Source: a virus. Taken from it: a stretch of 39,271 nucleotides of DNA. The notes under the pieces were generated by a model. That model did no database searches. It was not told where the DNA came from and saw nothing but the letters and a program-made list of their open reading frames with translations. The DNA is taken from positions 1-39,271 of IMG/VR virus record IMGVR_UViG_3300050133_000049, one strand, 5' to 3'. The position numbers and the translations under genes are program-made. Position 1 is the first letter of the stretch; each line of letters starts with the position of its first letter. Of the stretch, positions 1 through 39,271 are shown piece by piece.

Positions 1-1
1 T

Positions 2-223
2 CTGTTCGACAAGGAATTGATCCCGAACTTGAAAGGCGAGACCGACGCTTTCGTAACAGCAGCAGAACGGCGCGTGCAGCCACTCCACATGGGTATCAAC
101 CGTACGTTTTTCCAGTACAATACCCTCGCGGGCGACACCAGCCAGTCGGCAGACGGAACCGTCGGTTCTCCGATGGAAATCACGCAGATCAGCGCCCCGG
201 CGCAGGTCGGCGAGTGGAGAAAT
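2..223 (+). CDS. major capsid protein, exon 1 (5' end outside window)
   Basis: This is the first visible piece of the major head protein, read in frame from base 2 and open to the left. The reading runs to QVGEWRN and then hits a TAA just inside an intron. The coding sequence resumes after each of three introns (exons about 2-223, 851-1181, 1923-2281 and 2461-2551) and ends at TAG 2549-2551. The joined protein has features typical of phage major capsid proteins: an ITQISAPAQVGEW segment leading into SSFAIASAIDELVGNSAVELGYQAG, then NVLGDIYN, WKYANMSKF, and a C-terminal RIRFIDSVPAIQ. The exact 3' edge of this exon is unsettled. T223 would allow a U-G pair with G228 at the 5' splice site, but T215 or T224 would also keep the frame with some 3' sites. 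The product would form the icosahedral shell. Identification rests on this pattern and on the position before tail genes. Confidence 0.75.
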
Positions 224-850
224 TAACGTTTATTCCTCTCGCTTAAATAAACACTTGACTAAATCGGTGGAACTCTGTTATATTGCAGACAGTACCGAGG
301 AAAGGCAGGTTTGATGATTATTAAAGATAAATCAAAGCTATCTTATTTAGCAGCTATGCTGGACGGAGAAGGTTTTTTCTGTATCAGCAAGACTAATGCT
401 TATTACGAAAGCGGCGAAATTTATCCGGCTTTTGATTTGCAAATAGGTATAGCCAATACTTCTGAAAAACTTATGAAGTGGCTAGTATCAAATTTCGGTC
501 AAAAGTACCGCCCATTGTCTCAACGAACAAACACTTTTGCTAAGAAAGTTTGTTATCAATGGCGAATTGAAAGGAGAGAAAACCAAGAAGTGTTCATTTT
601 GGCAATTCTCCCTTATTTAATAATTAAGAAAGAGCAAGCAAAAACAGCCCTTCAGTATATTCGTTTACCGCGAGTAGCCCCTACTGAAAGGTTGAAGTTG
701 CATTTGAAAATGAAAGCTCTTAACAAACCTGAATCCGTAACGACTAATATGTCAAGCCTCCCTCAATAATAGGGAGTGAAGATAGAGTCTGATCTCATAG
801 GCGACTATGAGCGCGACCCTACGGTGACGTAGGATTCCCAAACACAATTG
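224..850 (+). ncRNA. group I intron 1 in the capsid gene
   Basis: Core pairings can be traced by eye: P3 254-259 (CTTGAC) with 751-756 (GTCAAG); P4 264-268 with 294-298; P6 306-312 (CAGGTTT) with 725-731 (AAACCTG); P7 GACT 742-745 with AGTC 786-789; and P8 758-763 with 771-776. The S-type segment AAGATAGAGTC ends the core. Two hairpins with GNRA loops follow (794-811, loop GCGA; 818-833, loop GTGA) and fit P9 elements. The LAGLIDADG ORF sits in the P6 extension and runs on through the 5' strand of P7, the 3' strand of P3 and P8. The splice sites are approximate: the 5' site near 215-224, the 3' site near 846-850 (G850 would be a normal terminal G). Confidence 0.8.
314..769 (+). CDS. LAGLIDADG homing endonuclease of intron 1
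   Basis: A 151-residue protein with one LAGLIDADG motif near its N-terminus (LSYLAAMLDGEGFF, about residues 9-22; the acidic D/E residues bind catalytic metal in this family). One motif and this length fit a homodimeric enzyme that cuts the intronless allele of the capsid gene and drives intron spread. The ATG at 314 is preferred, with AGGAAAGG upstream; TTG at 311 is also in frame. The SD lies between P4 and P6 of the intron, and the last about 15 codons form part of the ribozyme core, so translation and intron folding should compete. Base composition is AT-richer than the flanking exons, as expected for a mobile gene. Confidence 0.88.
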   Translation: MIIKDKSKLSYLAAMLDGEGFFCISKTNAYYESGEIYPAFDLQIGIANTSEKLMKWLVSNFGQKYRPLSQRTNTFAKKVCYQWRIERRENQEVFILAILPYLIIKKEQAKTALQYIRLPRVAPTERLKLHLKMKALNKPESVTTNMSSLPQ

Positions 851-1181
851 ATAACTACAGCAACTTCTCGTCTTTCGCAATCGCTTCGGCCATTGACGAA
901 CTCGTCGGGAACTCCGCTGTGGAACTCGGGTATCAGGCTGGGCAGAGCATTTCTGAACTGTACAGCACTGTGGCCGATTCCGCCGCAGCTGTCGACGCAC
1001 AGGTTAACCAGAGCGGGTTGCTTGCAACTCCGTTCACGCTCGACCTGGCAACGATTCGCGAAATGAAACAGCAACTCGTCAGCAATGACGTGCTGCCGTG
1101 CAAGAAAGGCAAGTTCATGGGAGCCATCAGCCCGAACGTGCTCGGAGACATCTACAATGCTACCACAGTCAATAATTCCAT
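851..1181 (+). CDS. major capsid protein, exon 2
   Basis: Continues the capsid frame with NYSNFSSFAIASAID and ends within NNSI. The 3' edge at T1181 is well supported: TCCAT plus the following C pairs with GGTGGA (1188-1193) with a U-G pair at the splice site, as group I introns require, and joining T1181 to C1923 restores an uninterrupted reading NNSIVDLWKYANM. The start is approximate because intron 1's 3' splice site is not settled (846-850). This exon carries the conserved central part of the coat protein. Confidence 0.75.
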
Positions 1182-1922
1182 CAACTAGGTGGACTTTCTA
1201 GCGAAAGCTAGATAGACTAAATCGTTTCTAATTGTCTCGAACCCTGAAATGGGAACGAGGGCGAAGCCCCTAAGGCACGTTGAGAGATCAAACGAAACGA
1301 TTCCCAGAAAGGGAAATGCAATGATCCGTTCTTGTGAGAAGAACCCAGATTTAACAGGTGAAAAATTCGGTCGTCTGTTGGCTTTAGAGCGTGCTCAGTC
1401 TCGTCATAATAGAGCAACGTGGTTATGTGTTTGCGATTGCGGCAAGAGAAAAGTTGTTTTGGGTCGCAGTCTACGTATAGGAAAGACCAAAAGTTGTGGC
1501 TGTATACGAAAGGAACTTGCGCTTAAATCTATCGTTCATACGAGAGAGAGCAATTTTCTTCCTTATGGAGAAGCATCTTTTAATGTCATGTTTTATACGT
1601 ATCAAATACACGCTAATGAGCGCAATCTAGTGTTTGAAATAGGCAAAGATCAGTTCCGCGATTTGACAAAAGGTAATTGTTTTTATTGCGGAGACGATCC
1701 CAATACATTATTTAAACCTAACTCGCCCAATGGCGGTTATTTGAGTAATGGGATAGATCGAATCGACAACAACGTAGGATACACGATAGAAAACAGCGTA
1801 TCTTGTTGTCGTATCTGTAATCAAATGAAGAGCGATAGATCACACGGTGACTTCGTTTCTCATTGCTGGAAAATCACAAGAGGCCATAAGCCCTCCGTCA
1901 AATAAACGGAGTAACACAGAAG
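1182..1922 (+). ncRNA. group I intron 2 in the capsid gene
   Basis: P1 is exon TCCAT/C with GGTGGA. P2 is a TCTAGC stem with a GAAA tetraloop (about 1197-1212). P3 is ATCGTTT (about 1220-1226) with AAACGAT (about 1296-1302). P7 is GATCA 1286-1290 with TGATC 1322-1326. P8 is TTCCC 1301-1305 with GGGAA 1311-1315. CTTGTGAG closes a P9-like hairpin at 1328-1343, and CTCCGT/ACGGAG forms another near the 3' end. P10 is supported because intron bases CAAC 1182-1185 pair with exon GTTG 1924-1927. The intron ends in G1922. An HNH gene occupies the segment downstream of P7. Confidence 0.88.
1321..1905 (+). CDS. HNH homing endonuclease of intron 2
   Basis: A 194-residue protein. The N-terminal half has a zinc-ribbon-like domain common in phage HNH enzymes (LTGEKFGRLLALER, CVCDCGK, then KSCGC). 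The C-terminal half is an HNH nuclease with CFYCG, then NGIDRIDNNVGYTIENSV and CCRICNQMK. It would cut intronless capsid alleles. The ATG at 1321 lies inside the 3' strand of the intron's P7, and its SD (AAAGGGAA) is the 3' strand of P8, so a folded ribozyme hides both. An upstream in-frame TTG extension to 1249 lacks an SD and crosses the core, so I reject it. The gene is related in sequence to the HNH gene at 7728-8267. Confidence 0.88.
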   Translation: MIRSCEKNPDLTGEKFGRLLALERAQSRHNRATWLCVCDCGKRKVVLGRSLRIGKTKSCGCIRKELALKSIVHTRESNFLPYGEASFNVMFYTYQIHANERNLVFEIGKDQFRDLTKGNCFYCGDDPNTLFKPNSPNGGYLSNGIDRIDNNVGYTIENSVSCCRICNQMKSDRSHGDFVSHCWKITRGHKPSVK

Positions 1923-2281
1923 CGTTGATTTGTGGAAGTATGCAAACATGAGTAAGTTCGACGAAATGGCTGGCAGCGACCAGACCAAGGAAATCGAACT
2001 GCCTGGCACGAACGTTGTGTTCCGGCAGACTCCCTTCGTGACGCAGACTCCGAATTACCTCGGTGGCGGCAGTATCGCTTTCCGTACGTATATTTTCGGT
2101 AACTACGCCATGATCGGTGTGTGGCTCGAAGTTCCGGGCGACACAGATTTGGATGAAGGCGACTGGCGCACGATCGACTGCAAAGTCGTGACTGACGCTC
2201 CTCCTTCTTCGTTTGACCCGACTGCAACAATCGGGGGCTGGTGTGCTTACAAGTTTCATCGATCTGGTGCCCTCGCGGCGT
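1923..2281 (+). CDS. major capsid protein, exon 3
   Basis: Reads (I)VDLWKYANMSKFDEMAG and runs to AYKFHRSGALAA, where a TAA (2281-2283) lies at the start of intron 3. The 5' edge is well supported (see intron 2). The 3' edge at T2281 is supported by a possible P1 helix (2273-2281 with 2287-2295, U2281-G2287, one mismatch) and is moderately certain. An internal ATG at 1948 is not a gene start; the exon is entered by splicing. Confidence 0.75.
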
Positions 2282-2460
2282 AATCCGCGATGTGGAAATC
2301 CTGGGTAATTGACTTTAACCCTGCAATGGGAAAAAGGCGGAAGGCGAAAGCCACCGTGAGAGACTAAACCCTGGGACGGCCTTCGGGCCGATGCGATAGT
2401 CCGACCATACGGGAAGCAAACCGTATGAGGTTGACAGAAATGATCAACCCCGTCGAAAGG
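2282..2460 (+). ncRNA. group I intron 3, ORF-less, in the capsid gene
   Basis: A compact intron of about 180 bases. P3 is 2299-2306 with 2368-2376 (one bulge). P7 is the R segment GACTA 2362-2366 with the S segment TAGTC 2397-2401. P8 is CGGCC/GGCCG around a TTCG tetraloop (2377-2390). P9 hairpins are CATACGG/CCGTATG (2406-2427) and GGTTGA/TCAACC (2429-2449). There is no ORF inside; the nearby GIY-YIG gene lies after the capsid stop codon. G2460 is the best terminal G because it keeps the frame, but a small CGTC-GAAA-GGCG hairpin crosses it, so the 3' edge may be off by a few bases. Confidence 0.82.
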
Positions 2461-2551
2461 CGAGTAACAACACGCAGACTGTAACGCTACCTCCCGCAAT
2501 CGGAGCCGGTACTCAACGTATTCGGTTCATAGATTCGGTTCCCGCAATCCA
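2461..2551 (+). CDS. major capsid protein, exon 4 (C-terminus)
   Basis: The last exon reads SNNTQTVTLPPAIGAGTQ then RIRFIDSVPAIQ and stops at TAG 2549-2551. It has no start codon or SD of its own, is in frame with exon 3 after removal of intron 3, and its RIRFID ending looks like a capsid-protein C-terminus. A simple gene finder would miss it. Confidence 0.7.
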
Positions 2552-2561
2552 ATAGTTCGAT

Positions 2562-2590
2562 TTGACACAGACTTCGGTTTGTGTTAATGT
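2562..2590 (+). promoter_or_regulatory. sigma70-type promoter for the GIY-YIG gene
   Basis: A perfect TTGACA (2562-2567), a 17-base spacer and TAATGT (2585-2590). It starts 11 bases after the capsid stop codon and would transcribe the structured leader and GIY-YIG gene independently. The -10 matches consensus weakly. The spacer contains an inverted repeat (ACACAGA/GTTTGTGT). Confidence 0.55.
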
Positions 2591-2611
2591 GGTTTTGAAG
2601 TAAACTGTTTG

Positions 2612-2658
2612 GGGAGGGTGCCCTTAACACTCTCCCTGAACAAATCCTTTAAGGGAGG
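2612..2658 (+). promoter_or_regulatory. leader hairpin with loop complementary to the SD (copy A)
   Basis: Stem 2612-2620 (GGGAGGGTG) pairs with 2628-2636 (CACTCTCCC), nine pairs including one G-U. The seven-base loop CCCTTAA (2621-2627) is exactly complementary to TTAAGGG (2649-2655), which is the upstream half of the SD (AAGGGAGGA) of the GIY-YIG gene. The result would be a pseudoknot that hides the ribosome site. The leader at 7684-7723 has the same layout with different bases. Confidence 0.7.
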
Positions 2659-2663
2659 ATTCA

Positions 2664-3317
2664 ATGTACGTCTATCTAGCGACAAACAATATCAACGGAA
2701 AACAATATGTTGGGCAGCATTCGGGAAGCGATTTGAGTAAGTATTGGAATCACTGTGTTGCGCATGCTTTACGTGGCAGCCGTGATAAGCCATATTTATA
2801 CAACGCTGTTCGAAAGCATGGCCTTAGTAGTTTTCATATAAGTCCGCTTGTCATAGTAGCGACAAAATGGGAGATGGACCTGTACGAGAAAGGAATGATT
2901 AAAGCTCTAAATACTCGAAAGCCAGTCGGATATAATCTTACCGAAGGCGGCGACGGTGTTTTGGGATTAAGGCATTCTGAAGAGTCCAATCAAAAGAATA
3001 GAGACGCTCATCTAGGCCGGAAAGACTCCCCCGAGACCAAAGAGAAGAAAAGGGTCACTAGTTTGGGACGTAGACATACAGAAGAAACTCGGTTGAAAAT
3101 GTCTCAACACATTAAGTCAGAAGAACATCGAAAGAAAATCTCAATCGCTAAGATGGGGAATAAGTCGCGGTTAGGGATGAAGAATTCAAAGAAGTCCCGA
3201 AGACCTCGATCAACAGAAGTCAGATTAAAAATGTCTGAGGCGCAGACGCGCCGCAGAGAAAGAGAAAGGCAGGGCAATGGCAATTCAATACAGCACCAGC
3301 AAATCAGGCCTAGTTGA
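2664..3317 (+). CDS. free-standing GIY-YIG homing endonuclease
   Basis: A 217-residue protein. The N-terminal about 95 residues form a GIY-YIG nuclease domain (MYVYLATNNINGKQYVGQ, with the two Tyr motifs, then YLYNAVRKHG, and an E in YEKGMI). The C-terminal half carries several NUMOD3-type DNA-binding repeats (LGLRHSEES, LGRKDSPET, LGRRHTEET, KSEEHRKK). It lies between the capsid gene and the next virion gene, outside intron 3, so it is free-standing; it might act in trans on the introns' target. The SD AAGGGAGGA sits seven bases before ATG. Its 3' end overlaps the next gene by 41 bases and contains that gene's SD. Confidence 0.88.
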   Translation: MYVYLATNNINGKQYVGQHSGSDLSKYWNHCVAHALRGSRDKPYLYNAVRKHGLSSFHISPLVIVATKWEMDLYEKGMIKALNTRKPVGYNLTEGGDGVLGLRHSEESNQKNRDAHLGRKDSPETKEKKRVTSLGRRHTEETRLKMSQHIKSEEHRKKISIAKMGNKSRLGMKNSKKSRRPRSTEVRLKMSEAQTRRRERERQGNGNSIQHQQIRPS

Positions 3318-3927
3318 AGTTGAAGATAATATAAAAGGTCGCCACGACCTATCCACTACGACAGCGTCAATCAAGCAGTTGTTGGCCGGTGGAACACCTG
3401 ATTGGGTTAGGTTCCCACAGGACTACAAAAATTTTGTCAAGGAAAGCTTCGCTGCAGAAAAGGAAGCGTCTAACGCACAAGTCGAAGGTTATAAAATGGA
3501 CGGTCAAGACTTACTGACCGACGAAAAACCTAGAAAAGTTCATATCATCGAGACCCGAGAATTCGTTAAGCGGCTACGCGACGCTGGCGTACGATGCTTT
3601 ACGGTTGATAACGGGATGGCCGGAACAGTCGCTTTGTGGGCCGCACGCGGACAAGAAATGATGTACGTCTGCTACCTACAGGTGCCCGCGATGTACGAAT
3701 GGAGCATACTTCGATTGGACAAGCACGATCTCCCCGCCGGTGAAAAATTTCGGGGTTGGCGTACCGTACTCGCTCAATTGATCGTTAAGCAAATCCTGAC
3801 CGAAGAGAAAGCGCACGCTGTTTTTGGAAGACCGCAGGGCGGCGTGGTAAGTAGTCGGTACCGGAAGTCGTTGTGGAATTTCAGATGTGGCCGTAGAGAC
3901 CCAGAAGTAAAAGCAGTACTCGCCTAG
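3277..3927 (+). CDS. hypothetical phage protein, virion region
   Basis: A 216-residue protein that I do not recognise. It begins MAIQYSTSK and has a possible globular middle (KVHIIETREFVKRLRDAG, then TVDNGMAGTVALWA). The C-terminus is basic (SSRYRKSLWNFRCGRRDPE). The start is set by the GGCAGGG site inside the end of the GIY-YIG gene. Position directly after the capsid gene suggests a conserved virion or scaffold-related protein, but no motif proves it. Confidence 0.7.
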   Translation: MAIQYSTSKSGLVEVEDNIKGRHDLSTTTASIKQLLAGGTPDWVRFPQDYKNFVKESFAAEKEASNAQVEGYKMDGQDLLTDEKPRKVHIIETREFVKRLRDAGVRCFTVDNGMAGTVALWAARGQEMMYVCYLQVPAMYEWSILRLDKHDLPAGEKFRGWRTVLAQLIVKQILTEEKAHAVFGRPQGGVVSSRYRKSLWNFRCGRRDPEVKAVLA

Positions 3928-3974
3928 TTGTGAGCCAGCACTATCACGACACGCACACGCATGAGGAGTAAGTC

Positions 3975-4595
3975 ATGTCCGATTCAAATCAGCAAAACCC
4001 GAACCAAAATGCACCGTCTACGGATGGTCAAGTCAAGAACGTTCACCCTGTTAAAGAACAGCCTACCGCGGCGAAGATGGCGGCGCACGAGCAGTCCGTT
4101 AAACCGCGCGTCTCCGACGATGATTCACGAGACGTACTAATCCGTAGCTTGCTTGAGCGCGAAGCGCGTATGGCAAAGAAAGAGATTGCGGATGAAGAAG
4201 CAGTCCTGGCCCGCGGCAAACAGCGCGCTCTTAACACCAAGAATCGCAACGAGAAGGTTTTCATTAAGCAACAGCGCTGTACTCACTTGAAGGGCGGTAA
4301 GATCAAGTCGAAGACCGGAATCAAAGATTACGCCCTGTTCCACCACACATATATCGATAAGACGCAAACCATCGGCTGCTTCATTTGCAAGATGCGGTGG
4401 AAACCAGGAGACACGAAGGAAGCGTTGTTACGTTCCGGTCGCCGGATTCGAAACCACACGAAGATCGGTTGGCTCGAAGCGAACGAATTATTCGGTCAAT
4501 CTAGCAACACTCCTAGCATGTCGGAAATCCCGCAGACGTTCGCCGCCATTGAAGAAGTTGACGATGACGACCTTGAGCCTGCAGAAGCGCAGTAA
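3975..4595 (+). CDS. hypothetical protein with zinc-ribbon-like cysteines
   Basis: A 206-residue protein, function unknown. The N-terminal about 45 residues are Gln/Asn/Pro-rich and probably disordered. Residues about 55-90 are charged and likely helical (LLEREARMAKKEIADEEAVL). A Cys/His region follows (RCTHLKGG, then HHTYID and GCFICKMRW), compatible with a small zinc site. The C-terminus is very acidic (EEVDDDDLEPAEAQ). GAGGAGTAAGTC precedes the ATG. A hairpin terminator follows directly, so this gene closes the capsid transcription unit. Confidence 0.75.
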   Translation: MSDSNQQNPNQNAPSTDGQVKNVHPVKEQPTAAKMAAHEQSVKPRVSDDDSRDVLIRSLLEREARMAKKEIADEEAVLARGKQRALNTKNRNEKVFIKQQRCTHLKGGKIKSKTGIKDYALFHHTYIDKTQTIGCFICKMRWKPGDTKEALLRSGRRIRNHTKIGWLEANELFGQSSNTPSMSEIPQTFAAIEEVDDDDLEPAEAQ

Positions 4596-4602
4596 ACATT
4601 TA

Positions 4603-4630
4603 GGGGCGGGAGACCGCCCCGTAATTTTCT
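4603..4630 (+). terminator. rho-independent terminator
   Basis: GGGGCGG (4603-4609) and CCGCCCC (4614-4620) form a perfect seven-pair stem around a GAGA tetraloop, followed by GTAATTTTCT. It lies between the stop at 4595 and the SD of the next gene at 4649. Confidence 0.75.
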
Positions 4631-4648
4631 CGAAGCAAAGGAAAACAC

Positions 4649-6268
4649 ATGGCAACGACTACCGGACCGGTTAACGGCGCAAAGCCGAGCACGTCCTTTA
4701 TTGTAGGCGGGGTGTATAACTCGATTTCTCCGGTTATCCCCGACGGTTCTGCGTGCGCGTTTCAATTTGACGTTAACGGGAATTTGAAGATTTCTGGAGG
4801 CGGCTCTGGAAGTAACGCCGCAGCCGGGCCAACCGGCTCCGCGGTCCCGCTTAGCGCAGATTTCATCGGCTTTCAAGTCGGCGCCAACCTGGTCGGCGTA
4901 AGCGCTACGAATCCCCTCCCAATTACCGGGTCCATCTCCGCGACCAACCCGTCTGTCGCGGCAACTGGCGGCGCACCTCCGGCCAGCGCTACGTACGCCG
5001 GTGGAAATAAATCTGGGGTTTTTACCGGATTCCTGATCGACGCTGCGGGCAATTTACAGACTGTAGTTTCTGAGGCTTTGCCAGCTGGTACGAACGTAAT
5101 CGGTCACGTCATTACCGACACAGGCTCAACGACCGCGGTAACCGGTACGGTAGCAGTCGCAGGCGGTAAGACGAATAACAACGCTGCTCCTGATGGGGCG
5201 AACGTTGGCGCTCTGGTTGCCCTTGCCAACGCCGCGTCTCCGTCGTGGACAGAAGGTGACCTGGTTCTAGAGTCTGTCGATCTATCAGGTCGGCAACGGA
5301 TTCGCGGAACGCTCACAAACAATAACGCAGCCCCCGCAGCCGATGGACAAATGGCATTGAGTGCCATTGCTAATGCTGTTGCTCCGTCCTGGACTGAGGG
5401 CGATCTAGTTCTTGAGTCTGTTGATCTGAGTGGAAGCCACAGAATTATCGGTACGAGAACTAATAACGCGAATCCTCCATCTTTCAATGTGGGAGTTCTA
5501 CCCGCTCTTGCCAACGCCGCAGCGCCGTCGTGGACTGAGGGCGATCAAGTTTTGGAATCGGTCGATCTTGCCGGAAATCAGAGAGTTAAACTCACCGCAC
5601 AAACTGCTCTGGACACAACGACTGTTCCTAGTACAATGGTTCTTGTTGGCGGAGAATCAAACGACGCCACTGCGCAATTCAATCCAATCCCTCTAGGAGC
5701 GGCAGGCCGTTCTGTAATTATTGAAGGTGTGGCTAGCGGCACTGCGGTCCCGATTTCGGGATCGATAACTGCTGCTGGCAGTTTGACGAACAACAACGCC
5801 GCTCCAAGCACTAATAACCAGGGAGTTCTTCCTGCAATCGCTAACGTCGCAGATCCGGCATGGACTGAAGGTGATCAAGTCCTTTTATCAGAAACTCTCG
5901 GCGGAAAGTTGCGAGTTACAAACGAACCGCACTCCCAAGGTGGTTTGCTAATTAAATCCGCCAGCGGTTTGACTAACACCGCAGTAGCAATTAAAGCGTC
6001 CGCTGGGCAGATATACGGCTGGTTCCTAGACAACACCGAAAACACCGCAACGACCTTTTTTCAAATTTACAACATTGCGTCTGGTAGCGTCACGGTGGGC
6101 ACTAGCACTCCGGTCATGTCATTCGCAGTTCCTGGTGGCGGGTCCGCGAACGTTATGAACGCGATGGGTATTGCATTCGGTACTGCTATTAGTATCGCGG
6201 CGACAACGGGCTACTCTAACGGAACCGCCCCGGCCAACACCGTTACATTTAACGTATTCTATTTCTAA
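4649..6268 (+). CDS. repeat-containing virion protein (fibre or head-decoration candidate)
   Basis: A 539-residue Gly/Ala/Thr/Asn-rich protein with no charged enzyme core, typical of beta-rich fibre or decoration proteins. Its most notable feature is a 48-residue repeat (TNNNAAP, then ALANAASPSWTEGD and LVLESVDLSG) present three times in tandem and a fourth time after about 60 residues of spacer. The N-terminus (SFIVGGVYNSISPVIPDG) and the C-terminal about 110 residues (GQIYGWFLDNTENTATTFF, VPGGGSANV) resemble surface domains of phage structural proteins. CAAAGGAAAACAC precedes the start. The specific role is inferred from composition and neighbours only. Confidence 0.75.
   Translation: MATTTGPVNGAKPSTSFIVGGVYNSISPVIPDGSACAFQFDVNGNLKISGGGSGSNAAAGPTGSAVPLSADFIGFQVGANLVGVSATNPLPITGSISATNPSVAATGGAPPASATYAGGNKSGVFTGFLIDAAGNLQTVVSEALPAGTNVIGHVITDTGSTTAVTGTVAVAGGKTNNNAAPDGANVGALVALANAASPSWTEGDLVLESVDLSGRQRIRGTLTNNNAAPAADGQMALSAIANAVAPSWTEGDLVLESVDLSGSHRIIGTRTNNANPPSFNVGVLPALANAAAPSWTEGDQVLESVDLAGNQRVKLTAQTALDTTTVPSTMVLVGGESNDATAQFNPIPLGAAGRSVIIEGVASGTAVPISGSITAAGSLTNNNAAPSTNNQGVLPAIANVADPAWTEGDQVLLSETLGGKLRVTNEPHSQGGLLIKSASGLTNTAVAIKASAGQIYGWFLDNTENTATTFFQIYNIASGSVTVGTSTPVMSFAVPGGGSANVMNAMGIAFGTAISIAATTGYSNGTAPANTVTFNVFYF
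5171..5929 (+). repeat. 144-base coding repeats, four copies
   Basis: Units begin at 5171, 5315, 5459 and 5786. The first three are spaced exactly 144 bases apart; the fourth is displaced. Each encodes NNNAAP-like and SWTEGD-like signatures. The copies are diverged at the DNA level, so the array is old or under amino-acid selection. Confidence 0.8.
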
Positions 6269-6277
6269 GGGGATTCC

Positions 6278-6844
6278 ATGGCACAAGCATCGGCAGTTGT
6301 GGTTTCGAGTATTGCGATTTCTGGAAATATTGTTACGGTGACTACTGCTACTCCGCATGGTCTCGCGCAAAATCAAGGGTTTTCACTCACGGGCATTAGT
6401 CCCGTCGGTCTGAACCAGAACAACACGGTGTCTACGGCTCCGACCTCGACTACCTTCACGTTTAACATGGCGAATGCGCCTGCTTACGTGAGTGGCGGAA
6501 GTGTGATTGCTGCGAAGCAGGTAGTTGTGCTCGCGGTCAATACATCGACTCCAGGTCAAATTCAAATTACCTACGTGTTGTGGCTGACCACAACCTCCCC
6601 AGTCGCGCGAGCACTTGCGACAAGTTCATGGACCGGCGCAAGCACTCAGGAAAATGCCGCGATTGCTGCGGGTACGACCATCGAAGTTAATAAGGCGCAT
6701 ATGCTTCCAGTTGCGCTTGGGAAAGTGGCGCTGGAATTGTTGCTCGCGACCGATTTTGCATCATCGCAAGCGGCGCAGGCATCAAGCACTCAGCCCGGTC
6801 AGTTTTACGGCGTGTATTTTGACGGGACGGGATGGAGCGCGTAA
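6278..6844 (+). CDS. hypothetical virion protein, small beta-rich
   Basis: A 188-residue Ala/Thr/Ser-rich protein. Residues 5-60 (VVSSIAISGNIVTVTTATPH, then FSLTGISPVGLNQN and FTFNM) look like a beta-sandwich found in phage fibre and adhesin modules. The C-terminal half contains FYGVYFDGTGWSA. AGGGGATTCC precedes ATG. The stop is followed immediately by the next start, so the two genes are translationally linked. Function is unknown beyond likely surface or decoration protein. Confidence 0.7.
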   Translation: MAQASAVVVSSIAISGNIVTVTTATPHGLAQNQGFSLTGISPVGLNQNNTVSTAPTSTTFTFNMANAPAYVSGGSVIAAKQVVVLAVNTSTPGQIQITYVLWLTTTSPVARALATSSWTGASTQENAAIAAGTTIEVNKAHMLPVALGKVALELLLATDFASSQAAQASSTQPGQFYGVYFDGTGWSA

Positions 6845-7534
6845 ATGAGTATTTTTGGTTCGCCCGCCTTTCAAAAAAACTCTTCCGCGACAGCAAACGG
6901 CGCTACAGTTCTTTCTGCGCCAGCGGTCAATACGGTTGCGGGCGATTTGATTGTGGTGCAGTTGTTTCACAATGACATTACAATACCCGCGCCGCCTACC
7001 GTCACTGATACGGCGGGGAACACGTACTTTGCGTTAACTTCACAAACTAGTTCGTTTCACCGAGTTCAACTGTTTTATTGCATCGGTGCGTTACCAAACG
7101 CGAGTAACGTCATTGCTGGGAACGCAACATTTAACATAGCAAATCGCTCGTTCGGCATAACGGTCTGGGACGCCACTGTATCTGGGGCCGCCGCGTTCGA
7201 TACACAGACAGGAACCTTTTCAAATTCTACTCCAACGTCTATTACAACTCCGTCTTTTTCTACCGCTAGTTCTGATGACATTGTGTTTGTGGGCGTCGGT
7301 TTAACTACAACGGGCGCATCGAATACGACGTTTACAGCGGGGTATACTTTAGATATGACCTCCTACGCCGCCTTCAATGGCGGTGCAGCGCACAGAAGTT
7401 TTACGTCTCCCCAATCCGGCATAACTGTTACCGCGTCGTTTGCATCATCGTTTACTGCGTCGATTGTGCTTGCCGCTTTCAAACCTGCGTCGGGGGTGAC
7501 GAGAGAACTTCTTTTATTGGGCGTAGGACAATAG
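6845..7534 (+). CDS. hypothetical beta-sandwich virion protein
   Basis: A 229-residue protein beginning MSIFGSPAFQKNSSATANG and containing VNTVAGDLIVVQLF, VTDTAGNTYF and a late SFTASIVLAAF. The pattern resembles a module within the 679-residue fibre at 16401-18440 (VVDSLGQTWLPLF, then VTVRGLLAV), so both probably use the same lectin-like or adhesin-like fold. It starts directly after the previous stop codon. A hairpin follows at 7568. Confidence 0.7.
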   Translation: MSIFGSPAFQKNSSATANGATVLSAPAVNTVAGDLIVVQLFHNDITIPAPPTVTDTAGNTYFALTSQTSSFHRVQLFYCIGALPNASNVIAGNATFNIANRSFGITVWDATVSGAAAFDTQTGTFSNSTPTSITTPSFSTASSDDIVFVGVGLTTTGASNTTFTAGYTLDMTSYAAFNGGAAHRSFTSPQSGITVTASFASSFTASIVLAAFKPASGVTRELLLLGVGQ

Positions 7535-7567
7535 CTGACCGGCACGTTCACATTATAACCAATCTAG

Positions 7568-7584
7568 GGGCGGTTCGTCCGCCC
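7568..7584 (+). terminator. terminator-like hairpin
   Basis: GGGCGG/CCGCCC with loop TTCGT. It lacks a clear T-run (AGTTCTCG follows), so it may be an inefficient terminator or a processing or stability hairpin closing the 4649-7534 unit. Confidence 0.5.
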
Positions 7585-7668
7585 AGTTCTCGAGGCTCAG
7601 TGAACCCGCAAGCTTCAAATCCCACAAACCAATTTAAGCTTAAATCTAGCTGCGGAATTTTTGTATTT

Positions 7669-7727
7669 TAATGTAGTACGGTTGGGTGTGCCGGTAACAC
7701 ACCCGACTATCCTTTACCGGAGGATTT
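7669..7727 (+). promoter_or_regulatory. structured leader of an HNH gene (copy B)
   Basis: TAATGT (7669-7674) mirrors the -10-like box of copy A, though I see no good -35. Stem GGGTGTG (7684-7690) pairs with CACACCC (7698-7704). The seven-base loop CCGGTAA (7691-7697) is exactly complementary to TTACCGG (7714-7720), directly upstream of the SD AGGA. Both stem and loop-SD pairing differ from copy A in a compensatory way, which argues for a selected pseudoknot. From 7535 to the leader I see only the hairpin above. Confidence 0.7.
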
Positions 7728-8267
7728 ATGAGTAGAAAATTAGATTTGTGCGGTCAAAGATTTGGAAAACTGATTGTTTTAAGAGGCGCGCCAAACGGGA
7801 AGTGGGGAAAGGCCCGTTGGATATGCACATGCGATTGCGGTAAAGAACACAATGCATCAACAGATGCGTTACGAAAAGGTTTTACCACAAGTTGCGGGTG
7901 TTATAGAATGTCTCTTCGTTTACTTCCAGGAGATTTAGGAAGTTTTAATACGGCTTACAGTCAGTATCAAGAAAATTCTAAAACAAGAAGTTACTCTTTT
8001 TCTTTGAGCAAAGAAGAATTTAGAAGCGTTTCTAGTAAACCGTGCGAATATTGCGGGGCATTGCCCAGACCTTATTACGCCAAGAATAGAGCTGTTGTAG
8101 ACTCAGTTCCCTATATGTGCAATGGAATAGACAGAGTAAATAATGAAATCGGATACGAAATATCTAATTGTGTTCCGTGTTGTAGTTTGTGCAATTATAT
8201 GAAGCGTAGTATGGTAGTCAATAATTTTATAGACCACGTTAAGAAAATCGCTTCACATTTAGGATAA
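7728..8267 (+). CDS. free-standing HNH homing endonuclease
   Basis: A 179-residue protein related to the intron 2 enzyme. It has LCGQRFGKLIVLRG, then ICTCDCGK and SCGCYR (N-terminal zinc-ribbon-like domain). The HNH part follows as CEYCG, CNGIDRVNNEIGYEISN and CCSLCNYMK. It sits between two virion genes and ends five bases before the next start. The SD CCGGAGGA is buried in the leader pseudoknot. It is AT-richer than the flanking virion genes, consistent with recent arrival. Its target is probably in the neighbouring tail-adaptor gene (inference). Confidence 0.88.
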   Translation: MSRKLDLCGQRFGKLIVLRGAPNGKWGKARWICTCDCGKEHNASTDALRKGFTTSCGCYRMSLRLLPGDLGSFNTAYSQYQENSKTRSYSFSLSKEEFRSVSSKPCEYCGALPRPYYAKNRAVVDSVPYMCNGIDRVNNEIGYEISNCVPCCSLCNYMKRSMVVNNFIDHVKKIASHLG

Positions 8268-8271
8268 GTTT

Positions 8272-9393
8272 ATGATACAAACCCAAAGCACGATTTCGCT
8301 CCAGCGGATAGTTAACATCGCCGAAGCTTTCGCAGATATAGAACCGGTGCTGAACGTAGCCGGTAGCGAAAATCATCCTGCGTTGTTTATCGCCACGGAC
8401 GTTATGAACGCCATCTGCGGGGTTCCGTTCCCGCACAAGTGGAACGAAATTAACCTTCCGCCGTTCTATACGAACTCGTTTCAGCAGGACTATGCGCTCG
8501 TGTACCCCGCCGGTCAACCCGTGGGTTATCCAGCATCCGGCTCTTCTTTGACTAATCTAGCATGGCTCGAACGCGGCATCGCGATCGACATCAATAGCAC
8601 GTCGTTTCCGAAAGCGTACCGTACCGTCGAGTGTGGGCGGCAGTTACCGCAGGCTACGGCGTCGAATTGGAATTACGGCAACGGTAGCGGAAGCGGCAGC
8701 TACGGCTGCGGTAATGCGATATGTATAGCCAACTTTTTCCCTAACAACACTTTATATTACGGCACGTGGGGCGATCTGAACAACGGGACGCAGTCGATCG
8801 GAAACAACCCGATCGCGGGTTCCGCATACACGCAGCCGCTCGGAACACAGAGCATGCCCGCGAATCCTATATCGCAGATTCTGGACGCCAACGGAAACTT
8901 TCTAGTTATCACCACGTACGGCGTGGAAGGCGCGACAGCGCCGCTTGCGGCGCCTAACTCGCTGCCCGGCGTGACAGTTTCAGGCCTAGGCGCCACGACT
9001 GTGTGGACCGTGGTCGATCCGTGGGGTCAAGGTATCCGTGTTCAGCCGGTGCCGTATCAGACTGGGCGGGTCTTTCAAATCCTACTGACCGGACAAGCGC
9101 AGCCGGTTCGTTTCACGTCTCTCGCACAAACGTTGTTCCCATTGCCCGATCAGTTCGAACCTAACTTCCGGCAGGGATTCATCGCGCAGTGCTATCGGTA
9201 CTCCGCGGACTCGAAGGTTCGTGGCAAGTTCAAGGATGAGTGGCAACTCTGGCTCGCGTCCCTGGTCGAGCTACGCGCGAAGCAGGATCGTGAACTCGAA
9301 GAGAATATGTTTGTTCCAGATCGCGGAATTATGTCAGGTAGTTCACAACGGGGCGGATTCTTTCGAGGTCCGGGTTATCCCTTCAACTATTAA
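8272..9393 (+). CDS. tail adaptor (tubular protein A-like), long paralog
   Basis: A 373-residue protein. The N-terminal about 75 residues (IVNIAEAFADIEPVLN, then ATDVMNAICGVPFPHKWNE) and the C-terminal about 110 residues (FTSLAQTLFPLPDQF, then YRYSADSKVRGKFKDEWQLW) match the layout of the next gene, so the two are paralogs. This copy has a middle insert of roughly 130 residues rich in Gly/Asn/Pro. Helical-plus-beta proteins at this place, just before the very large tail protein, act as portal-to-tail adaptors in short-tailed phages (T7 gp11-like; assignment by position and pattern). A weak AGGA precedes ATG 8272. Confidence 0.65.
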   Translation: MIQTQSTISLQRIVNIAEAFADIEPVLNVAGSENHPALFIATDVMNAICGVPFPHKWNEINLPPFYTNSFQQDYALVYPAGQPVGYPASGSSLTNLAWLERGIAIDINSTSFPKAYRTVECGRQLPQATASNWNYGNGSGSGSYGCGNAICIANFFPNNTLYYGTWGDLNNGTQSIGNNPIAGSAYTQPLGTQSMPANPISQILDANGNFLVITTYGVEGATAPLAAPNSLPGVTVSGLGATTVWTVVDPWGQGIRVQPVPYQTGRVFQILLTGQAQPVRFTSLAQTLFPLPDQFEPNFRQGFIAQCYRYSADSKVRGKFKDEWQLWLASLVELRAKQDRELEENMFVPDRGIMSGSSQRGGFFRGPGYPFNY

Positions 9394-9405
9394 AAGGAAA
9401 ATTTT

Positions 9406-10125
9406 GTGGCATACACGTTGCAACAGAGCATTAATTGGGCACGGACGTTTATTCAATATGGTCCCTTGACTGCGGGAATCAATAACGAACCCGCGATCTC
9501 TATCGCGAACACTGTTCAGAATACCATCTGCAATGCTCCGCTGACGTGGGGTTGGAACCGGGCTGAATACTTTGGTTTAACTCTTACTACCGCCGTCCAA
9601 GACTATACAGTGCTGCTTACGGATTTCAGCTTCCTTGAACGAGTGTCATTGAGGACTGCAGATACATTGTTTGCGTACGAACTTAAGGACGTGTATAACA
9701 GCGATGTTCTCGGAGTATCCGTATCGCCTCCGTCTCAACCTAAATCTGTGGCGGTGAAGTTTGTCACGTACGGCACCAGCCTAGCGTTGCGATTTTTGGG
9801 CCTCCCCGATCAAAATTATACAGCGACTTTGACATATCAAAAGTTAATTACCCCGATAACTACTCTGGGCCAGGCGTGGGGAATCCCAGATCAATATCTC
9901 GATATCTACAACAACCTCTTCCTTGCAGAAGCATTTCAGGCATTCGATGAGGATCAGCAGGCAGCCAAGTATCGCATGCGTGGCATCGCCGCATTGCTGG
10001 CGAAGTCAGAAGGACTAAGTGAACTCCAAAAGAATGCGTTCCTCGCCCAATTTTTGGCGAGAGATGCGCAAGCGGTTGTACAGCAACTTAAAACTAATCA
10101 GGGAACCCAGGCAAGGGGAGTTTGA
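9406..10125 (+). CDS. tail adaptor (tubular protein A-like), short paralog
   Basis: A 239-residue protein starting at GTG 9406 (AAAAGGAAAATTTT upstream). The opening SINWARTFIQYGPLTAGINN and NTVQNTICNAPLTWGWNRAE align with the previous gene. A beta-rich middle follows (RVSLRTADTLFAYELKDVY) and a helical end (EAFQAFDEDQQAAKYRMRGI). A likely head-tail connector subunit. The stop TGA (10123-10125) overlaps the TTGAC target of the IS element that begins at 10127, so the insertion left this protein complete. Confidence 0.68.
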   Translation: MAYTLQQSINWARTFIQYGPLTAGINNEPAISIANTVQNTICNAPLTWGWNRAEYFGLTLTTAVQDYTVLLTDFSFLERVSLRTADTLFAYELKDVYNSDVLGVSVSPPSQPKSVAVKFVTYGTSLALRFLGLPDQNYTATLTYQKLITPITTLGQAWGIPDQYLDIYNNLFLAEAFQAFDEDQQAAKYRMRGIAALLAKSEGLSELQKNAFLAQFLARDAQAVVQQLKTNQGTQARGV

Positions 10126-10142
10126 CCAAGAGTGAGCGCAAG

Positions 10143-10163
10143 CCCCTCCCTTCAGGGATGGGG
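10143..10163 (+). repeat. IS left-end hairpin
   Basis: CCCCTCCC/GGGA-T-GGGG with loop TTCA and a bulged T. In this family TnpA recognises the bulged hairpin on the single-stranded top strand. The preceding CAAG is the likely left guide for TTGAC. Confidence 0.85.
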
Positions 10164-10199
10164 TAAGCGATTAGTAGTCCGCTCAAAGAAAACTATTGC

Positions 10200-10224
10200 A
10201 TTAGACAGCGGGCTATGGTCTAAT
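10200..10224 (+). promoter_or_regulatory. hairpin just upstream of tnpA
   Basis: ATTAGAC (10200-10206) pairs with GTCTAAT (10218-10224), ending five bases before the tnpA ATG. There is no good SD in front of tnpA. Such hairpins in IS200-type elements limit transposase translation; here that role is inferred. Confidence 0.55.
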
Positions 10225-10229
10225 GTGTC

Positions 10230-10628
10230 ATGCTCCAAGGATACAAGTCGAATAACAACGTGGTTTACAGCAGCAAGTACCACGTTGTGTGGTGTCCGAA
10301 GTATCGCCGCAAGGTTCTGGAAGGTGCTATAGCGAAGCGACTGGAACAAATTCTAAAGCAGGAGTGCAAGAAGTACCGAGCCGAAATCATCGCACTGGAA
10401 ATCATGCCCGACCACGCTCATTTGCTTGTAGAAGTAGACCCGCAGTTTGGGATTCATCGGCTCGTAAAGAGCCTCAAGGGTGTTTCTTCACACCACTTGC
10501 GAAAAGAGTTTGCAAGTCTTGTTTCTCGTTTGCCGTCGTTGTGGACAAATTCATATTTCGTGTCCACGGTCGGTGGAGCACCGCTGTCCGTAATCAAGCA
10601 GTATGTGGAGAATCAAAAGAACGTCTGA
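10230..10628 (+). CDS. tnpA: TnpA, Y1 HUH transposase
   Basis: A 132-residue protein of normal family length. YHVVWCPKYRRKV (residues 17-29) is the first strand. H62 and H64 in MPDHAHLLVEV form the HUH metal site, and Y125 in IKQYVENQ is the expected nucleophile. It cuts and rejoins single-stranded element ends via a 5'-phosphotyrosine link. Its stop TGA (10626-10628) overlaps the tnpB start ATG by one base, so tnpB is probably coupled to it. All catalytic residues are present. Confidence 0.93.
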   Translation: MLQGYKSNNNVVYSSKYHVVWCPKYRRKVLEGAIAKRLEQILKQECKKYRAEIIALEIMPDHAHLLVEVDPQFGIHRLVKSLKGVSSHHLRKEFASLVSRLPSLWTNSYFVSTVGGAPLSVIKQYVENQKNV

Positions 10629-11737
10629 TGATAAAGACATTCAAGTATCGGTTGGTGCCAACTCGCAAGCAGCAGGCTGCGTTGCAGACCCTGCTGGATT
10701 CCTGCCGATTTTTGTACAACTGCGCTCTTGAACAACGCAAGATGCGGCGTATCGGTCAGTTTGCACAAATGCGAGAAGTCACCGAAGTACGAGCGGCTTT
10801 CCCTGAGTACCAAGGCGTCCACGTTCACATTTTGCAGAACGTGATTAAGAAATTAGACAGAGCGTTTCAAGGATTCTTCCGTCGCATCAAGCACGGGCAA
10901 AAAGCAGGATTCCCACGATTCAAAGGCAAAGACCGATTTGATTCCTTTGCCTTCAACAACACTGGATTCAAACTCGCGGGACGGTATTTGCAAATCTCCA
11001 AGATTGGTGCTGTGAAGTTGCGGCTCTCCCGTCCCTTGCCCGAAGGCTCGGCTGTCAAGTCGCTGGTAGTCAAACGCAGCGGGCAGAATTGGTACGCATG
11101 CCTTGCTGTAGAGTTTTCTCCTGTGCATTTGCCGCACAGTGATGCGCGGGTTGGCATTGATGTTGGCGTGGTTCAGTACGCCACATTCAGCGACGGTAGC
11201 TCGCCTATCGAGAACCCCCGCTTCTACGAGAATGCTCAAGCCGAGTTGCGACGTTCACAGCGCAGAGTCGCCCGCCGCAAGCGCGGTTCGCATCGCAGAC
11301 GGAAGGCAGTTGCGCTGCTTCGGAAACTGCACGAGCGTATTGCGAACAAGCGGAATGATTTTCTTCACAAGCAAACTACGGCGTTGATTCGGAAGTACGG
11401 CACCATCGGCGTGGAGAATCTAAACATCGCCGGAATGGTTCAGGGCAACTGTAGCAAACAGATTCTGGATGCATCATGGGGAACGTGGCTGCGAATGCTC
11501 GTCTTCAAAGCGGAAGAGGCTGGAAGACGTATCGTCGCGGTAGACCCGAGGTTCACAAGTCAAACGTGCCCGTGCTGCGGATACAAAGATGCAAAGAACA
11601 GACCAACGCAAGCGGAGTTCAAATGCTTGGATTGCGGTTTTGAAGCCAACGCAGACTTCATAGCGTCGGTAAATATTTCGGCTCGGATAGAGCCGTCAGG
11701 CGTCAACGTAGGGAGATTAAGCCCATGCGTAGCCTGA
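10628..11737 (+). CDS. tnpB: TnpB, RNA-guided nuclease of the IS605 family
   Basis: A 369-residue protein. RuvC-like catalytic residues are visible: D178 (GIDVGVVQYATF), E263 (IGVENLNIAGM) and D343 (NADFIASVNI). A four-Cys zinc ribbon is present (C314, C317, C333, C336). The N-terminus MIKTFKYRLVPTRKQQ is the standard start. TnpB proteins are guided by an RNA (reRNA/omega RNA) from the element's right end and cut next to a TAM equal to the left target motif, here predicted TTGAC. A longer in-frame ORF starting at 10289 covers tnpA in another frame and is not real. Confidence 0.92.
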   Translation: MIKTFKYRLVPTRKQQAALQTLLDSCRFLYNCALEQRKMRRIGQFAQMREVTEVRAAFPEYQGVHVHILQNVIKKLDRAFQGFFRRIKHGQKAGFPRFKGKDRFDSFAFNNTGFKLAGRYLQISKIGAVKLRLSRPLPEGSAVKSLVVKRSGQNWYACLAVEFSPVHLPHSDARVGIDVGVVQYATFSDGSSPIENPRFYENAQAELRRSQRRVARRKRGSHRRRKAVALLRKLHERIANKRNDFLHKQTTALIRKYGTIGVENLNIAGMVQGNCSKQILDASWGTWLRMLVFKAEEAGRRIVAVDPRFTSQTCPCCGYKDAKNRPTQAEFKCLDCGFEANADFIASVNISARIEPSGVNVGRLSPCVA

Positions 11738-11771
11738 AGAATCCCCCGCCTTCAGGCGTGGGGAGTATCAA
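11600..11771 (+). ncRNA. predicted reRNA/omega RNA region and IS right end
   Basis: By family analogy the guide RNA comes from the 3' part of tnpB and the right end, including the hairpin at 11743-11763. The guide would begin at 11772 (TATCGGATGAAG...). The 5' edge given here is only nominal. No experimental signal can be read from sequence alone. Confidence 0.5.
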
Positions 11772-11777
11772 TATCGG

Positions 11778-12314
11778 ATGAAGTATAAAAATCATTTTCT
11801 CAAAGAAGTTCATGTTATTCATAGTAGCGAATTCGACTGGTTTGAGAAAGGAAACCCTGATAGCCCTTTTCTCTGGCACCTTATTGCGGCTGAACATATG
11901 GAGATGCTGAGGGCAGGGACGTTTAGAAGAGGCCCGTTTTCTAATCAGCAATCTCCATTAGACCAGAAATTTTGCGGGTTTGATGGTGTTGAATTTTCTA
12001 TTTTAGGAGGCTTCGTCCAAGGAAAGAAAAATGTACAAAGCGGCCATTGGGCGACTCTTCAAACGCGAGAACACAAAGTTATGGCAGCGAAGGTCGCAGG
12101 AGCTAAGGCTCGCGACACCGGTCAAATAAACTCAATTAAGACTTATGCAAGTTCGGCGTTAGGCGCCAAAAATCAAAAGATTGAAGATAAGGCTCGTGGA
12201 GGATCGACGCAAGGAAATAGAAATGTAAAGAACGGGCATTTGGAAAGAATCCGCCATATTAAAAATCACGTTAAAAGAAATGTAGTGTTCCCTCTCTGCC
12301 GCTTTTGCAGTTAA
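11778..12314 (+). CDS. homing-endonuclease-like protein, possibly truncated
   Basis: A 178-residue protein without a recognised catalytic domain. The second half has Gly/Lys/Asn repeats (GGFVQGKKNVQSGHWATLQT and GGSTQGNRNVKNGHLERIR), the style of DNA-binding tails of phage homing endonucleases. It ends FPLCRFCS, as if a C-terminal Cys motif was cut short. The first 75 residues are unfamiliar. It is AT-rich compared with neighbours. Removing the IS element would place GGGGAG from the end of the previous gene about 12 bases before its ATG, so the insertion separated it from its likely SD. It may be silent now. Confidence 0.55.
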   Translation: MKYKNHFLKEVHVIHSSEFDWFEKGNPDSPFLWHLIAAEHMEMLRAGTFRRGPFSNQQSPLDQKFCGFDGVEFSILGGFVQGKKNVQSGHWATLQTREHKVMAAKVAGAKARDTGQINSIKTYASSALGAKNQKIEDKARGGSTQGNRNVKNGHLERIRHIKNHVKRNVVFPLCRFCS

Positions 12315-12333
12315 CCCGCATCTTAAAGGAAGT

Positions 12334-15300
12334 ATGCAAAATTTATTGGAACAATCAGGAGCACAACCCCAGCGTCCCCCTAAATACGCTGCGCTATTCA
12401 TAGATAAATGTTTCACTGGGATTTATACACAACGCGCTGTTTTACACGATTCTGGGGATCTTGCCACGTCGCGATTTTATGGCGGGCGCAGCGACGCACT
12501 TTGGCAGGGCTCGAACATCGAACTAACGAACCGACTCACACTTCAGCGGCGCCCCGGCCTATCGCTATTCTCTACGGCGACTTATCCGACGCCTCCAGAT
12601 CGCGGCTTCTCGTTCCAACTTCTCGACGGAACCATTCGCGTAATCATTGACACCGAATCCACCGGTGCTTTGAGCGTCACATCGGTTGCTACTTCTGTCG
12701 GCGGTAATGCGGTATATACCGGCACGTTCCCCGGAGGTGTGGGGAACACGTATGTCGGCATGAAGTTCACCGTATCCGGATTCGTGGGCGCAGGTTCTGA
12801 TTCAATATATACTGCCGTAGCGTCAACTGGTACAACTATCACTTTGAACAATCCGCACGCCACCGCGGAGACCGCAGCTGCGAGTATGGTATCTACAGGC
12901 GCCGTGTATTGGGACCAGCAGAACGGCGTCAAGACTTTGATCTTCGCGAAAGGCACGGGCGCCGGACAGACTTACTTCGTCGCCGTCGCGGGCATTCTTT
13001 ACATGGGAGATGGAGTTGAGACTTTCATTTACACTCCTCTGAACCCAAACGCAACCGCGTACGGATTCGGCCTTGTTGCACCGGTCAACGGTCCGACGAT
13101 TTCCACCGTTGAATCGGCAGGGAGCGCGGTCGCTTGGCAGGCTCACACGTACTTTACCACGATGGGGCTGGTCGTCGATTCTAACGGAAACGTTCAACAA
13201 TTATCCGGAGTCAACGCAGACGGCACCAACCCTTCATCTAGATTTGGCACAAGCAGCGCCGGACAACCTGCATGGAACCAATCGACCGGCGGAACAACCG
13301 CCGACGGCTCGGTCGTGTGGACTAACCAAGGTCCGATCGGGACATGGGCTCCGAAGACGACTTATCAACCTGGTCAAGCTATTTACGATCCAGGAACCAA
13401 GTGCGTGTTTATTCAGACGCACAACTTCGCGGCTACCTCCGGACCCTCGGCGCCACAGTGGAACCCGGCTCTTGTATCCACGGGCGCTCGCACGAGCGAA
13501 TTGAACGCAGGCGGGTCAACCGCCGCGCGCTGGGGAAGCCTCGGACAGCTGAACGTAACACCTACGTTGCTCCGATCATGGGCCGCAGGCGAGGTATACG
13601 GGACGTACATCGAGCCGAGTACCGGCAGCGATCCAAACGTACTGAACTGCGCGACGATTGAGCCCACACTTATTCTTCCGCCGCTGGCCGGGCAGAATGT
13701 TTATCTACAAGGCGCGACCACCGGCGGCACGACCGGAACCGGCGCGACTCCTCCACCGTGGCAAACAGTCATCGGTCAGACGACATCGGATGGTCAGTTG
13801 ACTTGGACGATGCTGAACTCTGCAACATGGGCGGCTTTGACTCCTTATTCGGCGTGGGTTTCCGGAGCGAATACTTTCTCCGTAATTAAAGATACGAACG
13901 GCAATCTACAAGTTTGCATGGCGACTGGAATCAGCGGGCCGACTATACCCGCAGCGTGGGGAACTGTTTACGGTGCAACGACGCTTGATGGCTCGGGCAC
14001 GACACAGATTACGTGGGTGTGTGTGGGCGCGTCGACTGCATGGGCTGCGAACACATTATGGTATCTTCCGCTCGTCGGGTTTGTTCCGCCGAGTAAGAAC
14101 CAACCTTACGGCAGTGCGTCGGTAATTGACACCAGCGGTGATATTGAGTTTGTGATTTCTTCGGGTATCTCAGGAGCCGTAACCCCAGCCTGGTCCGCGA
14201 TAGGTTCTAATACTACTGACAACGGGATCACGTGGTACAACCAAGGTGTCGCGCAGACCAACTCGCTTGCGTGGACCAGTGGTTACTCGTATGCGTACTC
14301 ATACTACAGTCGCACGACCACGGACTTTTACGACACCAACCCTCCTCCAGGCCTCACTTTAACATATCCCGCGGGACTAGGGCCTCCAACTGGTTCTGAG
14401 ACGGGCGCGATTAGTACTGCGTCACCGGCGACTGTGATCGGCGGCCCGAACACCGGCGCGATCAACACAGTCAGCGGGCTTAGTTCGCTCGATCCCGCGG
14501 TGGATACGATCATCATTTGGCGCTCTGCGGATGGCGGCGGCTCGAACCACATGTTCTTCCTGACCGAGATTCCAAACCCGCTGCCGAACGGCGGACAGCC
14601 CGTCATTTGGCATTTTCAAGATTACTTGCCCGACGTAGCTATAGGATTATTCCAGGGCTTGAACAATCTTATCCCGGCCCCGATTAACAGCGAGAACAAT
14701 CCTCCTCCGAACAACTTCTTGCCCATGACGTATAACTTCCAGCGTATTTGGGGAGCGTCAGGCAGCAGTGTGTTGTTCTCGGGCGGCCCGGATGTCATAA
14801 CCGGGAATTCGAATTTTGCATTTAATCCAGTGGATAATTTCCCGTACCTCGCGAACGTTATACGTATTGTGAAGACGTCCACGGGCCAGGTTGTGTTCCT
14901 GACCGACAGCATTGAGTTCCTGGCGGGCGGTCCGTTGACCGCGTCCTTCTACTCTGTCACGCTCGGGCCGGGTATTGGTCTTCTCTCCTTCAATGCACTC
15001 GACGTGTATGCAGGAGAAATCTACTTCGTGTCGTCTGACGGGCGTCTATTGGTCATCAATCCGTCACTGAACATTTCCAACGCGGGATTCCCGATCGGCG
15101 ACAAACTCGCCGCACTGGACGCATCGAAAATTTATGTCGCTGTTCAGCAGGCCGGGGTGGACAACGCGCTTTACATAGCCGACGGCAGTACTGGATGGTG
15201 GCGTTGTAATCCGCACCAGGTTCCCGGCAGCGCAAGCGGGCCAGAGCCTATTTGGAGTCCGTTTGCAAACATCACTGGCGGATGTCAGATGGTGCAGAGC

Positions 15301-16398
15301 ATCGAAGTTACTCCGGGAATCAGGAAGCTTCTCGTGGGTAGCGTTAGCGCGAACCAGAGCATCCTGTTCCGCGATTTGACTGTGTACACGGACGGGGCGG
15401 TAGTGTTAAGTTCACCGCCGATTAACTTATTGACAACGGCAACATACGGCGTGCTGGCTGGTACTACGATAACTAACTCAGGCACGACTACTATCAATGG
15501 GGACTTAGGGCTGAGTCCGGGAAGCGCCGTGACTGGGGCTCCTGTAGTTACGGGGGCGACGAATATAGATAACCCTGCTGCGGTCCAGGCTCAGACGGAT
15601 TTGGTCACGGCATACAACCAAGCCGCGGCGTTCGCGGGGGCTGTTACCATACCAACAGAATTAGGAGGTACTACTCTTCCGCCTGGAGTTTATTCGAGCC
15701 TGTCTGGAACTTTCAGTATCACGACGGGGACGTTAATTCTCGATGCTGCAGGCAATCCAAACGCATTCTGGATTTTTAAAACCGCGACTACGTTGGTGTT
15801 GGGTACGGGCACGTCAGTATCCCTGATAAATAAAGCGCAATCTCTTAACGTGTTCTGGCAAGTTGGTAGCTCAGCCACGATCGGGGTCAGCGCCGTTTTC
15901 CAAGGAACCATACTTGCACTAACGTCTATTTCTGTAAATACCAGCGCAACAGTGACCGGAAGATTATTGGCTCGAAATGGCGCAGTGACATTGCTAGGTA
16001 ATACTATCAGTACGCCTAGCTCAACTGTTACCGGGCAGTACGACGCATTCTTTGTCATGGGGAGCATTACACTGGCGCATCCTGGACAGATAGCCGCCCT
16101 CAAATTTATAGAAGGCGATTTCTCCGGAGTCTCGTATCAGCCTCAAGTCAGTTTCTTACTGAACGAGATCGCTGGAGCATTCGTGAACATGCCGCTCAAG
16201 CCCCAGTTTGATCCGCCGACAATATACGGGGATACGATTGCGCCTACGTCGTATTCGCCCAACCGATATTATTTCTCGGCAACCGGTCAACTCGCGCGAT
16301 GCCGCCATCTTCAGATTAAGGTCGACCTCGGCATTACTCCGAATGGCGATGAGTTATATAATTTGACTATTTTTGGCCGAATCTTTGTGGAAAGCTAA
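12334..16398 (+). CDS. very large tail protein (nozzle-like) with inserted DUF3494 domain
   Basis: A 1354-residue protein. The opening (QRPPKYAALFIDKCFTGIY, then QGSNIELTNRLTLQRRPGLS) and the late part (LVGSVSANQSILFRDLTVY, ITLAHPGQIAALKFIE, RCRHLQIKVDLG) look like the large tail proteins that follow the adaptor in short-tailed phages. Its middle is beta-rich with repeated W/P/T blocks such as TTAWAANTLWYLP and GITWYNQGV. Residues about 1031-1229 form a complete DUF3494 ice-binding-type domain (YGVLAGTTITNSGTTTING, NAFWIFKTATTL, VFWQVGSSATIG, VTGRLLARNGAVTL) placed between two tail segments. AAAGGAAGT precedes ATG. Confidence 0.75.
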   Translation: MQNLLEQSGAQPQRPPKYAALFIDKCFTGIYTQRAVLHDSGDLATSRFYGGRSDALWQGSNIELTNRLTLQRRPGLSLFSTATYPTPPDRGFSFQLLDGTIRVIIDTESTGALSVTSVATSVGGNAVYTGTFPGGVGNTYVGMKFTVSGFVGAGSDSIYTAVASTGTTITLNNPHATAETAAASMVSTGAVYWDQQNGVKTLIFAKGTGAGQTYFVAVAGILYMGDGVETFIYTPLNPNATAYGFGLVAPVNGPTISTVESAGSAVAWQAHTYFTTMGLVVDSNGNVQQLSGVNADGTNPSSRFGTSSAGQPAWNQSTGGTTADGSVVWTNQGPIGTWAPKTTYQPGQAIYDPGTKCVFIQTHNFAATSGPSAPQWNPALVSTGARTSELNAGGSTAARWGSLGQLNVTPTLLRSWAAGEVYGTYIEPSTGSDPNVLNCATIEPTLILPPLAGQNVYLQGATTGGTTGTGATPPPWQTVIGQTTSDGQLTWTMLNSATWAALTPYSAWVSGANTFSVIKDTNGNLQVCMATGISGPTIPAAWGTVYGATTLDGSGTTQITWVCVGASTAWAANTLWYLPLVGFVPPSKNQPYGSASVIDTSGDIEFVISSGISGAVTPAWSAIGSNTTDNGITWYNQGVAQTNSLAWTSGYSYAYSYYSRTTTDFYDTNPPPGLTLTYPAGLGPPTGSETGAISTASPATVIGGPNTGAINTVSGLSSLDPAVDTIIIWRSADGGGSNHMFFLTEIPNPLPNGGQPVIWHFQDYLPDVAIGLFQGLNNLIPAPINSENNPPPNNFLPMTYNFQRIWGASGSSVLFSGGPDVITGNSNFAFNPVDNFPYLANVIRIVKTSTGQVVFLTDSIEFLAGGPLTASFYSVTLGPGIGLLSFNALDVYAGEIYFVSSDGRLLVINPSLNISNAGFPIGDKLAALDASKIYVAVQQAGVDNALYIADGSTGWWRCNPHQVPGSASGPEPIWSPFANITGGCQMVQSIEVTPGIRKLLVGSVSANQSILFRDLTVYTDGAVVLSSPPINLLTTATYGVLAGTTITNSGTTTINGDLGLSPGSAVTGAPVVTGATNIDNPAAVQAQTDLVTAYNQAAAFAGAVTIPTELGGTTLPPGVYSSLSGTFSITTGTLILDAAGNPNAFWIFKTATTLVLGTGTSVSLINKAQSLNVFWQVGSSATIGVSAVFQGTILALTSISVNTSATVTGRLLARNGAVTLLGNTISTPSSTVTGQYDAFFVMGSITLAHPGQIAALKFIEGDFSGVSYQPQVSFLLNEIAGAFVNMPLKPQFDPPTIYGDTIAPTSYSPNRYYFSATGQLARCRHLQIKVDLGITPNGDELYNLTIFGRIFVES

Positions 16399-16400
16399 AC

Positions 16401-18440
16401 ATGGCAAAAAATAAGAAGCCAGCAGCGGCGCCCCCACAACAAACCGCTGCGCAAGAAGCTGGGCTGCCCGAGAATTATAACGCAATCGATGTACCTCCGA
16501 TTATTCCAGGGAGTACTGTAGGCGGCGCACCGCCGCTACCCCCAACCATGCTGCCGTTTTTCAGCGGTAGCTTGCCGCCGTTTTCTCAGCTGCAACCGGA
16601 TCTCGTTAATACGAAGTACGGCGGCGGGAGCACTCCGTCCGCGCGTCTCATGCCGGTCGGCGCCAGCGGAAACCCGCAAATCGTTGCCGCGGCGCAATCA
16701 GTTGCAACGGAGATCGTCATTTCGAGTGTCGGGCTGACGATGCCAAAGGAATTCAACGTACAGACGAGTGGAGGTTTTTCGAACGTAACGTGGAAACCGG
16801 AGCCCGCAGGCTTCGCGCTTATGGGGCCGCCTATCATAGTACCGAGCGCCATGGTCTCAAATGACCAGATACCGATCCAGAGCCAACTTGGCGCCGTAGT
16901 AACCCTGAACCCGGTCACGATAGACCCGGTTAACGGCACTGCTGTTGCTATCGGTGATTTTGGGTTTTTAACCTGTTACGTTAACGGCGGCGCCACAGTT
17001 GTGTCCGTCGTGGATAGTTTAGGGCAAACGTGGCTGCCTCTTTTTCCTGTCCAATCCCCGCCTGGTTCTAGCGGGACTATTCAATGGCAGGTTTTTTATT
17101 TTCCTTTTACTAATGCGGTAGCTCTCGGCGGTACGTTTACCATTACAATTACTTTGACCAACTCATTCTCGCAGTTATTTGATGCTGAGTTTGTAACCGT
17201 CCGCGGCCTTCTCGCCGTAGATCAGATTGTACAGGCTACCGGTTCGGCAGGAAACCCGACAGCCGGTTCTGTAACTACCGGCCAATCAGAGTGGATAACA
17301 AGTTGGGCCTGGTCAAACAACGGCTCCGGCAGCGCTCCGCTTGTAGTGCCTGCAGGATGGGTCGCAATTACTCCGCAGGATCTCACGGTTGATGCGCCCT
17401 CCTCATACGGCGGCGCAGGCATTATTGAGCCCGCAGGCACGTACTCAGATGCATGGAGCGGGATTCCGACCCCCAATATTTTCGGTTGGGCAGCCAGTAT
17501 CGTAACGTTTACGACAACCGGAAGTACGCCGGGTCCGTCGTCTGGAATACCCAGTTTTCGAGCTATAGTATCGTCTGATCTCCCTGGCACTTCAGTGGGT
17601 TTCGTAGTTAATAACGTCAATGCGTTCACGCGCGGCACGATTACGAACCATACGCTGACGCTGGCATGGAACGGGATTCCTCTTTTAGTGAATATGGGCG
17701 GCACGGGCGCAGATTTATCTGCAACCGGCGGCGCTAACGAAGTCGTTCAACAGACTTCGCCCGGCGCGCCGTTCACAGTCGGGACGCTTGCGTTTACCAA
17801 CCTCAGTGGCATTTTAGGCTTGAACCAAGGCGGAACCGGCTCGGATTTATCTGGAACCGGCGGCGCGAATAAAGTCCTGCAACAAAGCACTGTCGGCGGG
17901 GCGATCACAGTCGCGCAATTAACTGTGTCGCAAATCACGGGTGCTGCGCCTACGGCGAATCCTACGTTCACAGGTACGGTGACGGAAGCGACCGTATCTA
18001 TGTCGGGAAAAATTACCGAGTATAATAACGTAGCCACGGTTAAAGGTGGCGTGCCATCTATTCTGGCGTTTTCTTTGCTTACGGGCCAGGTAGCTTCTAT
18101 TGCTGCCACTACAATTTACGCCGTCCCAGCCGCCGGGGTTGGCATGTATCGCATTTCGTACGTCGCCACTATGACGACTGCAGGAACGACTTCCACTTTA
18201 GGAGACGCGGCTGGTTTTCAAGTTATATACACGAACGGAAACGGCGACACGGTGGTTAAGACAAGCAATCCTACGACGCCAAACGTGTCGTCGGCGAATA
18301 CAACGGGCACTCAAATCTCCGGTGTGGTTCTTGCTTATGCTAAAGCTTCAACGAACTTGCAGTATGCTTTCGGTTATACACCAGGGAGCCCGACAGTGGG
18401 CGCTTACGACCTGGCGATTTACGTAGAATATTTGGGATAG
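16401..18440 (+). CDS. tail fibre protein
   Basis: A 679-residue protein. The N-terminal about 100 residues are Pro-rich (KKPAAAPPQQTAAQEAGLP), likely the virion-attachment end. Residues about 165-375 form a beta-sandwich-like region similar to the 229-residue protein at 6845. Residues about 425-500 hold fibre shaft repeats (LNQGGTGSDLSGTGGANKVL, and an earlier NMGGTGADLSATGGANEVV). The C-terminal about 150 residues (ATTIYAVPAAGVGMYRISY, then GYTPGSPTVGAYDLAIYVEY) look like a jelly-roll tip domain for receptor binding. It starts three bases after the big tail gene. Confidence 0.8.
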   Translation: MAKNKKPAAAPPQQTAAQEAGLPENYNAIDVPPIIPGSTVGGAPPLPPTMLPFFSGSLPPFSQLQPDLVNTKYGGGSTPSARLMPVGASGNPQIVAAAQSVATEIVISSVGLTMPKEFNVQTSGGFSNVTWKPEPAGFALMGPPIIVPSAMVSNDQIPIQSQLGAVVTLNPVTIDPVNGTAVAIGDFGFLTCYVNGGATVVSVVDSLGQTWLPLFPVQSPPGSSGTIQWQVFYFPFTNAVALGGTFTITITLTNSFSQLFDAEFVTVRGLLAVDQIVQATGSAGNPTAGSVTTGQSEWITSWAWSNNGSGSAPLVVPAGWVAITPQDLTVDAPSSYGGAGIIEPAGTYSDAWSGIPTPNIFGWAASIVTFTTTGSTPGPSSGIPSFRAIVSSDLPGTSVGFVVNNVNAFTRGTITNHTLTLAWNGIPLLVNMGGTGADLSATGGANEVVQQTSPGAPFTVGTLAFTNLSGILGLNQGGTGSDLSGTGGANKVLQQSTVGGAITVAQLTVSQITGAAPTANPTFTGTVTEATVSMSGKITEYNNVATVKGGVPSILAFSLLTGQVASIAATTIYAVPAAGVGMYRISYVATMTTAGTTSTLGDAAGFQVIYTNGNGDTVVKTSNPTTPNVSSANTTGTQISGVVLAYAKASTNLQYAFGYTPGSPTVGAYDLAIYVEYLG

Positions 18441-18447
18441 AGGGAAT

Positions 18448-18861
18448 ATGATTAGCTTTGTACCAACAACGTTCGAAGACGTACCGCAGTTAGCTAGATG
18501 GATCATGGCGGACCCATGGCACACCATTAAGGACAGTACAGATTGGTGGATTCACGGATACCTTACATTCAAACTAGTAGATGAGCGTGGCACAGTCATC
18601 TTTGTGCGGTTCGATCGCGAAGACGACGTGCTTCGGCTGCATAGCCAGTTTGGGCCGTTGTCCGAAGTCTCGGAGCGGCGCGTGGCTTCTGCAATCATTG
18701 AAGGCATCAATAACTTCATTCCATATGCGAAAGTAGATGGCGTGACGGGAATTATAACGGAAAGCATATCGTCGAAACTAGTGAGCTTTTTGAAAAAGTA
18801 TCTAGGTTTCGAGTGGAGTGCATGCAACGATTATAAGCTGACGTTTAGCGAAGGACAGTAA
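18448..18861 (+). CDS. T7 gp13-like small virion protein (GNAT-like fold)
   Basis: A 137-residue protein, the size of T7 gp13 (138). It begins MISFVPTTFEDVPQLARWI, has a beta core (DERGTVIFVRFD) and ends SSKLVSFLKKYLGFEWSA, the layout of a GNAT-like fold. The place between the fibre and the gp14-like protein is right for the gp13 role in virion assembly. The acetyl-CoA loop is not clear, so enzyme activity is unlikely. AGAGGGAAT precedes ATG. Confidence 0.6.
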   Translation: MISFVPTTFEDVPQLARWIMADPWHTIKDSTDWWIHGYLTFKLVDERGTVIFVRFDREDDVLRLHSQFGPLSEVSERRVASAIIEGINNFIPYAKVDGVTGIITESISSKLVSFLKKYLGFEWSACNDYKLTFSEGQ

Positions 18862-18863
18862 GC

Positions 18864-19592
18864 ATGTGTGGACCATCAGCCAGCGAAAAAAACATCGCGG
18901 CAAGTCAGGCGGCTTTTGCTACGCAAGTACAACAGAACTACGGTAAGCTGTTTGGGCAGCAGCAGGGCGTGAACCAAAACTTAAGTAACATTTTTACGCC
19001 GATCGCTCAAGCTGGGCCGAGTCAGACGGGCATGAGCGCCCAGCAGCTTGCTGCGGAAAACACCCGGGCTCTTGATACGACCGGTGCAAACTACGCTAAC
19101 GCCGCGCGCGCACTAAACGGACAAATAGCTGGACACGCGTCGGATTCTGGGTTAACATCAGGACCGCAGCAACAGCTTCAGGCTAACCTAGCCTCAACTG
19201 CGGCTGGACAGCTGTCCGATGAACAGTTGGGAATTACGCAGCGGAATTATGATCTTGGACGCGCGGATTGGGGCCAAGCGACGGCTGGATTGCAGGCTTT
19301 GTCGGGCGACTATAGTCCGAACTCGGCGGGTAGTCTCTCGAACACCGCAAGCGGTCAAGCATTCGGCGACGCGAGCACCATCCAACAGCAACAGTCGCAG
19401 GCGGATCAAGCCATCGCAGGCGGCATAACTGGTATAGCGACGTCGTTTATTCCAGGCGGGGCTGGTTTTAAAGCATTATCCGGAATGTTTGGTAAGGGTT
19501 CGGCGCCCGCAGGTCTTCCTGGACAACTGAATGCCCAGACGCTCAGCGGCGAAATGGCCCCTGGCGGCTTGATGAACAATTTTGGCGGTTAA
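18864..19592 (+). CDS. internal virion protein (gp14-like)
   Basis: A 242-residue protein rich in Gln/Ala/Gly starting MCGPSASEKNIAASQAAFA. The MC- opening followed by helical Ala/Gln repeats (TGMSAQQLAAENTRALDTTG, then LQANLASTAAGQLSDE) and a glycine-rich hydrophobic end (ITGIATSFIPGGAGFKAL) is common in gp14-type ejection proteins that enter the cell envelope. Starts two bases after the previous stop. Assigned by order and composition. Confidence 0.65.
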   Translation: MCGPSASEKNIAASQAAFATQVQQNYGKLFGQQQGVNQNLSNIFTPIAQAGPSQTGMSAQQLAAENTRALDTTGANYANAARALNGQIAGHASDSGLTSGPQQQLQANLASTAAGQLSDEQLGITQRNYDLGRADWGQATAGLQALSGDYSPNSAGSLSNTASGQAFGDASTIQQQQSQADQAIAGGITGIATSFIPGGAGFKALSGMFGKGSAPAGLPGQLNAQTLSGEMAPGGLMNNFGG

Positions 19593-19632
19593 GTAGTAGC
19601 GATCTGAATATTTGAGATTAGGGAGCAATAAA

Positions 19633-21969
19633 ATGGCACTCGTTTTAACCCCTGAACAACAGGCGAACCAGCAGCAGATGGTTGAGGCAAATCAAAGTTC
19701 TGCCCCTGGCGCGAACTCACTGGCTGCGCGGCAAGGCGCCGCACCGGCTCCGGGCGCAACGCCCGCGGATGATGACGCTGCTGTCGGAGGTCCGCCAAAT
19801 GTGGCGATCCCCGATGCGGGACAGGGAGCGTTGGGCGGCGTCATGGACTCGGCTCAAGAGCCTGTCAATGCGGCTAATCCAAGGTCGTATTTCGCACAAA
19901 AGTTAGGCAGAGCCCTTGATAAACCGGAGAATGCGATCCCGCTGCAGGCGAACGGCAAGCCTCAGCCTGGCGGTTGGGCGAAGTCGTTGCTCGGCGCGGC
20001 GCAAGGCGTGTTGTCCGGCCTAGGTGACGCTCCGCAAGGAAAAGCCCCCGCTGGTGCCGGAATTTTAAGTGGAGTTACCGGGGCTATCTCAAATCATAAT
20101 GATCGTATGGCTGCGGAGAAAGAGCAGGCTCAGAAAGCCCAAGAACAGGCTCAAAAGGCCCAGCATGAAAATCAGCAAGATCAAATTGAAAAACAACGCG
20201 CCGACGACCTGCACCAGAAGGCGCAGCTGGATAATACCGAAGCTAATATGCGCATGATGCATACGGAGAATTTAAATTACCAAACTGGGGTCGTCGACCC
20301 AAGAATCGCGGACGGCGTTAAAACCGTGAAGATGCTAGAAGACCCGGACTCCGGTCATCCGACGCCTATTGCTGCGCGCGATGTCACGTGGGCCGATGTT
20401 CAAAAGGGGATCGTAAGCAAGAAATGGAATCTAGAAGATTACACTGCTTTCCCGACGGGTAAGAAAGTTGTCGGTACGGATGAGAAAGGCGAGCCACAAT
20501 ACGCTGTAACCTACACGCTCACGAACGCTCACGGTAAGGTCTCGCCGAACGAGGACGAGATCAAGTACTTAAACGCCAATAAAGCGACCGATCAGCCTAT
20601 CAAGCCGGGCCAGGAATTCGATTTCAGTTCCTGGAATTCTTTGCACCAGAAAGCCGACGATGTTAAGGCTCAGACAGACGCGCGAAACAAGACGTTGATC
20701 GCCAACAAACTATCCGATGCGGACGACGCCTATAAATTAGAGAAGGTCGATTTTCCGCCGGTATGGTCGAAGGCGTTAGCTGATCCTCGGTCGAGGGATA
20801 AGGATGGTTTGCCTGATCCAGTCAAGGCGCGCAACCTGATCCTAAGCGATCCGGCGTCGTTGAAACAATTCCCAGACGTCGCAAAGCTTGTTCCCGAAGC
20901 GTATCCAGGATTCGATAAACTCGAGTCTCAGGCGCAGGAAGCGAAATTCAAAATGCAAGAAGAGGCTGCGAAGAAAGCTGCGGATAAAGCGGAGGATGTT
21001 CGCACCCTCATGACAGACGATATGAAAGCGAGCATCGCACAGCTGTCCCCGGACCGGCAGAAGTTCCTCGGCCAGTATAGTCCGGAAGAACAGGGCGCGA
21101 TCGTGTCGCTCGGCACGAGCGCCGGAGATGTCAATTTCCGAGACGTGTTCACACGTATGGCGAAGGGCCAGAAAGGTCTCACGCCGCAAGACGCAGAGAA
21201 TGCCATCAAGCAGGTTTACCCGCATTGGAGTATGGCTGCGTACGCGAACACCCAGAAGATGTACAAGGACATCACGGGCAGCGGCCCGCTGTCCAAGCAG
21301 ATCGCGCAGTACAACAACGTTCTACAGCACGCAAAAGTTGCGCAAGATGCGATCACAGGTGCCTCCGGTCGTATAAATAATCCGCGCTTTTTAAATACCG
21401 CATTGAACCAGATTGAGAAGCAGGGGTGGGGTGCGGAGGCCGGTAAGTTGAAGATCGCCCTCGGTACGGTCAAAGATGAATACTCATTGTTGCAATCAGG
21501 TGGGTACAAGCCATCTGAACAAGAACAAAAAACTCTTGACGACGCGATCAGCGCGAACGCCACAGCTGCGCAGATTTCCGGTGCATTGAAAGTCTTGGCA
21601 GACGTCGGGGCCGTTCGATTGAATCAGATCAACGATCAGTACAAGCGTAGCGCCGGTCGTAATATTCCGGGAATATTGAACCAGGATTCAGTAGACGCAG
21701 CAAATCATCTCAACGTTAATCCGGAGACTCGAAAGGTTCTTGGACGTTTGAACGTCGCGGGAGACTTATTCGGAAATGATGAAGGTCATCTTGCGTCGGA
21801 GGATTTGGAGCCGAAGACGACTCCTAAACCGAATCCAAGCATTCCGCAGGGTAATATTCCAGTTCAGTGGAAAGATGCGAACGGCGTGATGCAGACAGGG
21901 CATGTGGCTCCGGGTAAATTGGCGGACGCGCAAAAGAAAATTCCAGGCTTGATGCCTGTGCAACCTTAA
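19633..21969 (+). CDS. internal virion protein (gp15-like)
   Basis: A 778-residue protein. ATG 19633 is chosen because AGGGAG precedes it; an in-frame ATG 21 bases upstream lacks an SD. The N-terminal about 120 residues are Ala/Gly/Pro-rich. Residues about 165-215 are a Lys/Glu/Gln coiled coil (AAEKEQAQKAQEQAQKAQHE). The rest is mainly helical (PDRQKFLGQYSPEEQGAIV, KQIAQYNNVLQHAKVAQDA, GRNIPGILNQDSVDAANHL). This composition and place suit an ejection protein in the transenvelope channel. No enzymatic motif seen. Confidence 0.65.
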   Translation: MALVLTPEQQANQQQMVEANQSSAPGANSLAARQGAAPAPGATPADDDAAVGGPPNVAIPDAGQGALGGVMDSAQEPVNAANPRSYFAQKLGRALDKPENAIPLQANGKPQPGGWAKSLLGAAQGVLSGLGDAPQGKAPAGAGILSGVTGAISNHNDRMAAEKEQAQKAQEQAQKAQHENQQDQIEKQRADDLHQKAQLDNTEANMRMMHTENLNYQTGVVDPRIADGVKTVKMLEDPDSGHPTPIAARDVTWADVQKGIVSKKWNLEDYTAFPTGKKVVGTDEKGEPQYAVTYTLTNAHGKVSPNEDEIKYLNANKATDQPIKPGQEFDFSSWNSLHQKADDVKAQTDARNKTLIANKLSDADDAYKLEKVDFPPVWSKALADPRSRDKDGLPDPVKARNLILSDPASLKQFPDVAKLVPEAYPGFDKLESQAQEAKFKMQEEAAKKAADKAEDVRTLMTDDMKASIAQLSPDRQKFLGQYSPEEQGAIVSLGTSAGDVNFRDVFTRMAKGQKGLTPQDAENAIKQVYPHWSMAAYANTQKMYKDITGSGPLSKQIAQYNNVLQHAKVAQDAITGASGRINNPRFLNTALNQIEKQGWGAEAGKLKIALGTVKDEYSLLQSGGYKPSEQEQKTLDDAISANATAAQISGALKVLADVGAVRLNQINDQYKRSAGRNIPGILNQDSVDAANHLNVNPETRKVLGRLNVAGDLFGNDEGHLASEDLEPKTTPKPNPSIPQGNIPVQWKDANGVMQTGHVAPGKLADAQKKIPGLMPVQP

Positions 21970-21979
21970 GGAGGATAGA

Positions 21980-23725
21980 ATGGCAAACGAACAACCAGAT
22001 CCTCTTGCAGAATTCGGAGGTGGCACAACTACGTCTTCTCCGGCGCCAGTCGCGGCGTCCGATCCCCTTGCTGAATTCGGTGGGGCAACAATGGCTGCAC
22101 CGGCTACGCCGCTAGCTAATCCGGGAACGATGTCTGCGCCCCAAAAACCTTCCACACTCAGCACCGTGGAAAAGGTAGCGCTGGGTCCGATCATCGATCC
22201 GGCGGGAACCGTGAGCCACGCGCTTAATGCCGTAACGAGCGGAATTGAGAATTACAGCCAGGAAGGTCGCGCGGATCACCCGATCTTATCTCGTATCGGC
22301 GACCTGACTCGTTCTGCGAAAGAGTTGCTCACCGGCGGACAATCCGCTGGTAAACCTTTGGGCACGTCATCCGGAGCGGTCAATAATCCGGTCACACAAT
22401 TAATGGCTGCGGCCCCTGCGGCGGCAGAGCTAGGCGGCGCGGCAGAAGAAAGATTGACACAAGGCTTGGACGCGATCAGGTCGGCGCGGAACGCGCGCAC
22501 CGCAACGGCGGCACAGCAAGCGGCTGCGAAGGCCGCGACCGTTCGGCCCGTGGACCCGGCTCAGTTTGTGTACCGCGAGCCCTCGCCGGTGCCACAGCAC
22601 GGCGCCCCGGTACAGGTCGGGAGTCCGCTGGACAACGCGACGATCAACAAGCTTCCTGGCGGGAAAGACCTGAGTGCGGACGCGGTAGAGACGCTTAAGA
22701 AGCACATCGGCGGCACGCCGGGCGCGGAGATTGAGGCTGGTAGCAGCCCGAAGAACACGCTTATGAAGGCCGTAGAGCCCGTACAGCAGACGATCAAGGA
22801 AACTGGCATCAAGATGAATGACCTGATCCAGAACTCGCCTCCGTTCCGCTCCACAGTTAAGGATGACGGCACCCTGGTCGATGTGATGAGCGAGCTTAAG
22901 AACAACATCCCCGCGAGCGATCGCGCGAAACTGAGTTTGGATGTGGATGACGAATTGAAGAACGCGAACGACGCGATGATCTCGTTCGATCCGAACGAAG
23001 TGCTTGCGTATCGTCGGAAGCTCGGGAGTCAGATCGATTGGAACGACATACCGCGCAATCCGCAGACTCCGGGAGAAGTGCAGAATGTGGCGAAGGTGAA
23101 AATCTACAAGGCTCTGGGCGATAAGATTCACATCGAAGTCCCCGGCGCCGCGGAACTGGATAAAATCTTTCAGCCGAACCTCGAATTGCAATCGCACCTC
23201 GACGCGAAGCTTGGCCGCACGGTTAGCCGCGACCCAGTGGAAGCGAACGCACAACAGCGGTCCGAATTGCTCAAGGGCAAGGCGCAGCTGGAGAACAAGG
23301 CGCATAATGAGATTATTGCGAAGAATCGTGACCTCGCCGGGCTGTCAGAGAGCGACATAAAGCCGACCATCACCGGGGCGAATGTTCCTAAGACTCCGGT
23401 AGACGTGGCAGTCGACAAGGCGCTGGACCAGTTTAATGTACCCGTCACAGAGAAGCCCGCGTTGCGAGACATCCTTGATGTAAAGGCTGGGACTTATTAC
23501 GGCACGAACACCGATTGGGTAAACGCGAGAAATACATTCGATAAACTGTCCCCGGCTGAGCGTGCGGCCCGATTCTCTAACCCCGAAGAGGTGCGATCGG
23601 TGCTACAGAAACAAGCTAAAAGGCAAGCTGTTAAGGCGATCCTTAAATATGGTAGTATCGGAGCGGCAGCCATCGGCACGGGTATCGACAGGTACATTCT
23701 GCACGCAGCGGCGACGGGAGAATAA
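21980..23725 (+). CDS. virion-associated protein, unknown role
   Basis: A 581-residue protein, function unknown. The N-terminus carries two DPLAEFGG motifs (residues 7-14 and 28-35), a short repeat seen in internal phage proteins. HPILSRIGDLTRSAKELLTG near residue 95 resembles HPILIHIANTLRAATDMLRK in the next gene. The remainder is charged and helical. A short hydrophobic stretch lies at the C-terminus (AILKYGSIGAAAIGTG). AAGGAGGATAGA gives a strong start. It probably belongs to the ejected protein set. Confidence 0.65.
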   Translation: MANEQPDPLAEFGGGTTTSSPAPVAASDPLAEFGGATMAAPATPLANPGTMSAPQKPSTLSTVEKVALGPIIDPAGTVSHALNAVTSGIENYSQEGRADHPILSRIGDLTRSAKELLTGGQSAGKPLGTSSGAVNNPVTQLMAAAPAAAELGGAAEERLTQGLDAIRSARNARTATAAQQAAAKAATVRPVDPAQFVYREPSPVPQHGAPVQVGSPLDNATINKLPGGKDLSADAVETLKKHIGGTPGAEIEAGSSPKNTLMKAVEPVQQTIKETGIKMNDLIQNSPPFRSTVKDDGTLVDVMSELKNNIPASDRAKLSLDVDDELKNANDAMISFDPNEVLAYRRKLGSQIDWNDIPRNPQTPGEVQNVAKVKIYKALGDKIHIEVPGAAELDKIFQPNLELQSHLDAKLGRTVSRDPVEANAQQRSELLKGKAQLENKAHNEIIAKNRDLAGLSESDIKPTITGANVPKTPVDVAVDKALDQFNVPVTEKPALRDILDVKAGTYYGTNTDWVNARNTFDKLSPAERAARFSNPEEVRSVLQKQAKRQAVKAILKYGSIGAAAIGTGIDRYILHAAATGE

Positions 23726-24385
23726 ATGTCATCCACGAATGTTATGCCTAAGAATGCCGATCCGATCGGGGACGTGGCTAAGGCGCTCGATAGCGTCGTA
23801 GGCGAAATCACTCAGTATCCCGAACAAGACGTCAAGCAGCATCCTATCCTGATCCACATCGCGAACACGTTGCGCGCGGCAACCGATATGCTACGTAAGG
23901 AAACTGGCGCGGAGGGAACAAACCTCACGCAGAATCAAGTCTCGCCGGGCACGGACGAACAAGCGGCCAAGGGCGTTCAGAACTTGCCGGAGTTTGCGGC
24001 AGCGCACGGCGGCGACGAAGACCTAGCGGGCCTGTCCAAGGCCACGAAGCTTGTGGCGCTCGCGAAGAAATATCCGCAAGTTGCGGAGACGTTGAACATG
24101 GCGCGCGAAAATCCTATGCTCTCGAAGATCATCACCACGCCTCCGAAGCCGGAGCCTGCAGCGAAGTCTCCCGCAGCGAAACCGGCTGCGAAGAAAGATA
24201 AGACTGCGGCGAAGCCATCCGCTCCGGAAGCTAAGAACGAAGAGCAGCCCGAAGCCCCGCCTCCAGTCGAGGCAGGATTCGTGCGCGTGCAGGATAGTCG
24301 CGGCGGAATCCACGACATCCCCGAGCAGGCGATCGCTGCGGCGCAACAGCGCGATCCAGGTCTCAAGATCATGGGCGGTAAATAA
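23726..24385 (+). CDS. virion-associated protein, unknown role
   Basis: A 219-residue protein beginning right after the previous stop. Residues about 30-55 share the HPIL-helix motif with the gene before it, so the two are probably related or interact. Residues about 140-185 are a low-complexity Lys/Ala/Pro linker (AAKSPAAKPAAKKDKTAAK). The end (GFVRVQDSRGGIHDIPEQAI then AAAQQRDPGLKIMG) is a short motif with which many phage proteins end. The stop TAA shares its last A with the next ATG (TAATG). Confidence 0.65.
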   Translation: MSSTNVMPKNADPIGDVAKALDSVVGEITQYPEQDVKQHPILIHIANTLRAATDMLRKETGAEGTNLTQNQVSPGTDEQAAKGVQNLPEFAAAHGGDEDLAGLSKATKLVALAKKYPQVAETLNMARENPMLSKIITTPPKPEPAAKSPAAKPAAKKDKTAAKPSAPEAKNEEQPEAPPPVEAGFVRVQDSRGGIHDIPEQAIAAAQQRDPGLKIMGGK

Positions 24386-26436
24386 TGGCTGACGATAAGG
24401 ACTATCAACAGTCCGCGGAGTTTACGCCTACTCCGGAAGATACCAGAAGTTTCCAATCGTGGACGCCCACCGGCCCCACGCAAGTTGACGGAATGGTTTC
24501 TCCGGGGAACATCGATTTGACTGCGCGCCCGATCGTTCACCACTCGGACGGTTCGGCCAGTTCCTTGTATTCGTCCAGCTTCAACCAAGACGGACGCGAA
24601 ATCCTGGTCCCTCAAGTGAGCCCCGACGGCCACATGATGACCGCGAAAGAAGCGCAGGACGAATATAACAAAACCGGAAAGCATCTCGGCATGTTTAAGA
24701 GCCCGGACGATGCGGACAGTTACGCGCAGATGCTTCACTTGAAACAGGGCGCGTTCCAAACGTACAAGAACGGCGGAAAATATAAGCCGTCCGTCGAGAC
24801 GTATGACGATTGGAAAGAGCCTAGAGACGGCGCGCCGGAAAGCAGTCGGCTACTCGGCGATCGCGCCGCGACCAGCACGCAGGCGCAAGCTAAGGCGGAT
24901 CTTCCGCAGCCCAAGACTGAATCTGCATTCGACTTCTCCGATCTAGGCGGAAAGAAAATTTCTGCGGGCGACGCACTCCAGAAGAGCGAAGCCGACGCCG
25001 CGGCAGACAACGAGTTGTACAAGACGGACCCAGACGCGTTCAAGTCCAAACACCCGGTTGATTACCGAATTCGCAAAGCGCACGACTTCATGTCGAACGC
25101 GATCACCGGGCTCGCGATGCACGACCAGGCTGCGAGCACGCGCGCACTGGCGGAAGCCCCCGTACGGAAAGTAGTCAACAGCGCGATGGGTCTCGCGGGT
25201 GTGCCGACCGGCGAACAGCAGGGCGGCATGCTGATGTCCACGCTGCCCGGCAAGGGCGGCATGGAATCGGAAGGCGGCGTTGAGCGCGGCCCAGACCGCC
25301 GTGTAGGCGGCGACGAGTTGCCGGTGGAAGGCGAACGACGCCTCGGCCCCCGACGTCAAGTCACATACTCGGATGCGCAGAGTCGCGCCATAAAGAACGT
25401 AGATGCCCAAATTGCCCGCCCCGGCCTGACCCCCGAAGATCACGTGTCTCTGACTCGGCAGCGGCAGGAAATCCTCGATCACCCGGAAGACTTCGGCGTG
25501 GTCAGCGAAGCGCGGAAAGAGCCCAACGAGCCCGGCCTTGAGCAACAGATCAACGCGGTGCGCGGCCAGATCGGTCGTGGAAAGTCTCCGGAGTCCTTGG
25601 AGCCTGGCGCACGGTACCTGTACCAGAAGTACGTGTCGCCTCTAGGCGGCGAAATTTCTAAATCGTACAAGCCGGTTGCCGGTTTGGACCCCGAAGAGGT
25701 AGAAGCGATCGGCGGAAAGACCATCGTTCCGCCTACGCCGCACCCCGATGTGATCAAAGACGGGTGGATCACGGACCAAGGCTTCGTAGAGAATCCGAAC
25801 GGCACAAACCACAAACAGAATGCCCCGGACAACGACACGCAGGCTGCGATTAAAAACGGGCATGTCCGTGTCGCGACATTGGGCACGAACGGAGAGAATC
25901 TCCATTTCGAAGCGCACGACTACAGCGACCCGAATACTCGCAAGCGCATCGCGGATGCGATTCAGCACGCGCCTCGCGCGCAAAGCATCGGCATGGAGTT
26001 CACGAAGCCGTCATCTTACAGGAATCAGCCCAGCATGAGCCCGGAAGACGCGATGAAGTGGTTGGACGCGAACGGCGGTGTCTCCGGAGTGACCGAAGAG
26101 GTTAAACCCGGCGCGGCCACCGACCCGGAAGAATATTCACAATCTGCGAAGTATAACGGCGTGGAATATCGCGGCATCCAGAAACCTATCCTGGACGACA
26201 CCGGTAAGGTTTTACATCCGGGCGTGGCAATGTTCCAAGACCCGAAGTCCGGCACGTCTGTCGGGGTGCGGTTGGATGAATGGACCCCGGCGAAGCTGCA
26301 CGAGCACGTAGAGGCGGCGCGCGAGCGCATGAAGGGAACGCCGAACGTCGTTGCGAAGGCGCCGAAAGTAGTTGACAAGAAGCCCGCTCCTAAGCTAGAC
26401 TCTGATGCAGCCGGAAGAAAGGCTCTTTACGAATAA
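24385..26436 (+). CDS. large virion-associated protein (possible ejection protein)
   Basis: A 683-residue protein. Residues about 38-135 hold a domain common in phage internal proteins (PGNIDLTARPIVHHSDGS, REILVPQVSPDG, KTGKHLGMFKSPDDADSYAQ). A mixed charged region follows, with a polar linker at about 295-330 (ERGPDRRVGGDELPVEGERR). The C-terminal part has a compact fold candidate (VEYRGIQKPILDDTGKVL, SGTSVGVRLDEWTPAKLHEH). No lytic transglycosylase motif was seen, unlike T7 gp16. Translationally coupled to the previous gene. Confidence 0.65.
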   Translation: MADDKDYQQSAEFTPTPEDTRSFQSWTPTGPTQVDGMVSPGNIDLTARPIVHHSDGSASSLYSSSFNQDGREILVPQVSPDGHMMTAKEAQDEYNKTGKHLGMFKSPDDADSYAQMLHLKQGAFQTYKNGGKYKPSVETYDDWKEPRDGAPESSRLLGDRAATSTQAQAKADLPQPKTESAFDFSDLGGKKISAGDALQKSEADAAADNELYKTDPDAFKSKHPVDYRIRKAHDFMSNAITGLAMHDQAASTRALAEAPVRKVVNSAMGLAGVPTGEQQGGMLMSTLPGKGGMESEGGVERGPDRRVGGDELPVEGERRLGPRRQVTYSDAQSRAIKNVDAQIARPGLTPEDHVSLTRQRQEILDHPEDFGVVSEARKEPNEPGLEQQINAVRGQIGRGKSPESLEPGARYLYQKYVSPLGGEISKSYKPVAGLDPEEVEAIGGKTIVPPTPHPDVIKDGWITDQGFVENPNGTNHKQNAPDNDTQAAIKNGHVRVATLGTNGENLHFEAHDYSDPNTRKRIADAIQHAPRAQSIGMEFTKPSSYRNQPSMSPEDAMKWLDANGGVSGVTEEVKPGAATDPEEYSQSAKYNGVEYRGIQKPILDDTGKVLHPGVAMFQDPKSGTSVGVRLDEWTPAKLHEHVEAARERMKGTPNVVAKAPKVVDKKPAPKLDSDAAGRKALYE

Positions 26437-26444
26437 GGAGGTCT

Positions 26445-26735
26445 ATGCTTTATAGAATCTATGCGGCAAATATTTTCCCGATGGACGTGGCGCCCATTTT
26501 ACGCGACCGTGGCATACAGTCGTTTTCCATGATTAAGCAAGAGGGTTATTGGCGCGGCGTGCCCGAAGCATCGGTTGTAATCGATGTGTTTGACGAGAAT
26601 GGAGAACTTGAGAACCGGATATACGCAGCCGCAGAAGATATTCGCGCTCTGGGTAATCAGGAGATTGTGTACGTGATTGAGTTCCAGGCGCATGCGGTCC
26701 GATCTATAAAACAAAGTCTTGACATCGGATTTTGA
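26445..26735 (+). CDS. small hypothetical protein
   Basis: A 96-residue protein with an alpha/beta look (YRIYAANIFPMDVAPILRDR, VVIDVFDENGELENRIYAAA, EIVYVIEFQAHAVRSIKQ). It begins after a textbook SD (AAGGAGGT). The last codons contain the -35 box of the tmRNA promoter. Function unknown; it is the last gene of the virion run. Confidence 0.75.
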   Translation: MLYRIYAANIFPMDVAPILRDRGIQSFSMIKQEGYWRGVPEASVVIDVFDENGELENRIYAAAEDIRALGNQEIVYVIEFQAHAVRSIKQSLDIGF

Positions 26736-26747
26736 ATTTGGTACTTT
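26719..26747 (+). promoter_or_regulatory. tmRNA promoter
   Basis: Perfect TTGACA (26719-26724), 17-base spacer, TACTTT (26742-26747). The tmRNA 5' end at 26754 lies six bases further, exactly where transcription should start. The -35 box is inside the end of the preceding coding sequence. Confidence 0.8.
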
Positions 26748-26753
26748 CTTACA

Positions 26754-27107
26754 GGGGGCATTCCGGAGTCGCTAGTAGACCGGAGCTTCTCAAAGTCATG
26801 CCGGGCTCCAATTCGCCCGTTATCGATTGGGCCAATTTAACTGGCGCAACACCGTTAGCACTCGCCGCCTAGAGATAGGCTGTGAGCGTCCGCCTGTCAT
26901 CTGCTCTATGTGACAGGGTCGGGCGTCGACAGTAGAGCTAGTCAACAATGCTTCGGTCCGCAGCATGTTGATTAAATCATCGGACTAGGTCGCCGCGCGC
27001 CTTGCTCGTTCTGAGGGCGGCGCCCGAATCTAACGAACGAGAAACGCATGTAGTCTCTGAGTCGCGAAGTTTACTATACAAGGGTTCGAATCCCTTTGCC
27101 TCCACCA
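26754..27107 (+). ncRNA. ssrA: phage-encoded tmRNA
   Basis: A 354-base transfer-messenger RNA. The acceptor stem pairs GGGGGCA (26754-26760) with TGCCTCC (27097-27103), then ACCA. The T arm is GGGTTCGAATCCC. The tag frame ends GCACTCGCCGCC-TAG (26858-26872); the likely tag is ANLTGATPLALAA from GCC 26831. Two pseudoknots are clear: stem CAACAATGC/GCATGTTG (26943-26951/26963-26970) with loop GTCCG pairing CGGAC 26981-26985, and stem CGCCGC/GCGGCG (26991-26996/27017-27022) with loop CTCGTTC pairing GAACGAG 27035-27041. The D-loop region (GGAGTCGCTAG) departs from the usual TTCGAC motif. It would rescue stalled ribosomes and tag nascent chains for ClpXP-type proteolysis. Either phage-carried or the host gene captured by integration. 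Confidence 0.93.
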
Positions 27108-27125
27108 CATTGTGAAAGGACGGTT

Positions 27126-27764
27126 ATGCCGAAGGGTTATCCAGGAAGTTCACCATTATGTATGGTGAAGGGCTGTAAAGTGACGTCGCACTCTAGAGGT
27201 TTGTGCGTTCGACATTACGCCACTCACCGGCGAAAGAACCTAGAAGTCATGCGGAAAAGAAAGATTATACAAGCCCGATGGCATCGAAAGAATTTAGATA
27301 AGGTTCGCAACAAACGACGAGAGAATTATCATCGTAAGAAGGACGCTTGTTATGCTGCTTACGGAGGCTATGTTTGTGTATGTTGTGGGATTACTGAACC
27401 TCTGTTTTTGACTTTAGACCACATTCACAATGACGGGGCTAAATTTAGAGCCAACCCGAAGTTTCGTGGTAGAGGCTCGCGGTATCTTTACAAATGGATT
27501 ATTAAGAACAATTTTCCAGACGATATGTTTCAAGTTTTATGCTATAATTGCAATTGTGGGCGGGCTAGAAATAACAACATCTGTCCGCACAAGAAAGGAG
27601 GACCAATGGCAAAAGGATCAGGCGACAAGCTGGCAAGCGGCGCGATCAAAGCGCAGTTCCCGAACGCGGGAGCAAATGTTAGCCAGAAACGTTGGGATGA
27701 GATATTCGGATCTGATAGCGGACCAAACCGCAAGGCTGTGCCTCGCAAACGCCGCAAGAGCTAA
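27126..27764 (+). CDS. HNH homing endonuclease fused to a small downstream gene
   Basis: A 212-residue ORF. Residues 1-90 are basic with a Cys/His finger (CMVKGCKVTSHSRGLCVRHY) and a Lys/Arg helix. The HNH nuclease is VCVCCGITEPLFLTLDHIHN, ending VLCYNCNCGRARNNN. From residue 161 (MAKGSGDKLASG) the character changes, and an AAAGGAGGA SD precedes the internal ATG 27606, so an older small gene is joined in frame to the endonuclease. The ORF starts 18 bases after the tmRNA CCA with GAAAGGA upstream. AT-rich like the other mobile genes. Confidence 0.8.
   Translation: MPKGYPGSSPLCMVKGCKVTSHSRGLCVRHYATHRRKNLEVMRKRKIIQARWHRKNLDKVRNKRRENYHRKKDACYAAYGGYVCVCCGITEPLFLTLDHIHNDGAKFRANPKFRGRGSRYLYKWIIKNNFPDDMFQVLCYNCNCGRARNNNICPHKKGGPMAKGSGDKLASGAIKAQFPNAGANVSQKRWDEIFGSDSGPNRKAVPRKRRKS
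27606..27764 (+). CDS. small basic protein with internal start inside the HNH ORF
   Basis: A 52-residue protein (MAKGSGDKLASGAIKAQFPN, then SQKRWDEIFGSDSG and a Lys/Arg end). It has a strong SD of its own (AAAGGAGGACCA), better than that of the HNH ORF. I read this as the original phage gene, now also translated as a C-terminal extension of the endonuclease. Function unknown; the basic tail suggests nucleic-acid binding. Confidence 0.65.
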   Translation: MAKGSGDKLASGAIKAQFPNAGANVSQKRWDEIFGSDSGPNRKAVPRKRRKS

Positions 27765-27781
27765 CCTGGTAATTTGATCGA

Positions 27782-27812
27782 GTGCCGGATAACCGTCCCG
27801 CGGGTCCGGCAC
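27782..27812 (+). repeat. perfect 8-bp hairpin
   Basis: GTGCCGGA (27782-27789) and TCCGGCAC (27805-27812) with a 15-base loop, between two genes. No T-run follows, so it could be a weak terminator, a processing site or an operator. Confidence 0.5.
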
Positions 27813-27835
27813 AATCCTTGACTGAGGAGGGCCAG

Positions 27836-28147
27836 ATGTCAAGTTTACTGAAGGTGGATTACGACGGGCGCCACAAGGCGTTCGCGGATTTCAAACAGGA
27901 TATTGAGGCCAGGCTCGAAGCATGGCTCCTGGAGCACCCTGTCGAGCCCCAGAAACTGCTGACCACATCGTTCGGGAAAAACATGATCGTGAAGGTAATG
28001 CCGTCCGCGTTTGCATACGGCGGCTGGATCGTGCACAAGAACGGAGAGATTATGGAAACGTTCACCGGCGACAACGCGTGGGCGGACGCCACGTCGTATG
28101 GAAACAGATTGCTAAATCCTAATTCGGAAGAGAACCGGAGACAATGA
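27836..28147 (+). CDS. small hypothetical protein
   Basis: A 103-residue protein. ATG 27836 is preferred (GAGGAGGGCCAG just upstream). It has a helical start (HKAFADFKQDIEARLEAWLL) and a beta-rich middle (NMIVKVMPSAFAYGGWIVHK). Function unknown. The stop overlaps the next start (ATGA), so it is coupled to the glycosyltransferase. Confidence 0.72.
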   Translation: MSSLLKVDYDGRHKAFADFKQDIEARLEAWLLEHPVEPQKLLTTSFGKNMIVKVMPSAFAYGGWIVHKNGEIMETFTGDNAWADATSYGNRLLNPNSEENRRQ

Positions 28148-29211
28148 GAGAACACGTCAGAGTAGCCATCGCCTTCAAGAACTTCGCGTGCTGGACAGGC
28201 ATGTCGCATGTCGGTCTAAATGTCGCCGCGATCACCAACGCCCGAGTCCTGACTCAACACGGAATCCAGACCACCGTCTTTCCAGTTCGTAACAACGTAG
28301 ATTTAGTGCACTGTATTGAGGAATATTATAGCGAACACGCGAACCCGCTAACCCACGTAATCATCTCTGCACCATGGCTCAGTCGCTACGACATGGAGAA
28401 CCTGATTAGTCGCTACACCGGAATTCAATTTGTCATAGAGTCCCACTCTAACGTGGGATTTCTCCAAGCAGACCCCTGGTCGCTAAAATTGTTTCGTGAC
28501 GTCCTAGATTTGCAGGCGCAGTACCCCAACATCCGGGTCGGCGGAAACAATCACCGGTTTACGGAATGGATGAAACTGGCGTACGGGCAAGATGTCGTTT
28601 TGCTTCCCAACTTGTACCCAATGTATGATCTCCCCGCTCATGAACGCCAGCCACATCACGCCATTCAGATTGGCGCCTTCGGCGCAGTGCGCCCTCAGAA
28701 AAATTTTATGACTGCTGCAGCATCGGCGATCGCTATCCAGAAGATGCTTGGCGTGCCTGTAGATTTTCACATGAGCACGGGCGGCGAGGGCGATGGTGGA
28801 GATGTGGCCCGAGCTATACGTCAAATGTGCCTCGGTATCCCGAACTTCAGATTGCATAAGCATCACTGGCAACCTTGGGAAGAGTTTATTGAGACTCTCA
28901 AGACCATGGACTTACTGTTGCAACCCAGCTACACCGAATCTTTCAACATGATTACCGCGGACGGAATTCTTGTTGGCGTCCCCAGCGTCGTATCGCGAGC
29001 TATTGCTTGGGCACCCGAAGACTGGAAAGCAGATTCGGATGACGCTCTGGACATTGCCCGTACCGGTGTACGTCTTCTGCAAGACTCTCAAGCGATCGAA
29101 CGTGGCCTCCATGCTATCCGTCGTCAAAATGAGTACGGTATTAAACACTGGAAGCGCTACATATTCGGCGAACCGTCCTTCTACGAGAAAGTAAAAGACT
29201 TTTTGCTTTGA
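28144..29211 (+). CDS. glycosyltransferase (GT4/GT1-like)
   Basis: A 355-residue protein with the two-domain layout of GT-B enzymes. The C-terminal nucleotide-sugar site is recognisable (IGAFGAVRPQKNFMTAAASA, then LLLQPSYTESFNMITADGIL and GVPSVVSRAIAW; the Glu of TESF is the expected conserved acidic residue). In phages such enzymes modify phage DNA, virion proteins or host surface sugars; nothing here selects among these. It ends one base before the convergent integrase, so the two transcripts meet. Confidence 0.85.
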   Translation: MREHVRVAIAFKNFACWTGMSHVGLNVAAITNARVLTQHGIQTTVFPVRNNVDLVHCIEEYYSEHANPLTHVIISAPWLSRYDMENLISRYTGIQFVIESHSNVGFLQADPWSLKLFRDVLDLQAQYPNIRVGGNNHRFTEWMKLAYGQDVVLLPNLYPMYDLPAHERQPHHAIQIGAFGAVRPQKNFMTAAASAIAIQKMLGVPVDFHMSTGGEGDGGDVARAIRQMCLGIPNFRLHKHHWQPWEEFIETLKTMDLLLQPSYTESFNMITADGILVGVPSVVSRAIAWAPEDWKADSDDALDIARTGVRLLQDSQAIERGLHAIRRQNEYGIKHWKRYIFGEPSFYEKVKDFLL

Positions 29212-30105
29212 CTACTTTATTGAAAAACCAAGCCCGGCCTTCTGTGCCCACTCCTTACGCAGGACCGTGTTCTGCGCAAGCTTGCTGTACCGATCGGTTA
29301 TATCTCGATTCGCTGAATGCCCGATCCAAAATTTCAAGATGTCTTCGGGTGTTCCCACTTCGCGCAGCCGCGTCGTGCGGAACCGGCGAAGGCTGTGGTG
29401 TCCTGGCACGCCGTCCGCTTTCAGCGTCCGATAGGTGTTATCACGTTTCATGTTGAAAATGTTCCCTGCCGGGGAACTAATCGCGCGCAGCGTATCGCTG
29501 ATCTCTGGGATGATATCCACCTCGCGGGTGCCTGCGGTCGTCTTCGGGGCCACGCTGAGCCCGTCCTGCACCTGATCCCGGATAACCAGCTTACCCTGTT
29601 CCGGGAGCCAGAACGACCCTTTGCTATCGTCCAGGCCCGCCCGTAGCGCGAGGCATTCGCTGATTCTAAGCCCCGTCCCGGCCAAGGTGATGTACAGAGG
29701 TTTAAACTGCCCTTGAGAGCGGGAAATCGCCTCCTGGAGGGCTTCCTGGGTTATTGTAGGCGCCGCCTGTTCGGACGGAATCACTTCCGGAAGGTCGATA
29801 AAGTCCGCATTCCACGTCCGAGGGTACAACTCGTTGCCGTTTTTGTCCGTCGCGGAGGCGATAACCCCCTTTAAACAGTTCACGATACCCATCACTGACG
29901 CCGGTTTAAGTTCCCCGGCGATCGAAGACACAAACTTCTTCATCGCACCGTTATCGAAGTTCGCCAAGTCTTCGGCGCCGCAGAGGGGAACGATCCACGT
30001 CCGGAGGTAGCTCTGGTATCTTTGCAGAGTGCCCGGCTTGGGCGGCTTTCGGCGCCGAGACTCCAGCGCGTTTATGAAGGCGACCGACTGTGTTTGGATG
30101 TTCAT
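29212..30105 (-). CDS. int: tyrosine integrase
   Basis: A 297-residue tyrosine recombinase. The N-terminal about 90 residues form the SAM-like core-binding domain (GTLQRYQSYLRTWIVPL). Catalytic residues visible: R147 (GTGLRISECLAL), H237 and R240 (HHSLRRFR), H263 (IGHSANRD) and the nucleophile Y273 (DRYSKL). ATG 30105 has an AGGAGACACA SD; an in-frame extension to 30132 does not. It implies a temperate life cycle, with site-specific integration into the host chromosome. The tmRNA gene 2.1 kb away is a possible attachment site (inference). It has its own promoter just upstream. Confidence 0.93.
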   Translation of the reverse strand: MNIQTQSVAFINALESRRRKPPKPGTLQRYQSYLRTWIVPLCGAEDLANFDNGAMKKFVSSIAGELKPASVMGIVNCLKGVIASATDKNGNELYPRTWNADFIDLPEVIPSEQAAPTITQEALQEAISRSQGQFKPLYITLAGTGLRISECLALRAGLDDSKGSFWLPEQGKLVIRDQVQDGLSVAPKTTAGTREVDIIPEISDTLRAISSPAGNIFNMKRDNTYRTLKADGVPGHHSLRRFRTTRLREVGTPEDILKFWIGHSANRDITDRYSKLAQNTVLRKEWAQKAGLGFSIK

Positions 30106-30122
30106 TGTGTCTCCTGTAAACG

Positions 30123-30151
30123 AAGATAGCATTGATTCACAGGAGCGTCAA
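30123..30151 (-). promoter_or_regulatory. integrase promoter
   Basis: On the minus strand TTGACG (30151-30146), a 17-base spacer and TATCTT (30128-30123). It lies between the DUF4031 gene and the integrase, ending 18 bases before the integrase ATG. No clear operator palindrome was seen. Confidence 0.7.
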
Positions 30152-30154
30152 GTT

Positions 30155-30442
30155 TTATTTTACCCTTCTAGGTTTCATCGCCTCTCCGCGCATCCTCTGT
30201 TCTAACATCTCCCCGATCACAATTCCAAACTCCACCTCAATTGCTCCGGCTGCGATCGCTTTCTTTTTCATGGACAGGCAGATATCAAAATGCTCGCGGT
30301 AGTTTCCTGCGTTCTGAATCCATTTTGTGTCCACGCCTATTTTCTGCGCCATTGAAATAAGTTCTTCGTGCGTGTCCGCAACCATGTGGCACATCAGCAT
30401 GCGTCCAAACGGCGCGTTCATGTCATCCACGTATACGCTCAT
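30155..30442 (-). CDS. DUF4031-family protein
   Basis: A 95-residue protein opening MSVYVDDMNAPFGRMLMCHM and continuing ADTHEELISMAQKIGV, the pattern of DUF4031, a small family frequent in phages and actinobacteria with conserved Asp, Asp and His. Its biochemical role is not established. AAGGAGACGCA precedes ATG. It ends in a basic tail (MKPRRVK). Confidence 0.82.
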   Translation of the reverse strand: MSVYVDDMNAPFGRMLMCHMVADTHEELISMAQKIGVDTKWIQNAGNYREHFDICLSMKKKAIAAGAIEVEFGIVIGEMLEQRMRGEAMKPRRVK

Positions 30443-30464
30443 TGCGTCTCCTTAAGGTGTCAAG

Positions 30465-30683
30465 CTAATTTATTCCGATGTTCGGATTCGGGCGCAGTTC
30501 TTGTTTCTGTTTAATTAGTTCGAGCCATACGGCGGCAGCTGTAGCCGGTACGAACCCGGATGCATAGAAGTCGCCGCTCTTGTATTCTTTGTTGTATTCT
30601 TCGTACAACTTCGCACATTCTTCGCAACACTCCGTAAGCCTCTTTTCCAACTCAATCAATTTCCTCCGTTTCCTTTGGTCCAT
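30465..30683 (-). CDS. small coiled-coil protein
   Basis: A 72-residue protein with a charged helix (KLIELEKRLTECCEECAKLY). ATG 30683 is chosen for the AGGAGGCGTC just upstream rather than an ATG 39 bases further up. Three Cys in the helix could bind metal or form disulphides. Function unknown. Confidence 0.7.
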   Translation of the reverse strand: MDQRKRRKLIELEKRLTECCEECAKLYEEYNKEYKSGDFYASGFVPATAAAVWLELIKQKQELRPNPNIGIN

Positions 30684-30691
30684 GACGCCTC

Positions 30692-30886
30692 CTAGAGATT
30701 GACGTACGCCATATGAGCCCATGCAGTTTGAACAGACGGACTCATCAACAGTCCTTCACCACGCACCGCATAATTGAGATGCGCAGTCTCCGTATTGCGT
30801 GCCGCCGTAACTGATTTTTGTACGTTCTCGTGTTTTGAAAAGATGTGAAGTACATCGAACCCTGGTACAAGACATTTGATATTCAT
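30692..30886 (-). CDS. small hypothetical protein
   Basis: A 64-residue protein (MNIKCLVPGFDVLHIFSKHE). The AGGAGGAACA SD is strong. No motif recognised; it lies in the string of small coupled genes. Confidence 0.6.
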   Translation of the reverse strand: MNIKCLVPGFDVLHIFSKHENVQKSVTAARNTETAHLNYAVRGEGLLMSPSVQTAWAHMAYVNL

Positions 30887-30920
30887 TGTTCCTCCTATAG
30901 ATTCATTACTCCTCCTTCAA

Positions 30921-31178
30921 TTAGAAGCATAACCAGTACAAAATCCCCAGCGCCACAATCACCATAATTATCCACGTCCCCGGTTGAACCGCGCGGTACG
31001 GGCGCCTGATCCGCGAACCGAAATCATCTGGCATATTTTCCTCCTGTTCGTTGCAATCTACCGCCACGCGCTCCACGCTTTGCTCAAGAAGCTGCGCAGT
31101 CTGGTGCAGACCGGCCTGCCGCAAATCTTGCACCGCCGCGCGTATCCGGCGGATGGTCTCGTGGTGCGCCCGACTCAT
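30921..31178 (-). CDS. tail-anchored membrane protein, two possible starts
   Basis: An 85-residue protein: a charged cytoplasmic helix (HHETIRRIRAAVQDLRQAGL, EQSVERVAVDCNEQEEN) followed by one C-terminal membrane segment (TWIIMVIVALGILYWLCF). A second in-frame start (Met49, 31034) has its own strong SD (AGGAGGAAAAT) and would give a 37-residue membrane peptide. Overlaps the previous small gene by four bases (ATGA). Paired long and short forms of a membrane protein are known for phage holins, but there is no other evidence for a lysis role. Confidence 0.65.
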   Translation of the reverse strand: MSRAHHETIRRIRAAVQDLRQAGLHQTAQLLEQSVERVAVDCNEQEENMPDDFGSRIRRPYRAVQPGTWIIMVIVALGILYWLCF

Positions 31179-31258
31179 CGGACGACTCCCACGAACACAA
31201 ATCCCCAGCTAAGCAGAGTCTTGAGCAGGTAGAGCGCGATTAGTAGTTTCTTAGACAT
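31175..31258 (-). CDS. 27-residue single-span membrane peptide
   Basis: MSKKLLIALYLLKTLLSW then GFVFVGVVR; almost entirely hydrophobic after a Lys-Lys start. Its start overlaps the preceding stop by eight bases and its stop overlaps the next start (ATGA), so it fits the coupled-operon tiling. Too short for standard gene callers. It may work with the adjacent membrane protein. Confidence 0.5.
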   Translation of the reverse strand: MSKKLLIALYLLKTLLSWGFVFVGVVR

Positions 31259-31571
31259 CTGCCAACGTATCGCACTTACCAAGGTGCCCGCGCTCTAGAA
31301 CGCAACCTTCCTTTCCATTGCAAACCGGTTTGGTGATTCGTGTCAGCTTTCCGTGCTTGCCGGTGAATCGCACCCCTTGATCCCACTGGGACGGTGTCAG
31401 CTTTTTGTTCTCCTTGAAAAACGTTATAAAAATGTCACGCCACGCGGTCTTGATTTCGTCGCGGACCTGCTCGTCGATCTGATCCCACTCCTGCCGCAAT
31501 CCACGGCGGTCAGAGAGGTCTGCGATTATTTTGTCTACGGCTGCTCTCGCTTTTACGGTCAAAGCATCCAT
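31251..31571 (-). CDS. hypothetical protein with C-terminal Cys pair
   Basis: A 106-residue protein. Helical N-terminus (MDALTVKARAAVDKIIADLS), then a region KEGCVLERGHLGKCDTLAD with Cys/His that could bind zinc. Function unknown. Confidence 0.65.
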   Translation of the reverse strand: MDALTVKARAAVDKIIADLSDRRGLRQEWDQIDEQVRDEIKTAWRDIFITFFKENKKLTPSQWDQGVRFTGKHGKLTRITKPVCNGKEGCVLERGHLGKCDTLADV

Positions 31572-31572
31572 G

Positions 31573-31797
31573 TTAATCTCCTTTGAACCAAGGATTCTGC
31601 ATGTACTTAAGCTGCGCGCCTTCGTCAGCGTGCGTCCATTCCGCGTCGATCTTCGCGTCCTGAAACCCCAGGCTGTGTGCCTTGTCGCGCCACGCCGGGT
31701 ACTCTCGTGCCATCTGCAACAGGTCTCGCTCCCACATCCAGAACCATTTCTGGAACCGAAGCTTCTCGTGCTCGATTTGCTGTTTAGAGAGCGTCAT
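31573..31797 (-). CDS. small hypothetical protein, Trp-rich
   Basis: A 74-residue charged, helical protein (QKWFWMWERDLLQMAREYPA). No domain recognised. It fits between neighbours with gaps of one base on each side. Confidence 0.65.
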   Translation of the reverse strand: MTLSKQQIEHEKLRFQKWFWMWERDLLQMAREYPAWRDKAHSLGFQDAKIDAEWTHADEGAQLKYMQNPWFKGD

Positions 31798-31798
31798 G

Positions 31799-32008
31799 CT
31801 ACCACCCTAGCCCTTTCCAGCGTACCTTCGGGTCTTTTGATTTCGGTTTGTTATAGAATCGGTCGCGCCGCTCCAGCCAGCCGCGCTGATGGTCGAGCGA
31901 ACAGAAGCACCAAATTTTACCCATCGTGTGCAACGCTATGAGGTCTGGACCGTTGTCCGCGCTAGTAATTTCTTCCCCGCATTCCTGGCAAATGTAGATG
32001 TTAGTCAT
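31799..32008 (-). CDS. zinc-ribbon small protein
   Basis: A 69-residue protein; ATG 32008 is chosen because it overlaps the upstream stop (ATGA). CQECGEEI and WCFCSLDHQRGW form a four-Cys/His zinc ribbon. The C-terminus is basic (KPKSKDPKVRWKG). Likely nucleic-acid or protein binding. Confidence 0.7.
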   Translation of the reverse strand: MTNIYICQECGEEITSADNGPDLIALHTMGKIWCFCSLDHQRGWLERRDRFYNKPKSKDPKVRWKGLGW

Positions 32009-32097
32009 TTCGCCTCCTTTGGTTGTGTACCGCACCCACACCAACATAAATTCCCCTGTGCCGGATGACTATGTACGTGCCCGCATTTCTCGCACAT
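32005..32097 (-). CDS. 30-residue zinc-ribbon microprotein
   Basis: MCEKCGHVHSHPAQG then NLCWCGCGTQPKEAK: CxxC and CxCxC with two His, a tiny zinc-knuckle candidate. TAGGAGGAGCC just upstream is a strong SD, and its stop overlaps the next ATG. These two facts support a real gene despite its size. Confidence 0.65.
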   Translation of the reverse strand: MCEKCGHVHSHPAQGNLCWCGCGTQPKEAK

Positions 32098-32105
32098 GGC
32101 TCCTC

Positions 32106-32279
32106 CTAGAAATTTAAGGGCGGCTCATATGGGCCGCCCAATCCCGTTTTAACGTCTGACGGGCCGTATCGACGCGGGCCTTTACGTTGATTAGCGTCCG
32201 CGGTGCGGGCAGCATTACCTGGTCGACACCTCACGTACCTAACGTCGTGCCCTTTTATCCCACGCCCTCGATGAAGCAT
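32106..32279 (-). CDS. possible 57-residue basic protein
   Basis: An ORF from ATG 32279 to TAG 32106-32108 (MLHRGRGIKGHDVRYVRC, then RKGPRRYGPSDV and GGPYEPPLNF). It fills a gap in the operon exactly, starting eight bases after the previous stop and ending where the next SD begins, but has no clear SD. The hairpin GGGCGGC/GCCGCCC (32118-32139) lies in its 3' part and could instead be a terminator followed by TTAAATTT, so this is either a coding gene or the operon's internal terminator. Confidence 0.4.
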   Translation of the reverse strand: MLHRGRGIKGHDVRYVRCRPGNAARTADANQRKGPRRYGPSDVKTGLGGPYEPPLNF

Positions 32280-32286
32280 CACCAGT

Positions 32287-32454
32287 TTACGCGGGTAAAC
32301 TTGTCCGAACCTTCTTTATCTTGATCTGCTCGTTCCGTACCGAAAACTCATGTCCACGCCCGTCTATGATGCGGGTGAGGGTCGCGCCGCGTTCTAAAAT
32401 TGAGATCGGCGAACCTTGAAAGTACGCTATCTCGACGCTGCGCGTGCTGGTCAT
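32287..32454 (-). CDS. 55-residue hypothetical protein
   Basis: MTSTRSVEIAYFQGS, then LERGATLTRIIDGRGHEF and a basic end. The start overlaps the preceding stop (ATGA). A beta-rich small protein, perhaps SH3-like, function unknown. It is below usual gene-calling length. Confidence 0.55.
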   Translation of the reverse strand: MTSTRSVEIAYFQGSPISILERGATLTRIIDGRGHEFSVRNEQIKIKKVRTSLPA

Positions 32455-32690
32455 AGTTTCTCTACCTCCATGACTGCGCTGGTTATAATCAGCCGACCCA
32501 CGTATCTGTCATCGACCGGCGGACAGATCATGATTACCGAACAGCCTAAGTTGACTTCCGGAATATCTACTAGCAGCCCGGTCTCGCCGCGCACGTAGCC
32601 GGAATTCTCAGTCTCGGTTACCCGCGCCCACCGCATATGCTCGGTGTCGATTTCGTACACGCTGCCCGTGATCGTCTTGAATCGGATCAT
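32451..32690 (-). CDS. 79-residue hypothetical protein
   Basis: ATG 32690 follows GAGGAAATTCGT and overlaps the cREC stop (ATGA). MIRFKTITGSVYEIDTEHMR, then WARVTETENSG and VDIPEVNLGCSVIMICP. A beta-barrel-like small protein of unknown role. Confidence 0.65.
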   Translation of the reverse strand: MIRFKTITGSVYEIDTEHMRWARVTETENSGYVRGETGLLVDIPEVNLGCSVIMICPPVDDRYVGRLIITSAVMEVEKL

Positions 32691-33028
32691 ACGAATTTCC
32701 TCCCGTACCACTTGATAATGACTTGTTCCATGCGCGCCTTGCCCGCAGGATTCGCGGAATGCACACGCACGCCTAGCTCGGGCCAGTATTGCGGGTGTTG
32801 CTCCAGGAACAGGACGACATCGTAGCCGGACATTTGTCCGTCTTCGTAAATCTTGCCTAGGTAGCCGCCTAGGACCATCTGGCCTTCGGACAAATCGTGG
32901 TCTAGCGAAGCTATGCTGACGTCGCCGGTGCGGAACAGGTCGACCGCCTCCTTCGCAGTCTTGGCCCATACCCAATCGGGTCGTCCGAGATGCGCCGGGT
33001 CTCGGATGTCATCTAGCCAAAGTCGCAT
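32687..33028 (-). CDS. cyclic-phosphate-processing receiver domain (cREC) protein
   Basis: A 113-residue protein with the cREC pattern: MRLWLDDIRDP (D6, D7), then IASLDHDLSE (D43, H44, D45) and VHSANPAGKARM near the end. The family is a receiver-like fold predicted to act on cyclic-phosphate ends of RNA or related nucleotides; it is not a phosphorelay regulator. Here it lies in an operon with a Thg1-like enzyme. Its start overlaps the preceding gene by 20 bases. Confidence 0.75.
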   Translation of the reverse strand: MRLWLDDIRDPAHLGRPDWVWAKTAKEAVDLFRTGDVSIASLDHDLSEGQMVLGGYLGKIYEDGQMSGYDVVLFLEQHPQYWPELGVRVHSANPAGKARMEQVIIKWYGRKFV

Positions 33029-33218
33029 CGTATGCCTCCGTACTGATTGTTAGGATTCGTCTACGGAACTTATTATGCGCGCGACTGTTAAAATAGTCAA
33101 GGCATTTTATCATGTATTCGTTTGCTTCAAACATGTCACTGACATACGGTTCGTCGAAGCTTTCGGTCCATGGCTCGCCAGTGCACGCTTCGGTGTGGAA
33201 CAGGACGTCAAACTTCAC
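33009..33218 (-). CDS. 69-residue hypothetical protein
   Basis: Starts at GTG 33218, which overlaps the previous stop (GTGA): VKFDVLFHTEACTGEPWTES, then EANEYMIKCLDYFNSRAHNK. Upstream in-frame codons would run through the preceding gene in another frame and look unnatural. Function unknown. Confidence 0.62.
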   Translation of the reverse strand: MKFDVLFHTEACTGEPWTESFDEPYVSDMFEANEYMIKCLDYFNSRAHNKFRRRILTISTEAYDATLAR

Positions 33219-33403
33219 GACTGCGCCTCTATGCCCGCCTCGAACGCGCGGCTCATGTCGTCCGCATGTTCCTCGGCATCTTCCTCTCGCCCGTAACTCG
33301 TCCCGCCCGCGAAGCCATCGGGGCCGATTACGACCCACGTCTTGCCTTCGCCGCACTTGCTGCAACCAGGATGCTCTTGTTCGACTTTGTATGCGTCAGC
33401 CAT
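33215..33403 (-). CDS. 62-residue protein with one Cys pair
   Basis: MADAYKVEQEHPGCSKCGEG, then WVVIGPDGFAGGTS and an acidic helix (REEDAEEHADDMSRAFEAG). The single CxxC could be half of a zinc site. Its start overlaps the preceding stop (TAATG). Function unknown. Confidence 0.62.
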   Translation of the reverse strand: MADAYKVEQEHPGCSKCGEGKTWVVIGPDGFAGGTSYGREEDAEEHADDMSRAFEAGIEAQS

Positions 33404-33651
33404 TATTTTATCTCCTTGTTCAATTCGAAGAGTTTCTGACTTATAGTATCGATCTGATCCTCCGACAATAAATTAGTTTCGTCGTCGAATGAAGGATAGA
33501 ACACGTACTCTTTCGCAGCTTGAAAGTACCGTATCCATCCTTTAAGAATGATGCCTTGAGTAATTTCGAATGGCCCGCGGGGTACGAAGGCGCGGGGTAC
33601 GAAGGCGCGGGATACTTCTCTGAATATAAGTTCGTTTTTACCAGAGGTCAT
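33403..33651 (-). CDS. 82-residue protein with a short duplication
   Basis: MTSGKNELIFREVSRAFVPR then AFVPRGPFEITQG. A 15-base unit encoding AFVPR is repeated about two and a half times (33580-33612), a recent slippage-type duplication. The C-terminal half is helical. Overlaps the upstream protease gene by 14 bases. Function unknown. Confidence 0.62.
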   Translation of the reverse strand: MTSGKNELIFREVSRAFVPRAFVPRGPFEITQGIILKGWIRYFQAAKEYVFYPSFDDETNLLSEDQIDTISQKLFELNKEIK

Positions 33652-34036
33652 GGAATGCTCCTTGTTTAGCTTTGTCCATCATGCAATCCTGAAAAGCTAC
33701 GCCGTGGTCTCCGTCGGGCAACGGCTGCTCTATGTTCTCTGCAACCCACACGTGGCACATTTCGTGAATCAGGCTCTCGTGCGTCGTGACTGACGCGCGA
33801 TTCGTCACCGCGTCAATTTGAATTACGTAGCGCCCGCCCTCCACCCTCGTTTGCCCCATCGCATCCTGCAACGAAAGATCGGCCCATTGTGTGACTGTAC
33901 TCTTCGGCAGTGTGCCGCCGAAGTACCGCACATTGTACCAATCGTACCACGGCTGCAGATTCTCGCGTCCGGGCCGCGCATACAGACCGGCGACCGCGAG
34001 GACGGTTACAAGCGCGACCAGCTTAAAAATTCTCAT
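33638..34036 (-). CDS. exported SprT-like zinc metalloprotease
   Basis: A 132-residue protein with an N-terminal signal peptide (MRIFKLVALVTVLAVAGLYA) and a SprT-type core: YNVRYFGGTLP, then HESLIHEMCHVW with HEMCH at 91-95 and the third ligand probably H111 (DGDHGVAFQDCM). SprT family enzymes are normally cytosolic, so a secreted form is unusual; it may act in the periplasm or envelope, or be membrane-anchored. Its start overlaps the previous stop by four bases. Confidence 0.75.
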   Translation of the reverse strand: MRIFKLVALVTVLAVAGLYARPGRENLQPWYDWYNVRYFGGTLPKSTVTQWADLSLQDAMGQTRVEGGRYVIQIDAVTNRASVTTHESLIHEMCHVWVAENIEQPLPDGDHGVAFQDCMMDKAKQGAFHDLW

Positions 34037-34305
34037 AAAGACCAGTTGTATTCTTTGAATGTCTGTTCCTTAGCTTGTGCGACACCCAATACTCCAAATT
34101 GTTCACGTCGGTCGTAAATGACCGCGGCAGCGTATCCGATCGAGTGAGACTCTAGGTGTTCCTTAGCTTCAACTACCGACCCAAAATTTCCCATTGTGCG
34201 GAATCTACTGCACAAACCATCGCTGTTCGGATCGTAAATAATTAACGCAAACCGCCTCGGTCCAACTTCTCCGAATTGTTTGTGTTTCTTCTTTTTCTTT
34301 GTCAT
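34033..34305 (-). CDS. 90-residue hypothetical protein
   Basis: A very basic start (MTKKKKKHKQFGEVGPRRFA) followed by an alpha/beta fold candidate (LIIYDPNSDGLCSRFRTMGN, AAAVIYDRREQFGVLG). AGGAGGAACA precedes ATG. Function unknown. Confidence 0.65.
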   Translation of the reverse strand: MTKKKKKHKQFGEVGPRRFALIIYDPNSDGLCSRFRTMGNFGSVVEAKEHLESHSIGYAAAVIYDRREQFGVLGVAQAKEQTFKEYNWSL

Positions 34306-34320
34306 TGTTCCTCCTTTAAA

Positions 34321-34683
34321 TTATAATAAATTGTCGTACCCCCCAATTCGAATCAACCGACGTTTGTTCGCTTCGAAGGTCTCGTCATGGTGCACGTGCA
34401 GCCCTGCCGCAAGGTGCAACATTTCATGCTGCAGAACGATGAACACGATCCGCCTGCCGCAGGCCCACACCGCCTTGCTAAACGTGATCTTGTAGTACAA
34501 CAACGCGTGCGCCTGATCAGCCATGCGTGCACACTCTCCGGACTGGCCGTAACCCATTCGATCCACTCCGAAGGTTACGTTCTTCGGTAGCGAGTCCGAG
34601 AAGCACATCCGATTGATCTGTGCGTACCGCCGTTGCACATCCTTAACTGTTACTCGGCGTACTCGCTTCCGTGGTTTGACCAT
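34321..34683 (-). CDS. SprT-like zinc metalloprotease, cytosolic form
   Basis: A 120-residue protein without a signal peptide. Basic start, then RRYAQINRMCFSDSLPKNVT, and the active site VLQHEMLHLAAG (HEMLH 86-90) with HVHHDETF supplying the third ligand. SprT/Spartan relatives degrade DNA-protein crosslinks or act as small metallopeptidases. Two of these enzymes of different localisation lie one gene apart. Confidence 0.8.
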   Translation of the reverse strand: MVKPRKRVRRVTVKDVQRRYAQINRMCFSDSLPKNVTFGVDRMGYGQSGECARMADQAHALLYYKITFSKAVWACGRRIVFIVLQHEMLHLAAGLHVHHDETFEANKRRLIRIGGYDNLL

Positions 34684-35401
34684 GTTCCTCCTTGTCTTCG
34701 GGCCAGATTTGGGGAATCAGGAGCCGCGTAATGTCTCGGCCGTCGTCACTTGTGAGTAGCGGCGCCGCGTACACGTTCTCTTTCAGGATCATGCCGCCGC
34801 GCTTGAACCGCTCTGGATACGCGTCCCAATTGTCTCCAGCATCCTTAATCATCTTCAACTGAGCGTCGATACTCTTCTTGAGAAGCTGTTTAGAACTGTA
34901 GTGGACCCGCGCAGTACTTTGGATGGAATTTTTAATCGCGTCCTTCTGGCGCCAAATAAAATAATTCTCCACCTCGACGTAATCCGCGATAGTGAACGCC
35001 CGCGCGTCGAACAGGGCGCCGGACGGATGTGCGTGCGTGATCGCTGAAGCCAAGCGGTTGAATGCCATGGTCAGCATCGACGCGGTAATGCTTGAGATTT
35101 TCTGTAAGTTGCCGTCGTGCCACGCGTCCGTGTTCGGCTTGGCAAAGTCGGTAAGCAGGATCGACACTTCGTCGAACTGGGTGTATCCGAAGATGGCACC
35201 TTGGATGTTCCGGATCAGCCAACCCGCGGACAGGTCGAGCACGTCCGCGAATTGCGCGTCGTACGGCCGGTCCAAGTCCTTTGTCCAACTATGGAAGCCT
35301 ACGCCGTCCAGCCGGACGATGGTGTACGTGCGCCGAGGCAGCATGTACCGCGTACGGTCTTCGTACCGCTCCTTCATTCTGTCGCCTATGTTGTCCGTCA
35401 T
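34643..35401 (-). CDS. Thg1-like 3'-5' nucleotidyltransferase
   Basis: A 252-residue protein. TIVRLDGVGFHSWTKDLDRP contains the first metal Asp (D32) and H37. GAIFGYTQFDEVSILLTDF contains D77 and E78, matching the Asp/Asp/Glu set of tRNA-His guanylyltransferase (human D29, D76, E77). Thg1-like proteins add nucleotides to the 5' ends of tRNAs, and bacterial forms repair truncated tRNA 5' ends. Phage copies may restore tRNAs damaged by host nucleases (inference). The end is polar and low-complexity (EHGQTTEASTPSNS). Overlaps the SWIM gene by four bases (ATGA). Confidence 0.88.
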   Translation of the reverse strand: MTDNIGDRMKERYEDRTRYMLPRRTYTIVRLDGVGFHSWTKDLDRPYDAQFADVLDLSAGWLIRNIQGAIFGYTQFDEVSILLTDFAKPNTDAWHDGNLQKISSITASMLTMAFNRLASAITHAHPSGALFDARAFTIADYVEVENYFIWRQKDAIKNSIQSTARVHYSSKQLLKKSIDAQLKMIKDAGDNWDAYPERFKRGGMILKENVYAAPLLTSDDGRDITRLLIPQIWPEDKEEHGQTTEASTPSNS

Positions 35402-35634
35402 AGCCCCTCTTTCTCCGCGCGCCGCAATACTGCCTTAATGTGATCGCACTTCGCACGCGGATGAAACATTCTATGCGTACAATCGCATCGGAATGTGAGC
35501 CCGGTGCCCCGGCGGCTGGCGGTAACCAGGTGGCGGCTTAGCGGATTCGACCGAGATTCGGTCTCAGCGTAAAGAACGATTCCGGCCTTTGCGTCTTTCG
35601 CTTTCTTGAACTGGTAGATTCTCACGGGCGCCAT
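35398..35634 (-). CDS. SWIM zinc-finger protein
   Basis: A 78-residue protein with C50, C52, C63 and H65 (FRCDCTHRMFHPRAKCDH), the CxCx(n)CxH pattern of SWIM domains, which bind nucleic acid or protein partners. The N-terminus is a small beta region (PVRIYQFKKAKDAKAGIVLY). Overlaps both neighbours. Confidence 0.72.
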   Translation of the reverse strand: MAPVRIYQFKKAKDAKAGIVLYAETESRSNPLSRHLVTASRRGTGLTFRCDCTHRMFHPRAKCDHIKAVLRRAEKEGL

Positions 35635-36077
35635 CCTTCGTTGAGAACCTTGCCATTTGTCGCCACTACTTTGCGCAACAGGCTACACGCGACTTTGGCC
35701 TTAGTGAGTGTCGTATTCGCTTTATGGTACGCATTAATATAGCGCTTCGGCCACAGTTTTGAGTCTTCTTTTGGATCGAACCCAAAAAACAATCGGCGCG
35801 CCTGATTAAGAGTTAAACCTAAATGTTTGGCGAGCACTTCGTCTTTTACATACGGGCCTAACCCGAGTAATTTTTCCGTACTCCCACCGATGCAACACAC
35901 GGAACCGCAATTCCGAGTATCTCGCATTACTTTATCGAATAAAATCGTAAAGTTTTGCATGCCATGCTGAGGCTGAGACTCCCACTTCCATATACCCATT
36001 GCGAATCCGCGTCCCTGATCTCGAAGTACGTATGGGATCAGCGTCTTGATGATAAACTCTTTCTGTTTGATATTCAT
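35622..36077 (-). CDS. hypothetical phage protein
   Basis: A 151-residue protein (MNIKQKEFIIKTLIPYVLRD, then NCGSVCCIGGSTEKLLG and LGLTLNQARRLFFGF). The CGSVCCIGGS stretch is a memorable motif I associate with phage early-region proteins, but no function is known to me. GAGGGAAC precedes ATG and a promoter lies upstream. Confidence 0.7.
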   Translation of the reverse strand: MNIKQKEFIIKTLIPYVLRDQGRGFAMGIWKWESQPQHGMQNFTILFDKVMRDTRNCGSVCCIGGSTEKLLGLGPYVKDEVLAKHLGLTLNQARRLFFGFDPKEDSKLWPKRYINAYHKANTTLTKAKVACSLLRKVVATNGKVLNEGWRP

Positions 36078-36094
36078 GTTCCCTCCATGTACCG

Positions 36095-36123
36095 AGTCTA
36101 TGTTAATTTCGAACTCTTGTCAA
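36095..36123 (-). promoter_or_regulatory. sigma70-type promoter in the early operon
   Basis: Minus-strand TTGACA (36123-36118), 17-base spacer, TAGACT (36100-36095). The -10 box overlaps the stop codon of the upstream gene. It would drive the 35622 gene and those beyond it. Confidence 0.65.
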
Positions 36124-36289
36124 GCTTTTTCTTCCAGATTACGCGAATTTGTCGCATCACTTCAGCTTTGATAACTTGGACACTCACACCAAAGGTTTCC
36201 GCTAAGTCTTCGACGGAGCCATCGCCCGCGACCCAAAGCCAGATATTGCGTTGGTCTCGTTCGTTGAATTTTGATTTCGGAGTAGCCAC
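36098..36289 (-). CDS. small HTH-like protein
   Basis: A 63-residue protein starting at GTG 36289 that shares a base with the previous stop (TAGTG). NIWLWVAGDGSVEDLAETFG then VSVQVIKAEVMRQIRV resembles a helix-turn-helix (sigma-like or resolvase-like). Probably a small DNA-binding regulator. Confidence 0.6.
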   Translation of the reverse strand: MATPKSKFNERDQRNIWLWVAGDGSVEDLAETFGVSVQVIKAEVMRQIRVIWKKKLDKSSKLT

Positions 36290-36480
36290 TATAGCTCCTC
36301 GACTTCGATCACTTCAAATTTGTTTCCGGACCGCTCAATCTGATTCCACGTACGGAAGCATCGGACGCATACTTCATCGTCGCTGGCTATCCGGTGCCGG
36401 TACGTCGTGATCTTCTTACCGTCCGCGGTATACGTGAGTTTACGCGCGCACGAGTTTTCGAATCTTAGTTCTCCAGTCAT
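36289..36480 (-). CDS. small Cys-containing protein
   Basis: A 63-residue protein; ATG 36480 shares a base with the MazG-like stop (TAATG) and follows GGTGGAAT. MTGELRFENSCARKLTYTAD, then ASDDEVCVRCFRTWNQIERS; CxxC plus another Cys could hold zinc. Function unknown. Confidence 0.62.
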   Translation of the reverse strand: MTGELRFENSCARKLTYTADGKKITTYRHRIASDDEVCVRCFRTWNQIERSGNKFEVIEVEEL

Positions 36481-36815
36481 TATTCCACCTTTCCGAGTTT
36501 CCGGGAGTATTCTTGGTATCTTGTAATCTTTTCCCACTTCGCTTTCTTAATCTCCAACAGTTCTGCATCGCTCACGACCGGGATCTCCTGGAACAGCGTT
36601 AGGAGGTCGATTGTCGCGACCAGGTCGTTGATTTCGCCGCGCAGCCGTTGCGCATTGGTCAGCTTCATTTCGTCCGTGAACACCCGGCCCGCGTTGATCG
36701 AATTCGTCGCTTGAGACTCTTCGGCGCCGAATTGGATCTGCTTCAGGGCACGCTGTGCAACTTCGGCGCACTCTTCGGCAAGCTTCGTGAGTAAGAATTG
36801 TGCGTGATCAAGCAT
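36480..36815 (-). CDS. MazG-like nucleotide pyrophosphohydrolase
   Basis: A 111-residue, all-helical protein. AEECAEVAQRALKQIQFG carries the EExxE metal motif (E14, E15, E18), and LRGEINDLVATIDLL carries the second acidic set (ExxD). The fold hydrolyses nucleoside triphosphates, and phage versions alter nucleotide or (p)ppGpp pools. Start and stop both overlap neighbours. Confidence 0.75.
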   Translation of the reverse strand: MLDHAQFLLTKLAEECAEVAQRALKQIQFGAEESQATNSINAGRVFTDEMKLTNAQRLRGEINDLVATIDLLTLFQEIPVVSDAELLEIKKAKWEKITRYQEYSRKLGKVE

Positions 36816-36937
36816 TATTTAATCTCCTTGTCGCGGGCCTTCACGATAACGAGGCACGCTTTGCAATACACGAAGCGACCGTACGTTACCTTCTCGCCCT
36901 CAATGACTTTGGTGCAGCGTGCGCAGCCCTGGTTCAT
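36815..36937 (-). CDS. 40-residue zinc-ribbon microprotein
   Basis: MNQGCARCTKVIEGEKV, then YGRFVYCKACLVIVKARDKE; two CxxC pairs form a clean zinc ribbon. Start overlaps the upstream stop (ATGA) and its stop overlaps the next start (TAATG). Below normal gene-calling length but well supported. Confidence 0.7.
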   Translation of the reverse strand: MNQGCARCTKVIEGEKVTYGRFVYCKACLVIVKARDKEIK

Positions 36938-37155
36938 TGGCGGCTTTCCAGGTCGACATACGTGGTGGGTATATGGTACGACGATCCCGTTTTGTCCCAG
37001 CCACCACGAATCTCACCGCTCTGCTGGTCGGTGATTTCCACGTAATGTTGCTTCGGACGACCGACTTTCTTTGCGGCCATCCACAACTCGTTCGCGCGTG
37101 GGTTCTTGCGCTTGCTGTGATCCCTGGACTTCCCTACTCTGATATCAGTTGCCAT
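36934..37155 (-). CDS. 73-residue hypothetical protein
   Basis: MATDIRVGKSRDHSKRKNPR, then QHYVEITDQQSGEIRGGWDK. Basic N-terminus, beta-rich C-terminus. AGGAGGTGAC precedes ATG, and a possible promoter (TTGACA 37208-37203) lies upstream. Function unknown. Confidence 0.65.
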   Translation of the reverse strand: MATDIRVGKSRDHSKRKNPRANELWMAAKKVGRPKQHYVEITDQQSGEIRGGWDKTGSSYHIPTTYVDLESRQ

Positions 37156-37179
37156 GTCACCTCCTAGGTTGCTGTCCGA

Positions 37180-37208
37180 ATAGTCTCAAATTCCACTCTT
37201 CTTGTCAA
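37180..37208 (-). promoter_or_regulatory. possible promoter
   Basis: Minus-strand TTGACA (37208-37203) with 17 bases to GACTAT (37185-37180). The -35 is perfect but the -10 poor. Confidence 0.4.
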
Positions 37209-37218
37209 GCACTATTTT

Positions 37219-37561
37219 GGGAATTATATAGTTGACTCCCTCGGTTTAGGCTCCCAGCCTTTACTGTTTATTGCGTTATACAGCTTTTGTAGCGCCTTAT
37301 CCAACGCATCAAAAGTCGGGTCAGAACGAAAATCGTTAGGTAACTGTTCCCAATGGTCCAAGACATTGCCAATTTCCTTGCTAAAAGCCCATGTTTTGCG
37401 TGAGTCCCACTGATGGGGTCCTTCGTGGGCCGAGTTTAATTCACAGCGAAATGGACCTAACCATTCGTCGCAGCGAATTTCAATCGTATTCGCGGGAATA
37501 AATTGATTCATTGTCATCATATCTCCTTTGTTTACTTGCGGGAGTTATCTATATAATTCCC
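37219..37561. repeat. 22-base inverted repeats flanking one gene
   Basis: The segment 37219-37240 and the reverse complement of 37540-37561 match at 20 of 22 positions (GGGAATTATATAG..., ending ACTCCC). They overlap the stop codons of the 37224 gene and of the HNH gene. They may be a transposition or recombination scar, or a pair of operators. Confidence 0.7.
37224..37520 (-). CDS. hypothetical protein
   Basis: A 98-residue protein (EIRCDEWLGPFRCELNSAHE, then HQWDSRKTWAFSKEIG, and a helical end). The start may be the first, second or fourth Met; AAAGGAGAT fits best with the second (37517). Cys and His in the first third could bind a metal. It lies between the inverted repeats and directly after the HNH gene. 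Confidence 0.65.
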   Translation of the reverse strand: MMTMNQFIPANTIEIRCDEWLGPFRCELNSAHEGPHQWDSRKTWAFSKEIGNVLDHWEQLPNDFRSDPTFDALDKALQKLYNAINSKGWEPKPRESTI

Positions 37562-38207
37562 CTATTTTGAACCCGTATAACTTAAGAAATTCCCTAGCCC
37601 ATTTGATTTTGTCCGACACGCGCTGCCCGGCAGGGTGTGCAACAGACCAGAGTTCCAAATTGCGGTCACGATTATCTGCGCGGCGCCCATTTAAATGATG
37701 AACTTTCTCATGCGGGTGCAATAATCTACCTAGTCTCTTCTCCATCACGACGCGATGTTGCATCTTTCTTTTACTCCCGTTTATGCGAACCCAAATATAC
37801 CCGTGTCTATCTACTCCACTACTGTTTGTTGAATTCTTCCAAAATGTATAATGATGTTGGGCCGAACAGAAGTGATTCTTGCTTCTAGTTCTTTTAGAAT
37901 TCGGGATAATAAGCAGCTTCCCACACAACGCACAATTTACCGTTTTAGTATGGTCGAGTTTGTGGCATTTGTATGAACAATACAGTCTCAATCTACCCTT
38001 ATTCCTAAGCTGCCATCTTGCGATTACAAAACTTCTTTTGCAAAATTTACAAGTTTTGTTTGTCGCGGCAGCCCGTTTCTTCCTGGCGCCTAGCCAACGA
38101 TTTCTGCAAAGAACTGAACAAAAATAATTCCTTGCCTTCGACCCAAACATCCAAGGCTTGCGCGGAATCTTTCGTTTACAAAAATCACAATTATGTTGAA
38201 TTTTCAT
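37545..38207 (-). CDS. HNH endonuclease with three zinc knuckles
   Basis: A 220-residue protein. Three Cys clusters fill the N-terminal 125 residues (CDFCKRKI...CSVLCRNRW; CKFCKRSF...CSYKCHKL; CALCGKLL...CSAQHHYT). The HNH nuclease follows: QHRVVMEKRLGRLLHPHEKV, then HHLNGRRADNRDRNLELWS and HPAGQRV. This is a different HNH type from those at 1321 and 7728 and looks like a homing nuclease inserted at the 3' end of the helicase gene. The start overlaps the helicase end by 17 bases. AT-rich. Confidence 0.85.
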   Translation of the reverse strand: MKIQHNCDFCKRKIPRKPWMFGSKARNYFCSVLCRNRWLGARKKRAAATNKTCKFCKRSFVIARWQLRNKGRLRLYCSYKCHKLDHTKTVNCALCGKLLIIPNSKRTRSKNHFCSAQHHYTFWKNSTNSSGVDRHGYIWVRINGSKRKMQHRVVMEKRLGRLLHPHEKVHHLNGRRADNRDRNLELWSVAHPAGQRVSDKIKWAREFLKLYGFKIGELYR

Positions 38208-39271
38208 CTAGTATCCTATCTGCCTTTTCCTGTTTGCTCACTAAAATTTGAACCTGCCTCTCCGATAAACTACCCTCCATAACGAGATGTTTAAACATCG
38301 TCTGTTCAGTTTGGCCTCTTCGGTGAATCCGATCCTCCATTTGCGTTATGTCACCGGGGACAAAAGAGCGCTCCGGGAAAATCATTAACCGGCTGGCTGT
38401 CATGGTGAATCCGACGCCGCCCGCGCCGATCGTACAAACTAGGATCGTGAATCCGGGATCGGTTTGAAACCAGTCGACGATCGCCTGCCGGGTTTTCGCT
38501 GGAACCTCCCCAGTGATCAACAGCGACTTGCTTCCGAAAGCGTCAGAAATTTTCTGTGCGACTTCTTTATGATAACAGGCAATTACGATTTTTTCATATT
38601 CCTCTAAATCCGACTCCACGATTTCAATACACGGCTCGACCATCGCTAACCCGACTTCCAGCATCTTCGTACTGAATCCGCCGAAATCGGTCTCGAGAAG
38701 TAATTCTTCGCGGCCTTTGGCGTACGCGTCGTATTCCTTCATCTGCTTATCGAGAACCTTCCGCAACGCCTTGCCCGGTTGGACTGGCACGATCATCCGC
38801 CGCTTCGGTTTAAGCTGCGGCATGATGTCGGCCTTGAGGCGCCGAATCATGAATTTCTCGCGCATGTACTCCTGCAACTCCTGTTCGTTCTCGCAGCCGT
38901 CCCATATCCAGCCTACGTGCACCATCGCGCATCCGGTGATTTCCTGCAGGCCACAATAGCGCTTGGCGAACCTGTACCAATCTGAGCCCAGGCCCGCCGG
39001 GTCCATAACTTGAATCAGGTTCCACAATTCCTTCGGCTTACCGTTCAGCGTTGGCGTGCCGGTCAAGCAGATTTGGCGACGGCAAGGAATCGGGGTCACG
39101 CGCTCTACAATTTTCTTGGTGGTACTGTCTCGGCGAATGCCGCCCCACGTCTCGCGCGTGCGATCGGCCTTCTTAGACTTCAGCTTATGGACTTCATCGA
39201 TGATCATCAAATCCCATGGTTGGGCGCGCAACGGAGCCCGGTAGGCCTTCAAAATTTCATAATTTACTATA
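38191..39271 (-). CDS. SNF2-type DEAD-like helicase, 3' part (start outside window)
   Basis: At least 360 residues, open at the right edge. The visible part starts after the Walker A motif: VNYEILKAYR, then LMIIDEVHKLKS (motif II), CLTGTPTLN (III), IGAGGVGFTMTASRLMIF (V) and DRIHRRGQTEQTMF (VI). This is the SNF2 family ATPase layout, with the HRxGQ hallmark. Phage SNF2 helicases are thought to assist DNA replication or recombination by translocating on duplex DNA. The TTG at 39252 is internal and not the true start. It probably leads into replication genes beyond the window. Confidence 0.9.
   Translation of the reverse strand, partial: IVNYEILKAYRAPLRAQPWDLMIIDEVHKLKSKKADRTRETWGGIRRDSTTKKIVERVTPIPCRRQICLTGTPTLNGKPKELWNLIQVMDPAGLGSDWYRFAKRYCGLQEITGCAMVHVGWIWDGCENEQELQEYMREKFMIRRLKADIMPQLKPKRRMIVPVQPGKALRKVLDKQMKEYDAYAKGREELLLETDFGGFSTKMLEVGLAMVEPCIEIVESDLEEYEKIVIACYHKEVAQKISDAFGSKSLLITGEVPAKTRQAIVDWFQTDPGFTILVCTIGAGGVGFTMTASRLMIFPERSFVPGDITQMEDRIHRRGQTEQTMFKHLVMEGSLSERQVQILVSKQEKADRILDENST

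What the first reader, a model, noticed from the sequence alone, without database searches (positions are those of the whole stretch)
26719..27107. Complete phage tmRNA with its own promoter and an unusual D-loop
The acceptor stem, T arm, ALAA-type tag, two clear pseudoknots and a perfectly spaced promoter are all visible. The 5' domain lacks the usual TTCGAC. A phage-borne tmRNA with its own tag (ANLTGATPLALAA) could reroute tagging or rescue ribosomes during infection.
Basis: partly seen in the sequence, partly recalled or inferred. Interest (0 to 1): 0.72.

Follow-up and report, generated by a model that had tools for sequence, protein, structure and literature searches.

The report
Complete tmRNA gene in environmental phage
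This environmental phage carries a complete, well-folded gene for the bacterial ribosome-rescue RNA (tmRNA), a kind of gene already known from many large phages, but this copy is unusually divergent, sits beside a likely homing endonuclease gene and is missing from the phage's closest known relative.

Summary
Positions 26754-27107 (+) are a full one-piece tmRNA: ARAGORN calls it, and Rfam RF00023 matches end to end (119 bits, cut-off 47). All parts are present: acceptor stem with G3-U70, T arm, encoded CCA, helix 2, four pseudoknots (not two), resume-codon context and an ALAA tag. The D-loop deviates (GGAGTCGCT for GGATTCGAC), but the nucleotides that contact SmpB in E. coli (A15, U17, C18, G19, A334) are kept; A20 is lost. 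The promoter is weaker than claimed: perfect -35, 17-nt spacing, but a -10 of 3/6.

It is phage-borne: both flanks are about 83-88% identical to a 111-kb phage contig that lacks the tmRNA and its neighbouring HNH endonuclease gene. That relative keeps only CTCCACCA, possibly a deletion scar, at the junction. Neither the phage nor its relatives encodes SmpB.

Phage tmRNAs are well known, so this is a new member of a known kind. It probably supplements host trans-translation, using host SmpB, AlaRS and ClpXP. The tmRNA-HNH pairing resembles phage T4 SegB and its tRNA cluster. That link is inference; the pairing did not recur elsewhere.

The parts
26719..26747 (+). candidate promoter: TTGACA, 17 nt, TACTTT with TGG before it (extended -10)
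   Evidence: sequence; not listed by the consensus scanner; -35 also present in the tmRNA-less relative
26754..27107 (+). tmRNA (ssrA-like) gene, standard one-piece form, CCA encoded
   Evidence: ARAGORN; Rfam RF00023 119.1 bits; fold z -2.55
26754..26760 (+). acceptor stem 5' strand GGGGGCA; pairs with TGCCTCC 27097-27103 including G3-U70
26761..26772 (+). D-loop TTCCGGAGTCGC, lacking the usual TTCGAC; equivalents of A15, U17, C18, G19 kept, A20 replaced by C
   Evidence: contacts in PMC8363625
26773..26801 (+). helix 2, 5' strand (pairs with 27046-27076)
26802..26830 (+). pseudoknot 1 (CGGGC/GCCCG and CCAAUU/GAUUGG)
26838..26842 (+). UAACU frame-setting sequence (A86 equivalent present)
   Evidence: alignment; PMC2481249
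26843..26872 (+). tag reading frame GATPLALAA-stop, resume codon GGC (Gly)
26861..26886 (+). helix 5 hairpin; the stop codon begins within it
26890..26938 (+). pseudoknot 2
26939..26986 (+). pseudoknot 3
26991..27041 (+). pseudoknot 4
27046..27076 (+). helix 2, 3' strand
27080..27107 (+). T arm, 3' acceptor strand and CCA
27126..27764 (+). HNH endonuclease-like ORF starting 19 nt after the tmRNA, fused in frame to a small phage ORF that starts at 27606
   Evidence: HNH call: PHROG 3593 E 9.6e-4 on 27096-27764 and 33 viral relatives; no Pfam hit above cut-off; absent from this place in the relative; GC 0.445 for 27126-27644 against 0.523 for the window

Best explanation
A phage-encoded, probably functional tmRNA. 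Shown here: gene, fold, tag and intact SmpB/AlaRS/frame-setting determinants at sequence level, and presence in the phage genome at a site that is empty in a close relative. Inferred: it is transcribed during infection, matured by host RNases, charged with alanine by host AlaRS, bound by host SmpB (the phage has none on the sequence held), enters ribosomes stalled on broken mRNAs and adds A-GATPLALAA, so that the tagged product goes to ClpXP-type proteases and the ribosome returns to phage translation. Its variable presence, next to an HNH homing-type endonuclease, is best read as gain or loss of an accessory translation gene, possibly with co-conversion by the endonuclease.
For: Full-length Rfam match well above cut-off, inside the range of other phage-type tmRNAs (82-156 bits) and below the 168-228 bits of bacterial-type copies (the split into phage-type and bacterial-type is my reading of their context). 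Second pseudoknot stems outside the Rfam model: P 0.020, 0.063, 0.063 and 0.031 separately; combined by Fisher's method by hand about 0.001. G3-U70, discriminator A, CCA, A86 equivalent four bases before the resume codon, resume codon 12 nt after PK1, -LAA tag end (PMC3968760, PMC2481249). SmpB-contact nucleotides kept (PMC8363625). The sequence is very divergent (47% to its nearest of 27 others) with structure intact, which argues for constraint rather than a fresh host copy.
Against: D-loop A20 is replaced by C, unlike every other genuine copy sampled. The -10 element is weak. No expression data. Only one phage carries this exact tmRNA, so purifying selection cannot be measured, and its nearest relative does without it.
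Confidence: 0.82

Rival explanations
1. It is a decaying or passenger tmRNA: carried by linkage to the HNH homing endonuclease and no longer (or never) useful to the phage.
For: The tmRNA and HNH gene are both absent from the relative at this site; HNH region has low GC; A20 lost; weak -10; the relative keeps CTCCACCA at the junction (shuffle P 0.0003), as if a tmRNA or tRNA-like gene had been deleted there.
Against: All helices, four pseudoknots and every tested functional determinant except A20 are intact despite very high divergence. No other HNH relative sampled lies next to a tmRNA, and neighbours of other viral tmRNAs showed no recurring HNH gene by eye.
Confidence: 0.12
2. It acts on the host system rather than beside it: an altered D-loop tmRNA that titrates SmpB or competes with host tmRNA, as reported for tRNA-like-domain-only RNAs.
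For: D-loop deviates; precedent in mycobacteriophage DS6A, whose reduced form inhibits endogenous tmRNA (PMC11915505; PMC4131195).
Against: Unlike DS6A it keeps a complete reading frame, a degradation tag and all pseudoknots, which a decoy would not need.
Confidence: 0.04
3. It is the host's ssrA caught at a prophage attachment site (the integrase gene lies 2 kb away).
For: Integrase gene at 29212-30132; ssrA is a common integration site (PMC4383910 abstract; PMC11915505).
Against: Both flanks continue into genes shared with a phage contig, so no chromosome is present on either side. No genome in the collection has the same 3' end.
Confidence: 0.02

Closest known systems
Bacterial tmRNA (ssrA), standard one-piece form, Rfam RF00023
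   Same: Whole architecture: tRNA-like domain with G3-U70 and CCA, helix 2, PK1, tag frame, helix 5, PK2-PK4
   Different: D-loop GGAGTCGCT instead of GGNTTCGAC; acceptor GGGGGCA/TGCCTCC, of which no genome in the collection shows the patterned 3' end; very divergent sequence
Phage tmRNAs (Mycobacterium phages Bxz1, Wildcat, cluster C1; Streptomyces BE1; Bacillus phage G; Stenotrophomonas phage Marzo)
   Same: Complete tmRNA in a phage genome
   Different: Those phages whose tRNA counts were read here (cluster C1, BE1, Marzo; abstracts) carry 23-48 tRNAs; here the tmRNA is the only tRNA-like gene in the 39 kb and its neighbour is an HNH gene
Mycobacteriophage DS6A tRNA-like-domain-only tmRNA
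   Same: Phage-borne tmRNA-derived RNA
   Different: DS6A form lacks the messenger part; this one has it
T4/T6 SegB homing endonuclease with its tRNA cluster
   Same: Nuclease gene next to a tRNA-type gene that varies between related phages
   Different: SegB is GIY-YIG and has demonstrated homing; here the nuclease is HNH-like and untested

Membership tests
tmRNA (RF00023) | Covariance model score above gathering cut-off over the full model | tested here: met
   119.1 bits against 47, positions 1-374
tmRNA (RF00023) | Acceptor stem with G3-U70, discriminator A, CCA | tested here: met
   GGGGGCA/TGCCTCC-ACCA
tmRNA (RF00023) | T arm and stem-less D-loop keeping the SmpB-contact nucleotides A15, U17, C18, G19, A334 | tested here: met
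   alignment; contacts from PMC8363625
tmRNA (RF00023) | Conserved D-loop TTCGAC including A20 (common, not a defining requirement) | tested here: not met
   GTCGCT here; G19-A20 kept in all other genuine sampled copies. Not taken as defining: the loop also varies in other phage copies (ATTGATT, ATAGATT), and the full model still scores far above cut-off
tmRNA (RF00023) | Resume codon four bases after the A86 equivalent, short tag ending in hydrophobic -LAA, stop codon at helix 5 | tested here: met
   UAACU-GGC, GATPLALAA
tmRNA (RF00023) | Four pseudoknots | tested here: met
   a count of generic crossing stems is not discriminating by itself (49 of 300 shuffles reach it)
tmRNA (RF00023) | Alanylation, SmpB binding and tagging activity | not testable with these tools
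   needs experiment
Homing endonuclease cassette (SegB-like co-conversion of an RNA gene) | Nuclease gene beside the RNA gene; both absent from a related phage at the same site | tested here: met
Homing endonuclease cassette (SegB-like co-conversion of an RNA gene) | Cleavage of the empty allele and preferential inheritance | not testable with these tools
   needs experiment
Homing endonuclease cassette (SegB-like co-conversion of an RNA gene) | Recurrent association of this nuclease with tmRNA or tRNA genes | tested here: not met
   a tRNA within the fetched flanks in 1 and a tmRNA in none of 36 loci scanned, 33 of them HNH relatives with up to 3 kb each side

The most novel reading that the evidence does not exclude
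A tmRNA mobilised between phages by an adjacent HNH homing endonuclease, with a D-loop adapted to a non-standard or particular host SmpB: a mobile ribosome-rescue cassette.
Probability: 0.12. Interest if true: 0.55.

Novelty: new member of a known kind. Interest (0 to 1): 0.3.

Why it matters
It adds a divergent phage tmRNA, without nucleotide matches among 50,697 phage records, with a natural empty site in a close relative. That pair makes the question of why phages carry tmRNA comparable between two similar phages. Its D-loop tests how much of TTCGAC SmpB really needs. As a discovery it is modest, because phage tmRNAs have been reported in dozens of genomes.

Tried and rejected
Host copy: two 3'-end patterns in 84,980 genomes gave nothing, so the host ssrA was not found and the host stays unknown. 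Exact 3'-end and D-loop patterns in 2.9 million viral contigs gave no second copy. blastn of the tmRNA against 50,697 phages gave no match. The weak RF00023 hits in relatives (nothing above cut-off) are 17-91 bases long, far under cut-off, and read as tRNA-like. SmpB is absent in this record and four related records. A generic pseudoknot count was uninformative; the position-specific test replaced it. More distant relatives (L003, L004) have the small downstream ORF in another context, so they do not tell whether gain or loss is ancestral. An att-site role for the tmRNA was considered and rejected because both flanks are phage. The IS200 transposase search hits too many taxa to name a host.

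Full report
Check of the observation. ARAGORN finds one tmRNA and no tRNA in the window, at 26754-27107 on the + strand. Rfam's tmRNA model RF00023 matches the same bases from its first to its last position with 119.1 bits against a cut-off of 47 and E 3.7e-46. The RNA folds better than 99 of 100 shuffles, z -2.55, even though that program cannot draw pseudoknots.

Anatomy. The acceptor stem is GGGGGCA with TGCCTCC, which contains the G3-U70 pair and is followed by the discriminator A and an encoded CCA. Helix 2 starts with eight pairs, UAGUAGAC with GUUUACUA. Four pseudoknots can be drawn at the expected places. The stems that the Rfam model does not contain have shuffle P values of 0.020, 0.063, 0.063 and 0.031; combined by hand with Fisher's method that is about 0.001. 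A plain count of crossing stems is not informative, since 49 of 300 shuffles reach it. The tag frame starts at the Gly codon GGC at 26843 and reads GATPLALAA-stop. The frame-setting A lies four bases before it and the resume codon starts 12 bases after pseudoknot 1, as in E. coli (PMC2481249).

The D-loop. The usual GGNTTCGAC reads GGAGTCGCT here. In the E. coli structures (PMC8363625) SmpB contacts A15, U17, C18, G19 and A334, and G19C abolishes trans-translation. By the alignment these positions are all kept in the window; A20 is replaced by C. Among the other tmRNAs taken from viral contigs every genuine copy keeps G19-A20, while the neighbouring bases vary, for example GGTATTGATT and GGAATAGATT. 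So the loop is unusual at one conserved base but not obviously broken.

Promoter. TTGACA at 26719, a 17-base spacer and TACTTT (3 of 6) with TGG before it. The scanner, which asks for 4 of 6, does not list it. A promoter is plausible, not shown.

Surroundings. The record is an IMG/VR virus contig. The contig IMGVR_UViG_3300014501_000002 (111.5 kb) matches the window over most of its length: 88% over 22244-26739, 83% over 27740-28107, 86% over the integrase. It has no tmRNA above cut-off. Window bases 26740-27739, holding the tmRNA and an HNH-like ORF, are replaced there by 165 bases. The relative's sequence after the shared -35 reads AATTTCGG-CTCCACCA; CTCCACCA is the end of the window's tmRNA and occurs within a few bases of the break (shuffle P 0.0003). 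This suggests that the relative lost a tmRNA or tRNA-like gene, though eight bases are thin evidence and tRNA-Ala-like ends look alike. The HNH ORF starts 19 bases after the tmRNA, has lower GC (0.445) and runs in frame into a small ORF (from 27606) whose homologue stands alone in the relative. The HNH label rests on one weak PHROG match (E 9.6e-4), on the residue pattern and on 33 viral relatives; Pfam has no hit above cut-off.

How it most likely works. The phage supplies its own tmRNA and borrows host SmpB (none in this or four related records), AlaRS and proteases. It releases ribosomes stalled on broken messages in the infected cell and marks the products for degradation. Steps shown: gene, fold, determinants, phage location. 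Steps inferred: expression, charging, tagging and benefit to the phage.

Known context. tmRNAs are reported in many phages (PMC4131195; PMC11915505; genome notes). A pattern scan of IMG/VR gave 64 contigs with a tmRNA-like 3' end, of which ARAGORN read a tmRNA in about half; some are bacterial-type copies next to integrases or smpB, others phage-type (the sorting is by eye). The window's score of 119 bits lies in the phage-type range of 82-156 and it is the most divergent of 28, 47% to its nearest. A nuclease gene beside tRNA genes has a precedent in SegB of T4-type phages (PMC2988022; PMC13096335). The tmRNA-HNH pairing was not seen elsewhere, so it may be coincidence.

Verdict. A real, probably functional, divergent phage tmRNA: a new member of a known kind, of modest interest.

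Noticed in passing
34643-35401 (-): Thg1-like tRNA-His guanylyltransferase gene (Pfam PF04446); homologues occur in 125 phage records. A second translation-related gene in the same phage.
   Followed up: partly
10230-11737 (+): IS200/IS605-type element with a Y1 transposase (10230-10628) and a TnpB-like gene (10676-11737, with Cas12f1-like TNB domain) inside phage genes.
   Followed up: partly
311-769, 2664-3317, 37545-38207: Several further endonuclease-like ORFs (weak LAGLIDADG; GIY-YIG with NUMOD3; HNH_3), so the phage is rich in homing-type genes.
   Followed up: no
27606-27764 (+): The HNH-like ORF reads through in frame into a small phage ORF that is separate in the relative and keeps its own ribosome-binding site (AAAGGAGGACCAATG).
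   Followed up: partly
L020, L040, L044, L055, L073: A family of phage-type tmRNAs with 21-residue tags of the type GNTFAKLQAVGLLRTEEVTVA and D-loop GGTATTGATT or GGTATCGATT.
   Followed up: no
L039, L052, L064: Viral tmRNAs with 31-residue tags of the type AKSEFDFAPSVAEADAFLKAAGFVDAELLAA, much longer than the usual 10.
   Followed up: no
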